Positions 1-64,000 of a stretch of DNA of 64,000 nucleotides are shown in pieces. A program made the translations under genes and the position numbers. The notes beneath the pieces were generated by a model. It saw only the letters and a program-made list of their open reading frames with translations, searched no databases and had not been told where the DNA came from. Position 1 is the first letter of the stretch, and each line of letters opens with the position of its first letter. This DNA is from Methylobacteriaceae bacterium (lineage in GTDB: Bacteria; Pseudomonadota; Alphaproteobacteria; Rhizobiales; Beijerinckiaceae). The DNA lies in the NCBI GenBank assembly GCA_947444195.1, contig CANEZL010000025.1:1-64000 (forward strand), written 5' to 3'.

Positions 1-288
1 GATGTCGTCATCTTGGACAACCTCGGCAGCCACAAGGACAAGGCCGCCCGCGCCGCCATCCGGGCTGCCGGCGCTCATCTTCTGTTCCTGCCGCCCTACA
101 GCCCCGACCTCAACCCGATCGAGCCACTCTTCTCCAAGCTCAAGCACCTCACCCGTGCGGGCGAACCCAGGACCGTCGAGGCGACGTGGCGGCGCGTCGG
201 GCACGTTCTCGATCTCGTGGCTCCCGACGAATGCGCCAACGATCTCACAAACTCAGGCTATGCTTCCGTCCGGAAACAGCACGCTCTA
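1..288 (+). mobile_element. IS630-family transposase C-terminal fragment (DDE superfamily), truncated by window edge
   Basis: Frame 1 protein DNLGSHKDKAARAAIRAAGAHLLFLPPYSPDLNPIEPLFSKLKHLTRAGE...ECANDLTNSGYASV is the classic IS630 C-terminus (LPPYSPDLNPIE, ECAN..GYAS). Confidence 0.85.
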
Positions 289-535
289 GTCGCGTCAAGC
301 AGCAACGTAGATGGCCGCGCTTGGTCAACCTGGGCCGATGCAACTCAGGTCCGTACCCGATCGCATCACCCCCACGCATGGGTCGCTTGCGCTTGGCGAA
401 ATCGATCCTTTCCTCTGGCAATGGCGGCGCGAAGGGCGTCTTGTGGGGACCGTCCGTCCACGCGCGTGCGCGGTCCATACCGAAGTGTAGCATCGACCCG
501 GCGCCGCACGGCGCCCTGAAACGGAGTCTCCGTCC

Positions 536-970
536 ATGCATGTCACCATCGAACAGGCCGAGACCGCGATCCGGGCCGCCCGCGACAAGGCGGCGGAGCT
601 CGGCACGCAGATGTGCATCGCGGTGGTCGATTCCGGCGGCAACCTGAAGGCGTTCTACCGGATGGACGATGCCTGGGTCGGCTCCATCGACATCGCCCAG
701 AAGAAGGCCAGGACCGCGGTGTTCTTCGGCATGAAGACCGGCCAGATCGGCCAGCTCTCCCAGCCCGGCGGCTCCCTCTACGGCATCGAGCACTCGAACG
801 ACGGCCTCATCACCTTCCCCGGCGGCATCCCGATCGTGGACGCGGACGGCGTGATGTCGGGCGCCATCGGCGTCAGCGGCTCCACGGTGGAGAACGACGA
901 CGCGGTGGCCGAGGCCGGCGCGCGGGCCATCGGCAAGACCGAGTTGCCCGCCCATCCCTGGCGGACCTGA
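536..970 (+). CDS. GlcG/HbpS family (DUF336-like) heme-binding protein
   Basis: 144 aa [43 protein letters not shown] and [21 protein letters not shown] are typical of the family. Confidence 0.85.
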
Positions 971-1037
971 GCCGCGCGCAACCGCCGGTTAAGGCTACCG
1001 CCCTATGACGGGGCCATGCCAGCCGGGGAGCGCGACG

Positions 1038-1214
1038 ATGAACCGTGAACAACTCGCCGACGCCCTGCGTCGCCTCGTGGCAACCCAGGTCGAGGATATC
1101 GAGCGGGCCGTGAAGGACGGTCACAAGACCATCGCCCTCAACGAATTGGCGGACCTCAACCGCCAGCTCAAGGCCTTCGCCACGGCCCTGAAGAAGGCCC
1201 CCGTCCGGGTCTGA
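1038..1214 (+). CDS. small hypothetical protein (58 aa)
   Basis: Internal ATG of ORF 1005..1214 (MNREQLADALRRLVATQVEDIERAVKDGHKTIALNELADLNRQLKAFATAL); amphipathic helical. Confidence 0.5.
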   Translation: MNREQLADALRRLVATQVEDIERAVKDGHKTIALNELADLNRQLKAFATALKKAPVRV

Positions 1215-1281
1215 ACCTGCGGTCGCCGACGGAAACGAGCGCCCCTCGCCCGCCCGGGCGGGGGGCTTTCCCGCGCGCGGG

Positions 1282-2127
1282 TCACTCGCCCTCGACGGAG
1301 CGGGTCTCCTCGACCTCCGGCGCGACCTGGCCGAAATTGAGCGCCGCGACGAGGGCGACGCCGCCGAACACGTTGCCGATCAGGGTCGGCAGGAAGAAGC
1401 GCCACAGGTAGTCGGCCATCGAGGCGGCGCCGGTGAGGACGAGGTAGAAGGCCTCCACCGAGCCCACCACCACGTGGGCGAGCCCGCACAGGGCGACGAG
1501 CCAGGTCATCAGGGCGATGACGAAGGGCGCCGCCGCGCCGGTGGCCGGCAGGATCCAGACCATCAGGGCGATGATCCACCCGGCGAGCACCGCCTTGATC
1601 ACGGTGGCCCCGAAGCCGTGGGCGATGGCGGTGTGGCTGATCTCGGCGAAGGCCGCCTGGACCGTGGGCGGGAACGCCTCCGAATGGGCGAGCACGGCCG
1701 CGATCGCCGCCGTGGCGAGGATGTTGCCCGCGAGCACGACGCCCCAGAGCCGCAGCACCCGCCACGCCGTCTTCGGGGTGCGGTCGTGCAGGAACGGCAG
1801 GACCGGCGTGATCGTGTTCTCGGTGAACAATTGCTGCCGGCCGAGCACGACCACGAGGAAGCCCACCGCGTAGCCCATGCTGACGGGGATCTTGGTCCAG
1901 TCGGCGGCGGGCAGGTGGGACTTGAGGACCCCCGGCACGATCAGCGACAGGGCGATGCTGAGGCCGGCGGCGAAGGCGGAGAGGAACAGGGCGCCCCCGT
2001 GCCGCCGGATCTCGTCGTCCCCCTGAGCCCGGATGACCTCGTGCAGGAGATAGGCGTCGGGCCGGGCGATCGCGCCGATCCGCATCTCGCGGTCGTCGTG
2101 CCGGGCGCTCCTGTCGTCCTGTGCCAT
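1282..2127 (-). CDS. formate/nitrite transporter family protein
   Basis: 281 aa, six-TM pattern; LGRQQLFTENTITPVLP, WGVVLAGNILAT, VWILPATGAAAPFVIALMTWLVALCGLAHVVVGSVEAFY typical of FNT. Confidence 0.85.
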   Translation of the reverse strand: MAQDDRSARHDDREMRIGAIARPDAYLLHEVIRAQGDDEIRRHGGALFLSAFAAGLSIALSLIVPGVLKSHLPAADWTKIPVSMGYAVGFLVVVLGRQQLFTENTITPVLPFLHDRTPKTAWRVLRLWGVVLAGNILATAAIAAVLAHSEAFPPTVQAAFAEISHTAIAHGFGATVIKAVLAGWIIALMVWILPATGAAAPFVIALMTWLVALCGLAHVVVGSVEAFYLVLTGAASMADYLWRFFLPTLIGNVFGGVALVAALNFGQVAPEVEETRSVEGE

Positions 2128-2226
2128 CGCTCCCCCCGAATCCGGCGGGGGAACGCGTCGCGGGGAGGTCCGGCTCCGCGGCGGAGCCGGAAAAGTCGCG
2201 TCGGCCGCTCCCGTGGCGGGCTCGCC

Positions 2227-2535
2227 TCACTCGCAGACGCGGATGCGGCGCACCACCGGATAGCCGTCCTCGTCGATGTAGCGGCGGCGCACGGTGTAGC
2301 ACGCGCCCATATAGGTGTCCTCCACATAGCGCGTGCCCGCCGCGCCCGCGGCGAGGGCGCCCAGCACCACGCCGCCGGCCACGCCCGCCGCGATGGCGCC
2401 GGGGGCGGGGTGGTAGTGCTTCTTGATGTAGGGGGTGAGGTTGGCGGCCTCGCTCGGCGCGGCGGCGAGGAGGGCGCCGGCGAGGGCGAGGGTCGCTGCC
2501 GAGGCGAGGCGGGTGCGGCGGCCGATGATCGTCAT
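2227..2535 (-). CDS. small exported hypothetical protein
   Basis: Within ORF 2227..2628; signal peptide MTIIGRRTRLASAATLALAGALLAAAPSEAA followed by a Gly/Ala-rich segment and C-terminal cysteines. Confidence 0.55.
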   Translation of the reverse strand: MTIIGRRTRLASAATLALAGALLAAAPSEAANLTPYIKKHYHPAPGAIAAGVAGGVVLGALAAGAAGTRYVEDTYMGACYTVRRRYIDEDGYPVVRRIRVCE

Positions 2536-2655
2536 GATGCGCTCCTGTGCAAGACGTTCCGGCGCGGATGCGTCGGCAACGGTTGGACGATGCGCGCACG
2601 AGATCTGTATTTCTGTGCGGATCTGCACGCGATCACTGTATCCGTGCCGCGCGGC

Positions 2656-4302
2656 TCACTGAACCAGCACCGCGCCGCCGCAGCGGGTCCCGGTGACCGC
2701 GACGTCCGCCGCGCCGATGCGCAGGCCGAGGCTGCCCAGCACCGAGAAGAGCAGCGCGTCGATCGGCCCGGCCGCCTGCCCCAGCACGCCGCCGATGGCG
2801 GCCTGGAGCGGGAGCACGCCGCCGAGCGGGGTGCCGTTCACCCCGAGATTGAGGGTCGTCAGAAGGGTGCCGACGAGCGAGCCGGTCAACTCGGTCGCCG
2901 AGACCGTCCTGAGGCGGCCCGCGCGGATATCCGCGTCGGTGAAGGTCAGGCTCCGCTGCCCGCTGCCGATCGTCCGGTTGGCGCTCGCCGTCACGCTGAG
3001 GAGCGGCGCCCGCAGGATCGTGGCCGGCGCGAGCGGGGGGCGGACGGAGGCGAGGGTGCTCCCGTCCACCGCCCCGATCGCGAGGAAGGCCGCGCCGGTG
3101 GCCACGTCGAGGGTCACCGCGCGCTCGCTGTCCGACGACCACGGGCAGGCCACCCGGCGCAGAGTGGCGCTGCCCTGGGCGAGTTCGAGGTAGATCGGAA
3201 CGGTGAGGTTCGGCAGCCCGGGCAGGCCGCCGATCCCGACCTCGACCAGGGCCCGCGTCTGCGCGGTGCCGAGGCGCGCGCCCGGCGAGACGTAGCCCGA
3301 GCTCTGCCAGCCCTGTCCGATCCGCAGGGAGACGCGCGCCTGCGCGAGGCCCGGGATCCCCGTGCCGAGATCGACGCTGACCTGATCGGTCCCGTTGGCG
3401 AGCGCCGCGGCGGCGGTGAGGAGGCCGAGAGCGTTGACGGTGAGCGGCGTGCCGGGACTCGCCAGCGGCGCGGCGCCGATCTCGCCCACCGTCAGCAACT
3501 GGTCGAGGGGGACCCGGCGGGTGGTGCCGCTGAGGGCGCCGGTGAGGCTGGACAGGGCGCCCGCGGCCCCCGCGCCGCCGCCCTCGGCCGCGGTGTCGAG
3601 GGCCGAGATCAGGTCGACCAGGGAGAGGCTGCCCGCCAGCACGTCGTCGAAGGTGGCGGCCCGGATGTTGCCGCGCAGGGCCGCGGCCCGGAGGAAGCTC
3701 AGGGCGTCGACATCGAGGCCGGCCAGGGCCTGGTAGCTCATCGCCGAGAGGGAGACGCGCGTGCCGAGCAGGCCCGAGAGCAGGGCGTTCAGGATGCCCC
3801 CGTCCAGGCCGACGAGGCGCGAGCCGATCCCGAAGGCGGCGAGGTCCGCCTGCCGCGCGGTGGAGCGGGCCGAGACGGCGTAGCTCGCCGGCCCGCCGAC
3901 CACGCGGGAGAAGCCGGCGCGGACCTGGCTCCCCAGGCTCACGCGCACCGCGTTGGGCGCGGCGGCGCCCGGCGCGAAACGCGCCTCGGGGGACAGGGCC
4001 CGGTTCGGCGTGTAGAGGCCGGGGGTGACGCCGAGATGGCTCGGCTCCGGATAGCCGTTGTCGGCGAGGGCCTGCGCGGCGGCGCCGGGGGAGCCGATGG
4101 CGCGCACGGCGGCGAGCGCGGCGAGATCCGCCGCCGCCTGGACGCGGCGCTTCTCCAGATAGACCATCCCGAGATCGATGCCGAGCCCGGCACAGCCGCA
4201 CAGGACCGCCAGGGCCGCGCCGGCCAGCGGAAGGATGGAGCCGGCGCGCTCCGACCGGATCCGGCGGAGCAGGGCGACGAGGCGCTCGCGCAGCGGTGTC
4301 AC
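2656..4302 (-). CDS. TadG-like pilus assembly / Flp pilus protein
   Basis: GTG start overlapping the upstream TadE stop (GTGA); RSERAGSILPLAGAALAVLCGCAGLGIDLGMVYLEKRRVQAAADLAALAA is the TadG N-terminus. Confidence 0.75.
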   Translation of the reverse strand: MTPLRERLVALLRRIRSERAGSILPLAGAALAVLCGCAGLGIDLGMVYLEKRRVQAAADLAALAAVRAIGSPGAAAQALADNGYPEPSHLGVTPGLYTPNRALSPEARFAPGAAAPNAVRVSLGSQVRAGFSRVVGGPASYAVSARSTARQADLAAFGIGSRLVGLDGGILNALLSGLLGTRVSLSAMSYQALAGLDVDALSFLRAAALRGNIRAATFDDVLAGSLSLVDLISALDTAAEGGGAGAAGALSSLTGALSGTTRRVPLDQLLTVGEIGAAPLASPGTPLTVNALGLLTAAAALANGTDQVSVDLGTGIPGLAQARVSLRIGQGWQSSGYVSPGARLGTAQTRALVEVGIGGLPGLPNLTVPIYLELAQGSATLRRVACPWSSDSERAVTLDVATGAAFLAIGAVDGSTLASVRPPLAPATILRAPLLSVTASANRTIGSGQRSLTFTDADIRAGRLRTVSATELTGSLVGTLLTTLNLGVNGTPLGGVLPLQAAIGGVLGQAAGPIDALLFSVLGSLGLRIGAADVAVTGTRCGGAVLVQ

Positions 4303-4742
4303 AGCCCGCCCCGCCGGATGCTGGCCGTGCGCGTCAGGCTGGTCGGCATCGGGAGGAGGCGCGGGACGGTGCCGAGGAGCGTCGCACCGAGATCGTAGCG
4401 CACGGTGACGGTGAAGACGTTCGGATCGGCGGGGCTCGGGCCGGCGCTGACCGCGAGCGCCCTCGGGTTGAGGAGGACGTTGGCCGCGAGGTTCGTCTGG
4501 GCGGCGCTGGTGGCGAGGGCGATGCGCTCGCTGTTGTCGAGCCCTGCCACCGCCGCGCGGGCAGCCTCGCTCGCGGCCGTCTGCAAGCTGTGCGCGAATC
4601 CAAGGGCACTGCCGAAGGCCACGATGCCGACGCAGAGAACGATCAGGAGCGGTGCGACCAGCGCGAACTCGACAGACGACGTGCCGGAGCAATTGCATTC
4701 AAAACATAGAGCGTCGCTGCGGAATTTATTGCAGAGCAACAT
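4299..4742 (-). CDS. TadE-like family protein
   Basis: CSGTSSVEFALVAPLLIVLCVGIVAFGSALGFAHSLQTAASEAARAAVAG is the TadE pseudopilin-like N-terminus. Confidence 0.8.
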   Translation of the reverse strand: MLLCNKFRSDALCFECNCSGTSSVEFALVAPLLIVLCVGIVAFGSALGFAHSLQTAASEAARAAVAGLDNSERIALATSAAQTNLAANVLLNPRALAVSAGPSPADPNVFTVTVRYDLGATLLGTVPRLLPMPTSLTRTASIRRGGL

Positions 4743-4989
4743 CTTGGCAGCCTGCGGGGCTTCTCTGATGCTGCATTGTTCAGATCAAATTGTTAATCAA
4801 CTCTTTCTCGTGGATTCTACCCGTAATTGACTTTATTCTCAATAATACCGGCGCAACACGGGCTTTCATCGCCGATGGCGCCACCGCGCTATGAATGAAA
4901 GCACAACTCTTGCGTGTGGCAGTGGTAATCCGCTGTGCGCTACCTGAAGGATGGAAGAATCGACCTGAGATGCTATTCCTGCGGGGCTC

Positions 4990-5487
4990 TTGATCCGGCA
5001 CCGTCGTTTTTCGAGAGCCGGCAACCACCTTTCGGGACGCTGCGACGCCACGCCCCGGGGTGACGCACCGGGCTTCGTGGCCGTTCTCGATGCGCGCACG
5101 CTGCTCGTCCCCGACCGGCTGGGCAACCGCCGGGTGGACACGATGCCGAACGTCGCCGAGAATCCCGCTGTCGGATTGCTCTTCCTCGTGCCGGGCCTGC
5201 GGGAGACCCTGCGCGTCAACGGCGCGGCCGGCATCGTCACGGACGCGGCGGCCCTCGCCCCGCTCGCCGCCCACGGCAGGCTGCCCTGCGCGGCGCTGCG
5301 GGTCCGCGTCGAGGAGGTCTTCTTCCATTGCGGCAAGGCGATGATCCGCTCGGCCCTCTGGAGCCGGGCCGCCGCACCGCCGGACCTTCCCTGCCTCGGC
5401 CTCATCCTCTCGGACCAGATCGCGCATCTCGATCCGGAGGAGACCGAGCGCTCGGTCGCGGAGGGCTATCGCGACCGGCTCTACTGA
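4990..5487 (+). CDS. pyridoxamine 5'-phosphate oxidase-like (FMN-binding split barrel) protein, apparently 5'-truncated
   Basis: CDATPRGDAPGFVAVLDARTLLVPDRLGNRRVDTMPNVAENPAVGLLFLVPG matches the core of the family, but residues before it are encoded by an interspersed repeat and the usual N-terminal part is absent. Confidence 0.6.
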   Translation: MIRHRRFSRAGNHLSGRCDATPRGDAPGFVAVLDARTLLVPDRLGNRRVDTMPNVAENPAVGLLFLVPGLRETLRVNGAAGIVTDAAALAPLAAHGRLPCAALRVRVEEVFFHCGKAMIRSALWSRAAAPPDLPCLGLILSDQIAHLDPEETERSVAEGYRDRLY

Positions 5488-5521
5488 GCGCGCCCGCGCC
5501 GGGCGGATGCGCCCGTGCGGT

Positions 5522-5950
5522 TCAGGCCGGGCGGCTCCTGTAGTAATCGTCCACCCGCCCGCCGTAGCCGGGATCGGCGAAGGCGTCCTCGCCGGGGCCG
5601 TGGCTCGGCGCGCCGGCCAGCACGCCCGGATCGATATCGACCACGTAGCCGCCGAGTTCGGTGCTGTAGGTCAGGGCCCGCCAGGGCAGGGGATGGTGGT
5701 TCTCGCCGAGCCCCAGGAAGCCGCCGAAGGCGAGCACCGCGTAGGCGACCTGCCCCGAGACCTTGTCGACCATGAAGTTGTGCACCGCGCCGAGATGGCG
5801 TCCGGTCCGGTCGTAGACGGCCGTCCCCTCGACCTTGTTGGAGGCGATCAGGCGCGGCGTCTCGTCGATGGCGATGCCCTCGCCCGACGGATCGAGCTCC
5901 ATGGTTCCGGGCTTGCGGATGCTGCGCGCGTTGGGCAGGTCGGTGGGCAT
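5522..5950 (-). CDS. PRC-barrel domain protein
   Basis: LIASNKVEGTAVYDRTGRHLGAVHNFMVDKVSGQVAYAVLAFGGFLGLGENHHPLPWRAL. Confidence 0.9.
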   Translation of the reverse strand: MPTDLPNARSIRKPGTMELDPSGEGIAIDETPRLIASNKVEGTAVYDRTGRHLGAVHNFMVDKVSGQVAYAVLAFGGFLGLGENHHPLPWRALTYSTELGGYVVDIDPGVLAGAPSHGPGEDAFADPGYGGRVDDYYRSRPA

Positions 5951-6060
5951 GCGGGCTCCGGCGTCGCGATCCGGCCCCGGGGCTCGCGCCCGAGGACCGG
6001 TTCCCGATAAAGCGTTCGGGCGCCGGGCCCGGTTCCGTGCCGCCCCGGTCTCCGCGGATC

Positions 6061-7728
6061 TCAGCCGCCCCGCGCGGTGCTCTCGACGGCGCGCGGCGGA
6101 TCCTGTTCCGATTCCGTGCCCCCAGGTGCCTCGGGGTCGGCGGGCGAGGCCGGTTGCGGGGCTGCGGATTGGCGCGCGCGGCGGAGCTCCTCGTGCGCCT
6201 CCTCGGCGTCGGCTCGAGCTGTCTCCGCGCTGGCGCGGGCGCGGTCGGTTGCCTCGCGCTGGGCGCGCGCGACGTCTTGGACCCGGCGGAGCGCTTCCCG
6301 GGCCTCCTCGGTCTCGGCCTGTGCGGCCTGCACGGCCGCGTCCCGCTGCGCCAGAGCCGCCTCGTGCGCCTGACGGAGCGCGGTCTGCGTACGCTCGGCC
6401 TCGACGCGCTCGGCCTCCTGCCCCTTCTCGGCGGCGTCCCGCTGGATCAGGGCGGCTTCGAGGGATCGGCGCAACTCGTCCCGGGTGCGCTCGCCCTCTA
6501 CGTATGCGTTCTGAACCGCTGCGCGAGCCTGCTCGGCTGCGTCCCGCTGCAGCACGGCGTTCTCGTGTGCCTGACGCAATTCCTCTCGGGCCCGCTCGGC
6601 CTCGGCGCGCTCGGCCTGGGCCGCCTGGTTGGCCTGCTCGGCCGCATCGCGCTGGATCACCGCCGTGTCGTGCGCTGCGCGGAACGCGTCCCGCGCGCGC
6701 TCGGCCTCCATGAGCTCGGCCTTGCTGGCATCCGAGCGCTCGTTGGTCTTGATCAGGACCGAGCGGATGAACTTCGTGTAGTGATTGTACCGGTCGTGCT
6801 CCTCCAGGAATTCGGCCAGGGCCTTGTTCCCGAAGCGCCGCCCCTCGGGTGATGGTGCCGCATCGATGATGCCGCCCGCGATCAGGGCGATCTCCTCGAC
6901 CAGCTCCGCGGATCGGCCCGCTTCGAGAGAGGAGTACAGGATACTGTCGGTGGTCCCGCTCAGATCGATGCTCAGACCATGCTGCCCGATCAGGTCCTCG
7001 AACGCCTGCTGATGCGACTTCTGCGCGGCCGCGAGGTTCAGGTCGAAGACGAAGTCGGCGGCTGGCACGGAATAGGCGTAGAGGTAGAGGTGCAGGAGAA
7101 CGAAGCGGCAGAAATTCACTTCCAATTCTGATCGCTCGCCGCCGAAATAGAACAAATCGTAAATATTTTTTAGCGTTTTGTCATGAAGATTTCGCTCAAT
7201 AATTTGATAATTTTTGTCGATAAAGAATCTGTTACTGCGAGAGAACTGATATGAATAAGAGCACCATTGTTTAAAAATATTCCGATACAGGATGATGTGC
7301 ATACCTGGAGCTGCGGCTTTCAATCCTGAAACGCGGCCGAGGCTTCGGGTCGCTGTAAGTACGGGGACCCGGCCGCGCGCCTCGGCATGTTCGATCAGGT
7401 TGCTGATGTAGGCGACTTCCGCCTCCGAGACAGGGCCGTCGATGCCGGCGGCAGGGATGAAACGATCATAACTGAAAGTCGGATCAAATCCGACCACACC
7501 ACCATTTTCAGACAAGAGGGGGATATATTCTAAAAAATAAGGCGCTCCGGATGGATGATTCGTCTGCCAATGTTTTGCGTTCGGAGAACTCTGGGAAATA
7601 TTCTTACAAGATGCTTCCGCAAGAAATTCGTTAAATATCTCGTAGTAAGATACGGTCTTCTCATTCTGCCTGAAACGCGACCAGACATGCGTACTAGACG
7701 TTCTGAAGCTTGAGTGTAGAAAGATCAT
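6061..7728 (-). CDS. sulfotransferase-like protein with C-terminal coiled-coil repeats
   Basis: N-terminal P-loop-like MIFLHSSFRTSSTHVW, internal IILYRNIFKQWCSYSYQFSRS (3'-PB-like); C-terminal ~200 aa of ~31-36 aa repeats such as AERAREELRQAHENAVLQRDAAEQARA. Confidence 0.65.
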   Translation of the reverse strand: MIFLHSSFRTSSTHVWSRFRQNEKTVSYYEIFNEFLAEASCKNISQSSPNAKHWQTNHPSGAPYFLEYIPLLSENGGVVGFDPTFSYDRFIPAAGIDGPVSEAEVAYISNLIEHAEARGRVPVLTATRSLGRVSGLKAAAPGMHIILYRNIFKQWCSYSYQFSRSNRFFIDKNYQIIERNLHDKTLKNIYDLFYFGGERSELEVNFCRFVLLHLYLYAYSVPAADFVFDLNLAAAQKSHQQAFEDLIGQHGLSIDLSGTTDSILYSSLEAGRSAELVEEIALIAGGIIDAAPSPEGRRFGNKALAEFLEEHDRYNHYTKFIRSVLIKTNERSDASKAELMEAERARDAFRAAHDTAVIQRDAAEQANQAAQAERAEAERAREELRQAHENAVLQRDAAEQARAAVQNAYVEGERTRDELRRSLEAALIQRDAAEKGQEAERVEAERTQTALRQAHEAALAQRDAAVQAAQAETEEAREALRRVQDVARAQREATDRARASAETARADAEEAHEELRRARQSAAPQPASPADPEAPGGTESEQDPPRAVESTARGG

Positions 7729-7900
7729 TCTTTAAAGCCCAATCTGTTTTATAAAAATTATCCGGCGGTATCCCACCCAATCCGATTGTATGGTCTTGTC
7801 TGTGCGAGGCTATATCAAGCCGGTAGCCTTGGGTAGCGGGCATGCAGGATATCCGGATAAGCGGCCCGCATACCCGTGCAGGATGAAACTCCCCTCCGGA

Positions 7901-8380
7901 TCATCGCTGCGCGGGACCGGCATGGCGGCCGGCGATCACCCAGTAGACCGCGCCCGCGCTCGCGCCCGCGACGAACAGGAGCGCGGTGAGCCGGGCCTCG
8001 GCGGCGGGCGCCTGGCCGATCCGCGCCGCATCCCGGCCGAGCCAGGGCATCAGCGCCGTGAGGAGGCCGCAGGCGCCGCCGTACCAGGCGAGGCTGCGCA
8101 GTCGCAGACCCTCGCCGATCAGGGCGACCAGCACCGGCGGCAGTACGAGGAGCCGGAACAGGGCCCCGGCGAGCCCGGCGGCCATGAGGCCGAGGCCCTC
8201 CGGCGGCAGGCCGGCGGAGAGGTCGGAGAGGGCGATGTCGAGCCCGGCCTGCGCGCCCGCCGTCAGCCACGCACCCGCCACGGGATCGACGAGCATGGCG
8301 AGGCCGAGCGCGAACCCGCCGGCCGGGATCGCCAGCAGCAGGGCGAGCGCCGCCACGGAGAGGCGGCCGAGCACGGTCAT
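7901..8380 (-). CDS. hypothetical membrane protein
   Basis: 159 aa hydrophobic ORF with several predicted TM stretches. Confidence 0.55.
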   Translation of the reverse strand: MTVLGRLSVAALALLLAIPAGGFALGLAMLVDPVAGAWLTAGAQAGLDIALSDLSAGLPPEGLGLMAAGLAGALFRLLVLPPVLVALIGEGLRLRSLAWYGGACGLLTALMPWLGRDAARIGQAPAAEARLTALLFVAGASAGAVYWVIAGRHAGPAQR

Positions 8381-8467
8381 GGTCTTCCCGCTCCGGCGAA
8401 GATCGGGCGCGGTCGCACCGCGCCTGCCGGCCCTCGCCGGCGCGCGGGGACGCTATAGATTCCGGCC

Positions 8468-9178
8468 ATGGCAAGCCAGCCGCGCCAGATCTTCATGCTC
8501 ACCGGAGCCGGCATCTCGGCCGAGAGCGGGCTCGGCACGTTCCGGGACCGCGGCGGAATCTGGGCGCGCTTCGACCCGATGAAGCTCGCCACCCCCGAGG
8601 CCTTCGCCGAGGATCCCGACACGGTGCTCGACTTCTACAACCATCGCCGCCGCGGCGTGGTGGCGGCGGCCCCGAACGGCGCCCACCGGGCCATCGCGGA
8701 GGCGCAGTCGAGGCTCGCCGCCCGCGGCGGACGCCTGTTCCTGTGCACGCAGAACGTCGACGACCTGCACGAGCGGGCAGGGGCGCAAGACGTGGTCCAC
8801 ATGCACGGCGAACTGCTCAAGGCGCGCTGCACAGCCTGCCGAGCCGTCTCCACGTGGCACGGGGACCTCGTCGCGGAGGATCCCTGCCCGGCCTGCGCCG
8901 CGCCAGCGATGCGGCCCGACGTGGTCTGGTTCGGCGAGATGCCGAAACATCTCGAGCGGATCGAGGCGATGCTGAGCGCCAGCGACCTCTTCGTGGCCGT
9001 CGGCACCTCCGGCGCGGTCTATCCGGCCGCCGGCTACGTGCGGCAGGCTCGGGCGCGCGGCATCCCCACCTGCGCCCTGAACCTCGAACCCACCGACAAT
9101 GCGGGCGCCTTCGACGCCGCCCGCTACGGTCCGGCCAGCGAGACGGTGCCGGCTTTCCTCGCGGAGATCTGCGGCTAG
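8468..9178 (+). CDS. cobB: NAD-dependent protein deacylase (sirtuin, CobB-like)
   Basis: LTGAGISAESGLGTFRD, CTQNVDDLHERAG, HMHGELLKARCTAC..CPAC zinc site, FYNHRRR class III-type motif. Confidence 0.95.
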   Translation: MASQPRQIFMLTGAGISAESGLGTFRDRGGIWARFDPMKLATPEAFAEDPDTVLDFYNHRRRGVVAAAPNGAHRAIAEAQSRLAARGGRLFLCTQNVDDLHERAGAQDVVHMHGELLKARCTACRAVSTWHGDLVAEDPCPACAAPAMRPDVVWFGEMPKHLERIEAMLSASDLFVAVGTSGAVYPAAGYVRQARARGIPTCALNLEPTDNAGAFDAARYGPASETVPAFLAEICG

Positions 9179-9543
9179 AACGCTCTCCATCGCTGTGGAT
9201 GCCGGTTCGGCGGAGGAGAGCGCGTCGTGACACGGACCGCGAGCCGCGACGGGTTGCAGCGCGCTCGGGCACGGCTTCAGGGATCCCGCCGGCGGTGCCG
9301 GGAGGGATCGTTCCCGGAATATGTGCAGGCTGTGCTAGAGATTTGTTTTCTCGAGATTTTCAGTCCGATAGCCGACGAGGTCCCTCTACTGGTCGACCAG
9401 GGTTTTTCTGTCCCGAACCAGTCGTTTTCCAGCTGTCAAGACATGGTAAATCTGTAACGGGAACGGTACAACGGCCGAGCTTGGGCGGGTCGGCGCGGTC
9501 GCGCCCAGGCGTTCGTTGAAGCCACAGGGGGACGAGACCACCC

Positions 9544-9768
9544 ATGCAGAACTTCACCGTAACGGCTCGAGAGCGCGATACCCTGGTTGCGGCCCTGCGC
9601 TACTATCAGTTCTACCGGATGCAGGGGCATCCCTTCGATCCCCGCCAGGACCATCTCATCGACACCATCGCCAGCCACAACGGCGCGGCCCTCGACGTGG
9701 CGGAGATCGACGACCTCTGCGCCGGTCTCAACGGCAACGAGCACGCGCTGGCCGCCGCGAGCGCCTGA
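9544..9768 (+). CDS. small hypothetical protein
   Basis: 74 aa MQNFTVTARERDTLVAALRYYQFYRMQGHPFDPRQDHLIDTIASHNGAALDVAEIDDLCAGLN. Confidence 0.6.
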   Translation: MQNFTVTARERDTLVAALRYYQFYRMQGHPFDPRQDHLIDTIASHNGAALDVAEIDDLCAGLNGNEHALAAASA

Positions 9769-9862
9769 CGGCGACGGTTTCGGGGGCGCGTCACCGCCCC
9801 ATCGTCCGGACGGGCGGCAGCCGGTTCCAGGAGCGAGGATCGGACCTCTCCGGGGAGGCAAC

Positions 9863-10672
9863 GTGAAGGACAGACCCTGCCGCGCGCGGCCCTGGTGGCG
9901 CCGCGCCGGCCCGCGGCTCGCGCCGGTGCTGGCCCTCCTCCTGGCCGGTGCGCCCGTGCGCGCCGCGGAGGAGAGCGCGGCCATGGCGCTCGTCGTCGCG
10001 GTGGACGTCTCGCAATCCGTCGACGAGACCCGCTTCCGCCTGCAGATGGAGGGCATCGCTGCGGCCTTGCGCGATCCCGGCGTGGTCGCGGCCATCACCG
10101 GCAATCCGGGCGGGATCCTGTTCGCTCTGGTGACCTGGGCCGACGAGACCAAGCTCGTCCTCGGCTGGCGGCGCCTGCGCGATGCGGCGGACGCGGCCGC
10201 CACGGCCGCCGCGGTGCGCGCCACGCCGCGCCAAGCCGGCGAGTTCACCTGCATCGGCCGGATGATGCGCGGCGTCGCCGCCCGGATCCTGCCGGCGCTC
10301 CCCGTGCCCGTCGACCGCACGGTGGTCGACGTCTCCGGCGACGGCATCGACAATTGCACCGATCCGGACGCGCTCCGGGCCGAGCGGGACGGGCTTCTGG
10401 CCGCGGGCGCCACGATCAACGGACTGCCGATCCTGGTGCCGGGGGAGAACGACGTGGTCGGCGCGGGCGCCTTCCGGGCGCCGGGCTACGGCCTGCGCCC
10501 GGTCGGGCCGGGCCAGACCGAGCAGACGAGCCTCGACGGCTGGTACCGGACCCACGTGGTCGGCGGCCCCGGCGCCTTCCTCCTGCCCGCGCAGGGCTAC
10601 GGCGACTTCGCCCGGGCCCTGCGCCAGAAATTCGTCCTCGAGATCAGCGCCCTCGGCGCCGCGCGCCCCTGA
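9863..10672 (+). CDS. DUF1194 / VWA-like domain protein, secreted
   Basis: GTG start with signal-like N-terminus; ALVVAVDVSQSVDETRFRLQMEGIAAAL...VDVSGDGIDNC. Confidence 0.8.
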   Translation: MKDRPCRARPWWRRAGPRLAPVLALLLAGAPVRAAEESAAMALVVAVDVSQSVDETRFRLQMEGIAAALRDPGVVAAITGNPGGILFALVTWADETKLVLGWRRLRDAADAAATAAAVRATPRQAGEFTCIGRMMRGVAARILPALPVPVDRTVVDVSGDGIDNCTDPDALRAERDGLLAAGATINGLPILVPGENDVVGAGAFRAPGYGLRPVGPGQTEQTSLDGWYRTHVVGGPGAFLLPAQGYGDFARALRQKFVLEISALGAARP

Positions 10673-10678
10673 ACCGCC

Positions 10679-11053
10679 TCAGGGCGCGGCCTTCAATTGC
10701 TGCTCGGCGCGGGTGAGCGCGGCCTCGCAGGCTTTGGCGTCGCCCTTCGCGTCGGCGGTGCGCGCCTCGTCCAGGGCGACCTTGGCCTGCTGGGCGGCCT
10801 CCGCGCCCCTGCCGGCTTGCGCGGCCTTGGCGGGCTCGGCCGCGCGCGGATCGCTGCCCCCGGCCGTGCCGGTGATGCCCTCGCCCTCGCGGCGGGCCGC
10901 GGTCTCCTTGCCGCTCCCCGAGGCCGCGATCGCCTCGGTCGATTCCGCCTTCACGGTCTTGGAGAGGGCGTCGATCCGCTCGGAGCAGGGCGAGGCCGAG
11001 GCCGCGGCCGGAACGGTTGCGAGCAGGACCGCGAGCCGGGCGATGCGCTTCAT
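10679..11053 (-). CDS. exported hypothetical protein
   Basis: 124 aa with signal peptide MKRIARLAVLLATVPAAASA. Confidence 0.55.
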   Translation of the reverse strand: MKRIARLAVLLATVPAAASASPCSERIDALSKTVKAESTEAIAASGSGKETAARREGEGITGTAGGSDPRAAEPAKAAQAGRGAEAAQQAKVALDEARTADAKGDAKACEAALTRAEQQLKAAP

Positions 11054-11145
11054 GCGGGGGATTCCTCATCCTGACGTGACGATGCCGCGGAAGCCTTCCG
11101 GCCCCGCGGCATCCCAACGTCTCAACCCGTTCGCAGGGTCCGCAT

Positions 11146-13494
11146 TCAGGCGCTGAGCTGGTCGCGGATCGGCAGTTGCCGCACCCGGCGTCCCGTGGCC
11201 GCGAACACGGCGTTGGCGATGGCCGGCGCCACCGGCGGCACGCCGGGCTCGCCGACGCCGCCGAGCGGCCCGTCCCAGGTGCCCGAGTCGACGAGGTGCA
11301 CGCGGACCACCTTCGGGGCGGCGTCGATCCGGATGATCTCGTAGCCGTCGAAGTTGTTCTGCTGCGCCCGGCCGTTCTTGAAGGTGATCTCGGAGGTGAG
11401 CGCGAGGCCCATCCCCATCACCACGGCGCCTTCCATCTGCGAACGGATGCGCTCCGGGTTGACCTGGGGCCCGCAATCGACGGCGATGTCGACCGCGTGC
11501 ACCTTCACCTGGCCCTTGGCGTCGACCTCCACCTCGGCCGCGACCGCGGTGTGGGTGACGAAGCTGTAGTGCCCGGCGATGCCGAGGCCGCGGCCCTTCT
11601 CCAGCTTGCGGCCCCACTTGGCCCCGTCCGCCGCCGTCTCGATCACCCGGCGCAGGCGCCCGGTATCGATGGGGTAGCGCTTGGGATCCTCGCCGTAGTT
11701 CCAGACGTCGCCGATCTCGGTGGGGTCGATCCTGCGTGCCGGCCCGATCAGGTCGAGCAGGTAGTCCTTCGGGTCGCGGCCCGCGGCATGGGCGAGTTCG
11801 GCCACGAAGGACTGGATCGCGAAGGCGTGGGGGATGTTCGAGACCGAGCGGAACCAGCCGATGCGGACATGGGCCGGGGCCGCCGGGTTCTCCAGGCGGA
11901 TGTTCTTCAGGTCGAAGGGCGTGTTGACGAGGCCCATGCCGAGCTCGAACGGCAGTTCGTGCTTCGGGTCCGGCGCGAAGATCGAGCCGATCGTCGGCGC
12001 GGTGGAGCGGTGCAGCCAGGCCACCGGCATGCCCTTGGCGTCGAGGCCGGCCTCCAGGCGCTCCACCGAGATCGTGTGGAAGTAGCCGTTGTGGATGTCG
12101 TCCTCGCGGGTCCAGGCGAGCTTCACCGGCGCGCCGTCCATCGCCTGCGAGCAGAGCGCGGCCTCGACCACGTAGTCGGGCTTCGACTTGCGGCCGAAGC
12201 CGCCGCCGAGCAGCGTCACGTTCACGCGCACCTTGTCGGCGGGCAGGTTCAGCCGCTTCATCAGCCGGTCGTGGGCCGCCTGGGGCCCCTGCGTGCAGGC
12301 CCAGGCCTCGCACATCCCGTCCTTGATGCGCACGACGGCGGCCGGCGGCTCCATCGGCGCCTGGACGAGGTGGGGCACGAAGTACTCGGCCTCGAGCTTC
12401 GTCTTGGCGCCCTTCATGGCACCGTCCACGTCGCCCTGGTTGCGCACCACCTTGCCGGGCTGGCGCGCGGCCGCCTCCAGCTCCTTGCGGAACGCGTCCG
12501 TGTCGTAGCCCGCGTTCGGGCCGTCGTCCCACTGGATCTTCAGGGCATCGCGGCCCTTCAGCGCCGCCCAGGTGTTCTTGGCGATCACCGCGACGCCGCC
12601 GAGCGGCATGAACTCGGAGGGGATCTCGCCGCCCTCGATCCGCACGGTCTTGATGACGCCCGGCACCTTGAGGGTGGCGGCATCATCGACGGACTTGACC
12701 TTGCCGCCGTAGACGGGCGGGCGGGCGACCACCGCGTAGTGCATCCCGTCGAGCTTCACGTCGAGGCCGTAGACGGCCTTGCCCGTGGTGATGTCGCGGT
12801 TGTCGATGAGCCCGATCTTGCCGGTGCCGATGTAGCGGAACTGCTTGGGGTCCTTGAGCCGCACGCTCTCGCGGGCCGGGACCGGCAGCTCGGCGGCGGC
12901 TGCCGCCACCTCGCCGTAGCCGAGCTTCCTGCCTGACTTGGCGTGGACGAGCTCGTGGTTCTCGGCCCTGACCTCGGCGGCGGGCACGCCCCACTGCTTG
13001 GCCGCGGCCTGGACCAGCATGAGCCGGGCCGCCGCCCCCGCATGGCGGAAATGCGGGAAGAAGTGCCGCAGGGAGCGCGAACCGTCCGTGTCCTGGTTGC
13101 CGAAGCGCGTCTCGTCGCCGTAGGCCTGGACGACCTTGACCTTCGCCCAGTCGGCCTCGAGCTCGTCGGCCACCACGAAGGCGATCGAGGTGCGCACGCC
13201 CTGGCCCATCTCGGAGCGGTGGTTCGTCACCGTCACGGTCCCGTCGGGGGCGATGGCCACGAAGATTTTCGGGTCGTCGCGCCAGCCGTGCGGCATGCCG
13301 TCGGCGCCGAACTTCTTCGCCTTCTGCTCCTCGGTCTGGCCCTCGTCGGCGCGGGCGGAATCCCGCAGCGAGAGCGCGAGGACCAGCCCGCCGAGGCCGC
13401 CGAGTACGGCGCGGCGGCTGGCATTGGCGAGGATCGGCGTCGCCTTCGGGGTCTCCGTAGCCAGTTCGGCCATCATCTTCGCGTCTTGGATCAC
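11146..13494 (-). CDS. molybdopterin-dependent oxidoreductase large subunit (xanthine dehydrogenase / isoquinoline 1-oxidoreductase beta type)
   Basis: N-terminal twin-arginine-like segment [103 protein letters not shown] start overlaps the upstream stop. Confidence 0.9.
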
Positions 13495-13985
13495 AGGCGC
13501 TCTCCCTTCGCGGCGGGGGTCTGACCGGCAGCCGCTGCCTGACCGGCGGCCTGATGGATCGCGGCGCGGATGCGGGGATAGGTGCCGCAGCGGCAGATGT
13601 TGCCGCTCATCGCCTCGTCGATCTGCGGGTCGCTGGGCTTCGGCGTGTCCTTGAGCAGGGCGGCGGCCTGCATGATCTGGCCGCACTGGCAGTAGCCGCA
13701 CTGGGCGACGTTGAGGTCGCGCCAGGCCGCCTGCACCGGATGGTTGCCGTCCTCGGACAGGCCCTCGATGGTGACGATGTCCTGCCCCTCGGCCGCCGAG
13801 ACCGGGGTGACGCAGGCGCGCGCCGCAGCACCCCCGAGATGGATGGTGCAGGCGCCGCAGAGCGCCTGTCCGCAGCCGAACTTGGTGCCGGTGAGCCCGA
13901 GCTCGTCCCTGAGATACCAGAGCAGCGGCATGTCGGGATCGCCGTCGAAGCTGCGCGGCGCTCCGTTCACGGTGAGTTTGATCAT
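13491..13985 (-). CDS. (2Fe-2S)-binding protein, IorA-type small subunit
   Basis: [50 protein letters not shown]...[16 protein letters not shown]...[13 protein letters not shown]. Confidence 0.92.
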
Positions 13986-14523
13986 CGGTTCGTCCTTCTC
14001 GCCCCTCGCGCCGATCCGCCTCGGGGAATCGGCCGGCGGGCGCGCCTCGATGGGTTCCGACCGGCGCGGTCGATCGGGAAACGCCGGACAGGCCGAAACG
14101 AGGCTCCGCCGCGCCCCGGCCCGTGGCCGAGCCGCGGCACCGCCCCCGATGCCCGCCGCTCTCGTCAGAATGGTTCGAATGTAGGACAGGGGGATGTCCT
14201 CTGGCAACGCATCCGGCCGATCTCGGCAACCGGGACGGGTGGCATGTGCCATTCCGCACCCCAGCGCTGGTATCGGCTCCGGGTGCGGCAGCGGGCGGCG
14301 TCCGCGACCCCCGCGATGCCGCGGGGTGGGGCGGACGGGCGTCCCGCTCGGGCGAGAACCGGAGGCGGGATGCGTCCCGGCCGCGCTCCGGCGTGCACAG
14401 GAACGATCCGGCTCGGTGGCGCGTGCGGATCGACACCGCGGCCGGAAAGCTTTCGTTTAGCGTGATGACAGCTTCTGAGGCGCCGAGGCGGCGACGAAGA
14501 CAGTCCTCTCCGACGGAAGGTCA

Positions 14524-14787
14524 ATGACCATGAAACGCTTCGCTGTCTTCGCCCTGCTCGCGACCGTCACCGCCACCCCGGTCCTGGCCGAGGCCACCGC
14601 CGCCCAGCGCGCCGCCTGCACCCCCGACGTCTGGCGCCTCTGCGCCTCGGAGATCCCGAATGTCGGCGCGATCAAGCTCTGCCTGCGCCGCGAGCGGCCG
14701 AAGCTCAGCCCCGCCTGCCGCACGGTGATGGACGAGGGCGAGCGCCCGGCGGTGGCGACGCGGGCGGTGGCCTCCCGCCAGAACTGA
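14524..14787 (+). CDS. small exported cysteine-containing protein
   Basis: 87 aa; signal peptide then ACTPDVWRLCASEIPNVGAIKLCLRRERPKLSPACRTV (4 Cys). Confidence 0.7.
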   Translation: MTMKRFAVFALLATVTATPVLAEATAAQRAACTPDVWRLCASEIPNVGAIKLCLRRERPKLSPACRTVMDEGERPAVATRAVASRQN

Positions 14788-14860
14788 GGGCGCGGCCCGG
14801 ATTCGCCAGAGGGCGCGGTCCCGGATAAGCCTCGACGGCCGTTCGAGCCGGAGGGCGCCG

Positions 14861-15358
14861 ATGGAGTACGCCTGCAAGACGATACCCTCCCCGGTCGGGC
14901 TCCTGACCGCCGTCGCGGGCGCGGGGGGGCTGGCGGCCATCCTCTGGGAGGACGACGACCCGGCCCGGACCGGCCATCGCGGCGCGGCCGAGGCGCGCGA
15001 TCATCCGGTCCTGTGCGAGACCGCCGCGCAGCTCGGACAGTATTTCGACGGTCGGCGCCGGAGTTTCACGCTCCCCCTCGACATGGCGGGCACGGAGTTC
15101 CAGCAGGCGGTCTGGGCGGCCCTGCGAACGATCCCCTTCGGCGAGACCCGGAGCTACGCGGCCATCGCCCGCCAGATCGGCCGCCCCTCCGCCTCCCGCG
15201 CCGTGGGCGCGGCCATCGGGCGGAACCCGGTCTCCATCGTCGTCGCCTGCCACCGGGTGATCGGCGCGGGCGGCAGCCTCACGGGCTTCGCCGGCGGCCT
15301 CGCCATCAAGCGGCACCTCCTCGCCCTGGAGGGCGCGCAGAGCATGCTCCTGGTCTGA
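14861..15358 (+). CDS. ogt: methylated-DNA-[protein]-cysteine S-methyltransferase (Ogt type)
   Basis: FQQAVWAALRTIPFGETRSYAAIARQIGRPSASRAVGAAIGRNPVSIVVACHRVIGAGGSLTGFAGGLAIKRHLLALE; note ACHRV instead of PCHRV. Confidence 0.9.
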   Translation: MEYACKTIPSPVGLLTAVAGAGGLAAILWEDDDPARTGHRGAAEARDHPVLCETAAQLGQYFDGRRRSFTLPLDMAGTEFQQAVWAALRTIPFGETRSYAAIARQIGRPSASRAVGAAIGRNPVSIVVACHRVIGAGGSLTGFAGGLAIKRHLLALEGAQSMLLV

Positions 15359-15394
15359 CGCCACCTCCGGTCGACCGGCTCGGCTGCACGCGCG

Positions 15395-15508
15395 CCTCTC
15401 CTCCCCCTTGCGGGGAGGAGCCGGAGGTGGGGGTGGTGCCGGATCGAGCCTCCCGGTGCCGTCTGCGCCACCCCCACCCCGAACCGCTCCCCGCAGGGGG
15501 GAGGGGAC
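15395..15508. repeat. ~114-bp interspersed imperfect palindrome, family C (copy 1)
   Basis: cctctcctcccccttgcggggagg...gccacccccaccccgaaccgctccccgcaggggggagggg; similar copies at 23457 and 27172. Confidence 0.85.
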
Positions 15509-15629
15509 AAGCGCCTCTCCAACGACCGGAGGCGGTCCTGCACCGGAGGCGATGACCGGAGGCGGTCCGGCCATCCGGTGGACGCATTGATCTGGTGTCC
15601 CTGGCGGCCTTGCGCGTTCCAGGGAGGGG

Positions 15630-16166
15630 GTGCCCGTGGCGAACGGGAGGGCGGAGGACGATGCGGCGCGGGTCGCCCGCGAGTTGCGGCGGCTCGAAGG
15701 GCTCGCCGCGCGGCGGCGGATGCGGGTGCGGGTGTTGCGGGCGCTGCGCGGCACCCTGGGGGCGGGCGCGACGCTCGCGGCCCTGATCAAGCTGAAGCTC
15801 GCGGGCTCGCTCGCCCTCAAGCTGGCGCTCGCCGCCCTGGTCGGGCTCGGCCTCGCCTGGCCGATGGTGGCGCTCGGCCTGTTCGCGCTCGCCGCCGTGC
15901 TGCTCTCGCTGGTCGGCCTGATTCTCAGCCTGTTCGACGGCGGCGGATCGCCGTCCCTCGATTGCGACTGCGCGTGCGACCGGCGCGAGCGGCGGGCCGT
16001 CCGTCTGGCGGAGCTGATCCGGAAGCGGCGGCACTGGCTGAAGCAGCGCGCCGGCCCGGTCCCGAGTCCCCGCAGCGAGGCCACGGGCTCGGTCCGCGGC
16101 GGTCCCCGGGGCGGGGCGGTCAGAGCACGTCGCCCTCGGCGGTCGCCGGCGCCGCCGCCGGCTTGA
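15630..16166 (+). CDS. hypothetical membrane protein
   Basis: 178 aa; hydrophobic centre, SLDCDCACDRRERRAVRLAELIRKRRHWLKQ. Confidence 0.4.
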   Translation: MPVANGRAEDDAARVARELRRLEGLAARRRMRVRVLRALRGTLGAGATLAALIKLKLAGSLALKLALAALVGLGLAWPMVALGLFALAAVLLSLVGLILSLFDGGGSPSLDCDCACDRRERRAVRLAELIRKRRHWLKQRAGPVPSPRSEATGSVRGGPRGGAVRARRPRRSPAPPPA

Positions 16167-16752
16167 GGTTGGCGCTCTGGAACAGGCGCTCGCTCGTCAG
16201 CTTCAGGAAGTAGAAGCCGAATTCCGGGTTCTGGTAGTAGAGCTGCTTGACGTCGGAATAGGACACGCACAGGGCCCGCCCCGCCTCCGCGCAGACGAGG
16301 GAGGCCGTGCGGGTGTTGCCCGGCGAGAGCAGGCCGAGCTCGCCCACGATGCCGCCCTTGCGCACCTCGATCCCGTATTCGGGGATCCGGAACACGCCGC
16401 TCTCGATGTAGTACATCTCGGTAGCGGGCTCGCCCTTCTGGAACAGCACCTCCCCGACGCCGAAGGGGCGCTCGGAGCCGAAGGGGCGCAGCCAGTCGAG
16501 GGAGAGATCCCCGTCGGCGGCCTTCTCCACGTCCCGCACGAGGCGCATCATCTGCCAGAGGCGGAAGGCGTTGAACGGGATCTGGATCATCTCGGTGAGC
16601 ACCACCGGCATGCTCCCGATCAGGAAGCCGTAGGTGATGACCACACAGCTCGCCACGAGGGCGATGATCCGCAGCGGGATCATCGTACTCATGGCCGAGG
16701 CCGAGATGGTCAGCGCCGTACCGAGATAGCCGATCGCTTCGACCCAGTTCAT
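16120..16752 (-). CDS. cyclic nucleotide-binding domain protein with N-terminal TM segments
   Basis: FGVGEVLFQKGEPATEMYYIESGVFRIPEYGIEVRKGGIVGELGLLSPGNTRTASLVC. Confidence 0.85.
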   Translation of the reverse strand: MNWVEAIGYLGTALTISASAMSTMIPLRIIALVASCVVITYGFLIGSMPVVLTEMIQIPFNAFRLWQMMRLVRDVEKAADGDLSLDWLRPFGSERPFGVGEVLFQKGEPATEMYYIESGVFRIPEYGIEVRKGGIVGELGLLSPGNTRTASLVCAEAGRALCVSYSDVKQLYYQNPEFGFYFLKLTSERLFQSANLKPAAAPATAEGDVL

Positions 16753-16840
16753 GCGGAGCTCCCACGCATCCTGCCCGGAACGGGATGCATGTTCGCGCCC
16801 GCGCGGCAAGGCGCGCGCGGGGCCGCAGGTGCCGTGAGGG

Positions 16841-18175
16841 CTACCCTGTGCCCGCGCGGATACGCTCCGCCGCGGCCCCCGCCGCCCGCGCGCCCTCCGC
16901 GAAGGCGCCGCCGGCCGTGCCCCATTGCAGGCGCGACAGGGCCTCGCCCGCGAACCAGACCCGCTCGCCCACCGGCGCGTGCAGGGCGTGGCGCGCCCCC
17001 GCATGGCCCGGCGGCACCACCGCCCAGGAGCCCCGCGCCCACGGGTCGTGCCGCCAGGCGCTGACCGCGGGGATGGTGAGGCCGGCGAGCCGCGCCGCCG
17101 GGAAGTGGCGGCGCAGGGTGGCGCGCACGTGGCGGCGGGCGGCATCCGCGTCGCCGCCGGCCGCGTCGATCCGGGCGGCGTCGGCGACGTCGAGTTCGAG
17201 GAAGTGCAGGGCGCTGCCGTCGATCCGGGCCAGAAGGCCCGAGGGCGCGCGCTGCCCGCCGCCCATGCTGACGAGGCGGTCGGCGCCGCGGAACGGGCTT
17301 CCCGGCCAGTGCAGCACGGCGTGCTCGTAGATGCCGGTGGAGAAGCCGTCGATCGCCGCCCGCACGGCAGCGGGCAGGGCGGGTGTGAAGGAGAGGTGGG
17401 CGCGCAGCACCATCATCGGCGCCGTCACGATCACCGCCTGCGCCCGCAGGGGGCCCGCCGCGGTGTCGACCCGCACCCCCGGACCCGACCAGTCGATCCC
17501 GGTGACGGGCCGGGAGAGGGCCACGGGCAGCCCCTCGGCGAGGCGCGCGAGATAGGCGCCGTAGCCCCCCGCCAGGAAGAAGTTGTCGCCGTACTCCATG
17601 CTCGGGAAGTCCTGCAGGGAGACTTCGCTCAGGGGCCGGCCCGAGACGAGCCCGTGCACCTGCGCCACGCGGGCACCCCAGGGGCCGAGGCCGGGGGGCA
17701 GGGCGCTCGCGGCCGGCCGGTCCGGGCCGCCGGCCGCGGCGCCCCGGGTCATCGCCCGGTCGGCCCGCTCGAAGGCGCGGGCCGAGGCGCGCCGGTCGGC
17801 CGAACCGGCCGGCCGGCCGCCGACCCAGACATGGCCCTCCTGCGGGGCCCGGCGCAGCCGCTCGCCGCGGGCGAGGCCGAGCTGCACCAGGGGGTTGATC
17901 GGCCCGGCATGGAGCCAGTGCGCGCCGAGATCCACCGCGTGGCCGCGCAGGTCCGTGGTGAAGGTGCGCCCGCCGACGCGGTCGCGCGCCTCCAGCACGG
18001 CGACCGCGAGCCCCGCCGCGCGCAGGGTCCGGGCCGCGGCGATGCCGGCCGCGCCCGCGCCCACCACGATGACGGCGGGGTCCTCCGGCAGGGGCGCGAG
18101 GCGCGGGATCAGGTTCGGGGGGTGGCCCTCGTGGGAGGGCTGGCCTCGGGCGGGGCGGCTCTGGCGCGGGCTCAT
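16841..18175 (-). CDS. flavin monoamine oxidase family FAD-dependent oxidoreductase
   Basis: VIVVGAGAAGIAAARTLRAAGLAVAVLEARDRVGGRTFTTDLRGHAVDLGAHWLH; VWFAGEALSRLQWGTAGGAFAEGARAA. Confidence 0.92.
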   Translation of the reverse strand: MSPRQSRPARGQPSHEGHPPNLIPRLAPLPEDPAVIVVGAGAAGIAAARTLRAAGLAVAVLEARDRVGGRTFTTDLRGHAVDLGAHWLHAGPINPLVQLGLARGERLRRAPQEGHVWVGGRPAGSADRRASARAFERADRAMTRGAAAGGPDRPAASALPPGLGPWGARVAQVHGLVSGRPLSEVSLQDFPSMEYGDNFFLAGGYGAYLARLAEGLPVALSRPVTGIDWSGPGVRVDTAAGPLRAQAVIVTAPMMVLRAHLSFTPALPAAVRAAIDGFSTGIYEHAVLHWPGSPFRGADRLVSMGGGQRAPSGLLARIDGSALHFLELDVADAARIDAAGGDADAARRHVRATLRRHFPAARLAGLTIPAVSAWRHDPWARGSWAVVPPGHAGARHALHAPVGERVWFAGEALSRLQWGTAGGAFAEGARAAGAAAERIRAGTG

Positions 18176-18245
18176 GCGCGGACGGACATCCTTCTGCTCG
18201 GGCGCCGGATGGCATGGCCTCCCGGCCCTGCGGAAGACCCCGTCC

Positions 18246-19202
18246 TCACGGCGTCAACACCTCGACGAGGCCGGAGCGGTCGCCCCCCGGCCTCGGGCTC
18301 CCGGTCAGGGTGTAGATCCGGCCCCCGAAAGTGACGGCGCCGAAGCCGTGGCGCGGGCTCGGCAGCTTGGCAAGGGTCCGCCACGCGTCGCGGGCCGGGT
18401 CGTAGGCCTCGACCGCGTCGAAGGTCCGGCGGCCCGATTCGCCGCCGATGACGAAGACCTCGCCGCCGAGGACCGCGGCGGCGGCCCCGCTGCGGGGGGT
18501 GGGCAGCGCCGCCCCCCGGCGCCAGCGGTCGCTGCCGGGCTCGTAGATCTCCGTGGCGTCGAGGTTGCGCTCCGGGTCGCCGTCGCGGCGCCCGCCCACG
18601 GCGACGATGCGCCCGTCCACCGCCTGCACGGCGAGGTGGTCGCGGGGCGTCGGCAGGGGTGCGGCGGCGCTCCACCGGTCGCTGTCGGGATCGTAGACCT
18701 CGTGGGCGGGGTCGTTGGCGCCGCCGCTGCGGCTGCCGCCGACCACGTGGATGCGCCCCGCGATCACCGCGGCGCCCCCGGCCGCGCGCGGGGTCGGCAT
18801 GGCCGCCCGCCGGGACCACGCATCGGCGGCGGGGTCGTAGGCGAAGACCGCGCCGCTCGCCGTCCAGCCGTCCACGTAGCCGCCGAACACGTAGATCCGG
18901 CCGCCCTGCGCCGCGGCCACCGGGTGGTGGACCGGGTGGGGGAAGGGCGCCGCCCGCCGCCAGCGGTCGCCCGCCAGATCGTAGACGAGGAGTTCGGTGG
19001 CGCCGTTGTAGTCGCCGACCACGTAGGCGTGCCCGTCGAGGGCGGCGACCGCCACCTCGGAGCGCGGCGCCGGGGCGGGGGCGGCGGCCTCCCAGCGGCC
19101 GGGCGCCTGCGCCGCGGCCGGCAGCGCCGAGGCGACGAGCGGGAGGGCAGCGAGCGGGAGGGCGAGCAGGGCGGCGCGCGCGAGGGCGGAAGGCTTCGGC
19201 AT
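18246..19202 (-). CDS. Kelch-repeat protein, secreted
   Basis: Signal peptide plus repeated GGRIYVFGGY / ...VYDPDSDRWSAAAPLPTPRDHLAV units. Confidence 0.88.
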   Translation of the reverse strand: MPKPSALARAALLALPLAALPLVASALPAAAQAPGRWEAAAPAPAPRSEVAVAALDGHAYVVGDYNGATELLVYDLAGDRWRRAAPFPHPVHHPVAAAQGGRIYVFGGYVDGWTASGAVFAYDPAADAWSRRAAMPTPRAAGGAAVIAGRIHVVGGSRSGGANDPAHEVYDPDSDRWSAAAPLPTPRDHLAVQAVDGRIVAVGGRRDGDPERNLDATEIYEPGSDRWRRGAALPTPRSGAAAAVLGGEVFVIGGESGRRTFDAVEAYDPARDAWRTLAKLPSPRHGFGAVTFGGRIYTLTGSPRPGGDRSGLVEVLTP

Positions 19203-19351
19203 GGTGCTCCTCCGGACGGTCCGGCCCCGCGGGCGGACGGGGCGGGCAACTGATAAGTGCGTGGGCGCGCCCCGGTTCACGCTTGCGGCCGGCGCCCGGC
19301 AGCCCCACACCTCCCGCCGGGCGCCCCCGCGGCGCGAGGAACCTCGACGGC

Positions 19352-20062
19352 ATGCTGATCCAGTCCGCCTTCTCGGCCCTGCGCCAGACCTTCTCGCGCC
19401 CCTTGCGCGCGATCCTGTGGAAGTCGCTCGGCCTGACGCTCGGCCTGCTCGTGCTGGTCTGGTTCGGGCTCACCCGCCTGATCCAGTGGTTCCAGGCGAG
19501 CCACCACATCTCGGAGCAGTACCCCTTCCTCGACAGCCTCGCCTATTTCCTGGCGGGCTTCGGGCTGTTCGTGGCGCTCGCCTACGTGATGCCCGCGGTC
19601 TCGATCCTGGTGGCGGGCTTCTTCCTCGACGACGCGGCCGAGATCGTCGAGCGCACCGACTTCCCGGAGGACGCGCCCGGCCTCGCGCTGCCGCTCGGCA
19701 CGGCGCTGCTCTACGCCCTGCGCTTCGCCGGGCTGACGCTGCTCGTGAACATCGGCGCCTTGATCATCTTCTTCGTGCCGGTGGTGGGCATCGCGGCCTT
19801 CTTCGCCGCCAACGCCTATCTCCTCTCGCGGGAATATTTCGAGATGGCGGCGGCCCGGTTCCGGCCGCTGCCGGAGGCCGCCGCCATGCGGCGCGAACAC
19901 GCGGCGACCACCCTGGCGGCGGGCTGCCTGCTCGCTGGCATGATGGTGGTGCCGTTCCTCAACCTCGTGACGCCGCTCTTCGGCATCGCCCTGATGGTCC
20001 ACGTGCACAAGCGCCTCGCCCGGCGCCTGCCGGCGCCGGCGGCGCAGGGGCGCCTGCGCTGA
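19352..20062 (+). CDS. EI24 / CysZ-like integral membrane protein (sulfate transporter family)
   Basis: [43 protein letters not shown]...[19 protein letters not shown]. Confidence 0.75.
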
Positions 20063-20090
20063 CCTGCCGCCTGCACCGGGGGACGAGGCT

Positions 20091-21284
20091 CTACCGGCGC
20101 GAGCCCCAGCGGGTGCCCATGCGGCCGGGCGGTCCGTCCGGCTCGGCGGCGAGGGCCGGACCCGAGGCGCGGCCCGGCCGGTGCTGCGAGGCCTCGTCCA
20201 TGGGCTCGGCCGTGAGCAGGTCCGGCACCTCGGCCTGGGCCTCGGAGCCGCGGCCGGTCGCGAACTGGCCGGCCTTGCGGTAGACCCAGAGATAGCCCGG
20301 CACCACGGCCTCGGCGGCGGTGGGCTTGATGCCCAGCCCCTCGAAGCTGCGGCCCTCGGCCTTGGCCTCGTCCGAGACCACGTTGTCGTGCTGCAGGAGC
20401 GCGACCTGATCGCGGGTCAGCTTGACCTCCTTGGGCAGCAGCACGCCGAAGGTGAGGGCGTCGGCGATCTCCAGGGCGCGGGCCTGGAGGCGGGCGAGCG
20501 GCAGGGGCAGGTCGACGACCGCGCGGCTGCGGTGCGTGGTCTCCAGCATGTAGCGGACGAAATGCTCCAGCGTGCCGACTTCCGGGCCGCCGAGTTCGTA
20601 CACCTTCCCGCCCGCGACCCCGCCGTCCACGGCGCGGGCGATCGCCTCGGCGACGTCGCCCACGAAGACGGGCTGGAAGCGCGAGGTGGCGCCCGAGAGG
20701 GGCAGCACGGGCAGGACGCGGGCGAGGCTCGCGAAGCGGTTGAAGAAGCTGTCGCCGGGGCCGAAGACCAGGGAGGGCCGGAACACGATCGCGTCCGGGC
20801 TCGCCCCGAACACGGCCGTCTCGCCCCGCGCCTTGGTGCGGGCATAGGCCGAATCGGAATCGGCGTCGGCGCCGATGGCCGAGACGTGGATCACCCGGGC
20901 GCCGGCCTGGGCGCTCGCGCGGGCGATCAGGCCCGGCCCCTCGGCCTGGAGGCGGTTGAAGCTCTGCGCGCCGCTCTCCTGCAGGATGCCGACGAGGTTG
21001 ATCACCACGTCCGAGCCCGCGACCGCGCGGGTCACGGAATCCGGATAGCGGAGGTTGGCCTGCACGGCGACGATCTGCCCGACCTTGCCGAGCGGCTGCA
21101 GGAAGAGGGCGAGGTCGGGCCGCCGCACCGCCACGCGGATGCGGTAGCCGCGCTTGGCCAGGGCCCGGACCACGTGGCGGCCGAGGAAGCCCGAGCCGCC
21201 GAAGATCGTCACGAGCTGCGAGGTCGGCCGCGTCAGGGCCTGCGGGCCTTGAGGGGAACTGGACGGGGTGCTTTCGCCGGTCAT
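20091..21284 (-). CDS. complex I NDUFA9-type NAD(P)-binding / epimerase family protein
   Basis: [33 protein letters not shown]...[47 protein letters not shown]. Confidence 0.9.
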
Positions 21285-21614
21285 CGCCTTGCGTCTCGTG
21301 TCCTCGCCGCGCGGGCCGGCGGGTGCCGGCGCCTGTTTCGAGCGCTACTTATCCCAATTCTCGGCCGAGGGGAGCCGGTGTCGCGGCGCAATCGTGACGG
21401 CGGCGGGCGGGCGTTCGGCTCGCCGGCGGGCGTTGACCCGCGCGCCGCCCTGCTCTATGGAGCCGGGGTCAACGGGGCTCCGATGCGGGGCCCCGTCGCA
21501 TTTTCATACGCACCCGTGGGCGGCCTCAACCCCGCCCTGTCGTCCCGAAGGGCCCGCGGCCCGGTGGGAAGAGGAGGGCGCGTTCCTCGCAAAGACAGCA
21601 AGAGAGGACACGCG

Positions 21615-22232
21615 ATGTCGAAGCGCGTTCAGGCGAAGCACAAGCTCGATCGCCGCATGGGCCAGAACATCTGGGGCCGCCCGAAGAGCCCCGTCAACCG
21701 CCGCGAGTACGGCCCCGGCCAGCACGGCCAGCGCCGCAAGGGCAAGATGAGCGACTTCGGCACGCAGCTGCGCGCCAAGCAGAAGCTCAAGGGCTATTAC
21801 GGCAACATCACCGAGAAGCAGTTCCGCCGCTACTACGCCGAGGCGATCCGCCTGCGCGGCGATTCCGGCGAGAACCTCGTCGGCCTGCTGGAGCGCCGCC
21901 TCGACGCCGTGGTCTACCGGGCGAAGTTCGTGGCGACGCCGTTCGCCGCCCGCCAGTTCATCAACCACGGCCACATCAAGGTGAACGGCCAGCGCGTGAA
22001 CATCCCGAGCTTCCTCGTGAAGCCCGGCGACGTGATCGAGGTGAAGGAGGCCGCCCGCCAGTTCGAGGTCGTCATCGTCGCGACCCAGCTCGCCGAGCGC
22101 GACGTGCCCGACTACATCGAGGTCGACCACCAGAAGATGACCGCCCGCGTCACCCGCGTGCCGGGCCTCTCCGAGGTGCCCTACCCGGTGCAGATGGAGC
22201 CGAACCTCGTCATCGAGTTCTACTCGCGCTGA
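21615..22232 (+). CDS. rpsD: 30S ribosomal protein S4
   Basis: [77 protein letters not shown]; full-length 205 aa. Confidence 0.99.
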
Positions 22233-22260
22233 TCGCCGTCGCAGGCGCTGCTCTTCCCGG

Positions 22261-22288
22261 GGGCCCGCGCGGATCGCGCGGGCCCTTC
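22261..22288 (+). terminator. probable intrinsic terminator after rpsD
   Basis: Perfect stem gggcccgcgcggatcgcgcgggccc followed by ttcgtcgttc. Confidence 0.65.
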
Positions 22289-22413
22289 GTCGTTCTCGGG
22301 GCCGGCGCGTTTTCCGGGCCGCCCGAGGCCAGGCTTCGGTTTGCCCGCATCCCGGCCTATGATGTCCGGCCGGCTGATTCCGGCGCCGCCCGTGCCCTCG
22401 GACAGGATCGCCC

Positions 22414-22881
22414 ATGCCGCTTGCCGCCGTTGCCGACCTCGCCGGATCGGGGCACAAGCAGGCCGGTGCCTTCCGCACGATCAGCGAGGTCGCCGAGGAT
22501 CTCGACGTGCCCCAGCACGTGCTCCGGTTCTGGGAGACGCGCTTCGGCCAGATCCGCCCGATGAAGCGGGCCGGCGGCCGGCGCTACTACCGGCCCGAGG
22601 ACGTCGAGCTCATCGCCGGCATCCGCCACCTGCTCCACGTGCAGCGCTACACCATCAAGGGCGCCCAGCGGGTCCTGAAGGAGAACGGCGTGCGCTTCGT
22701 GCAGGCGGTGGGGCGCGGCGAGGCCGTGGCCGCCGCCCCGTCCCTGCAGGAGGTCGAGGCCGAGGTTCCCGCCGGGATCCCGGCCGAGCGCGCCGCCCTG
22801 ATCGCGGCCCTGCGCGAGCTGCGCGCCTGCCGCGCCGCGCTGGCGGCCCTGCGCCTGCCCCCCGAGCCCGCCGAGGGCTGA
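22414..22881 (+). CDS. MerR family transcriptional regulator
   Basis: [70 protein letters not shown]. Confidence 0.93.
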
Positions 22882-22974
22882 GCCGGCCGCATCTCCCCTC
22901 GACGGGCCGGACCCGCCTCCCCACATCCCGGTCTCCGGCGACACCGCCGGACGCCAGACAGGGGAGTTTCGTCC

Positions 22975-23415
22975 ATGACCTTCGCCCGCCCGCTCGCCGC
23001 GCTCCTCGCCGGCAGCCTCGTGGTCGCGCCGGCCTTCGCGCAGACGACGATCACGAAGAGCGAGACGGTCTCCGCCGGCAAGACGGCCAGGCTCGCCATC
23101 GTGCCGAACCTGAAGACGGACTGCTCCGCGGGGCCGATGCCGGAGTTCAAGGTCTCCGGGGCGCCCAAGAACGGCGCGCTCATCACCAAGACCGGCAAGC
23201 AGAAGACCCCCGCGAACTACCGCTGCCCGAACAAGGACACCGCCGTCCAGGCGCTGTTCTACCAGCCCAAGGCGGGCTTCACCGGCGCCGACGAGGTCAC
23301 CTTCGAGATCCGCAACGCCGACGGCAAGGTCCAGACGCAGAACATCAAGATCACCGTCGAGGCCGGGTCCGGCAAGGCCGGCGGCGACGCCAAGAAGGAG
23401 GGCACGGACCTCTGA
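22975..23415 (+). CDS. exported Ig/cadherin-like hypothetical protein
   Basis: Signal peptide; ALFYQPKAGFTGADEVTFEIRNADGKVQTQNIKITVE resembles a bacterial Ig/cadherin-like strand pattern. Confidence 0.65.
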   Translation: MTFARPLAALLAGSLVVAPAFAQTTITKSETVSAGKTARLAIVPNLKTDCSAGPMPEFKVSGAPKNGALITKTGKQKTPANYRCPNKDTAVQALFYQPKAGFTGADEVTFEIRNADGKVQTQNIKITVEAGSGKAGGDAKKEGTDL

Positions 23416-23456
23416 TACGCGGCCCGATCGATCGCATCGTTGAACTGAGGGGCTCT

Positions 23457-23570
23457 TGTCCCCTCCCCCTTGGGGGAGGGGTTCGGGGTGGGGGTGGCGC
23501 AGGATCGAGCGTTCCGGTGCCTTCTGCGCCACCCCCACCTCCGGCTCCTCCCCGCAAGGGGGAGGAGAGG
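23457..23570. repeat. interspersed imperfect palindrome, family C (copy 2)
   Basis: tgtcccctcccccttgggggagggg...gccacccccacctccggctcctccccgcaagggggagg. Confidence 0.85.
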
Positions 23571-23838
23571 CCCGGGGTGCAGTCGGGGCGGTCGATGGGG
23601 AACATATGCAGCCGGCGCGCGGCCCAATCGCTGCGCCGCAAAAACCGGGCCGCCGCGGGCGAGGCAGAGTGCTTATGAACGATGGCGGCACAGCGCTGGA
23701 GGCCGTCTCCGCGGCCCCTGTGTTGCATGCGTCACACGCCTGTGCGGCGTGTTCGTCGCACTGCGACAAAAGCGGGCCTGTCGGTTGCATCCGAGGCGGG
23801 ACAGGATGAAGCTAACCGTGGTCTGAGAGGGTTATCGA

Positions 23839-25791
23839 ATGTCGATGCATGCGACGAACGACCTTTTCCAGAGTTTCGCGCGTGGCTACGAGGCCCGCCG
23901 CGACACGGAGATGACCCTCTCCGAGTATCTCGAGGCCTGCCGCGACAATCCGCTGATGTACGCCTCGGCGGCCGAGCGGATCCTAGAGGCGATCGGTAAG
24001 CCTGAATTCATCGATACGGCCAAGGATTCGCGTCTCGGCCGGATCTTCATGAACCGGACCATCCGCACCTATCCGGCCTTCGCCGAATTCTACGGCATGG
24101 AGGAGACGATCGAGCGGATCGTCTCGTTCTTCCGCCACGCCGCGCAGGGGTTGGAGGAGCGCAAGCAGATCCTCTACCTGCTCGGGCCCGTGGGCGGCGG
24201 CAAGTCGTCGCTGGCCGAGCGGCTGAAGGCCCTGATGGAGGTCCACCCCATCTACGTGCTCAAGGCCGGGGACGAGGTCTCGCCGGTCTTCGAGAGCCCG
24301 CTCGGTCTCTTCGACCCCGAGACCATGGGGGCGGAGATCCAGAGCCGCTACGGCATCCCGCGCCGGCGGCTGACCGGGCTGATGAGCCCCTGGGCCCTGA
24401 AGCGGCTCGACGAGTTCAACGGCGACATCGCGCGCTTCAAGGTCATCAAGGTCCGGCCCTCGCGCCTGCGCCAGATCGGCATCGCCAAGACCGAGCCCGG
24501 CGACGAGAACAACCAGGACATCTCCTCGCTGGTCGGCAAGGTCGACATCCGCCGCCTGGAGACGCTCTCGCAGGCGGACCCCGACGCCTACTCCTACTCG
24601 GGCGGCCTCAACCGGGCGAACCAGGGCGTCCTCGAATTCGTCGAGATGTTCAAGGCGCCGATCAAGATGCTCCACCCCCTGCTCACGGCGACGCAGGAGG
24701 GCAACTACGTCGGCACCGAGAACATCGGCGCGATCCCGTTCACCGGCGTGATCCTCGCCCACTCGAACGAGGCCGAGTGGCAGTCGTTCAAGACCAACAA
24801 GAACAACGAAGCCTTCATCGACCGCATCTACGTGATCAAGGTGCCCTACTGCCTCCGGGTCACGGAGGAGCAGCGCATCTACGACAAGCTGATCTCCGGC
24901 TCCGAGCTCTCGGACGCGGCCTGCGCGCCGGGCACCCTCGAGATGCTGGCCCGCTTCTCGGTGCTCTCGCGCCTGCGCGAGCACGCCAATTCCAACGTCT
25001 TCTCGAAGATGCGGGTCTACGACGGCGAGTCCCTGCGCGAGGTCGATCCCCGCGCCCGCTCCATGCAGGAGTACAAGGACACGGCCGGCGTTGACGAGGG
25101 CATGGACGGCGTCTCCACCCGCTTCGCCTTCAAGGTGCTCGCCGCGACCTTCAACCACGACACCACGGAGGTGTCGGCCGACCCCGTCCACCTGATGTAC
25201 GTGCTGGAACAGGCGCTGAAGCGCGAGCAATTGCCCCCCGAGACCGAGAAGCGCTACCTCGAGTTCATCAAGACCGAGCTCGCGCCGCGCTACGCGGAGT
25301 TCATCGGCCACGAGATCCAGAAGGCCTATCTCGAATCCTACCACGATTACGGGCAGAACCTCTTCGACCGCTACATCGACTACGCCGACGCCTGGATCGA
25401 GGACCAGGACTTCAAGGACGCCGAGACCGGCCAGCTCCTCAACCGCGAGCTCCTCAACCAAGAACTCACCAAGATCGAGAAGCCCGCCGGCATCGCCAAC
25501 CCCAAGGACTTCCGCAACGAGGTGGTGAAGTTCGCGCTCCGCTCCCGGGCGCAGCACGGGGGGCGCAACCCGAACTGGACGAGCTACGAGAAGCTGCGCG
25601 AGGTGATCGAGCGGCGCATGTTCTCCCAGGTCGAGGAGCTTCTGCCGGTCATCTCCTTCGGCTCGAAGAAGGACGGCGACACCGAGAAGAAGCACGGGGA
25701 GTTCGTGGAGCGCATGGTGGCGCGCGGCTACACCGAGCGGCAGGTCCGCCGGCTGGTCGAGTGGTACATGCGGGTGAAACAGGCCGGCTGA
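23839..25791 (+). CDS. prkA: PrkA family serine protein kinase (YeaG-like)
   Basis: 650 aa; LLGPVGGGKSSLAERLK, HPLLTATQEGNYVGTENIGAIPFTGVILAHSNEAEWQSFKTNKNNEAFIDRIYVIKVPYCLR. Confidence 0.97.
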   Translation: MSMHATNDLFQSFARGYEARRDTEMTLSEYLEACRDNPLMYASAAERILEAIGKPEFIDTAKDSRLGRIFMNRTIRTYPAFAEFYGMEETIERIVSFFRHAAQGLEERKQILYLLGPVGGGKSSLAERLKALMEVHPIYVLKAGDEVSPVFESPLGLFDPETMGAEIQSRYGIPRRRLTGLMSPWALKRLDEFNGDIARFKVIKVRPSRLRQIGIAKTEPGDENNQDISSLVGKVDIRRLETLSQADPDAYSYSGGLNRANQGVLEFVEMFKAPIKMLHPLLTATQEGNYVGTENIGAIPFTGVILAHSNEAEWQSFKTNKNNEAFIDRIYVIKVPYCLRVTEEQRIYDKLISGSELSDAACAPGTLEMLARFSVLSRLREHANSNVFSKMRVYDGESLREVDPRARSMQEYKDTAGVDEGMDGVSTRFAFKVLAATFNHDTTEVSADPVHLMYVLEQALKREQLPPETEKRYLEFIKTELAPRYAEFIGHEIQKAYLESYHDYGQNLFDRYIDYADAWIEDQDFKDAETGQLLNRELLNQELTKIEKPAGIANPKDFRNEVVKFALRSRAQHGGRNPNWTSYEKLREVIERRMFSQVEELLPVISFGSKKDGDTEKKHGEFVERMVARGYTERQVRRLVEWYMRVKQAG

Positions 25792-25870
25792 GGCGAGCCG
25801 CCACAGTTTCGAACGACCGGCCGCCGATGATCCGGCGGTCGTCTCAAGGAGGCGAGGGTTCGGACACCGA

Positions 25871-27166
25871 ATGCACATCGTCGACCGTCGGCTCAATCCC
25901 GGGGGCAAGAGCCTCCCCAACCGGCAGCGCTTCCTGCGCAGGGTCAAGGACGTGGCCCAGCGCGCGGTGCGCGAGTCCGCCCGCGAGCGCGACATCAAGG
26001 ACCTCGGCAAGGACGGTCGCGTCACGGTGCCCGCCGACGGGGTGCGCGAGCCCCGCTTCAGCCGCCAGTCCGGGACGGGGCTTCAGGACCACATCCTGCC
26101 CGGCAACAAGACCTACGTGGAGGGCGACACGATCGAGCGCCCGCCGGGCGGCGGAGGGGGGCGCGGCTCCGGTGAGGGGGGCGAGGGCGGCGAGAACAGC
26201 GAGGACGCCTTCCGCTTCGTGCTCACCCGCGAGGAATTCCTCGAACTCTTCCTCGAGGATCTGGAACTGCCCGATCTGGCCAAGCGGCGCCTCGCCGTGG
26301 TGGAGACGGAGGGGCTGCGGCGCGCCGGCTACACGGTGACGGGCTCGCCCGCCAACCTCGCCCTCGGCCGGACCCTGCGCAACTCGATGTCCCGGCGCAT
26401 CGCCCTGAAGCGCCCGAAGCCCGACGAGCTCGCCGCGCTCGAGGCCCGCATCGCGGCGCTGCCCGAGGAGGCGCCCGAGCGGGCCGACCTCGCGGCCTCG
26501 CTCAGGCTCCTGCAGGAGCGCTCCAGACGCATCCCCTACGTCGACCCGATCGACCTGCGCTTCCGCCGCTTCGAGCCCTACCCGAAGCCCATCGCCCAGG
26601 CGGTGATGTTCTGCCTGATGGACGTCTCGGGCTCGATGACCGAGCACATGAAGGATCTCGCCAAGCGCTTCTACATCCTGCTGCACATCTTCCTCACGCG
26701 CCGCTACCGGCACGTGGAGATCGTCTTCATCCGCCACACCGACCGGGCCACCGAGGTGGACGAGGAGACCTTCTTCGGATCCCGCGAGACCGGCGGCACG
26801 CTGGTCTCGTCGGCGCTCGTGGAGATGAAGCGCATCATCTCCGAGCGCTACGATCCGAACGACTGGAACATCTACGCGGCGCAGGCCTCGGACGGCGACA
26901 ACGTCTCCTCGGACGGGCCGACGGCGACGGAACTGCTGCGCGCCCACATCCTGCCCGCCTGCCAGCACTTCGCCTATCTCGAAGTGGGCGACGAGAACGG
27001 GCCGCGCGCCGGCTTCGTGGAGCACCGCACGACCCTGTGGCGCACCTACGAGGCCGTCGCCAAGGGCGGCGGCGGGCTCGCCATGCGCAAGGTCAACCAC
27101 CGGCGCGAGATCTATCCCGTGTTCCGCGAGCTGTTCGGCCGCAAGGACGCGAAGGCCGAGGCGTGA
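25871..27166 (+). CDS. YeaH/YhbH family protein (DUF444)
   Basis: MHIVDRRLNPGGKSLPNRQRFLRRVK...FCLMDVSGSMTEHMKDLAKRFYILLHIFLTRRYRHVEIVFIRHTDRATEVDEETFF. Confidence 0.97.
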   Translation: MHIVDRRLNPGGKSLPNRQRFLRRVKDVAQRAVRESARERDIKDLGKDGRVTVPADGVREPRFSRQSGTGLQDHILPGNKTYVEGDTIERPPGGGGGRGSGEGGEGGENSEDAFRFVLTREEFLELFLEDLELPDLAKRRLAVVETEGLRRAGYTVTGSPANLALGRTLRNSMSRRIALKRPKPDELAALEARIAALPEEAPERADLAASLRLLQERSRRIPYVDPIDLRFRRFEPYPKPIAQAVMFCLMDVSGSMTEHMKDLAKRFYILLHIFLTRRYRHVEIVFIRHTDRATEVDEETFFGSRETGGTLVSSALVEMKRIISERYDPNDWNIYAAQASDGDNVSSDGPTATELLRAHILPACQHFAYLEVGDENGPRAGFVEHRTTLWRTYEAVAKGGGGLAMRKVNHRREIYPVFRELFGRKDAKAEA

Positions 27167-27171
27167 GGGGC

Positions 27172-27290
27172 ATCTCCCCCCCCCCCTTGCGGGGAGGGGA
27201 TCAAGGGGTGGGGGTGCTTCAGGACGCGGCGTCGCGGTGCCACCTGCGCCACCCCCACCCCCGGCCCCTCCCCGCAAGGGGGAGGGGAGG
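27172..27290. repeat. interspersed imperfect palindrome, family C (copy 3)
   Basis: ctccccccccccccttgcggggagggg...gccacccccacccccggcccctccccgcaagggggagggg; fills nearly the whole yeaH-spoVR gap. Confidence 0.85.
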
Positions 27291-27312
27291 CGCTGTCGAG
27301 GAGAACGGCCAG

Positions 27313-28884
27313 ATGGTGACCAGCCTGAACCGCCCGAGGATCCAGCCGGTCAGGTCCGGCGAGCCCCTGTTCACGGGCAACGACTGGGATTTCGACACCA
27401 TCCGCCGCATCCACGACGCCTGCGAGGCCGTGGCGGGGCCGGAACTCGGCCTGTCCTGGTACCCGAACCAGATCGAGATCATCACCGCCGAGCAGATGCT
27501 CGACGCCTATGCCTCGATCGGCATGCCGCTGTTCTACAAGCACTGGTCCTTCGGCAAGCACTTCGCCCAGCACGAGGCCAGCTACCGGCGCGGCCTGATG
27601 GGGCTCGCCTACGAGATCGTCATCAACTCGGATCCGTGCATCTCCTACGTGATGGAGGAGAACACGGCCACGATGCAGACCCTCGTGATCGCCCACGCCG
27701 CCTTCGGCCACAACCACTTCTTCAAGAACAACTATCTCTTCCGCCAGTGGACGGATGCGGAGGGCATCCTCGACTATCTCGACTTCGCCAAGGGCTTCAT
27801 CAGCCGCTGCGAGGAGCGGCACGGCCATCAGGCGGTGGAGCAGGTGCTGGACGCCGCCCACGCCCTGATGAGCCAGGGGGTGCACCGCTATCCCCGCAAG
27901 AAGCGCCCCGACCTCGCCTCGGAACAGCGGCGCGAGCGCGAGCGCATCGAGCACGGCGAGCAGATCTACAACGACCTCTGGCGGACCCTGCCGGCCAAGC
28001 AGGGCGCCGCCCGCACCGACGCGGCGGCCGAGCGCAGGCGGGCGCTCCTCGAACTGCCGCAGGAGAACATCCTCTACTTCCTGGAGAAGGTCGCCCCGCG
28101 CCTGCGCCCCTGGCAGCGGGAGATCCTGCGCATCGTCCGCCTCGTGGCGCAGTATTTCTATCCCCAGCGCCAGACCAAGGTGATGAACGAGGGCTGCGCC
28201 ACCTACGTCCACTACCGGATCATGAACGCGCTGTCGGAGAAGGGGCAGATCGGCGAGGCGGCCTACCTCGAATTCCTGCAATCCCACACCAACGTCATCC
28301 GCCAGCCGACCTACGACGACCGCACCTATGGCGGCCACAACCCCTACGCGATCGGCTTCGCGATGATGCAGGACATCGCCCGCATCGTGGAGCAGCCCAC
28401 CGCCGAGGACCGCCAGTGGTTCCCCGAGATCGCAGGCCAGGGCGACGCCATGGGCGTGCTGCGCGATTGCTGGGAGAACTACCGCGACGAGAGCTTCATC
28501 GCCCAGTTCCTCTCACCGAAGCTGATGCGCGACCTGCGCCTGTTCCACGTGGTCGACGACCCCGACGAGCCGGACCTGCGCGTGGCCGCGATCCACGACG
28601 AGCGCGGCTACCGCAAGATGCGCCGCGCCTTCGCCCGCCAGTACGACGTGGCTTGGCTCGATCCCGACATCGAGGTGGTGGACGTGGACCTGGAGGGAGA
28701 CCGCCGCCTGATCCTGCACCACAAGGCGCTCAACCGGATCACGCTCCAGAAGGAGGATGCGGGCCGCGTGCTCCAGCACCTCGCCGACCTCTGGGGCTAC
28801 GACGTGGTGCTGAAGGAGGTCGATCCCGCGAGCGGCGCGGTGCTCGCCGAGCACCACGCGAGCACGCGGCCGATCTTCTTCTGA
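27313..28884 (+). CDS. SpoVR family protein (YcgB-like)
   Basis: GPELGLSWYPNQIEIITAEQMLDAYASIGMPLFYKHWSFGKHFAQHEASYRRGLMGLAYEIVINSDPCISYVMEENTATMQTLVIAHAAFGHNHFFKNN. Confidence 0.97.
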   Translation: MVTSLNRPRIQPVRSGEPLFTGNDWDFDTIRRIHDACEAVAGPELGLSWYPNQIEIITAEQMLDAYASIGMPLFYKHWSFGKHFAQHEASYRRGLMGLAYEIVINSDPCISYVMEENTATMQTLVIAHAAFGHNHFFKNNYLFRQWTDAEGILDYLDFAKGFISRCEERHGHQAVEQVLDAAHALMSQGVHRYPRKKRPDLASEQRRERERIEHGEQIYNDLWRTLPAKQGAARTDAAAERRRALLELPQENILYFLEKVAPRLRPWQREILRIVRLVAQYFYPQRQTKVMNEGCATYVHYRIMNALSEKGQIGEAAYLEFLQSHTNVIRQPTYDDRTYGGHNPYAIGFAMMQDIARIVEQPTAEDRQWFPEIAGQGDAMGVLRDCWENYRDESFIAQFLSPKLMRDLRLFHVVDDPDEPDLRVAAIHDERGYRKMRRAFARQYDVAWLDPDIEVVDVDLEGDRRLILHHKALNRITLQKEDAGRVLQHLADLWGYDVVLKEVDPASGAVLAEHHASTRPIFF

Positions 28885-28930
28885 CGCGCGGCGCCCGGCC
28901 CCGCGAAGGGAGCGGCGGCCGCGGCGGGCT

Positions 28931-29031
28931 GGAGCACGATGCGGGGAAGCGGAACCCGGTCTTCCGGATTCATCCTGCGACCACGAGAGGATGGAGCGGG
29001 CTGATGTTTCCGTGGAGATGCGGCAGGCCCT
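28931..29031 (+). repeat. interspersed repeat family A (copy 1)
   Basis: ggagcacgatgcggggaagcggaacccggtcttccggattcatc...; same family at 31573 (inverted) and 39681. Confidence 0.7.
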
Positions 29032-29133
29032 AGCGCATCGTCCCGAAAGGTGGTTGCCGGCTTTCGGAAAAGGACGATGTCAAATCAACAGCCTAGCGCA
29101 TCGCCCTGGATCCGATTTCCAGGACGATGCGCT
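29032..29133 (+). repeat. interspersed repeat family B (copy 2)
   Basis: tagcgcatcgtcccgaaaggtggttgccggctttcggaaaaggacgatg..., terminal inverted tagcgcatcg / cgatgcgcta; similar inverted copy near 4985-5043. Confidence 0.7.
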
Positions 29134-29941
29134 AGCCCGGCCGGCCGGGGCGCTCGGCCGGCTTGCGGCCGGACTTCTCGGCGGCCTCGATGGCCTTCCA
29201 GCGGTTCGGCTGGGCGACGAGGGCGCGCAGGGAGGCCACGTTCGCCTCGGCCTCGGCGGGCGGCATGTCCTTGCGCAGCACCGCCTCCGCCTCGGGGAAG
29301 CGGCCCTTCAGCCCCAGCACCATGGCGAGGTTGGCGCGCACCCGCGCGTCGGCGCCCGGCTGCTCGGCGGCCCGGCGCAGGGTCGCCTCGGCGGTGTCGA
29401 GCTGGCGGGCGAGCATGTAGGACAGGCCGAGATTGGACAGGACCGCCGGCTCGTTCGGGCGGATCTTCAGCGCGGCCTCGTAGAAGCCCTGCGCGCGGGC
29501 GTGGTCGCCCATCTGGTCCGCCGCCGAGCCCTGCGCGGAGAGGATGCGCCAGTCGGGCTGCGAGGGGGAATGGGCGTTCTGCAGGACCTCCTGCGCCTCC
29601 TGGAAGCGGCCGACCTCCACCAGGGACTTGCCGTAGGCGCCGAGGAGAACCTGATTGCGCGGGCTGCGCAGGGCCGCCTGCTGCAGCACGGCCGTGGCCT
29701 GCGTCCGCTGGTCGGTGGCGCGCAGGGCCTGGGCGTAGCGCATGGCCGTGGCGGCGTCCCCCGGATTGTCGGCGTAGCGCTTGGCGAGGCTCTCCACCTC
29801 GCGCCGGTCCACCTGCGGGCCGGACAGGCCGATCGAGCCCGTGGTCTCGGGCGAGCGCATCTGGCAGGCGCCGAGGCCGAGCCCGACCAGCGCGCAGGCG
29901 AGGATGCGGCCGAGGCCGCCGCGGCGAGGGGCCGTGTTCAT
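29132..29941 (-). CDS. tadD: TadD-like tetratricopeptide repeat lipoprotein
   Basis: Lipobox LGLGACQ; YGKSLVEVGRFQEAQEVLQNAHSPSQPDWRILSAQGSAADQMGDHARAQGFYEAALKIRPNEPAVLSNLGLSYMLARQLDTAEATLRRAA. Confidence 0.8.
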   Translation of the reverse strand: MNTAPRRGGLGRILACALVGLGLGACQMRSPETTGSIGLSGPQVDRREVESLAKRYADNPGDAATAMRYAQALRATDQRTQATAVLQQAALRSPRNQVLLGAYGKSLVEVGRFQEAQEVLQNAHSPSQPDWRILSAQGSAADQMGDHARAQGFYEAALKIRPNEPAVLSNLGLSYMLARQLDTAEATLRRAAEQPGADARVRANLAMVLGLKGRFPEAEAVLRKDMPPAEAEANVASLRALVAQPNRWKAIEAAEKSGRKPAERPGRPG

Positions 29942-30059
29942 GCAACGCTCCGAACGGGACCGAGGGCCGCCATGCGGCACAGGGCCAGGCCACGGTGGTA
30001 GAGCGTTAACCCTAACCGGCCGTTAAGCTGCCCCGACGCGCTGAGGACACCGCACGCCC

Positions 30060-31460
30060 ATGATCGACACGCCCGCCGAGACCGCCCCCGCGCTCCTGCC
30101 CGCCGGCACGCCGGGCATTCCCGTCAGCCTCGTGGCCGCGGACCGCTGGGAGGCGGTGGAGGCCGGGCTGACCCCGCCGGAGCGCGCCTTCGCCGGGGCG
30201 ACGGGCTTCGCCCCGAAGGCCGGCCGGATCGCGCTCCTGCCGGCGCCCGATGGCGGCCTCGGGCGCGTGCTGTTCGGCCTCGGGGACGTGGCGGGGCCGG
30301 GCCACGACCGCCTGCTGGCCGGCAAGCTGCCGGGTCTCCTGCCTCCTGGAACCTACCGGATCGAGGGCGCCGCCGAGCCCGGCACCGCCGCTCTCGCCTG
30401 GCTGATGGGCGCCTACGGCTTCCGCCGCTACCGGACCGCGCCCCCGGAGGCCCCGCGCCTCGTGGCGCCGGACGGCGTCGACGCCGACGAGACCGGCCGC
30501 ATCGCCGCGGCGGTGGCGCGGGGGCGCGACCTCATCAACACCCCGGCCAACGATCTCGGGCCGGCCGAGATCGAGGCCGCCGTGCGCGCCGTCGCCGCCC
30601 GGCACGGCGCGACGGTGCAGGTGACGGAGGGCGCTGCGCTGGCCGAGGGCTTCCCCCTCGTCCACGCGGTCGGCGCCGCCTCCGCCCGGCCCCCGCGCCT
30701 GATCGACCTCGCCTGGGGACCGGACGAGGCGCCGCGCGTGACCCTGGTGGGCAAGGGCGTGGCCTTCGACACGGGCGGGCTCGACATCAAGCCGTCGGCC
30801 GGCATGCTGCTGATGAAGAAGGACATGGGCGGGGCCGCCGTCGCCCTCGCGGTGGCCGACATGGCGATGGGCGCCCGCCTCGGCCTGCGCCTGCGCCTCC
30901 TGATCCCCGCCGTGGAGAACGCCGTCTCCGGCAACGCCTTCCGCCCCGGCGACGTGCTGGCGAGCCGCGCGGGCCTGCGGGTCGAGATCGGCAACACCGA
31001 TGCCGAGGGGCGCCTGATCCTCGCCGACGCCCTGGCGCTCGCCGATGCCGAGGATCCGGCCCTGCTCCTCGACTTCGCGACCCTGACCGGGGCGGCCCGC
31101 GTGGCCCTGGGGCCCGACCTGCCGGCCTTCTTCACCGACGACGACGGGCTCGCCGCCGAGATCGCCGCGGCCGGTGCCGCCGCGATCGATCCGGTCTGGC
31201 GCCTGCCCCTGCACCCGCCCTACGCGAGCCTGCTCGATTCGAAGGTGGCCGACCTCAACAACGTCTCGGGCGGCCCCTTCGCGGGGGCCATCACCGCGGC
31301 CCTGTTCCTGCGCCGCTTCGCCCCGCGGACGCGGGCGCACGCCCATTTCGACCTCTACGGCTGGAACCCATCCACGAAGCCGGGCCGGCCGGAGGGCGGC
31401 GAGGTGCAGGCCGCGCGCCTCGCCTACGCGCTGCTGAAGGCGCGCTATCCCGCCCGGTGA
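30060..31460 (+). CDS. leucyl aminopeptidase family (M17) protein
   Basis: LVGKGVAFDTGGLDIKPSAGMLLMKKDMGGAAVALAVADM...EIGNTDAEGRLILADALALAD. Confidence 0.95.
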   Translation: MIDTPAETAPALLPAGTPGIPVSLVAADRWEAVEAGLTPPERAFAGATGFAPKAGRIALLPAPDGGLGRVLFGLGDVAGPGHDRLLAGKLPGLLPPGTYRIEGAAEPGTAALAWLMGAYGFRRYRTAPPEAPRLVAPDGVDADETGRIAAAVARGRDLINTPANDLGPAEIEAAVRAVAARHGATVQVTEGAALAEGFPLVHAVGAASARPPRLIDLAWGPDEAPRVTLVGKGVAFDTGGLDIKPSAGMLLMKKDMGGAAVALAVADMAMGARLGLRLRLLIPAVENAVSGNAFRPGDVLASRAGLRVEIGNTDAEGRLILADALALADAEDPALLLDFATLTGAARVALGPDLPAFFTDDDGLAAEIAAAGAAAIDPVWRLPLHPPYASLLDSKVADLNNVSGGPFAGAITAALFLRRFAPRTRAHAHFDLYGWNPSTKPGRPEGGEVQAARLAYALLKARYPAR

Positions 31461-31572
31461 CGGCGGGGGCGCGAGACGTCTCGGAGGCGGAGGCAGGGGA
31501 GCGGCTCCTGCGCGGCCACGGCCCGCATGGCGGATCCACCGGCCCGCGCGGAAGCCCCATCCAAATCCCGCC

Positions 31573-31673
31573 GGAGCATGCTGCTTTTCCACGGAAACGG
31601 CATGCTCTATCTCTCTGTAATCGAACGATGATTTCTGAAAATCGGATTCCACTTTTCCGCATCGTGCTCTAGC
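31573..31673 (-). repeat. interspersed repeat family A (copy 2, inverted)
   Basis: Reverse complement agagcacgatgcggaaaagtggaatccgattttcag...gatagagcatgc...aagcagcatgctcc aligns with the 39681 copy. Confidence 0.75.
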
Positions 31674-31708
31674 CCGACGCGGCCGAGCTCGACGGTTGAG
31701 AAAGCCGA

Positions 31709-31744
31709 CACTCAGGATTATAGCATATGCTATAATCCTGAGTG
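31709..31744. promoter_or_regulatory. 36-bp perfect palindrome upstream of the TonB receptor gene; candidate operator
   Basis: CACTCAGGATTATAGCATATGCTATAATCCTGAGTG is identical to its reverse complement; contains TATAAT and ends 8 bp before the first candidate ATG. Confidence 0.7.
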
Positions 31745-31752
31745 AGACGTCC

Positions 31753-33945
31753 ATGACCATGCCTGATGCCTACGGTTTAGCAGGTCCTTCACGAGACGAT
31801 CCGCCCGCTGCCGCCGCGCGCGGGCGCGTCCTGGCTCGGCTCCTGCTGGCCGGCTCGTGCGTCGCCGCCGGGCTGATCGCGTCGCGGGGGGCCGCGGCCC
31901 AGGAGATCGTCGCCCTCGACGAGATCAGCGTCACCAGCCCGAGCCCGATCCAGCAGAGGGGCGTCGCCGAGGCGCGGCTGCCGACCGGCCTCCTGCCGGT
32001 GGCCACCGACACGTTCTCCCCCGTCACGGTGGTGACGGGGGAGCAGATCGCCCGCGATCAGCCGCGGACGCTCGGCGACGCCCTGCTCGACCGCCCCGGG
32101 ATCGCGTCCACCACCTACGCGCCGGGGGCGGCCTCCCGCCCCATCATCCGCGGCCTCGACAACGCCCGGGTGCGCATCCAGGAGAACGGCCTGTCCAACG
32201 GGGGCGTGACCGACCTCGGCGAGGACCACGCCGTGCCGATCAACCCGCTGACCGCGAGCCGCATCGAGGTGATCCGCGGCCCCGCGACCCTGCGCTACGG
32301 CTCGGGCGCCATCGGCGGGGTCGTCTCGGCCGAGAACAACCGCGTGCCGACCTCGATCCCCGTTCGCGGCATCCAGGGGCAGGTCACGACCGGCTACACC
32401 GGCGTCGACAACGGCAGGCTCGGCGCGGCCACGGTCGATGCCGGCATGGACGGCATCGCGGTCCATGCGGACGGTTTCGGGACGGCTTCGGACAGCTACG
32501 CCATCCCCGGCGGCATCCAGCCCAACTCGGCCGCGGCCACGCAGGGGGGTGCCTTCGGCCTCTCGGCGATCGGCGCGCGCGGCTTCGTCGGCATCGCCTA
32601 CGACCGCTACGACGCGCGCTACCAGATTCCCGGCGGTGCCGCGGCCCGGGAGCGCGCCTTCCTGGACCCGCGCCAGGACCGGGTCGTGTCGCGAGGCGAG
32701 TATCGCCCCCTCGCGGGGCCGATCGAGGTCGTCCGCTACTGGGCCGGCTACTCGGTGTTCCGGCACGACGAGACCGTGCTGGGGCCGACGGGCGGGTTCG
32801 AGGTCGGCGCGACCTTCAAGAACCGCGAGGGCGAGGCGCGGATCGAGGCGCAGCACGTCCCGGTCACGACGGATCTCGGCGTGCTCACGGGCGCCCTCGG
32901 CGTGCAGACCGGCCGGCGCGTCACCAACACCCTGGGCGAGAGCTTCCTGCCGCAGACGGATTCGCGCGCCGACGCCCTCTTCCTCTTCGAGGAACTCGCG
33001 GTGGGGAACGGGCTGCGGCTCCAGGCCGCCGGGCGCATCGAGGGCGCCCGCGTCAACGGCGTCGCGGCCCGGTTCCCGAGCGGCTACCTGCCGATTCCGG
33101 GGGCGGGCGAGCCCCTGCGGTTCGGTCTGACCCGCCGCTTCGCCCCCAGGAGCGCCAGCCTCGGCGCCCTGCAGGATCTGCCCTTCGACCTCGTGGGCAG
33201 CGTGAACGCCTCCTATGTCGAGCGCGCGCCCACCGGCTACGAGCTCTACTCGCAGGGTCCGCACGAGGCCACCAACACGTTCGAGATCGGCGACCCGTTC
33301 CTGCGGCTGGAGCGGGCGCGGACGGTGGAGATGAGCATCCGCCGGGCGGCCGGGCCCCTGCGTCTCGACGCGACCGGGTTCTACACGCGCTATACGGGCT
33401 TCATCGCCAAGCGCGAGACCGGGATCCTGTGCGGGGAGACCTTCGGCACCTGCGGCGTGGAGACCGCGGATCGCCAGATCGTCTACACGCAGCGCAACGC
33501 CGTCTTCTACGGGGCCGAGATCATCGGGCAGTACGACGCGATTCCCCTGGGCGACGGCTTCCTCGGCGTCGAGGGCCAGTTCGACGCCGTGCGCGCCACG
33601 TTCGACGACGGCACGAACGTGCCGCGCATCCCGCCCTACCGGGTCGGCGGCGGCGTGTACCTGCGCGCGGACGGCTGGTTCGCCCGGGTCAACCTGCTGC
33701 ACGCCTTCGCGCAGGACCGGTTCGGCACCTTCGACACGCCGACGCCGGGCTACGACGATCTGCGGGCGGAACTGAGCTACACCACGCCCCTCGACCGGGC
33801 GGCCTACGGCGCCGAGGAGATGACCCTGAGCCTCCAGGCCCGCAACCTCCTCGACGCCGACATCCGCAACGCGGCCTCGTTCAAGAAGGACGAGATTCTG
33901 CTGCCCGGACGCAACCTGCGCGCGTCCCTGACGATCCGCTTCTGA
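31753..33945 (+). CDS. TonB-dependent receptor
   Basis: VTVVTGEQIARDQPRTLGDALLDRPGIAST...RPIIRGLDNARVRIQENGLSNGGVTDLGEDHAVPINPLTASRIEVIRGPATLRYGSGAIGGVV plug domain; beta-barrel ending in LRASLTIRF. Confidence 0.93.
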   Translation: MTMPDAYGLAGPSRDDPPAAAARGRVLARLLLAGSCVAAGLIASRGAAAQEIVALDEISVTSPSPIQQRGVAEARLPTGLLPVATDTFSPVTVVTGEQIARDQPRTLGDALLDRPGIASTTYAPGAASRPIIRGLDNARVRIQENGLSNGGVTDLGEDHAVPINPLTASRIEVIRGPATLRYGSGAIGGVVSAENNRVPTSIPVRGIQGQVTTGYTGVDNGRLGAATVDAGMDGIAVHADGFGTASDSYAIPGGIQPNSAAATQGGAFGLSAIGARGFVGIAYDRYDARYQIPGGAAARERAFLDPRQDRVVSRGEYRPLAGPIEVVRYWAGYSVFRHDETVLGPTGGFEVGATFKNREGEARIEAQHVPVTTDLGVLTGALGVQTGRRVTNTLGESFLPQTDSRADALFLFEELAVGNGLRLQAAGRIEGARVNGVAARFPSGYLPIPGAGEPLRFGLTRRFAPRSASLGALQDLPFDLVGSVNASYVERAPTGYELYSQGPHEATNTFEIGDPFLRLERARTVEMSIRRAAGPLRLDATGFYTRYTGFIAKRETGILCGETFGTCGVETADRQIVYTQRNAVFYGAEIIGQYDAIPLGDGFLGVEGQFDAVRATFDDGTNVPRIPPYRVGGGVYLRADGWFARVNLLHAFAQDRFGTFDTPTPGYDDLRAELSYTTPLDRAAYGAEEMTLSLQARNLLDADIRNAASFKKDEILLPGRNLRASLTIRF

Positions 33946-34153
33946 GGCGATTCGTACTTGGCCCATTCGGCCGCTTCGGTGCGGCAGGCGCTTCCCGTCT
34001 CGTGCGAGCGGCAGGGTTCACACGAGGCGTGGGCCCGCATGCCTTCGCTGTCCCCACGGGGGAGGGGGGAGGCGGGGACGAGCGCCCGGAATGCGTGGAA
34101 GCACCGGCCCTGCGGGGAAGGCCTGCAATCCATCTGCGCGGGTGTCGCGCACC

Positions 34154-35326
34154 TCAGCCCGCCTCCCGCAGGGGCAGGCCCGTCTCCACCAGCCGGGCCC
34201 AGAACGAGGCGCCGATCGGGCCGGCCGCGTCGTTGAAGTCGTAGTGGGGGTGGTGGAGGGCGGCGCTGTCGCCGTTGCCGATGAACAGGTAGGCGCCGGG
34301 GCGGCGCCCGAGCATGTAGGAGAAATCCTCCGCCGCCATCATCGGCGCCACGTCGCGCTCGACATGGGCCTCGCCCACGAGGCCCGCGGCCACGTCCGCC
34401 ATGAAGCGGGCCTCGGCCGGATCGTTCTCGGTGACGGGGTAGCTCGATCCGAAATCGGTGGTGCCCTGGGCGCCGAACGCGGCGGCGACGCCGGAGACCA
34501 GGGCGGCGATGCGCGCCTTGACGAGGTCGCGCACCTCCTGGGACAGGGCCCGCACGGTGCCGCGCAGGATCACGGTCTGCGGCAGCACGTTGAACGCCTC
34601 GCCCGCCTCCAGCGCGCAGACCGAGACCACCGCCGATTGCAGGGGATCGAGGTTGCGCGACACGATCGATTGCAGGGCGATGACCACGTGGCTCGCCGCC
34701 ACCACGCTGTCCACCGTGTGCTGGGGCAGGGCGGCGTGGCCCCCCCGGCCCTCGACCGTGATGGTGAAGCGGTCGGTGGAGGCCATGATCGGGCCGGGCC
34801 GGATCGCGAACCGGCCGAGGGGAAGGCCGGGGATGTTGTGCATGCCGTAGACCGCCTCGATGCCGAAGCGCTCCATCAGCCCGTCCTCGACCATGGCCTC
34901 GCCGCCGCCGCCGCCTTCCTCGGCGGGCTGGAAGATCAGCACGGCCTGCCCGTCGAAGTCGCGGGTCTCGGCGAGGTAGCGGGCGGCGCCCAGCAGCATC
35001 GCCGTGTGCCCGTCATGGCCGCAGGCATGCATCCGGTTGGGAACGCGCGAGCGGTAGGGCAGGTCGCGCACCTCCCGGATCGGCAGGGCGTCCATGTCGG
35101 CGCGCAGGCCGATGGCGCGGTTCGAGGCGCCGCCCCGGATCACCCCCACCACGCCGGTGCGGCCGATGCCGGTGACCACCGCGTCGCAGCCGAAGGCCGT
35201 GAGCTTGTCGGCGACGAAGCCCGCCGTGCGCTCCACGTCGTAGAGGAGTTCGGGATGGGCATGCAGGTCCTGCCGCCAGGCGGCGATCTCGTCGGCGAAG
35301 GCCTGAATCCGGTCGATGACGGGCAT
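34154..35326 (-). CDS. M20 family metallopeptidase / amidohydrolase
   Basis: RQDLHAHPELLYDVERTAGFVADKL...IGLRADMDALPI...MHACGHDGHTAMLLGAARYLAE. Confidence 0.95.
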   Translation of the reverse strand: MPVIDRIQAFADEIAAWRQDLHAHPELLYDVERTAGFVADKLTAFGCDAVVTGIGRTGVVGVIRGGASNRAIGLRADMDALPIREVRDLPYRSRVPNRMHACGHDGHTAMLLGAARYLAETRDFDGQAVLIFQPAEEGGGGGEAMVEDGLMERFGIEAVYGMHNIPGLPLGRFAIRPGPIMASTDRFTITVEGRGGHAALPQHTVDSVVAASHVVIALQSIVSRNLDPLQSAVVSVCALEAGEAFNVLPQTVILRGTVRALSQEVRDLVKARIAALVSGVAAAFGAQGTTDFGSSYPVTENDPAEARFMADVAAGLVGEAHVERDVAPMMAAEDFSYMLGRRPGAYLFIGNGDSAALHHPHYDFNDAAGPIGASFWARLVETGLPLREAG

Positions 35327-35387
35327 GGGACACGCGGTTGGGAGCTTGGCTGGGTCGGCAGGAGCAAACAGGGGGCCAGCCCGTCCG

Positions 35388-35869
35388 TCAACGCGCCTTG
35401 CGGGCGATGTCGCGGGCGATGCGGCCCGTCTCGTCCGCGAGCCGCCGCCGGCGGCGCGCCGGGGGCGGGGCGGCCTCGGCGGCGAGGTCGTCGAGGATCG
35501 GGCAATCGGGCCGCCCGTCGCCGCAGCAGGTCCGGGCGAGGTGCTCCAGGCTGCGGGCCATGCCCTCCAGTTCCGCGATCCGCTGGCGGAGTTCGCCGAC
35601 CTGGGCCAGCGCCAGGGCCTTCACCGCCGCGCTCGGGCGCGCCCGGTCGTGCCACAGGGCGAGCAGTTCGCCGATCGCCTCGACGCCGAAGCCGAGATCC
35701 CGTGCCCGGCGGATGAAGCGCAGGGCGTGCAGGTCCGCCGGGCCGTAATGGCGGTAGCCGGCTTCGGAGCGCGGCGCCGGCGGCAGCAGGCCGGTCTCCT
35801 CGTACCAGCGGATCATCTTGGCCGAGACGCCGGTCCGCCGCGCCGCCTCGCCGATGGTGACCGTGCCGC

Positions 35870-35873
<4 letters not shown>
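35388..35873 (-). CDS. cueR: Cu(I)-responsive MerR family regulator
   Basis: VTIGEAARRTGVSAKMIRWYEETGLLPPAPRSEAGYRHYGPADLHALRFIRRARDLGF and C-terminal metal site CCGDGRPDCPIL; ATGA overlap with copA. Confidence 0.92.
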
Positions 35874-38359
<2,486 letters not shown>

Positions 38360-38372
38360 GCCCACTGATGTG

Positions 38373-38395
38373 GACCTTCCCATCATGGGAAGGTC
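38373..38395 (-). promoter_or_regulatory. CueR operator/promoter of copA
   Basis: gaccttcccATCATgggaaggtc: 9-bp perfect arms. Minus strand reads TTGACC-19 bp-CACATC, the long-spacer MerR-type promoter layout. Confidence 0.85.
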
Positions 38396-38409
38396 AAGGG
38401 CTGCGCCGG

Positions 38410-39669
38410 TCAGGCGGCGGGCCGCTCCGTCCGCCGCTCGATCCGCTCGGGCAGGACGACGCGGACGGTGGTGCCCCGGTCGAGCACGCTCTCGATGACG
38501 AGGCGGCCGCGATGGCGGTTGAGGCTGTGCTTGACGATGGCGAGGCCGAGGCCGGTGCCGCCCTGCTGGCGGCTCGAGGCCGCGTCGACCCGGTAGAAGC
38601 GCTCGGTGAGGCGCGGGATGTGCTCGGGGGCGATGCCCGGCCCGTCGTCCTGCACGGTCAGGACGATCTCGCCCCCGTGCCGCCCCTCGGCCCGGGCGAG
38701 GCTCACGCTGACGGTCCCTCCGCCGTACTTCACGGCGTTGGCGACGAGGTTCTCCACCACGCGCTGCAACTCGTCCGCCTCGCCGAGGACCGGGAAGCGC
38801 CCGTCGCCCGCGAAGGACACGGTGACGCCGCGCTCGGCCGCCAGCGGCACCTGCGCCTCGACCATCTGGCGGGCCACGAGGCCGAAATCCACCACCTGCG
38901 TCGGCGGCATGTGCTCGCGCAACTCGATGCGCGAGAGCGAGAGCAGGTCGTCGATGAGCCGGGTCATGCGCAGGGCCTGGGTGCGCATGATGGCGAGGAA
39001 GCGCTCGCGGGCCGGCGCGTCGTTGCGGGCGGGCCCCTGCAGCGTCTCGATGAAGCCGAGGAGGGAGGCGAGCGGCGTGCGCAGCTCGTGGCTGGCATTG
39101 GCCACGAAATCCACCCGCATGGTCTCCAGGCGCCGGGCGGAGGTGAGGTCGCGCAGGAACAGCACCACGCTCGGCCCCGAGCCGTCCGGCATGGTGATGG
39201 GCCCGATCTGCACCTCGAAGGCCCGCTCCGTGGGCACGCGCACGGCGTAGGACACCTTGATCGGCGCCCCCGTGCGGCACACCTCCTCGATCCCGTCGAG
39301 GACGTCCGGCGCGCGCAGGGCGAAGGAGAGGGGATGGCGCAGGCGCAGCGGCGGCAGGAGGGCGCGGGCGGCCGGGTTCGCCTCGATCACCACGGCCCGG
39401 CGGTCGACCAGGATCACGGGGTCGGGAATGTTGGCGAGCAGCGCCTCGGCCACCGCGTAGCGGTCGGCGGCGGCGCGGATGGGCTCGGGCACGACGGCCG
39501 GCCTGCGCAGGCTCCCGAGCAGGCCGCCGATGCAGATGGCGGCCAGCGACGCCAGGACCAGGGCCGCGTCCAGGCCGCCATACAGGGCCGCCGCGGCCCA
39601 GATCAGGCTCGCCGTGACCGCCGCACCGGTCCAGGCCGCTTTCGCGCTGACGTTGCGGGCCATGTCCAT
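38410..39669 (-). CDS. PhoR-like sensor histidine kinase
   Basis: PAS-like segment; VDFVANASHELRTPLASLLGFIETLQG, NLVANAVKYG, DDGPGIAPEHIPRLTERFYRVDAASSRQQGGTGLGLAIVKH. Confidence 0.92.
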   Translation of the reverse strand: MDMARNVSAKAAWTGAAVTASLIWAAAALYGGLDAALVLASLAAICIGGLLGSLRRPAVVPEPIRAAADRYAVAEALLANIPDPVILVDRRAVVIEANPAARALLPPLRLRHPLSFALRAPDVLDGIEEVCRTGAPIKVSYAVRVPTERAFEVQIGPITMPDGSGPSVVLFLRDLTSARRLETMRVDFVANASHELRTPLASLLGFIETLQGPARNDAPARERFLAIMRTQALRMTRLIDDLLSLSRIELREHMPPTQVVDFGLVARQMVEAQVPLAAERGVTVSFAGDGRFPVLGEADELQRVVENLVANAVKYGGGTVSVSLARAEGRHGGEIVLTVQDDGPGIAPEHIPRLTERFYRVDAASSRQQGGTGLGLAIVKHSLNRHRGRLVIESVLDRGTTVRVVLPERIERRTERPAA

Positions 39670-39680
39670 GCCCTCAGCCC

Positions 39681-39783
39681 TGGAGCACGATGCGAGAAGG
39701 TGGAAGCCGGCTTTTCGGGATCATCGTGCGGCCACGAAGAGATAGAGCCCGCTGCTGCTCCCGTGAAAGAGCAGCATGCTCCA
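39681..39783 (+). repeat. interspersed repeat family A (copy 3)
   Basis: tggagcacgatgcgagaaggtggaagccggcttttcgggatcatcgtgcggccacgaagagatagagcccgctgctgctcccgtgaaagagcagcatgctcc. Confidence 0.75.
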
Positions 39784-39789
39784 GGGAGA

Positions 39790-40830
39790 TCAGCGGCCCG
39801 GATCGCCGCCCGTGCCGCGGCCGCGCGTGGCGACCGCGTGGACGCCGAGCATCAGCAGCGCCACGGCGAAGGGCACGAGGTAATAGCAGACCCGGAACAG
39901 GAGCAGCGATCCCAGCACGTGCTCCCGCGGCAGGTAGGAGAGCGCGATCAGCACGGTGGATTCGAAGACGCCCGCGCCGCCCGGCACGTTCGAGGCGATG
40001 CCGAGCATGGCGGCCAGCACGTAGATCGCCAGGAAGGTGGTGAAGCCCAGGCCGAGATCGGCCGGCATCAGCACGTAGAGCACCGCCGCGGCGGCGCAGA
40101 CATCGCCGATGCCGACGATCATCTGGCCGATGGAGACCGAGGCGCCCGGCAGTTCGAGCCGCCAGTGCTTCACGGTCACGCTGCGGCGCTTGGCCGAGAC
40201 CCAGGCGAGATAGGCGAGCACGGCGGCGAGCGCCGCGAGGCCGACCCCCTGGTTGATGCGGATGGAGGTGAAGGCGAGGCCCGCGAGCTGGCCCGCCTCG
40301 ATGATCAGGCTGAGGCCGAGCACTACGCCCATGCCGAGCCAGAAGGTGAAGCCCGCGATCACCGTGAGCGCGGCGATCTTGGAAGCACTCAGGCCGTGGC
40401 GGGAGTAGATCCAGTAGCGGATCGTGCCCGCGGTGAAGAGGGCGAAGCCGAGGGTGAAGCTCACCGCGTAGCTCGTGAAGGAGGCGAGCGCGGTGACGCT
40501 GTAGGGCACCTTGATGCGGAGCTGTCGCAGGGCCAGCGCGTCGTAGCCGGTGAGGAACAGGTAGCTCACCACCACGAATCCGAAGGCGACGGTGAACTGG
40601 CGCCCCGTGGTCGCCGCCATGGCCGCCTGGAGCTGGGCCCAGGTGATGTCCTGCGACAGGTGCCAGAGCACCACCACGGAGACGATGAACAGGGCGGCGC
40701 TGGCGAGGGTGCCGAGCCAGGCGTAGCGGCTGCGCTTGCGCCCGGCCTGCGGGACGCCGGCCGCCTGCGCGTCCGCGTCGATCGCGTCGGCCTCCTCGAT
40801 CGCCCTGCGATGCTGGCCCTGGAAGTTCAT
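39790..40830 (-). CDS. lysylphosphatidylglycerol synthase-like / UPF0104 membrane protein
   Basis: Multi-TM; LASFTSYAVSFTLGFALFTAGTIRYWIYSRHGLSASKIAAL and SNVPGGAGVFESTVLIAL. Confidence 0.88.
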   Translation of the reverse strand: MNFQGQHRRAIEEADAIDADAQAAGVPQAGRKRSRYAWLGTLASAALFIVSVVVLWHLSQDITWAQLQAAMAATTGRQFTVAFGFVVVSYLFLTGYDALALRQLRIKVPYSVTALASFTSYAVSFTLGFALFTAGTIRYWIYSRHGLSASKIAALTVIAGFTFWLGMGVVLGLSLIIEAGQLAGLAFTSIRINQGVGLAALAAVLAYLAWVSAKRRSVTVKHWRLELPGASVSIGQMIVGIGDVCAAAAVLYVLMPADLGLGFTTFLAIYVLAAMLGIASNVPGGAGVFESTVLIALSYLPREHVLGSLLLFRVCYYLVPFAVALLMLGVHAVATRGRGTGGDPGR

Positions 40831-41026
40831 GCCGATGGGTGTCCGCCTTCCTCCGGAGCGGCCGGCCTCCCGCGAGCGGGCGACGGCGCCGGGCCGGAAT
40901 CCGCGGACATGCCCGGAAACCTGCCTGATCGTTGTTATGCCGCGGCGCGGCCCGGGCACGCCGACCCGCCGCGCATGATCCGCATGTAGGACCAACGGCC
41001 TCGGAAGACCAGCGACGCCGCGCGTC

Positions 41027-41668
41027 TCAGCTGTTGCCCGCCGGAGATGTCCGCAGGATGACGGCCGCCTCCGCGAGGCCGGCCCGGATCCGCGCCGGGA
41101 CCTCGGGGGAGGTGCAGACATAGGTGGGGCTCGGATGCGGCACGCCGATCACCGGCAGGCCGGGCCGCAGCGCCGCGATCGCGGGCCGCGCCTCCCCGGC
41201 GAAGCGGCCCGCCAGCACCGCGACCGCCAGATCGGGCAGGAGATCGAGGAAGGGCGCGAGATAGGGCTCGGCCGCCCGGAGCTCATCCCGGCGCGGGGGC
41301 CGGTTGCGCGCGCCCTCCGCGTGGATCACCCAGGGCACCGCGTTCCAGATCACGCTGTCGCCGCGGGGGATGCCGGCCTCGCGCAGGAAGCGGAACAGGT
41401 TGGCGGCGGTGCCGGTGGCGCTGTCGCGGGTGACGAAGCCGGTGTGCAGGACGGCGGGCCCCGGCGTTTCGAGGAGAAGCAGCATCCGGGCACGGACGCC
41501 GCCGTCGAGGGGATCGGGATCGGGGACGGGCGCGCCCCGCTCCATGCCGATGCGGCGGGCGAGGGCGCGGATCGGCGCGATGTGGGGGACTTCCGCCAGG
41601 GCGCGGCGCACGGCGAGCCGGGCCGGGTCGCGCAGGGATTTCGGATGGTCCGGTGCCGGCTCGCTCAT
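41027..41668 (-). CDS. uracil-DNA glycosylase-like protein
   Basis: RMLLLLETPGPAVLHTGFVTRDSATGTAANLFRFLREAGIPRGDSVIWNAVPW...VIGVPHPSPTYV. Confidence 0.75.
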   Translation of the reverse strand: MSEPAPDHPKSLRDPARLAVRRALAEVPHIAPIRALARRIGMERGAPVPDPDPLDGGVRARMLLLLETPGPAVLHTGFVTRDSATGTAANLFRFLREAGIPRGDSVIWNAVPWVIHAEGARNRPPRRDELRAAEPYLAPFLDLLPDLAVAVLAGRFAGEARPAIAALRPGLPVIGVPHPSPTYVCTSPEVPARIRAGLAEAAVILRTSPAGNS

Positions 41669-42429
41669 CCGGCCCGGTCGCGCAGGGCCGCGAGCGCCGG
41701 CGGCAGCGCCCCGGAGAGGCGGAAGCGCTCGCGTCCCTCCTCCTGCTCCAGCCGCGCCTCCAGGCCGGCCGGGCCGCCGAACTGGAAGCCGATCTGGCTG
41801 GCATAGGCCGCGCAGGCTCGAAGCTTCGCCTCCGCCCCCCCGGAATCGAGCGGGAGGGCGATCTCGGGCAGGCCGGCGAAGAGCGGGGCGAGGGGCTGCT
41901 TCGGCTCGGCCGCGCGCACCGTGTAGGGGAAGTCGCGCCACCACAGGACCGGCAGGGGAAGGCCGAGCCCGCGCAGGGCCTCGACCACGCGGACGTGATC
42001 CACGTGGCCGCCGATCGCCTGCGGAGCGAGGAGGAGATCCGGCGCGGTCTCGCGGATCAGCGCCGCCAGGGCGGGCCCGAGTTCGGCGGCGACGCGGTCG
42101 CCGTCCCGGGGCGCCCCGAAGAGTTCGGGCGCCGAGCCGTAGCCCCGGTGCGGCGCCTCGCGGAAGGGCAGGTGCACGGGCGGGGCGATGCCCAGATGCT
42201 CGGCCGCCCGCACGTCCTCGCTCCGGCGCAGGGCCATGTAGTCGACGTCGGGAGACAGGCCCTTGTCGAGCTGGCAGGCCAGGGCGAAGCCCTGCGGGTC
42301 CGGCACCGAGGCGGTGAACACCGTCGCCATGACCACGCGCCAGCCGTCGGCGGCGAGGAGCTCCAGCGTCCCGCCGCAGGAGAAGGCGGCGTCGTCGAGA
42401 TGGGGCGAGAGGGCGAGGGCGGTGGGCAC
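41665..42429 (-). CDS. PIG-L family deacetylase
   Basis: GTG start VPTALALSPHLDDAAFSCGGTLELLAADGWRVVMATVFTAS; GHVDHVRVVEAL second zinc motif. Confidence 0.9.
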   Translation of the reverse strand: MPTALALSPHLDDAAFSCGGTLELLAADGWRVVMATVFTASVPDPQGFALACQLDKGLSPDVDYMALRRSEDVRAAEHLGIAPPVHLPFREAPHRGYGSAPELFGAPRDGDRVAAELGPALAALIRETAPDLLLAPQAIGGHVDHVRVVEALRGLGLPLPVLWWRDFPYTVRAAEPKQPLAPLFAGLPEIALPLDSGGAEAKLRACAAYASQIGFQFGGPAGLEARLEQEEGRERFRLSGALPPALAALRDRAG

Positions 42430-42440
42430 GCGACGGCCTG

Positions 42441-43679
42441 TCAGAGCAGGTGGGGCTCGGCCCGGAAGCGGCAGTTCGGGTCGTGCGGCAGCACGTCCGC
42501 GAAGCCGGTCGCCGGCGCCTGCCCGGCGACCGCGGCGTAGACCCCCATGATCTGCCGCCCCACCGCCGTCCAGGAATAGACCCGGCGGCACTCCGCGAGG
42601 CCGGCCTTGGCCAGCCGCAGGCGCAGGGGCTCCTCCTCCACGATGCGGGTGAGCGCGCGGGCGAGCGCCGGCACGTCGCCGGGCTCCACGAGGAGGCCGT
42701 TCTCCTCGTCGCGCAGGCAGTCCGAGACCCCGACGGAGTGGGTGGAGACCACGGCGAGGCCCGCGGCCATGGCCTCCAGGATGGTGTTGGAGAAGCCCTC
42801 CGCGTAGGTGGGCGAGACGAAGACGTCGGCCGCGCGGTAGAGGTCTGGCACGTCCGCGTAGTCGGCGTAGCCCGTGAAGCGGATCTCCGCCTCGGAGAAG
42901 CCGAGCTGTCCGGCGAGCGCCATGGCCGGGTCCACGTCGGGCCCGATCCCCGAGATGACGGCCGCGAACGGCGTCTCCTGCTCGCGGAGCGCGGCCAGCG
43001 CCTCGATGAAGTCGAGCACGCCTTTCCGGCGGTCGACGCGGCCGTGGTAGAACAGGCGCACAGGCCCGTCGTGAGATTCAGGTAAGCCGTCGTCGGACCC
43101 TTGCGCAAAGCGTGCCGTGTCGACCGCGCCCGGCACGATGGTGAAGCGGGCGGGGTCCGACCCCAGCCGGTCGCAGACCTCGGCCACGAAGGACTTGCCG
43201 CCGATCAGCAACGCGTTGGCGTTGGCCAGAACCTCGCACATGGCGACCCGGTGGGTCTCGCAGCAGGAGCCGACCCAGTGGCCGTCGCCGCCCTGGATCG
43301 AGACCACGTTGGGCACGCCGAGGCCCTTCGAGGCCAGCAGCGTCGCCCAGCCGGTGGGGTAGCCGTACTGCGCGTGCAGCACGTCGAAGGGCTTGCGTGC
43401 GTGCTCGGCGCGGATCGTCTCCACCATCGTGTCGATGTCGCGCTCGAAATCGCCGCTCTCCTGCTCGCCGAGCTGTTCGAGGCCGACGACGCGCACGCCC
43501 GGCACCGGCGGGGGCGGGCCGCCGCCGTAGACCCGGGTGCCGAAGGCGTCGCCCCGGTACTGCGAGATCATCGTGACGTCGTGGCCGGCCTGGACCAGCT
43601 CGCGCAGCAGGTTCTGCGCGTAGACGCTCATGCCGGAGATCGCCGGGAAATAGCGCCGGCTGACGAAGCAGATCCTCAT
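42441..43679 (-). CDS. glycosyltransferase family 4 protein
   Basis: MRICFVSRRYFPAISGMSVYAQNLLRELVQAGHDVTMISQY...LFYHGRVDRRKGVLDFIEAL...SPTYAEGFSNTILEAMAAGLAVVST (EX7E). Confidence 0.93.
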   Translation of the reverse strand: MRICFVSRRYFPAISGMSVYAQNLLRELVQAGHDVTMISQYRGDAFGTRVYGGGPPPPVPGVRVVGLEQLGEQESGDFERDIDTMVETIRAEHARKPFDVLHAQYGYPTGWATLLASKGLGVPNVVSIQGGDGHWVGSCCETHRVAMCEVLANANALLIGGKSFVAEVCDRLGSDPARFTIVPGAVDTARFAQGSDDGLPESHDGPVRLFYHGRVDRRKGVLDFIEALAALREQETPFAAVISGIGPDVDPAMALAGQLGFSEAEIRFTGYADYADVPDLYRAADVFVSPTYAEGFSNTILEAMAAGLAVVSTHSVGVSDCLRDEENGLLVEPGDVPALARALTRIVEEEPLRLRLAKAGLAECRRVYSWTAVGRQIMGVYAAVAGQAPATGFADVLPHDPNCRFRAEPHLL

Positions 43680-44542
43680 TGCGCGCGCGTCTCCTGGCTC
43701 GGTACCTCGTGGGGTCCCGGCCGCCGGCAGGTGCGCAGGTAGTCCAGCGCCTTCGGGATCATCACGTCGGCCCGGTGGCTCTCGCGGGAGAGCTCGACGC
43801 AGACCAGCTTGTCGTAGCCGACCGCGTCCAGCGCGTTCAGCACCGCCGGCACGTCCATGTCGCCCTCGCCGAAGGGCAGGTGCACGTGGACGCCGCGGGC
43901 CATGTCCTCGATGGCCACGGTGCCGATCCGGCCGGCGAATTCGTGCACGGCGGCGGCCGGGTCGCGCTCGCCCGTGACGAGGCAGTGGCCGGTGTCGAGG
44001 GCGAGCGCCAAGCCCTCGACCCGCAGCGCGGCGAAATCGTCGAGGGTCTCGATCAGCATGCCGGGCTCGGGCTCCAGGCAGGGCACGACGCCCTGCTCGG
44101 CCGCGTAGGCCGCGACCTCGTGCAGCCCCTCGATCAGCCAGTGCCGCGCCTCGTCCCGGTCGACCCCGGGCTTGGGCACGCCGGCCCAGAACGAGACCGC
44201 CTCCGAATGCAGCATCGCGCCGATGTCGACGGCGCGCTTCAGGAAGCCGACGCGCCGCGCCCGGCCCGCGGCGTCGGCGGTGACGAGGGTCGGCTCGTGC
44301 TTGGCGGCGGGGTCGAGGAGGAAGCGCGCCCCGGTCTCGATCACCGAGCCCAGTTCGAGGCTCTCGAGGAGGCTCGACACGCGGCCCGCCTCCGCCGCCC
44401 AGTCCGCGGCGAAGGGATCGAGATGGTGGATGTCGAGGGTGAGCGCGACGCCGTCGTAGCCCGCGCCCTTGATGAGACGGAGCGCGTCGTCCAGCCGGTG
44501 GTTGGCCGCCCCGTTGGTGTTGTAGGCGAAGCGCAGGCTCAT
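43676..44542 (-). CDS. sugar phosphate isomerase/epimerase (xylose isomerase-like TIM barrel)
   Basis: LRFAYNTNGAANHRLDDALRLIKGAGYDGVALTLD...CLEPEPGMLIETLDDFAAL...LALALDTGHC. Confidence 0.9.
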   Translation of the reverse strand: MSLRFAYNTNGAANHRLDDALRLIKGAGYDGVALTLDIHHLDPFAADWAAEAGRVSSLLESLELGSVIETGARFLLDPAAKHEPTLVTADAAGRARRVGFLKRAVDIGAMLHSEAVSFWAGVPKPGVDRDEARHWLIEGLHEVAAYAAEQGVVPCLEPEPGMLIETLDDFAALRVEGLALALDTGHCLVTGERDPAAAVHEFAGRIGTVAIEDMARGVHVHLPFGEGDMDVPAVLNALDAVGYDKLVCVELSRESHRADVMIPKALDYLRTCRRPGPHEVPSQETRAQ

Positions 44543-46137
44543 GCGGCGTGCCCCCGCTGCTCGAGGCGGAACGGCGCGTGGTGCGATTCCGGCTCGCGGT
44601 AGAGCGGATAATGGCCGCCGACGATCTCCTCCGCCAGGGCGGTGTCGAACAGGGGCTGGCCGCCGAAGCGCTCGAGCGCCTCGGGGGTCAGGCGCACCGG
44701 CCGCAGGGTCTCGCTCTCCGCGCCGAAGCGGATCAGGGGGTGGTCGCGCGCGATCAGCTTCTCCGTGTTGCGTTCACCGATGCGGTAGTAGCTCATGGTC
44801 TCGACCTCGAGGCCCGGCACGATGGCCTTGACCACGCCGACGCCCCCGCCCGGGGGCGAGCAATCGACGTAGAGCACGTCGAAGCCCGCCTCCTCCAGGC
44901 GGTCGCAGGCGATCGCCCCGCGGGCATGCCCGTCGGCGGCGGGCGTCGAGGGCAGTTCCGAGAAGCGCTTGGTGGAGCGCTCGGCGTAGACCGTGTCCGC
45001 CAGCACCCCGCGCAGATCCTCGGCCGGCCGCTCGATCCAGTCGAGCATGGCCTTGAGCGCCCGGCTCTCCTCCAGGTCGAGGCTCGGCAGCGCCTTCTGG
45101 ATGAAGGCGTCGACATAGCCCGGCGGCGTCACGCGGCGGGCGAAGTCGAGGGGGCCGTGGCCGAAGCTCTTGCGGACGCGGGCGGCCTGGAACTCGAGGA
45201 GCGCCTTGCGCAGGGCCCGGTCGCGGTCCGGGTCGCAGGCCTCGCCGCAGGCGGAGAGGGCGATGGGGACGGGCGCGTCCGCGGGGTTGGTGTCGTAGCC
45301 CACCACGTAGAGGTTGGTCAGCCCGAATTGATCGGTGGCGAATTTCGGCAGCGCGCGGATGCCGAGGCCGTCGAGCCGCGCGAGCATGGCCGCGTTCTCG
45401 TCCGAGATCCCGTCCGCGAAGTCGAGCATCACGCCCTGGTCGAGGGCGCGGAAGAGCAGGCCGTTGCCGTCCCGCTGCAGCAGTTCGAGCACCCCGTGCC
45501 CGAGGGCGAAGTCCACGTCCGGCCCGGCGCCGAGGCCGTTGGTGATGAGGTTGGTGAAGGGCGTGTAGCCCTCCGACAGTTCGAAATAGTCGGTCGCGGC
45601 GATGTCGAGGGGCATCAGCACGGTCTCGCCCGTGCCGCGGCGGGTGGCCGGCGTCCATTCGAGCACCGTATCGCGCCCCACGGGGGAACCCGCGGGCAGG
45701 CAGAGGGTCAGCGGGTCGGCCACCGCGCGGGCGCCGAAGACCTTCACGAGGTCCGCGTAGCTCCCGCGCTCCTTCTTGCGCGGCATCACCGCGAGCGAGG
45801 GCATCAGGTTCTCGGCGATCTCGGCGACCGCGCCGATCAGCGCCTCGTCGTCGGTGGCGCCGTAGCCGATGCCCGAGGGCATCGCGCCGACGAAGAAGGG
45901 ATCGTCGAGGAAGAGCGAGACGAACCAGACCGGCACGCCGGTGCGGTCCAGGGGCGCGATGTTGAAGCCGACGATGCGGCCCTCGGGCAGCACGTCGAGA
46001 TAGGCGCGCACGGGGTCGGGCAGGCGCTCGGGCAGGCCCTCGATCCGGCGCGGGGCGCGGTAGCTGTAGGGCCGCGGCGCCTTGATGCGGGCGTGGCGGG
46101 CTCTCGCGTCCTGGTCCTGATCGCTCGGCATGGTCAT
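44539..46137 (-). CDS. YcaO-like family protein
   Basis: DDEALIGAVAEIAENL...TNLITNGLGAGPDVDFALGHGVLELLQRDGNGLLFRAL (YcaO ATP-binding signature) ...DVLYVDCSPPGGGVGVVKAIVPGLEVETMSYYRIGERN. Confidence 0.88.
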   Translation of the reverse strand: MTMPSDQDQDARARHARIKAPRPYSYRAPRRIEGLPERLPDPVRAYLDVLPEGRIVGFNIAPLDRTGVPVWFVSLFLDDPFFVGAMPSGIGYGATDDEALIGAVAEIAENLMPSLAVMPRKKERGSYADLVKVFGARAVADPLTLCLPAGSPVGRDTVLEWTPATRRGTGETVLMPLDIAATDYFELSEGYTPFTNLITNGLGAGPDVDFALGHGVLELLQRDGNGLLFRALDQGVMLDFADGISDENAAMLARLDGLGIRALPKFATDQFGLTNLYVVGYDTNPADAPVPIALSACGEACDPDRDRALRKALLEFQAARVRKSFGHGPLDFARRVTPPGYVDAFIQKALPSLDLEESRALKAMLDWIERPAEDLRGVLADTVYAERSTKRFSELPSTPAADGHARGAIACDRLEEAGFDVLYVDCSPPGGGVGVVKAIVPGLEVETMSYYRIGERNTEKLIARDHPLIRFGAESETLRPVRLTPEALERFGGQPLFDTALAEEIVGGHYPLYREPESHHAPFRLEQRGHAA

Positions 46138-46243
46138 GGATGAACCTTCGGACAAACGCGGTTTCGCGGTCTCGCCGCCCTTTTCCCGGGCGCGCATCGC
46201 GTCAGGTCGGATCCGGTCGAGGGGGTCAGTACCGCTTCCTCTC

Positions 46244-46356
46244 CGTCATCCCGGGGCCGCGCAGCGGAGCCCGGGATCCATGAACACGGCGGCGCCAGGT
46301 TCGGCACCTTCGGTATCCATGGATTCCGGGTTCGCCTGCGGCGCTCCGGAATGACG
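46244..46356. repeat. ~113-bp interspersed imperfect palindrome, family D
   Basis: cgtcatcccggggccgcgcagcggagcccgggatccatga ... atccatggattccgggttcgcctgcggcgctccggaatgacg; inverted halves. Confidence 0.75.
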
Positions 46357-46381
46357 GTGGTGGCGGGCAGGTCGGCATGCA

Positions 46382-47407
46382 TCACAGACTGAACTTGCCT
46401 CCCCCGCCCCGTTCGCTCTCGTAGGCCCCGACGACGAGCCGCATCGTGTGGAGATCGCGCGCCGCCGCGTAGGCCGCGCGCTCGGCCGGGCGGCGGAGCG
46501 CCGAGCCGAAGGCGCGGACCTGCTCGGTGAAGGGCGAGGCCTGCCCGTCGAAGGCGACATCCTCGGGCTGGCCGGTTGTACCGTCCGTGAACGTCAGCCG
46601 GCCGCCGGCGACCTGCCCCATCGTGTTCTCGGCGACGAGTTGCCCCCGCGTGCCGACCACTTCGAGGCGGCGGCGGGGCAAGGCGTCCGGGCAGTTGTAG
46701 GCGACGTTGAGACTGGCCAGCACGCCGCCGCCGGTGCGGCCGATGAGGAGCGCGCCGTCGTCGACGCTGTAATCCTGCGCCCGCGCCTGGGTCAGGGCGA
46801 AGATGTCGCGGATCGGCTCGTCGAGGAGGAAGTCCACGAGGTCGAGACCGTGCGGGGCGAGGTCGATCAGGGCACCGCCCCCGGCCCGGGCCGGGTCGAT
46901 GCGCCAGTTGTCGTGCCCGATCTGGGGCGCCCAATCGCGGTGCAGCCAGCAGGCGTAGACGATCCGCACCGCGGTCACGGTGCCGAGGCGTCCGCCCCGC
47001 ACGGCGTCGCGGATCGCCCGGTGGGCCGGGTGGTGGCGCTGGTCGAAGGCCGTGCCGTAGAAGATGCCGTGATGCGCCACGGCCGCGGCCATCGCCACGG
47101 CATCGGCGAGGGAGGCCGCCATCGGCTTCTCGCAGAGCACGGCCTTGCCCGAGGCGGCGAGCGCCTCGACGGCGGCGCGGTGGAGGTGGTTCGGCGTGGC
47201 GACGTAGACCGCCTCGACCTCCGTATCGGCGATCAGGCCGGCGAGGTCGTCATGGGCGCGGGCGCCCTCGGCCTCCGCCGCGGCGCGGGCCGCAGCGCCC
47301 GGATCGCAGACGGCGACGAGGCGGTGACCCGCCGCGCGGATGCCCGGGGCCATGTAGTCGCGGGCGACCCAGCCGTAGCCGACGATGCCCCAGGCGACCG
47401 CGTCCAT
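46382..47407 (-). CDS. Gfo/Idh/MocA family oxidoreductase
   Basis: AWGIVGYGWVARDYMAPGIRAAGHRLVAVCDP...VYVATPNHLHRAAVEALAASGKAVLCEKPMAASLADA. Confidence 0.95.
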   Translation of the reverse strand: MDAVAWGIVGYGWVARDYMAPGIRAAGHRLVAVCDPGAAARAAAEAEGARAHDDLAGLIADTEVEAVYVATPNHLHRAAVEALAASGKAVLCEKPMAASLADAVAMAAAVAHHGIFYGTAFDQRHHPAHRAIRDAVRGGRLGTVTAVRIVYACWLHRDWAPQIGHDNWRIDPARAGGGALIDLAPHGLDLVDFLLDEPIRDIFALTQARAQDYSVDDGALLIGRTGGGVLASLNVAYNCPDALPRRRLEVVGTRGQLVAENTMGQVAGGRLTFTDGTTGQPEDVAFDGQASPFTEQVRAFGSALRRPAERAAYAAARDLHTMRLVVGAYESERGGGGKFSL

Positions 47408-48591
47408 CACCAGCGCTCCGGCAGGTCGACATATTCCCGGCGGCGCACGCGCTCGGTCTCGGCAGGCGGCGCGCCGGCCTCGAAGACCATCCGCTCGGGC
47501 CCCGGCGCGTGCAGGGGATAGGTGGCGCGGGCGGCGTATTCCGCCTCGTAGCGCTCCGAGGGCCAGCGGATCGCGTAGCCGCCGGTCTGCTCGGGCTGGT
47601 AGAGGGGGTTGAGCCGCAGGGCCGTGCCGGCGGGCGGCAGGGTCAGGCCGTCCACCACCGAGCGGGGGGCCGGGCGCATGCCGGGCCCGGCCACCACCGA
47701 GAAGGCCTCGCAGGCGCGCAGATCCGCGGGCTCGCGCGGGCCGGGTGCGCGGGCCTCGACCAGCGCCCGCGTGAGCTCGGCATCGTCGTAGACCAGCGCG
47801 TCGGGAAACAGCTCGGCGATGTCGTCGGCGCTCACCGCGCTGCCGGCGGAGAAGCCGGGGCACTCGCGGTTGTGGATGTGGCTGAGCGCGAGCCAGCCCT
47901 CGTCGCCCGCGGTCTGGCGCAGGGATTCGAGCAGCGCCGCCTTGTCCTCCAGGAAGTAGAAGGCGTCGTTGCACAGGACGAGGTCGACGGGCGCGCCGGG
48001 CACCGGCCAGTGCGGCGAGCCCGCGTCGAAGCAGACGAGCTGCGCCTTGGGGCCGACGACCCAGTGGCGGGCGACCCAGAGCTTGGCGAAGACCACGTCC
48101 GCGCCCGCGACCTTGCAGCCGCGCCGGCCGAGCTCGCGCAGGTAGTGCCCGATGCCGCAGGCGAACTCGAAGACGCAGGCCGGCTCGTTCCAGTGGGCCT
48201 CCAGCAGGGCGAGGCCGGCCAGGAAGGTCGGATCACTCCAGCGGTGCAGGAAATAGTCGCCGACGCGGCCCCAGCCGAGGCGCTGAACCGCCTCGCGCAG
48301 GCTCGCCTCCGCGCGGGTGCGGATGAGCTGGCGGATGTCCCCCGCATCGGCCGGGGGGCCGGTCCACCAATCGTCCTGGTCGGCGAGCAGGGCGGCGAGC
48401 GCCTCGTCGGGCTCGCCCGCGTCGAGATGGGCGAGCACGCGCTCGACCAGGGCCTCCCGGTTGATCCGCAGATAGGGGATGCCGTCGATCACCGGCCAGC
48501 GCGCCCCCGTCTCCGCATCCGCGAGGGAATGCGGACGGTCGGCGCGCAGCGGGTTCCCGGTCTCGGGCGAGCACAGCTCGAAGGGGATCAT
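47407..48591 (-). CDS. class I SAM-dependent methyltransferase
   Basis: Trm112-like N-terminus CSPETGNPLRADRPHSLADAETGARWPVIDGIPYLR then FEFACGIGHYLRELGRRGCKVAGADVVFAKLWVARHW. Confidence 0.85.
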   Translation of the reverse strand: MIPFELCSPETGNPLRADRPHSLADAETGARWPVIDGIPYLRINREALVERVLAHLDAGEPDEALAALLADQDDWWTGPPADAGDIRQLIRTRAEASLREAVQRLGWGRVGDYFLHRWSDPTFLAGLALLEAHWNEPACVFEFACGIGHYLRELGRRGCKVAGADVVFAKLWVARHWVVGPKAQLVCFDAGSPHWPVPGAPVDLVLCNDAFYFLEDKAALLESLRQTAGDEGWLALSHIHNRECPGFSAGSAVSADDIAELFPDALVYDDAELTRALVEARAPGPREPADLRACEAFSVVAGPGMRPAPRSVVDGLTLPPAGTALRLNPLYQPEQTGGYAIRWPSERYEAEYAARATYPLHAPGPERMVFEAGAPPAETERVRRREYVDLPERW

Positions 48592-48698
48592 CGCGTCTCA
48601 GGCCATCTCACGGACGACGCGCGCCGCAGCAGTGGAACCGGAGAATCCCATGCCGGCGAACGGTTCACGGGAACGCCCGGTTCCGACCGCGGGCGCGG

Positions 48699-49631
48699 TC
48701 ACGGGATGCGCATATCGGCGAGCACGCGGTCGTGGAAGCCCTTCACCGGGCCGGCATGGACGAGTTCCATCTCGTTCAACACCGTATCCATGGTGAGCGA
48801 GGCGGCCCGCAGGTGCTGCGCGATCTGGAGGACGCGGTCGATGCAGTCGGCCGCGTGGAAGGCGCGGCCCTCCGCGGTGGCGTCGTCCGGCAGCACGGCG
48901 CGGGCCCGCTCCACCTGCTCGCGCAGGGCGGGCTCCAGGGCGTCGAGGGCCCATTGCGCGGTGCGCGCCATGATCGGCCCGAGATGGTCGCCGAGCAGCA
49001 TCTCGCCGGTGAAGCCCGCATCCGGCATCGCCGCGTTGTGGAAGTGGTGGGCCATGGCCGCGAGGAACACGGTGCCGGGATCGGCCCGGTAGAACGGGCT
49101 GAGGACCACCCCGTAGACCGCCACCATCAGGCAGTGCTCCGCGTGGTTCTCCGGCGGCTCGAGGAGGATGCGCGGGCGGCCCGGGCAGGTCACGCCGGCC
49201 CGGGGCTGCCGGGCGAGGGCCGCGACGAAGCCGGGCAGGGGGCCCGGCGCGGTGCTGGCGCGCGCGCGCAGGCGAGCCCGCAGGCGATCGCGCAGGTCCG
49301 GATCGACGGCGTCCGTCACGGCGTCGAAGCCCGCCACCAGCACCTCGGAGGCCGCGGATTCGGAGAGGCCCGCCGCCGCCAGGAAGGCGGCGTCGAGGTC
49401 GCACAGGCGGGTGGCGGCGAGGGCGGTGGCGGTGAGGTCGAGGGCCACGTCGGCAGGGCTCGCCCCGCCGGTCAGCGCCTCCCAGCCCTGCGCGAACAGG
49501 CGCTCGGCGATGGAGCCCGCGCGCCCGGCCGAGCGGACGCGCTTGAGGTCGTTCAGCTCGACCAGGAGTTCCCGGAGCGCTGCCGGCGCGGCCGGCCCCG
49601 TCCCGGGGCCGGTCTCGGTGGCGGCGGACAT
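48699..49631 (-). CDS. HD-superfamily-like protein of unknown function
   Basis: ENHAEHCLMVAVYGVVLSPFYRADPGTVFLAAMAHHFHNAAMPDAGF...FHAADCIDRVLQIAQHL; start overlaps the ino1 stop. Confidence 0.55.
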   Translation of the reverse strand: MSAATETGPGTGPAAPAALRELLVELNDLKRVRSAGRAGSIAERLFAQGWEALTGGASPADVALDLTATALAATRLCDLDAAFLAAAGLSESAASEVLVAGFDAVTDAVDPDLRDRLRARLRARASTAPGPLPGFVAALARQPRAGVTCPGRPRILLEPPENHAEHCLMVAVYGVVLSPFYRADPGTVFLAAMAHHFHNAAMPDAGFTGEMLLGDHLGPIMARTAQWALDALEPALREQVERARAVLPDDATAEGRAFHAADCIDRVLQIAQHLRAASLTMDTVLNEMELVHAGPVKGFHDRVLADMRIP

Positions 49632-50821
49632 CAGTGGGTGCCGAGCCAGTCGCGCAGCATCTGCTCCTGCTTGCCGAAGGCGTGCTCGGGCCCGTGACCG
49701 TTCTTCACCATCGGCGCCTTGAAGAAGGTCGAGAGCTGCTCCTGCACGCCGCCGTCGCCGCGCTTCTTGGCCAGATCCAGCACGCGGGCGATCTCGATGA
49801 CCAGGGGCGCGGCCAGGATGGAGTCCTTGCAGAGGAAGTTGACCTTGATCTGCATGCGCTGGCCCATGAAGCCGGTGACGTCGATGTTGTCCCAGGCTTC
49901 CTTGTCGTCGCCGCGGGGGCGGTAATAGTGGATGTGGACCAAGTGGTCCTCCACCGGATAGCCGAGGATCGAGTCGAGCACCGTGCCCTTGGTGTTGAGC
50001 TTCGACTGCAGGGAGTTCGGGTCGTTCAGCGCCAGGCCGTCGCGGTTGCCGAGGATGTTGGTGGAGAACCAGCCGTCCACGTGCAGCGCGCGCGCCTTGA
50101 AGGCGGGGGCCAGCACCGTCTTCATCATGGTCTGGCCGGTCTTGCCGTCCTTGCCCGCCACCGGCACGTTCATCTCCTGCGCGAGCTGGAGCAGGGCCGG
50201 CACGTCGGCGGCGACGGACGGCGTGAAGTTCGCGTAGGGGATACCGCTCTTGATCGCCGCATAGGCGTAGAGCATGGCCGGCGAGATCGCCTCGTCGCTC
50301 GCATCGAGCCCCTTCTCGAAGGCGGCCGTGGAGTTCAGGGTCGGGTCGCTGAGGTCGGGCCAGCGCTCCGTTGAGGCGAGGTTCACCACGACCACGTCGT
50401 CGAGGTTGCTCTCCTTCTGGAAGCGGCGCAGGTCGTTGGCGATGACCGAGACCGCCTCGCGGTGGTCCTTGGCGACGATGCGGTTCTGCCCGTCGATGTT
50501 CTTGCAGAACTTGGCGCTGCCCACCGCCGGCCAGGGCGTGATGCCCTTCAGCACCTGGGCGCCGTTCTCGATGTCCTGCCTGGTCAGCACGCCGTGACCG
50601 GCGGCGGCGGCGGCGAGGTCGTCGCCGTTGAGATCCCAGCCACCGAAGACGAGGTCCTTGTAGTCGGCCATGCCGGCGACGGGGACCCCGGCCAGCGGCA
50701 AGCCGTCGAGCCGGTTCGACCCGGACTTGATCATCTCGATGCCGGCGATGGCAGTGGTGGCGACGGCGCCACCCATGCCAACGAACGCAACGCCGACACG
50801 GCGACCGGTCTGCATGCTCAT
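49631..50821 (-). CDS. ino1: inositol-3-phosphate synthase
   Basis: VGVAFVGMGGAVATTAIAGIEMIKSG...FTPSVAADVPALLQLAQEMNVPVAGKDGKTGQTMMKTVLAPAFKARALHVDGWFSTNILGNRDGLALNDPNSLQSK. Confidence 0.95.
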   Translation of the reverse strand: MSMQTGRRVGVAFVGMGGAVATTAIAGIEMIKSGSNRLDGLPLAGVPVAGMADYKDLVFGGWDLNGDDLAAAAAGHGVLTRQDIENGAQVLKGITPWPAVGSAKFCKNIDGQNRIVAKDHREAVSVIANDLRRFQKESNLDDVVVVNLASTERWPDLSDPTLNSTAAFEKGLDASDEAISPAMLYAYAAIKSGIPYANFTPSVAADVPALLQLAQEMNVPVAGKDGKTGQTMMKTVLAPAFKARALHVDGWFSTNILGNRDGLALNDPNSLQSKLNTKGTVLDSILGYPVEDHLVHIHYYRPRGDDKEAWDNIDVTGFMGQRMQIKVNFLCKDSILAAPLVIEIARVLDLAKKRGDGGVQEQLSTFFKAPMVKNGHGPEHAFGKQEQMLRDWLGTH

Positions 50822-51136
50822 CGGACGGGGAATTCCTTCAACTGGGCTGCGCGGACGATCTGAGGAACGAACGGTGAGCGGCGTCCGCGCGCTTTCTGAA
50901 CAACTGGAGCGTTCGGGCCTCGTTCCAAGCCCGTCCTGGACACAACTGTGGCGCCGCCAGCCTGAACCGAGGCCGAACGCCGAAGGCAATCCGCTGCTTT
51001 CCGAGGGCTTAACGCCGCATCCGCCGCGCCACGCCCTGATCATCCGAGCGTCCCATTCTGGTCATCCCGGCCGGCGATAGAGCCGCCGCTGAACAAAAGC
51101 CCGGCTCAGGAAAGCCGCGGCACAAGAGGACCAGAG

Positions 51137-52330
51137 ATGGGGGTTTTCCCGGAGCCGGCGCGTCGCGCCGACGACGTGAGCCGACTCGTGCCCGGCATGG
51201 ACGGCACGCAGGCGGATGCCGTGGCCTGGCTGCGGCCGGGCCGGGTTCGCAAGCCGCGCAAGGCCTGCGCGACCCGCCGCTCGGCCACCCTGGCGGCGGT
51301 GCTGCTCGCGGGCCTGAGCCTGCCGCAGACGGCCTTCGCCCCGGCGGCCTCCGCCCATGACCGGATCGACACCGGCCCGCGCGCCGCGCAGGCCCTCGTC
51401 GAGACCGTGATACCCGCCCGTGAGACGACCGCGCAGGAACTCGCGGCGGACCTCTCGGACCAGGGGAACGCGTCGGACTGGGCCGGAGTTCCCGTCGCCG
51501 AGCAGGAGCCGGCCACCACGTCCCTCATCGCGAGCGACCTCGACAACCTGCCGCAGCCGGCCCGCAACGAGGGCGCCGACAAGGTGCGCTTCGGCTCCGT
51601 CAGCGTGCCGCGCAAGGTGGTCGACACGATCCTGAAGGCCTCCGAGGAGACCGGGGTCGATCCGGCCTACATGATGGCGCTCGCCGACAAGGAATCGAGC
51701 TTCGACACCGACGTGAAGGCGGCGACCTCCTCCGCGCAGGGCCTGTTCCAGTTCGTCTCGAACACCTGGCTGGAGATGATCCGCGACTACGGCGCCCGCT
51801 ACGGGCTGCGGGAGGAGGCGGCGGCCGTGAAGGGCAGCGGCTCGGCCATCCGCGTGGCCGGCGACGGGATGCGCGACCGGGTGCTCTCGCTTCGCAACGA
51901 CCCCTACGTGGCGAGCCTGATGGCGGCGGAGCTGGTCAAGCGCGACCGCGGCCGGATCGAGGCGCGGATCGGGCGCGCGCTCTCCACCACGGAACTCTAC
52001 TTCGCCCATTTCCTCGGAACGGCGAGCGCCGGGCGCTTCCTCTCCCTGAGCAGCGACAAGCCGGACGTGAACGCGCAGAAGGCGTTCCGGAGCGCGGCCC
52101 GGGCCAACCGCAGCCTGTTCACCACCCAGAGCGGCAAGGGCCGCCGCAGCCTGAGCGTGGCCGAGGTCTACGAGCGCATCGACGGCATGATCGACAAGCG
52201 GCTGAGCCGCTATCAGGGCGTCGCCGCCCTGGTGCGCCCCGCCGAGATCGAGCCCGCCGTCCAAGTGGCCGAGCCGGCGCGCCCCGCCCGCATTCAGGTG
52301 AGCGACGCGCTGCCGCCGGCCGGCCTGTAA
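51137..52330 (+). CDS. transglycosylase SLT domain protein
   Basis: VPRKVVDTILKASEETGVDPAYMMALADKESSFDTDVKAATSSAQGLFQFVSNTWLEMIRDYG. Confidence 0.9.
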   Translation: MGVFPEPARRADDVSRLVPGMDGTQADAVAWLRPGRVRKPRKACATRRSATLAAVLLAGLSLPQTAFAPAASAHDRIDTGPRAAQALVETVIPARETTAQELAADLSDQGNASDWAGVPVAEQEPATTSLIASDLDNLPQPARNEGADKVRFGSVSVPRKVVDTILKASEETGVDPAYMMALADKESSFDTDVKAATSSAQGLFQFVSNTWLEMIRDYGARYGLREEAAAVKGSGSAIRVAGDGMRDRVLSLRNDPYVASLMAAELVKRDRGRIEARIGRALSTTELYFAHFLGTASAGRFLSLSSDKPDVNAQKAFRSAARANRSLFTTQSGKGRRSLSVAEVYERIDGMIDKRLSRYQGVAALVRPAEIEPAVQVAEPARPARIQVSDALPPAGL

Positions 52331-52453
52331 GACGCAAGGATCAGGCGCGCGCGCAAGAAGGGCGCGAGGCCCGCGCGCCCGGCGTTGACAGCGGCGTGAG
52401 GCTATCTCTATATCCCCCGCGCTGCGGCCGATGAACGGATCGGCCCGGCGCGT

Positions 52454-52530
52454 GGCGGGGTAGCTCAGCTGGTTAGAGCAGAGGAATCATAATCCTTGTG
52501 TCGGGGGTTCAAATCCCTCCCTCGCTACCA
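52454..52530 (+). tRNA. tRNA-Met (anticodon CAU)
   Basis: Cloverleaf folds by hand: GGCGGGG acceptor, GCTC..GAGC D stem, GAGGA-ATCATAA-TCCTT anticodon arm, GGGGG-TTCAAAT-CCCTC T arm, encoded CCA. Confidence 0.95.
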
Positions 52531-52610
52531 AAATCCTTCCTGCAGTCTACGGTGAAAACCGGAAGCAGGGCGGGCACTTACAAGACCTAGAGCACGCTTC
52601 GGAGACACCG

Positions 52611-52638
52611 AGCCCTGGACCTTCCGTCCGGGGCTTTT
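52611..52638 (+). terminator. intrinsic terminator downstream of tRNA-Met
   Basis: agccctggac-cttcc-gtccggggct followed by ttttt. Confidence 0.75.
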
Positions 52639-53059
52639 TGCTTCTCGGGCGGATTTCGGGCGGACTTTTCTGCACGCTTGCCGGACGATCCGCCCGGATT
52701 CGAATGCCCGGGCGGACCACCCGGCAGCCTGCGCCCGTGCCCGTGTCCCGTTCCAGGTCACGCCCCCGGCCGTCGACCTTGGCGCGGCCGGGCCCCGTGG
52801 TACCCTCCGGCCCGACCGCCAGCGTCATGGCACCGGCAGCCGCTCAATCGGCCGGGGAGCCTCAAGGGCGGGGGCGCGCGGGGAGGTTCGCTCTCCCCTC
52901 GGATGTGTCCGCTCACCGGACAGACCCCGTCCTTGCGGCGCGCCCCGCGGGGGCATCAGCCCGGCATAGGGGACCGGCTCCGGCCGGTCAGCCTCTCGCT
53001 TTCCCCTTGAGAGTTCCTCCCATAGTACCGGCGCTCAGCGCCGGGCCAGGAACCCTGCC

Positions 53060-53368
53060 ATGCGCCCCCTCGACATCGCCACCATCGAGCCCTTCGTCCG
53101 CGAGGCCCTGCCGCTCGCGACCGACGCGGAGATCGCCGCCATCCTCGTCCGGCTCGGGGGCCGGATCGTGCGCCCGGAGGAGCAGGCGCGCGTCCAGCCC
53201 GGGCAGGGGCTGGGCGCCAGGACCAACGCGGCGCTGCTGCGCGGCTTCCTCTCGCACGCGATCAGCGGTCGGCCCGCCCGGGGGGACTGGGACGATGCAG
53301 TCGGCTCGCACGTCCGTCGGCTCGTCGACGTCCCGGCAGCGCGGGAGGCGGCTGGCAATGTTCCGTGA
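53060..53368 (+). CDS. hypothetical protein
   Basis: 102 aa MRPLDIATIEPFVREALPLATDAEIAAILVRLGGRIVRPEEQ. Confidence 0.5.
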   Translation: MRPLDIATIEPFVREALPLATDAEIAAILVRLGGRIVRPEEQARVQPGQGLGARTNAALLRGFLSHAISGRPARGDWDDAVGSHVRRLVDVPAAREAAGNVP

Positions 53369-53460
53369 ACCACGGTCCCTAGCTCGTCGGGGCGCGGTTA
53401 AGGTCTAGGCAAGTCGAGGGCCCGAAGTTGTGCGCGACGCAACCACAGGGAACCCACAAG

Positions 53461-53814
53461 ATGCCCACAGACCAAGAGATCGGCGCCACCGTCTATGCCG
53501 CCCTGACGACTGTCGAACGCGCCTCCCTGAGGGAAGCGTTGAGGGCGACGCAGGTCGACGAGTACGATGACTTTCACTGCGCCCTCGGCAACCTCGGCTA
53601 CGGTTGGCCTGTGGGTCAGGGTCGTGGCCGCAGGGTCACGCAGAAGGACGCGCGGAAGATGTGCGGCTGGCTGGCTGAGCTCCGCACGCGTCCCGATACA
53701 GACGACACCGACTGGGGGCGTCTCCTCTGTGGCGCGTTCGGAGAGGCCGATGATCGGGTTGCGGGCCTGTACGTTGAGGCCGGCCTCCCAGAGACCAAGC
53801 CGGCCCTGGACTGA
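53461..53814 (+). CDS. hypothetical protein
   Basis: 117 aa from internal ATG of ORF 53428..53814: MPTDQEIGATVYAALTTVERASLREALRATQVDEYDDFHCALGNLGYGW. Confidence 0.55.
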   Translation: MPTDQEIGATVYAALTTVERASLREALRATQVDEYDDFHCALGNLGYGWPVGQGRGRRVTQKDARKMCGWLAELRTRPDTDDTDWGRLLCGAFGEADDRVAGLYVEAGLPETKPALD

Positions 53815-53824
53815 GGAGGCAGCC

Positions 53825-54181
53825 ATGCGACACCTCGACATCGCCGGCGAAAGGCGGACGCGGGCTCGCCTCTCGGAGATCTACGACATCTGCTCGGAGA
53901 TCATCTGGGACCCTGCGACGACCCCCGACCGCCGGGCCGAGCTCACCGCGTTCCGGACCTGGCTGCACAGCAAGCCGGTCGACCAGGGTTACCCGAATTA
54001 CCGGCACTACGACGACGCGAGTCGCCGGGCGGCGGCCCTGCTCGACAAGCCCGATCTCCTCCGCGGCGTGCTCGACGCGCCCGCGGCGACCGAAGGAGCT
54101 GACCTGGGGGCGGATGAGCGCGCCGTCCTACAGAAACCAGCCGACGACGACCGCGCCGGCGATCGCCACACCGACGCGTAG
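53825..54181 (+). CDS. hypothetical protein
   Basis: MRHLDIAGERRTRARLSEIYDICSEIIWDPATTPDRRAELTAFRTWL; ATG 10 bp after the previous stop. Confidence 0.5.
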   Translation: MRHLDIAGERRTRARLSEIYDICSEIIWDPATTPDRRAELTAFRTWLHSKPVDQGYPNYRHYDDASRRAAALLDKPDLLRGVLDAPAATEGADLGADERAVLQKPADDDRAGDRHTDA

Positions 54182-54925
54182 GACCGTCTGGCGTAGCCGG
54201 TCGACCGCGGCCGTGAGGGCGGCCATGTCCGGGACGGTCGCCGACGCCGGAATCGCGAGTGACAGACTCGGCGCTGGATCGGGGCCCGGCCCGTCTTCTC
54301 CCGGAACCTCCGAGCGGGCCGCGTCGCCCCAGCTCAGCATGGTGACTGTGCCGTGCGCCGCCTCAGGGAACGAGCTCTCCCGGCGCTGCGCAGGCACCAG
54401 GTGCCAGGTCACGCCGTAGCCGGGCGGCGTGTGCTCGTCGCCCCTGCGGATCCACAGGTCGAGCTTGGTCCCCACGAAGAAGCTCGGCATCTCGCCGGCC
54501 CGGTAGGCGGCGATCATGCGGTCCATGTCCTCCTGCTGGATCCAGGCCTCCAGGAACCAGGCGTCGACGCTTCTGAGCTCGGGGTCCGCCGGGATGAAGC
54601 CCACGACCGCTGTGAACGGCTTGTAGCCCTGGCCGTCCTCCTGGGGGATGGCGGGCTTGATCGTGACGGGCAGGTCTCGGCACCTGTCGCCCCATCCGGC
54701 GAGACGCAGGTCGTCCTTCTGAATCCGTCCTTTGCCCACGAGCCGGGGGGTGCGGGTGGCGACACCTTCCTCAACGGAGACCGTCTGGTAGAGGGCGAGG
54801 TTGGTGACCTCCACCCAGAGCGTGCGGAACGGATCGTGGTGCCACTCGCCGTCTTGCCCTGGGATCCTCAGCACGCCTTCGGCGACCTCGGCCTTCAGTG
54901 CCGCGCGCTTGTCCTGCCCAGCCAT
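54128..54925 (-). CDS. hypothetical protein with C-terminal TM segment
   Basis: 265 aa MAGQDKRAALKAEVAEGVLRIPGQDGEWHHDPFRTLWVEVTNLALYQTVSVEEGV...VLRVGVAIAGAVVVGWFL. Confidence 0.6.
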   Translation of the reverse strand: MAGQDKRAALKAEVAEGVLRIPGQDGEWHHDPFRTLWVEVTNLALYQTVSVEEGVATRTPRLVGKGRIQKDDLRLAGWGDRCRDLPVTIKPAIPQEDGQGYKPFTAVVGFIPADPELRSVDAWFLEAWIQQEDMDRMIAAYRAGEMPSFFVGTKLDLWIRRGDEHTPPGYGVTWHLVPAQRRESSFPEAAHGTVTMLSWGDAARSEVPGEDGPGPDPAPSLSLAIPASATVPDMAALTAAVDRLRQTVLRVGVAIAGAVVVGWFL

Positions 54926-55019
54926 CCCGCCCCCCTGTGGGGTACACTCTCGCTGTCGGACCGCGGACCGTCCAGGGCAGGGTCAGGGGCCGTCCACCGA
55001 CTCGCGCGGCCGGGGCGGG

Positions 55020-55169
55020 TCAGCTCTCCCGGCGCGGGGTGGCGGCGTCGCGCAGGCGCGCGAGCTCGTGGTCGGTGCGCTCCAGCGTGAAGAACACGCC
55101 CGTGATCAGGACGGCCGCCGAGATGACGACGATCATCCCGCAGCAGACCCAGAGCGTGACCTCGCCCAC
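55020..55169 (-). CDS. candidate 49-aa single-pass membrane microprotein
   Basis: GTG-initiated VGEVTLWVCCGMIVVISAAVLITGVFFTLERTDHELARLRDAATPRRES; below the ORF-track length cutoff. Confidence 0.4.
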   Translation of the reverse strand: MGEVTLWVCCGMIVVISAAVLITGVFFTLERTDHELARLRDAATPRRES

Positions 55170-55171
55170 GG

Positions 55172-55567
55172 TCAGGCCGCCTCGCGCTGCAGGAGCCCAT
55201 GGCTCTCCAGGACGGCGAGCACCCCGTCGGCGAGCTAGCGGTCGTCGAGCCGATCAGCTCGCCCGCGGGCGAGGACCTCCCGCACCAGGACGGCGGCCCC
55301 CGGCGGGGTGAGCGCCTGCCCGAACAGCGGGGTCTCGGCCGCCGTGCGCTCGGCCTCGGGCAACTCGGCGAGCGCGGCCGCGACCGAGTCGTAGACGATG
55401 ACCGCCGGGCGCATGAGGTTCGTCACCCCGACCGCCGCGAATGCGGCGAGCGCGTCGGGCTCCTCGCACCGCGCGTCGACGACCCGGCGCCGGAACGTCA
55501 CCTGGGCCGGTCGCGGGATCCCGTAGAACGCCCACGCCGCCCTGTGCTCCTCGGTCGTGCTCGCCAT
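55172..55567 (-). CDS. hypothetical protein interrupted near its C-terminus by an in-frame TAG at 55235-55237
   Basis: ORF 55235..55567 continues in frame past the TAG as LADGVLAVLESHGLLQREAA and stops at 55172, 2 bp before the next candidate gene. Confidence 0.4.
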
Positions 55568-55829
55568 CGTCCCCCCTCCGCGGTCTCTCGGGCGGAGGAT
55601 ACCACCGCGAACGATTCGCGACGGGACGGAGCCGCCCCACGGGGCCCAGGGATATCTTCACCACGGCCGGCGGATCCCCTTGCCGCGGGAGTCCCCGCCT
55701 GCCACGTTGGCTGCCTCACCGAAGGGATCGCCCCGTGAACGCTCGCACCTTGAAACGGATAGCCCGCACCGCCTGAGCCACCGAGCTCGGCGCCCGCCTG
55801 CGCGTGCCCCCGTTTCCAGCGAGCCTCCG

Positions 55830-57437
55830 ATGATCGACGACGTCCAGCGCCGCGCCCGGCGTGCCGCCCGTATTGCCACGTACCGCGACTCCGAGGACCG
55901 CCACCGGCGCGCCCTCGCGATCCCCCCGACGAGGACGGCCACGCTCGACGAGCTCCTCGTGGGGGCTCAGCCGCTCGACGGCAGCCCGATCGAGGACGCG
56001 CGCTACTGGGCCCGGGAGGTCCTGCACACCCCCGCCGCTCCGAGCTTCCCCGACGAACTGCACATCGCCATCTCCAGGTTCGGCCTGGAGCCGACGGCGG
56101 CCCGCGCCGTCGCGGTCGAGCGGGCCGCGCTCGCGCAGGTCCAGGCGGTGTTCCCCGACCTGACGGCCGAGGATTCGTTCGGGGACGTCGCCGACCGGGC
56201 GACGATCTACGCCGCGCTGCTCGGCGATCCCGAGGCGGCGGGGCGCGCCGTCGCGATCGTCCACGACTACCTCTTCGGGCACCTCCACACCGGCCGGCAC
56301 GACCCGGTCCCGCTGCGCGAGGTCTTCGTCACGCTCCTGCACGTCTGCTCGCTGTGCAGCCGGGACCTGCCGGCGCAGCCCGTCGCCAACGACCTGCAGG
56401 CGGACTGGCGAATGGGGCGGGGGTCGGCGCGGCAACTGCTGGAGGCAATCGCGGACGTCGCCGTCCCGCCGGAGGAGCTCCCGGCACCGGCCGCCCCGGT
56501 CGCGCCGCTGGCCCCGGCGCCTACCGCGGGCGCGGCCGGCGAGGGCGATCTCGACCTCGACCTTGGCGGCATCCTGGGGCGTGCCTACGCCCCGAGCCTC
56601 GTCGTGATCCCCGAGCCCACCGGTAAGAAGAAGGTACCTGGACAGGCCGCCGCCATCGTCGGTCGTGCCCTGCCGCTGCGCCCGATGCCGGACCTTGAGG
56701 TGCTCGGCCGCCACCTGGTCGAGCGCAGCCCGTGGGCCGCGCCGGGGATCGCCCGCCTGATCGGCCTACTCCAAGGACGGGCGCACGCGGGGTTCCCGAA
56801 CATCGTCTTCGTCGGCCCGCCGGGGGCCGGCAAGTCGGAGCTCGCCCGGGACTTCGTCGACGCCCTCGGTGTGCCCTCGCTCGTCTATGCCTGCGCAGGG
56901 GCGCACGACGGCTCGATCGGGGGGACTTCGAAGCAGTGGTCATCGGCCCGTCCAGCTGTGTGGACGCAGATTCCGATCGAGCACGAGAGCGCGAACGGCG
57001 TCCTCATCCTCGACGAGCTGGACAAGGCGGCTCCCGGCGGTGGGCACAATGGATCCGTCCGGGAGGCCCTCCTCGGCATCGCGGAACCTTCCCAGCGCAA
57101 GGCCTTCTGGGACGTCGGGCTTGAAACCAAGTGCGATCTCAGCGGCATCAGCCTCCTGGCGACGGCGAACTCGGTCGAGCCGATGCGCGGCCCGCTGCTC
57201 GACAGGTTCGTGAGGGTCGAGATCGGCGCCCCGCGCCGGCAGGACCTGCCCGTCGTCATCCGCACCGTCCTCGAAGGGATGCGGGCGGAGGTGGCTGACG
57301 CGCGGTGGATCCCCGACCTTGACGGCGTGGAGTTTGAGGCCCTGCGCCGGGCCTGGAAGGGCGGCTCGCTCCGGCCCCTCCGGCGCGCGATCGAGCGGAT
57401 CATCGGTGCCCGCGCCGACCGCCGGTTCTCGCACTGA
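55830..57437 (+). CDS. AAA family ATPase
   Basis: NIVFVGPPGAGKSELARDFVDAL Walker A; NGVLILDELDKAAPGG Walker B; SLLATANSVEPMRGPLLDRFVRVEI. Confidence 0.85.
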   Translation: MIDDVQRRARRAARIATYRDSEDRHRRALAIPPTRTATLDELLVGAQPLDGSPIEDARYWAREVLHTPAAPSFPDELHIAISRFGLEPTAARAVAVERAALAQVQAVFPDLTAEDSFGDVADRATIYAALLGDPEAAGRAVAIVHDYLFGHLHTGRHDPVPLREVFVTLLHVCSLCSRDLPAQPVANDLQADWRMGRGSARQLLEAIADVAVPPEELPAPAAPVAPLAPAPTAGAAGEGDLDLDLGGILGRAYAPSLVVIPEPTGKKKVPGQAAAIVGRALPLRPMPDLEVLGRHLVERSPWAAPGIARLIGLLQGRAHAGFPNIVFVGPPGAGKSELARDFVDALGVPSLVYACAGAHDGSIGGTSKQWSSARPAVWTQIPIEHESANGVLILDELDKAAPGGGHNGSVREALLGIAEPSQRKAFWDVGLETKCDLSGISLLATANSVEPMRGPLLDRFVRVEIGAPRRQDLPVVIRTVLEGMRAEVADARWIPDLDGVEFEALRRAWKGGSLRPLRRAIERIIGARADRRFSH

Positions 57438-57450
57438 CGGAGGCCTGGCC

Positions 57451-57690
57451 GTGACCGCGACCGCCATCCGCCTGCTGCGCGAATCCGTGGAAGCAGCGGT
57501 CCTCGACGAGCGCGTCGAGCCGACGCTTGCCACGGGTGTTTATGCCTACGTCGGCGCGCTCCTCCGGCTCGTCGAGGACGGCGATCGCGAGCCTGGGCGC
57601 GCCCTGCGCGAGGCCCGCTCGGCCGTCGGCTTCCTCACCGCCGTCCCCCGCCTGCCGCCCGCCCGCCCGCGTACTTGGAGGCCATCATGA
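57451..57690 (+). CDS. hypothetical protein
   Basis: GTG start, VTATAIRLLRESVEAAVLDERVEPTLATGVYAYVGALLRLVEDGDREPGRALREARSAVGFL; ATGA overlap with the next gene. Confidence 0.5.
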   Translation: MTATAIRLLRESVEAAVLDERVEPTLATGVYAYVGALLRLVEDGDREPGRALREARSAVGFLTAVPRLPPARPRTWRPS

Positions 57691-58361
57691 CGACCCGAGA
57701 CCGGCGCGCCGCCCGAGAGCTGCGCGGATACCTAGAGCGCCTGTACGGGCCTCAGCCGACGCTCACCCTCACAACCGCGGAGGAGGTGTCCTCAGAGCGC
57801 GTATACGTCTACGTCGGCGGCGTCGTCCCAGCCCCGCCCGCCACCGATGATGGCCAGACCTACGGCGCGACTTCCTTCGACCACTACGCGCCCGCTTTCG
57901 TCACCGTCGTCGCCCGCCTCGCCTCGCGCCTCGTCGCGATCCGATCCGCCCGGTACGCCCCCGGGGGCGGCCTCGTGCCGGCGTGCGCGCAAGATGGCGC
58001 GGAGGACCTCCACGCCGTCTACGGCAAGCTCTTCCCCGACGGCGCGGTCGAAGTCGACGTACCGTGGCAAGAGCTCGCCCGCGCGGTTGCCGAGGAACTC
58101 AGCGAAGCGGGGCTCCTCGACAGGCTGCAGAGCGGGCAGATCAAGTCGAAGTTCGCGAGCCTGAGGTGGTATTTCGACAGTATTCCCCAGTCATCAAAGA
58201 GCAAGGTCAACTACATTCTGCGGGCTGCCACGGACCTGTCGACGGTCGTCTGCGAGCGGTGCGGCGCGCCCGGTGAGCACCGCCGCCGGGCTTGGCACGT
58301 GATCGCGTGCGACGCCTGCGAGGAGGCCCAGCGCAAGGGGCGGCGCGGCGGCGGTGGCTGA
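57687..58361 (+). CDS. hypothetical protein with C-terminal zinc-ribbon-like motif
   Basis: MTTRDRRAARELRGYLERLYGPQPTLTL...VVCERCGAPGEHRRRAWHVIACDACEEAQRKG (CxxC...CxxC). Confidence 0.6.
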   Translation: MTTRDRRAARELRGYLERLYGPQPTLTLTTAEEVSSERVYVYVGGVVPAPPATDDGQTYGATSFDHYAPAFVTVVARLASRLVAIRSARYAPGGGLVPACAQDGAEDLHAVYGKLFPDGAVEVDVPWQELARAVAEELSEAGLLDRLQSGQIKSKFASLRWYFDSIPQSSKSKVNYILRAATDLSTVVCERCGAPGEHRRRAWHVIACDACEEAQRKGRRGGGG

Positions 58362-58689
58362 CGTCTACCGCCACCGCCGGCTCAAGGCCTGGAGCGTCCG
58401 CGAGGGCGGCCGGGTCGTCGGCCATCGCGAGGCGGCCTGCCTCGTCGGCGTAATCCTGGTGGCGTCGGAGGCCGGCCGGCTCCGGTGCATCGCCCGGGGG
58501 CAGCGCGAGGTCGTGGCTTGGGCCCGGGGCGAGATCGCCGATCGGCCGCGACCGGCCGGGGCGGAGCGGCTGCGGTACCAGCTCGACCGGCCCGGCTTCC
58601 GCGCCGGGGAGGAGGAGCGCCCGGTCACCCGGGCGGTCGCGGCATGGTTCGAGCGCAACGGCTCGGCATGGATCGAGGGAGGAGAGTGA
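58354..58689 (+). CDS. hypothetical protein
   Basis: GTG start overlapping the previous gene; ADVYRHRRLKAWSVREGGRVVGHREAACLVGVILVASEAGRLRCIARGQREVVAW. Confidence 0.5.
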   Translation: MADVYRHRRLKAWSVREGGRVVGHREAACLVGVILVASEAGRLRCIARGQREVVAWARGEIADRPRPAGAERLRYQLDRPGFRAGEEERPVTRAVAAWFERNGSAWIEGGE

Positions 58690-58690
58690 G

Positions 58691-59524
58691 ATGCCGACGG
58701 CCCTCATCATGTCCGACCTGCACGTTGACGCGAGTCCCTGGCAGCTGCCGCCGGGCCCTCGCGTCGAGGTGGCAATCGTGGCCGGCGACGTCGCGGATGG
58801 GCTGTGCCGCAGGGCTCTCCCATGGCTCGCGGAGCATGTCGTCCCGCGCGCCCGGCATGTCGTCTACATCCCGGGCAACCATGATTTTTACGGGGGCCGG
58901 CTGCCGGACGAGCTCGCCCGGGCCAGGGACTCGGCGATCGCCGCCGGGATCCGCCTGCTCGATTGCGGCCAGGTCCTTCACGTCGACGGCGTCCGCATCG
59001 TCGGCGCGACGCTTTGGACCGATTACGCGGTCGGCGAGCCGCGCTGGTCGCGGCCATGGGCGCTGCGCGACTGCGGCGACCGTGAGTTAGGGATGCGCGA
59101 TCACAGGAGGATCCAGACGAGGGACCGGCTCGGCCACCCCGCGCCCTTCCGCCCGCCGGCCGCGCTGTCGCTGCACGTAGACCACCGCGATCGCGTCGCG
59201 CGGGTCCTGGCCGAGGCGCACGGCGGGCCGACCGTCGTAGTCACGCACCATGCTCCCCATCCCCGCTCGCTGCCGAGCGGCGCCCCGGTCGGTCCGACCT
59301 GCGCCGCGTACGCGAGCGACCTCTCGGCCCTGATGGAGAACCCCGGCGCGCCCGATCTCTGGATCCACGGGCACGTGCATGTCAGCCGGGATTACACCGT
59401 CGGGCGGACGCGTGTGGTGGCGAACCCGAGGGGCCATGACACCAGCTTCACGCGCAGGGACGGCACGTGGGCTGACGAGCGCGAAAATCCCGCCTTCGAT
59501 CCGTTCCTCATCCTGGAGCTCTGA
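58691..59524 (+). CDS. metallophosphoesterase
   Basis: LIMSDLHVDASPW, VAIVAGDVADG, YIPGNHDFYGG, VVTHHAPHPRSL, WIHGHVHVSRDYTVGRTRVVANPRGH. Confidence 0.93.
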   Translation: MPTALIMSDLHVDASPWQLPPGPRVEVAIVAGDVADGLCRRALPWLAEHVVPRARHVVYIPGNHDFYGGRLPDELARARDSAIAAGIRLLDCGQVLHVDGVRIVGATLWTDYAVGEPRWSRPWALRDCGDRELGMRDHRRIQTRDRLGHPAPFRPPAALSLHVDHRDRVARVLAEAHGGPTVVVTHHAPHPRSLPSGAPVGPTCAAYASDLSALMENPGAPDLWIHGHVHVSRDYTVGRTRVVANPRGHDTSFTRRDGTWADERENPAFDPFLILEL

Positions 59525-59526
59525 CC

Positions 59527-59844
59527 GTGCGCGCGCTCGCCATCCTCGCCACCCTGTCGGCCGGGCCCGCTCTCGCCAGCGGGAGCACCTGGCCGGCCGA
59601 CGGCGTCTACTGCCCCTCCGGCACCGACGTGCCGGCGATCGTCGTCGAGGGGCGCGGGATCGGCATCGACCTGCTCGACTGCCCGCGCGCGCGGCTGTCC
59701 GGCGGCCGCCTGCGGGCAGATCGATGCTACGCGAACGGCGGCAGCACGGTCCCCTACGACACCGACCTCGCGATCCTGCCGGGCGGCAACCTGCTCCACG
59801 ACGGCGTGAAATTCCGGCGCCGGGCCCGGGGTCCGTGCCCTTAA
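59527..59844 (+). CDS. small exported hypothetical protein
   Basis: GTG start, signal peptide MRALAILATLSAGPALA then 4 Cys. Confidence 0.55.
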   Translation: MRALAILATLSAGPALASGSTWPADGVYCPSGTDVPAIVVEGRGIGIDLLDCPRARLSGGRLRADRCYANGGSTVPYDTDLAILPGGNLLHDGVKFRRRARGPCP

Positions 59845-60278
59845 GCCGGGGTCGGCGCGCCCGCCCGGGTCCGGGCCATCAACTCGGCGAACGCCGCCCG
59901 GGTCTCCTCGGGCGTCCGGCGCGGCCTCGCCGGCCTGTCCATCGGATCGCCAACGAGGCGCAGGAGAGCCGCGGCGCGCCGGCGCCCCTCCTCGCGCAGG
60001 GCCTCCAAGTCGCGGGGGTCGACCGGTGCTTCGCCCGCCTTCCAGCGCCTGACGGTGCGCCCGTCGCCGTGCCCCAAGATCCGGGCGACGTCGGTCGTCC
60101 AGCGTGGCCCGGCGAGGAGCTCGCCGATGGCGGAGAGCTCCTGCAGGGGCGAGAGGTCCGGCGGGCCGCCGTTGCCCCGGCCGAGCCCGGCGGTCGCTAC
60201 CGCCGCGGCCGGCGCCACCGCCTCGGCGCGGGCCCGCGCGATTCGGCTTCCGCTCCGCGTTGCGACAGGCGCCGTCAC
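59841..60278 (-). CDS. HTH-like DNA-binding hypothetical protein
   Basis: GPRWTTDVARILGHGDGRTVRRWKAGEAPVDPRDLEALREEGRRRAAAL; GTG at 60278 preferred over ATG at 60368 because the upstream extension overlaps a pseudogene. Confidence 0.5.
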   Translation of the reverse strand: MTAPVATRSGSRIARARAEAVAPAAAVATAGLGRGNGGPPDLSPLQELSAIGELLAGPRWTTDVARILGHGDGRTVRRWKAGEAPVDPRDLEALREEGRRRAAALLRLVGDPMDRPARPRRTPEETRAAFAELMARTRAGAPTPA

Positions 60279-60282
60279 GATC

Positions 60283-60490
60283 GGTGGCTCCGTTTCGTGG
60301 GTGGCACGCTCTAGACCGATTTTTGCCTCGCCTTGACCAGCCTCACCCAGGCGATGCGCTTCGCCCAAGGGAGCGAGGGCATGGTCGATTATGCGCGACC
60401 TGATCCACGCACGCGGGCCGGACCTCTGAATCCACGGCCATGTCCACCAGGTCGCCGACTACTTGGTCGGGCGCACAAGGCAGTGGCTTC
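60283..60490 (+). pseudogene. decayed second metallophosphoesterase copy
   Basis: RWLRFVGGTL(TAG)TDFCLALTSLTQAMRFAQGSEGMVDYAR then, frameshifted, MRDLIHARGPDL(TGA)IHGHVHQVADYLVGRTR; matches PDLWIHGHVHVSRDYTVGRTR of 58691..59524. Confidence 0.75.
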
Positions 60491-60697
60491 GATCCCGCCA
60501 TAGTCGTGTCGATCGAGCTTCCCTCAGCCTCGACTTGATGGCTCGAATCGGTTGCGGTTGTATCCTCATCGCCGACCAGCCGATCTGCCGTCCCGAGGCG
60601 CGACGCCGCCCGCAGACCGGTCCAGAGGATTTTCGGGCGGGCGCCCGATCGAGGAAGAGTAGGGGAGCCGTCGGCACCCCCAACCGAGCGGGGGGAT

Positions 60698-61399
60698 ATG
60701 GCAGACGCCCAGTATCACCCGGCGCACGTCGACCGTGCGCTGGCGAGGATCGATGCGATCGACGACGACGACGGGCTGCTCGCGGCCGTCAGCGTCATCC
60801 GCGGTCCGGACGCCGTCCCCCCCGAGGTCCACGTTAGGCTACTTCGGCGATGCCGCGTCGAAGCGAACCGCAGGTTGGAGGGCGCCGTGCTGCGCGCCCT
60901 CGTCAAAAGGGTCGACCGCTGGGTGACCCGCAAGTTCGCCGGCTTGTCACCGGCCGATCAGGAGGAGATGTCCCAGGAGCTCCTCGCTCACGTCGTCAAG
61001 GCGGTCGCCAGGACGACAGCCATCGACTGGTGGGAGTGCCGGTTCTTCTTCAACCTGCGCAAAGCCGCCGCGAGCCAATACGAGAAGACGTACGACGAAG
61101 GCCTGAGGTCGGCAACCGCCGACATCGGCGACCAAGCCGAGGAGCTGCACGACGAAGGCGCCCTCGCGAAAGAACTCGTCGAGGACGCCGTGCGCAATGC
61201 CCGCCTAGTCGAGGTCCTCGATCCGGATGAGGTCGCCCTCGTCCACCCACTATTTCTTTCCACCCTTCCGATATCCAGCAAGAAGGCCAAGCTCGACCTG
61301 GTGCGATACCTCGGCATCCCGGAAGGGACCCTTGCCGAGAAGAAGGCAACCATCGTCAAGAAGCTAAAGGCCGCGCTGGAACAGGAGTCGCTGTCATGA
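60698..61399 (+). CDS. RNA polymerase sigma-70-like protein
   Basis: RWVTRKFAGLSPADQEEMSQELLAHVVKAVARTTAIDWWECRFFFNLRKAA (region-2-like) and a C-terminal HTH-like LDLVRYLGIPEGTLAEKKATIVKKLKAALEQ. Confidence 0.55.
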   Translation: MADAQYHPAHVDRALARIDAIDDDDGLLAAVSVIRGPDAVPPEVHVRLLRRCRVEANRRLEGAVLRALVKRVDRWVTRKFAGLSPADQEEMSQELLAHVVKAVARTTAIDWWECRFFFNLRKAAASQYEKTYDEGLRSATADIGDQAEELHDEGALAKELVEDAVRNARLVEVLDPDEVALVHPLFLSTLPISSKKAKLDLVRYLGIPEGTLAEKKATIVKKLKAALEQESLS

Positions 61400-61983
61400 A
61401 CACCGACAAGAACGATCCACGCGCCATGGCCGACCGCATCGTCGAGGCCGGAGCCGATCCGGATGAGATCGCCGCCGCCCTCACACAGTTAGGCGATCAA
61501 GCGGGTGTCTTCCTCGGCCGTCTCGCCGCTCACTCCGCTCTTCGCGAAGGCGACGGGGATGCGTCCGATGTCGCCGATCGCGACGCCGAGGCTTCGGCAT
61601 CGCTTCTGGCTCACGTGCAGTCGGTCTACGAGGCTGAGAAGGCCGACACGGCGGCCCTGGCGCGCCCAAAGGACCTCTCGAAGCTGCCGACCTGGGTCGC
61701 GGCGAAGGCGGCATTCGGTAACGACGTCACCTTCGTCATAAAGCTCGCCGGCCGCCACGTGACGCCGCCGACTGGCCGGTTCGTCCGGTACGCCGCCGAT
61801 GCGCTCGGTGTGGCGATCACCCAGGTCAGGCAGCACTTCGCCGACGGCATGCCGCGCGGCGTCGCCGGCGCCGAATTCAAGTCATCGGGTAAGCCGGGGA
61901 CGGGCGGCGTCGAGGACTTCGCGGAGGCCGTCCGGGCCGCGAGCATCCCCGACGAGCTTCGCTCGCGCTGGCTGGCGGAGTAG
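61396..61983 (+). CDS. hypothetical protein in sigma-like / ImmA-UvrD operon
   Basis: 195 aa MNTDKNDPRAMADRIVEAGADPDEIAAALTQLGDQAGVFLGRLAA...LPTWVAAKAAFGNDVTFVIKLAGRHVTPPTGRFVRYAADALGV; ATGA overlap with upstream gene. Confidence 0.7.
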   Translation: MNTDKNDPRAMADRIVEAGADPDEIAAALTQLGDQAGVFLGRLAAHSALREGDGDASDVADRDAEASASLLAHVQSVYEAEKADTAALARPKDLSKLPTWVAAKAAFGNDVTFVIKLAGRHVTPPTGRFVRYAADALGVAITQVRQHFADGMPRGVAGAEFKSSGKPGTGGVEDFAEAVRAASIPDELRSRWLAE

Positions 61984-61989
61984 CACCCG

Positions 61990-64000
61990 ATGGACGCGTT
62001 TGCCCTCGCCCGTCTCCAGGCCAGGCGCAAGCGCGCCCTCCTGCCGGCCGGCATCATGTCCGGCAACGCAGCGGTGGAATGGGCCTTCACCGATGCAGGC
62101 ATCGACATCCACGAGCAGAAGATTGACGGCACGATCCTGGACGGATGCGACGCCAAGCTCTTCCGCGCGGCCTCGGCCGTCTACGTCCGAGACGACGTTC
62201 CGAAGCCGGAGCAGGCGCTCCACCTCGCGCACGAGCTCGGGCACCTCGACCTGCACAAGCCGCATGAGGAGTGCGAGCTCCACAGGACCGACCTGCGACC
62301 GGCCGGCTCGCGCGCCATCTCGCGCGTGGAGGCCTACGGGCCCCGCGAGCGCCGGGAGCTGATGGCGAACGTCTTCGGGCGCGAGTACCTGCTGCCGCGC
62401 GACCTCGCGCGGCAGCTCTTCGTCGATGACCGCCTTTCCGCGCCTGCGATCGCTACGCGGTTGGGCCTTCCGCTCGGGATGGTCCGCCAGCAGCTCTTCG
62501 ACGCGCTGCTGCAGGCCGACGTGGCTCCGCCCAAGGAGAAGGGCCCACGGAAGCTCCAGACGCTCGATCCCAGCCAACAGCGGGCGGTCGATTACAAAGG
62601 GCGGGCCCTCCTGGTCGAGGCTGGCCCCGGATCGGGCAAGACAAAGACGCTCGTCGCCCGAATCAACCGGCTCCTCGAAACGGAGCATCCCTCCCGCATC
62701 CTGGCGCTGACCTTCTCCAACAAGGCCGCGGCCGAGCTGTCTTCCCGGCTCATGGAGGATAAGGGTGACGAGGCGGTAGAAGTCTGGACCGGCACCTTCC
62801 ACGCCTTCGGCCTGGAGGTGATGCGACGGCACTACGAGCTGTTCGGGCTCGGGCCCAAGATCCGCCTGCTCTCGCCGTCCCAGGCCGTCGAGTTGCTTGA
62901 GGAGCGGCTGCCGCTTCTCGGCCTTGAGCACTTCCACGATCTCAGGGATCCCGCCGCCAAGCTGAAGGAACTCCTGCGGCCGGTCTGGCGGGCCAAGGAT
63001 GAGCTCGTCGGGCCCGGGGAGTTCCGCCGGATGGCGACGGAGAACCTGGACCGCGCCGAAGCCGAGTACGCCGCGCTGCGAAAGCAGACCAAGGTGGCGT
63101 TCAAGCCGGTCGAGACCGCGCAGAAGACCATGGAGGCGGCCGCCGTCTACGACGAGTACGAGAAGCTGCTGCGGGGCAACGGCCTGGTCGACTTCGCCGA
63201 CCTCGTCATGCTGCCCACCCTGATCATGGCCCGCGAGCCGAAGGTGCTCCGGGAGCTGCGCGACCAACATCGCGAGATCCTGGTCGATGAATTCCAGGAC
63301 GTGAACCGGGCCAGCGCGGAGATGGTCAAGCTCCTCTGGGGTGAGGAGAACCGCGTCTGGGTCGTGGGCGATGCCCGCCAGAGCATCTACCGGTTCCGAG
63401 GCGCTTCGCCGCTGAACATGGAGCGCTTCGAGCGCGACTTTCCCGCCGGCGAGGGCGAAGTCGAACGCATCCCACTCGCGTTCAACTACCGCTCAACCGA
63501 CCACATAACCGGCCTGTGCCGGACCTTCGCCGCAGCGACGGACGCGATCCGCGGGCGGGAAGGGTTCACCCCGGCCGGGCTTCCCTACGACGCGGAAGCT
63601 GACCGAGAGGACGAGGGAAGCGCGACGAAGCTTCTGGTCGGGCAGGATGACGACTGCGAGGCCGACCTGCTCGAACGGGAGATCCGCCGTCTGCGCGACG
63701 ACGGGGTGCCGTACGGCCGGCAGACCGTCCTCGCCAGGACAAACACTCGCCTGGACACCCTGGCCGCCCGCCTCGCCCGGCATGGCATCCCCGTGCTGCA
63801 CCTCGGCAGCTTCTTCGAGCGATCGGAGGTCCGCGACGTCCTGTCGATCCTCGCCATCGTCGCCGAGACGAACGGTGCCGCGCTCTCGCGCGTGGCGGCA
63901 TTCCGGGGCATCGACGTCGAGGGGCCCGACGTCGCCATCGCGGTCGAGCATGCTCGGCGTCGCGGGCGCGCCCTCGCCGAGGTCCTTCCCGACGCCCTCT
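61990..64000 (+). CDS. ImmA/IrrE metallopeptidase domain fused to UvrD-like SF1 helicase (open at window end)
   Basis: Read directly: 670 aa open to the edge. HLAHELGHLDLH zinc-peptidase motif with ERRELMANVFGREYLLPR, then LVEAGPGSGKTKTL, ILVDEFQDVNRAS, VWVVGDARQSIYRFRGAS, NYRS. Confidence 0.9.
   Translation, partial: MDAFALARLQARRKRALLPAGIMSGNAAVEWAFTDAGIDIHEQKIDGTILDGCDAKLFRAASAVYVRDDVPKPEQALHLAHELGHLDLHKPHEECELHRTDLRPAGSRAISRVEAYGPRERRELMANVFGREYLLPRDLARQLFVDDRLSAPAIATRLGLPLGMVRQQLFDALLQADVAPPKEKGPRKLQTLDPSQQRAVDYKGRALLVEAGPGSGKTKTLVARINRLLETEHPSRILALTFSNKAAAELSSRLMEDKGDEAVEVWTGTFHAFGLEVMRRHYELFGLGPKIRLLSPSQAVELLEERLPLLGLEHFHDLRDPAAKLKELLRPVWRAKDELVGPGEFRRMATENLDRAEAEYAALRKQTKVAFKPVETAQKTMEAAAVYDEYEKLLRGNGLVDFADLVMLPTLIMAREPKVLRELRDQHREILVDEFQDVNRASAEMVKLLWGEENRVWVVGDARQSIYRFRGASPLNMERFERDFPAGEGEVERIPLAFNYRSTDHITGLCRTFAAATDAIRGREGFTPAGLPYDAEADREDEGSATKLLVGQDDDCEADLLEREIRRLRDDGVPYGRQTVLARTNTRLDTLAARLARHGIPVLHLGSFFERSEVRDVLSILAIVAETNGAALSRVAAFRGIDVEGPDVAIAVEHARRRGRALAEVLPDAL

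Follow-up and report, generated by a model that had tools for sequence, protein, structure and literature searches.

A Conserved Three-Gene Front End with an M78 Protease–Helicase Fusion Is a Candidate Expression Switch for Bacterial Ubiquitin-Like Conjugation Systems

Organization of the Locus

The window, that is, the whole stretch of 64,000 nt that was analyzed, ends within a trio of genes that encode a predicted sigma factor (Orf1), a small protein with a weak helix-turn-helix (HTH) (Orf2), and a fusion of a zinc peptidase with a helicase (table 1). The original prediction described this gene order together with the ATGA overlap between orf1 and orf2 and the start of the third gene 6 bp past the orf2 stop, and all of these features and their coordinates were confirmed. 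The 4-bp overlap is common to most of the relative loci described below. The window truncates the locus, and the contig runs 4.5 kb further. Extension past 64000 takes the helicase to its C terminus and then leads, on the same contig and strand, to a complete BilABCD ubiquitin-like conjugation system that the original prediction had not seen: four genes spanning 65515–68327 match the PADLOC models for BilA, BilB, BilC, and BilD in that order (positions beyond the window are L005 coordinates plus 60000). Because BilABCD lies directly downstream, we view the whole as a seven-gene locus with the trio as its front end. BilABCD (for bacterial ISG15-like) is a known anti-phage system and, as described, comprises four genes; here, these are preceded by three more genes and by two shared promoter-like elements. 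Genes for an AAA ATPase and a calcineurin-like phosphoesterase precede the trio and share its orientation, and a pattern scan of the own genome found no sigma-type element ahead of either of them.

Table 1. Features of the trio locus and its surroundings (contig positions; the window covers 1–64000)
Feature	Position	Strand	Description
tRNA-Met	52454–52530
AAA ATPase gene	55557–57437	+	Upstream of the trio
Calcineurin-like phosphoesterase gene	58691–59524	+	Upstream of the trio
Predicted sigma-dependent promoter of the trio	60625–60649	+	GAGGATTTT-N12-CGAT; 48 bp before the orf1 ATG
orf1	60698–61399	+	233 aa; divergent ECF-type sigma factor (predicted)
orf2	61396–61983	+	195 aa; N-terminal helices, weak XRE-like HTH at about residues 95–150, conserved C-terminal tail
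M78–UvrD fusion gene	61990–65412 (61990–64000 inside the window)	+	1140 aa; M78 (ImmA/IrrE) zinc peptidase fused to SF1A UvrD-like helicase
HELGH	62230–62244
Walker A	62623–62643
Motif II	63280–63306
RQSIYRFRG	63376–63402
Twin element	65447–65471 (L005:5447–5471), outside the window	+	43 bp before the bilA ATG
bilA	65515–66030	+	PADLOC BilA, 5e-49
bilB	66027–66482	+	PADLOC BilB, 2e-55
bilC	66469–66960	+	PADLOC BilC, 2e-60
bilD	66957–68327	+	PADLOC BilD, 4e-149

By sequence, the downstream genes are classified as Bil, with one defining residue, the E2 cysteine, missing in the clade to which this locus belongs. The BilB of the locus (L005:6027–6482) and four close relatives read LYFPLDR versus LYLPCDR, with Leu and Gln at the CEHH-motif positions where other trio-linked BilB proteins retain Cys and Glu; the conjugation chemistry of this clade may differ or may use another residue. 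The JAB metal-site motif HxHP...S..D is present (ADIHTHPAGAGQSRSD). The missing cysteine would fit a decayed remnant, as would a contig terminus that lies about 200 bp past bilD and resembles, by eye, the end of an IS element. We consider decay very improbable, however, given that none of the seven reading frames is interrupted, that the M78, helicase, and JAB sites remain intact, and that the change in BilB is common to the whole clade.

The Protease–Helicase Fusion Protein

The reading of the third gene as an M78 protease joined to a UvrD helicase is borne out by matches to the Pfam models Peptidase_M78 (residues 60–169, e value 2e-8), UvrD-helicase (residues 192–485, e value 7e-64), and UvrD_C, and HELGH and the helicase motifs were located in the sequence (table 1). 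A search of the PDB with the M78 domain alone gave no match. Among 85 full-length proteins of the family, the HExxH residues H81, E82, and H85 and the third ligand E123 are invariant in all 85, as are all of the helicase motif residues that were checked. The nuclease domain that the original prediction suspected at the C terminus is present as a PD-(D/E)XK-like domain, but it is dead: the motif III acid is absent from 85 of 85 proteins, which mostly read RRV[RK]TG at this point, the lysine is lost in most, and the first Asp of the triad, found in 63 of the 85, is Pro in the window protein. No D...(D/E)xK triad of the RecB/AddB/Cas4 type is found in the family. A quartet of cysteines (C915, C1122, C1125, and C1131) is intact, with C915 invariant and the other three present in 83 of 85 proteins, the remaining two being gapped. 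From the invariant sites it follows that the protease and the helicase are under selection, and from the loss of the catalytic residues that the nuclease is not. An active nuclease effector is ruled out because the catalytic acid is lost in every relative; by analogy with AddB-like proteins, the C-terminal domain probably has a structural role in binding DNA.

The fusion protein resembles AddAB/RecBCD in its SF1A helicase, in the PD-(D/E)XK-like region at its C terminus, and in cysteines patterned as in AddB/Cas4, and it differs from them in its N-terminal M78 domain and in the lost nuclease residues. GajB models match its UvrD-like core at 1e-54, and the original prediction had pointed to Gabija for this helicase type. 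That link does not hold, because the likeness is the shared and generic SF1 helicase core, no GajA-like OLD/TOPRIM nuclease is present among the scanned genes between 55557 and 68327, and Gabija has neither an M78 fusion nor a sigma gene; we therefore ruled out Gabija.

Orf1 and Orf2

The sigma-like character originally assigned to Orf1 is upheld at the level of the family. The Orf1 family profile matches region 4 of ECF sigma factor structures (best e value 8e-9), and 39 of 55 Orf1 relatives match the Pfam model Sigma70_r4_2; the window Orf1 itself has no Pfam match. An AlphaFold model of Orf1 (pLDDT 89) is similar to full sigma factors and to sigma region 2, the latter with TMt of 0.62–0.67, but all Foldseek E-values are nonsignificant. 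These features mark Orf1, as a family, as a predicted divergent ECF-type sigma factor that combines a region 4 HTH with a region 2 fold.

Orf2 (AlphaFold model with pLDDT 83) matches no PADLOC or Pfam model and has no significant match to CapH. A lambda-repressor-like (XRE-like) HTH is likely but weak, judging from weak matches in some relatives and from the fold search, in which the neighbors of Orf2 include CapH-N and DdrO, both M78 substrates, at nonsignificant E-values. None of the fold searches with Orf1 and Orf2 gave an E-value below 0.001, and we treat them as supporting hints only. We propose that Orf2 is an anti-sigma factor or repressor and a substrate of the protease, the anti-sigma role being a guess.

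Conservation of the Trio and Exchange of Its Back End

We scanned 85,462 species genomes using an 84-residue helicase segment as the query and analyzed the best 80 loci of at least 495 relatives. These 80 loci come from at least five phyla (Pseudomonadota, Acidobacteriota, Chloroflexota, Planctomycetota, and Verrucomicrobiota), and neighbor profiles show that orf2 is kept in 78 of them and the sigma-like gene in 69 of 73. The original prediction depended on the three genes being conserved together, and they are found in the same order in dozens of unrelated genomes, far beyond chance. Among those of the best 80 loci that have at least 3.5 kb of sequence beyond the helicase, 60 of 66 carry an E1/ubiquitin-like cassette (25 of the Bil type and 35 of the multi-ubiquitin type), nearly always on the same strand as the trio and a short gap away. 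Because the search query consisted of the helicase only and not of its neighbors, this linkage was not built into the search. In a FastTree phylogeny of the helicase, Bil and multi-ubiquitin back ends must have replaced one another at least four times, which is the pattern that an exchangeable front end would produce.

In the same genus we identified 11 full-length relatives, eight with ubiquitin-like (Ubl) genes downstream and three with the trio alone. The cassettes consist either of multi-ubiquitin, a CEHH protein, JAB, and E1 or of a multi-ubiquitin/E2 fusion and a JAB/E1 fusion. The three others (L025, L026, and L027) have orf2, the M78–UvrD gene, and a small sigma-like ORF (L026:6791–7354) with no ubiquitin-like genes nearby, and UvrD paralogs without M78 in the same genus (L036–L038) have no Ubl neighbors. 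Of six additional alphaproteobacterial genomes in which Bil was matched, two likewise carry the trio in this order. When Bil operons were sampled independently of the trio, the trio was present in the window's operon and in G821 and G791 and absent from G348, G193, G331, and G499.

Further trios with no Ubl cassette in reach are found at L090, L091, L093, L104, and L105. In place of Ubl genes, a small helical protein (about 110 aa) follows the trio in L090, L081, and L104, and a PolB-type 3'-5' exonuclease (L093:13002–13787) follows it in L093; these two proteins are possible alternative outputs of Ubl-less trios. In 14 trio loci (L140:14445–15044 and 13 others), the E1 genes of the multi-ubiquitin cassette are followed by a gene for a DUF6527 protein, an accessory of that cassette type.

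These data bear on whether the trio could be a working part of the immune machine rather than its controller. In that case, the helicase–protease would recognize phage DNA and would directly license or direct conjugation, for instance through cleavage of an inhibitor or a Ubl target, and the sigma factor would only tune levels. The strict linkage to Ubl genes across phyla and the full conservation of both catalytic sites fit equally well with such a role. However, the same front end is swapped between Bil and multi-ubiquitin cassettes, Bil operons without the trio and trios without a Ubl cassette exist, and defense by BilABCD has reportedly been shown with the four genes alone. We therefore regard a direct part in conjugation as unlikely.

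A Promoter-Like Element Shared by the Trio and the Cassette

The predicted promoter of the trio has a twin ahead of bilA (table 1). Exactly two matches to this element, at 60625 and 65447, exist in the own genome (4.83 Mb), where 0.02–0.06 are expected from base composition; both sites were known beforehand, and the information in this count is that there is no third copy. Among the relatives, a bipartite, -35/-10-like element lies between the helicase and the Ubl genes and reads GAGG(A/T)TTTT-N12-CGAT in the window's clade and TT(T/A)CCGG-N16-CGAT in other clades. It was found in 55 of 68 helicase–Ubl gaps, compared with 2.4 expected from shuffles and with 3.7% of control tiles, a count that is descriptive only because the patterns, which are regular expressions widened by eye, were read from those same gaps. 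The half-site spacing, the copies upstream of orf1, and the own-genome count are stronger evidence because they are independent of the gap-derived pattern. Half-sites peak sharply at a spacing of 16 nt (41 of the pairs) on the sense strand, with almost none on the opposite strand, and the element is present upstream of orf1 in many Bil-type loci (28/75 vs. 3.9 expected). The element was not found in three loci with divergent Ubl genes, nor in several multi-ubiquitin loci of the same genus. Because the broad motif TTWCCGG-N16-CGAT is unspecific in other hosts, with 3–28 matches per genome, genome-wide uniqueness is claimed for the own-genome variant only.

It is likely that Orf1 drives bilA, with the element being read, as we infer, by Orf1. 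The element might instead be the operator of Orf2 acting as an HTH repressor, with the M78 protease relieving repression exactly as in CapH+CapP; the weak XRE-like HTH of Orf2 and the presence of CapH-N and DdrO among its top fold neighbors would suit such an arrangement. We find an operator doubtful, because the element lacks palindromic symmetry, shows strand specificity, and has a fixed 16-nt spacing like that of -35/-10 boxes, and because a sigma-like gene to read it is nearly always present.

The distribution of the element also bears on the possibility that the trio is an independent defense or DNA-repair system that merely shares defense islands with Ubl systems. The loci with the trio alone (L025–L027 and the five listed above) would be in line with this, as would neighbors that include recombinases and, beside L116, L120, L121, L125, L127, and L136, the known defense system IetAS (AAA ATPase plus subtilase). 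Against it, the Ubl cassette follows the trio at high frequency, mostly on the same strand and at a short distance, and the element is conserved in the gap and missing where no Ubl gene follows (0 of 12 loci without a collinear downstream Ubl gene). Given the collinearity and the gap motif, a plain defense-island neighborhood was judged unlikely, and independence of the two systems appears improbable.

In 38 other loci (including L084:8430 and L117:3944), a third copy of the element lies within the coding sequence of orf1, about 200 bp before orf2. Codon usage at this copy is nearly invariant, with Arg encoded by CGG in 37 of 39 cases (25% background), Ala by GCG in 38 of 38 (34% background), and T as the preceding base in 38 of 39, which indicates selection at the DNA level; the copy is perhaps an internal promoter for orf2 and the helicase gene. 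In L103 (2678–7600) and L113 (2649–7579), the same element is also found ahead of a gene pair that is located shortly before the trio and encodes an SbcD/YhaO-like phosphoesterase and a YhaN/SbcC-like ATPase; six loci belonging to different clades have this pair.

Comparison with Known Controllers of Immune Operons

CapP is an M78 protease that is activated by ssDNA and cleaves the HTH repressor CapH, and CapH+CapP controls CBASS, Bub, and other operons (PMC13373217). Bub operons are often under the control of CapW, CapH+CapP, or CapK+CapS, the last being an ssDNA-activated kinase and a STAS repressor that form a DNA-damage controller ahead of Bub, Bil, and other operons (PMC13373217). Like CapH+CapP, the trio heads an immune operon with an M78 protease and an adjacent small, weakly HTH-like protein, and the fusion protein has the intact HExxH and third ligand Glu that characterize CapP as an M78 protease. 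Unlike CapP, which is a stand-alone protein with repressor-only control, the protease here is part of a larger fusion protein that also contains an SF1 helicase and a dead nuclease domain anchored by cysteines, and a sigma gene is added to the operon. Because of the fusion, the sigma gene, and the unmatched Orf2, we do not classify the trio as CapH+CapP, although by analogy it plausibly works like this pair. The trio shares with CapK+CapS the position of a DNA-damage controller before Bub/Bil operons, but the proteins are unrelated and the trio has no kinase or STAS domain. PprI/IrrE of Deinococcus is likewise an ssDNA-activated M78 protease that cleaves an HTH repressor, DdrO (PMC10904395), and differs from the trio in having no helicase, no sigma factor, and a genome-wide regulon. 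The trio would be the helicase-coupled, sigma-based counterpart of the M78 controllers CapP and PprI.

The original suggestion of a defense or DNA-damage regulatory module is thus well supported, given that the trio is joined to BilABCD and that M78 proteases are known DNA-damage-triggered controllers. As a whole, the earlier interpretation stands in part: the regulatory module was rightly anticipated, the parallel to Gabija was not, and the C-terminal nuclease exists only as a dead domain.

A Model for Switching on Ubiquitin-Like Immunity

A regulatory role of the trio is likely, and we consider it fairly probable that the trio serves as a dedicated switch for expression of the ubiquitin-like anti-phage conjugation system. 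Orf1 would be an ECF-type sigma factor with a very small regulon comprising the promoters of its own operon and of the ubiquitin-like cassette, and it would be kept inactive by Orf2, which would act as an anti-sigma factor or co-repressor. The helicase–protease would engage damaged or invading DNA through its helicase core and its Cys-anchored dead nuclease domain, which would activate the M78 peptidase to cleave Orf2. The freed sigma factor would then switch on the trio and BilABCD in a burst of positive feedback. DNA is the probable trigger, and chances are about even that Orf2 is both the inhibitor of Orf1 and the M78 substrate; the proposed restraint by Orf2, DNA sensing, and Orf2 cleavage draw on the analogy with CapH+CapP, which adjoins another Bil operon, where a capH+capP pair (PADLOC 3e-12 and 3e-33) lies divergently next to bilA and the trio is absent (G499). 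Tentatively, such operons may represent a further class of DNA-triggered controllers of ubiquitin-like immunity, spread over at least five phyla with repeated swaps between Bil and multi-ubiquitin cassettes, in which a helicase-coupled M78 protease would destroy an anti-sigma factor and thereby release a two-promoter sigma factor.

We found no description of the trio in the open-licence PMC literature, and prior mention in Bub/Bil papers beyond that scope is possible; neither a helicase nor a sigma factor is mentioned by Iyer 2006 (PMC1779556). The module offers a concrete hypothesis for what triggers bacterial ubiquitin-like pathways, together with a promoter sequence amenable to reporter assays. 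It would also be, to our knowledge, an unusual instance of immunity controlled by a dedicated sigma factor. The M78–UvrD fusion provides a single signature gene for finding hundreds of such operons, including types that are not yet known to be immune systems.
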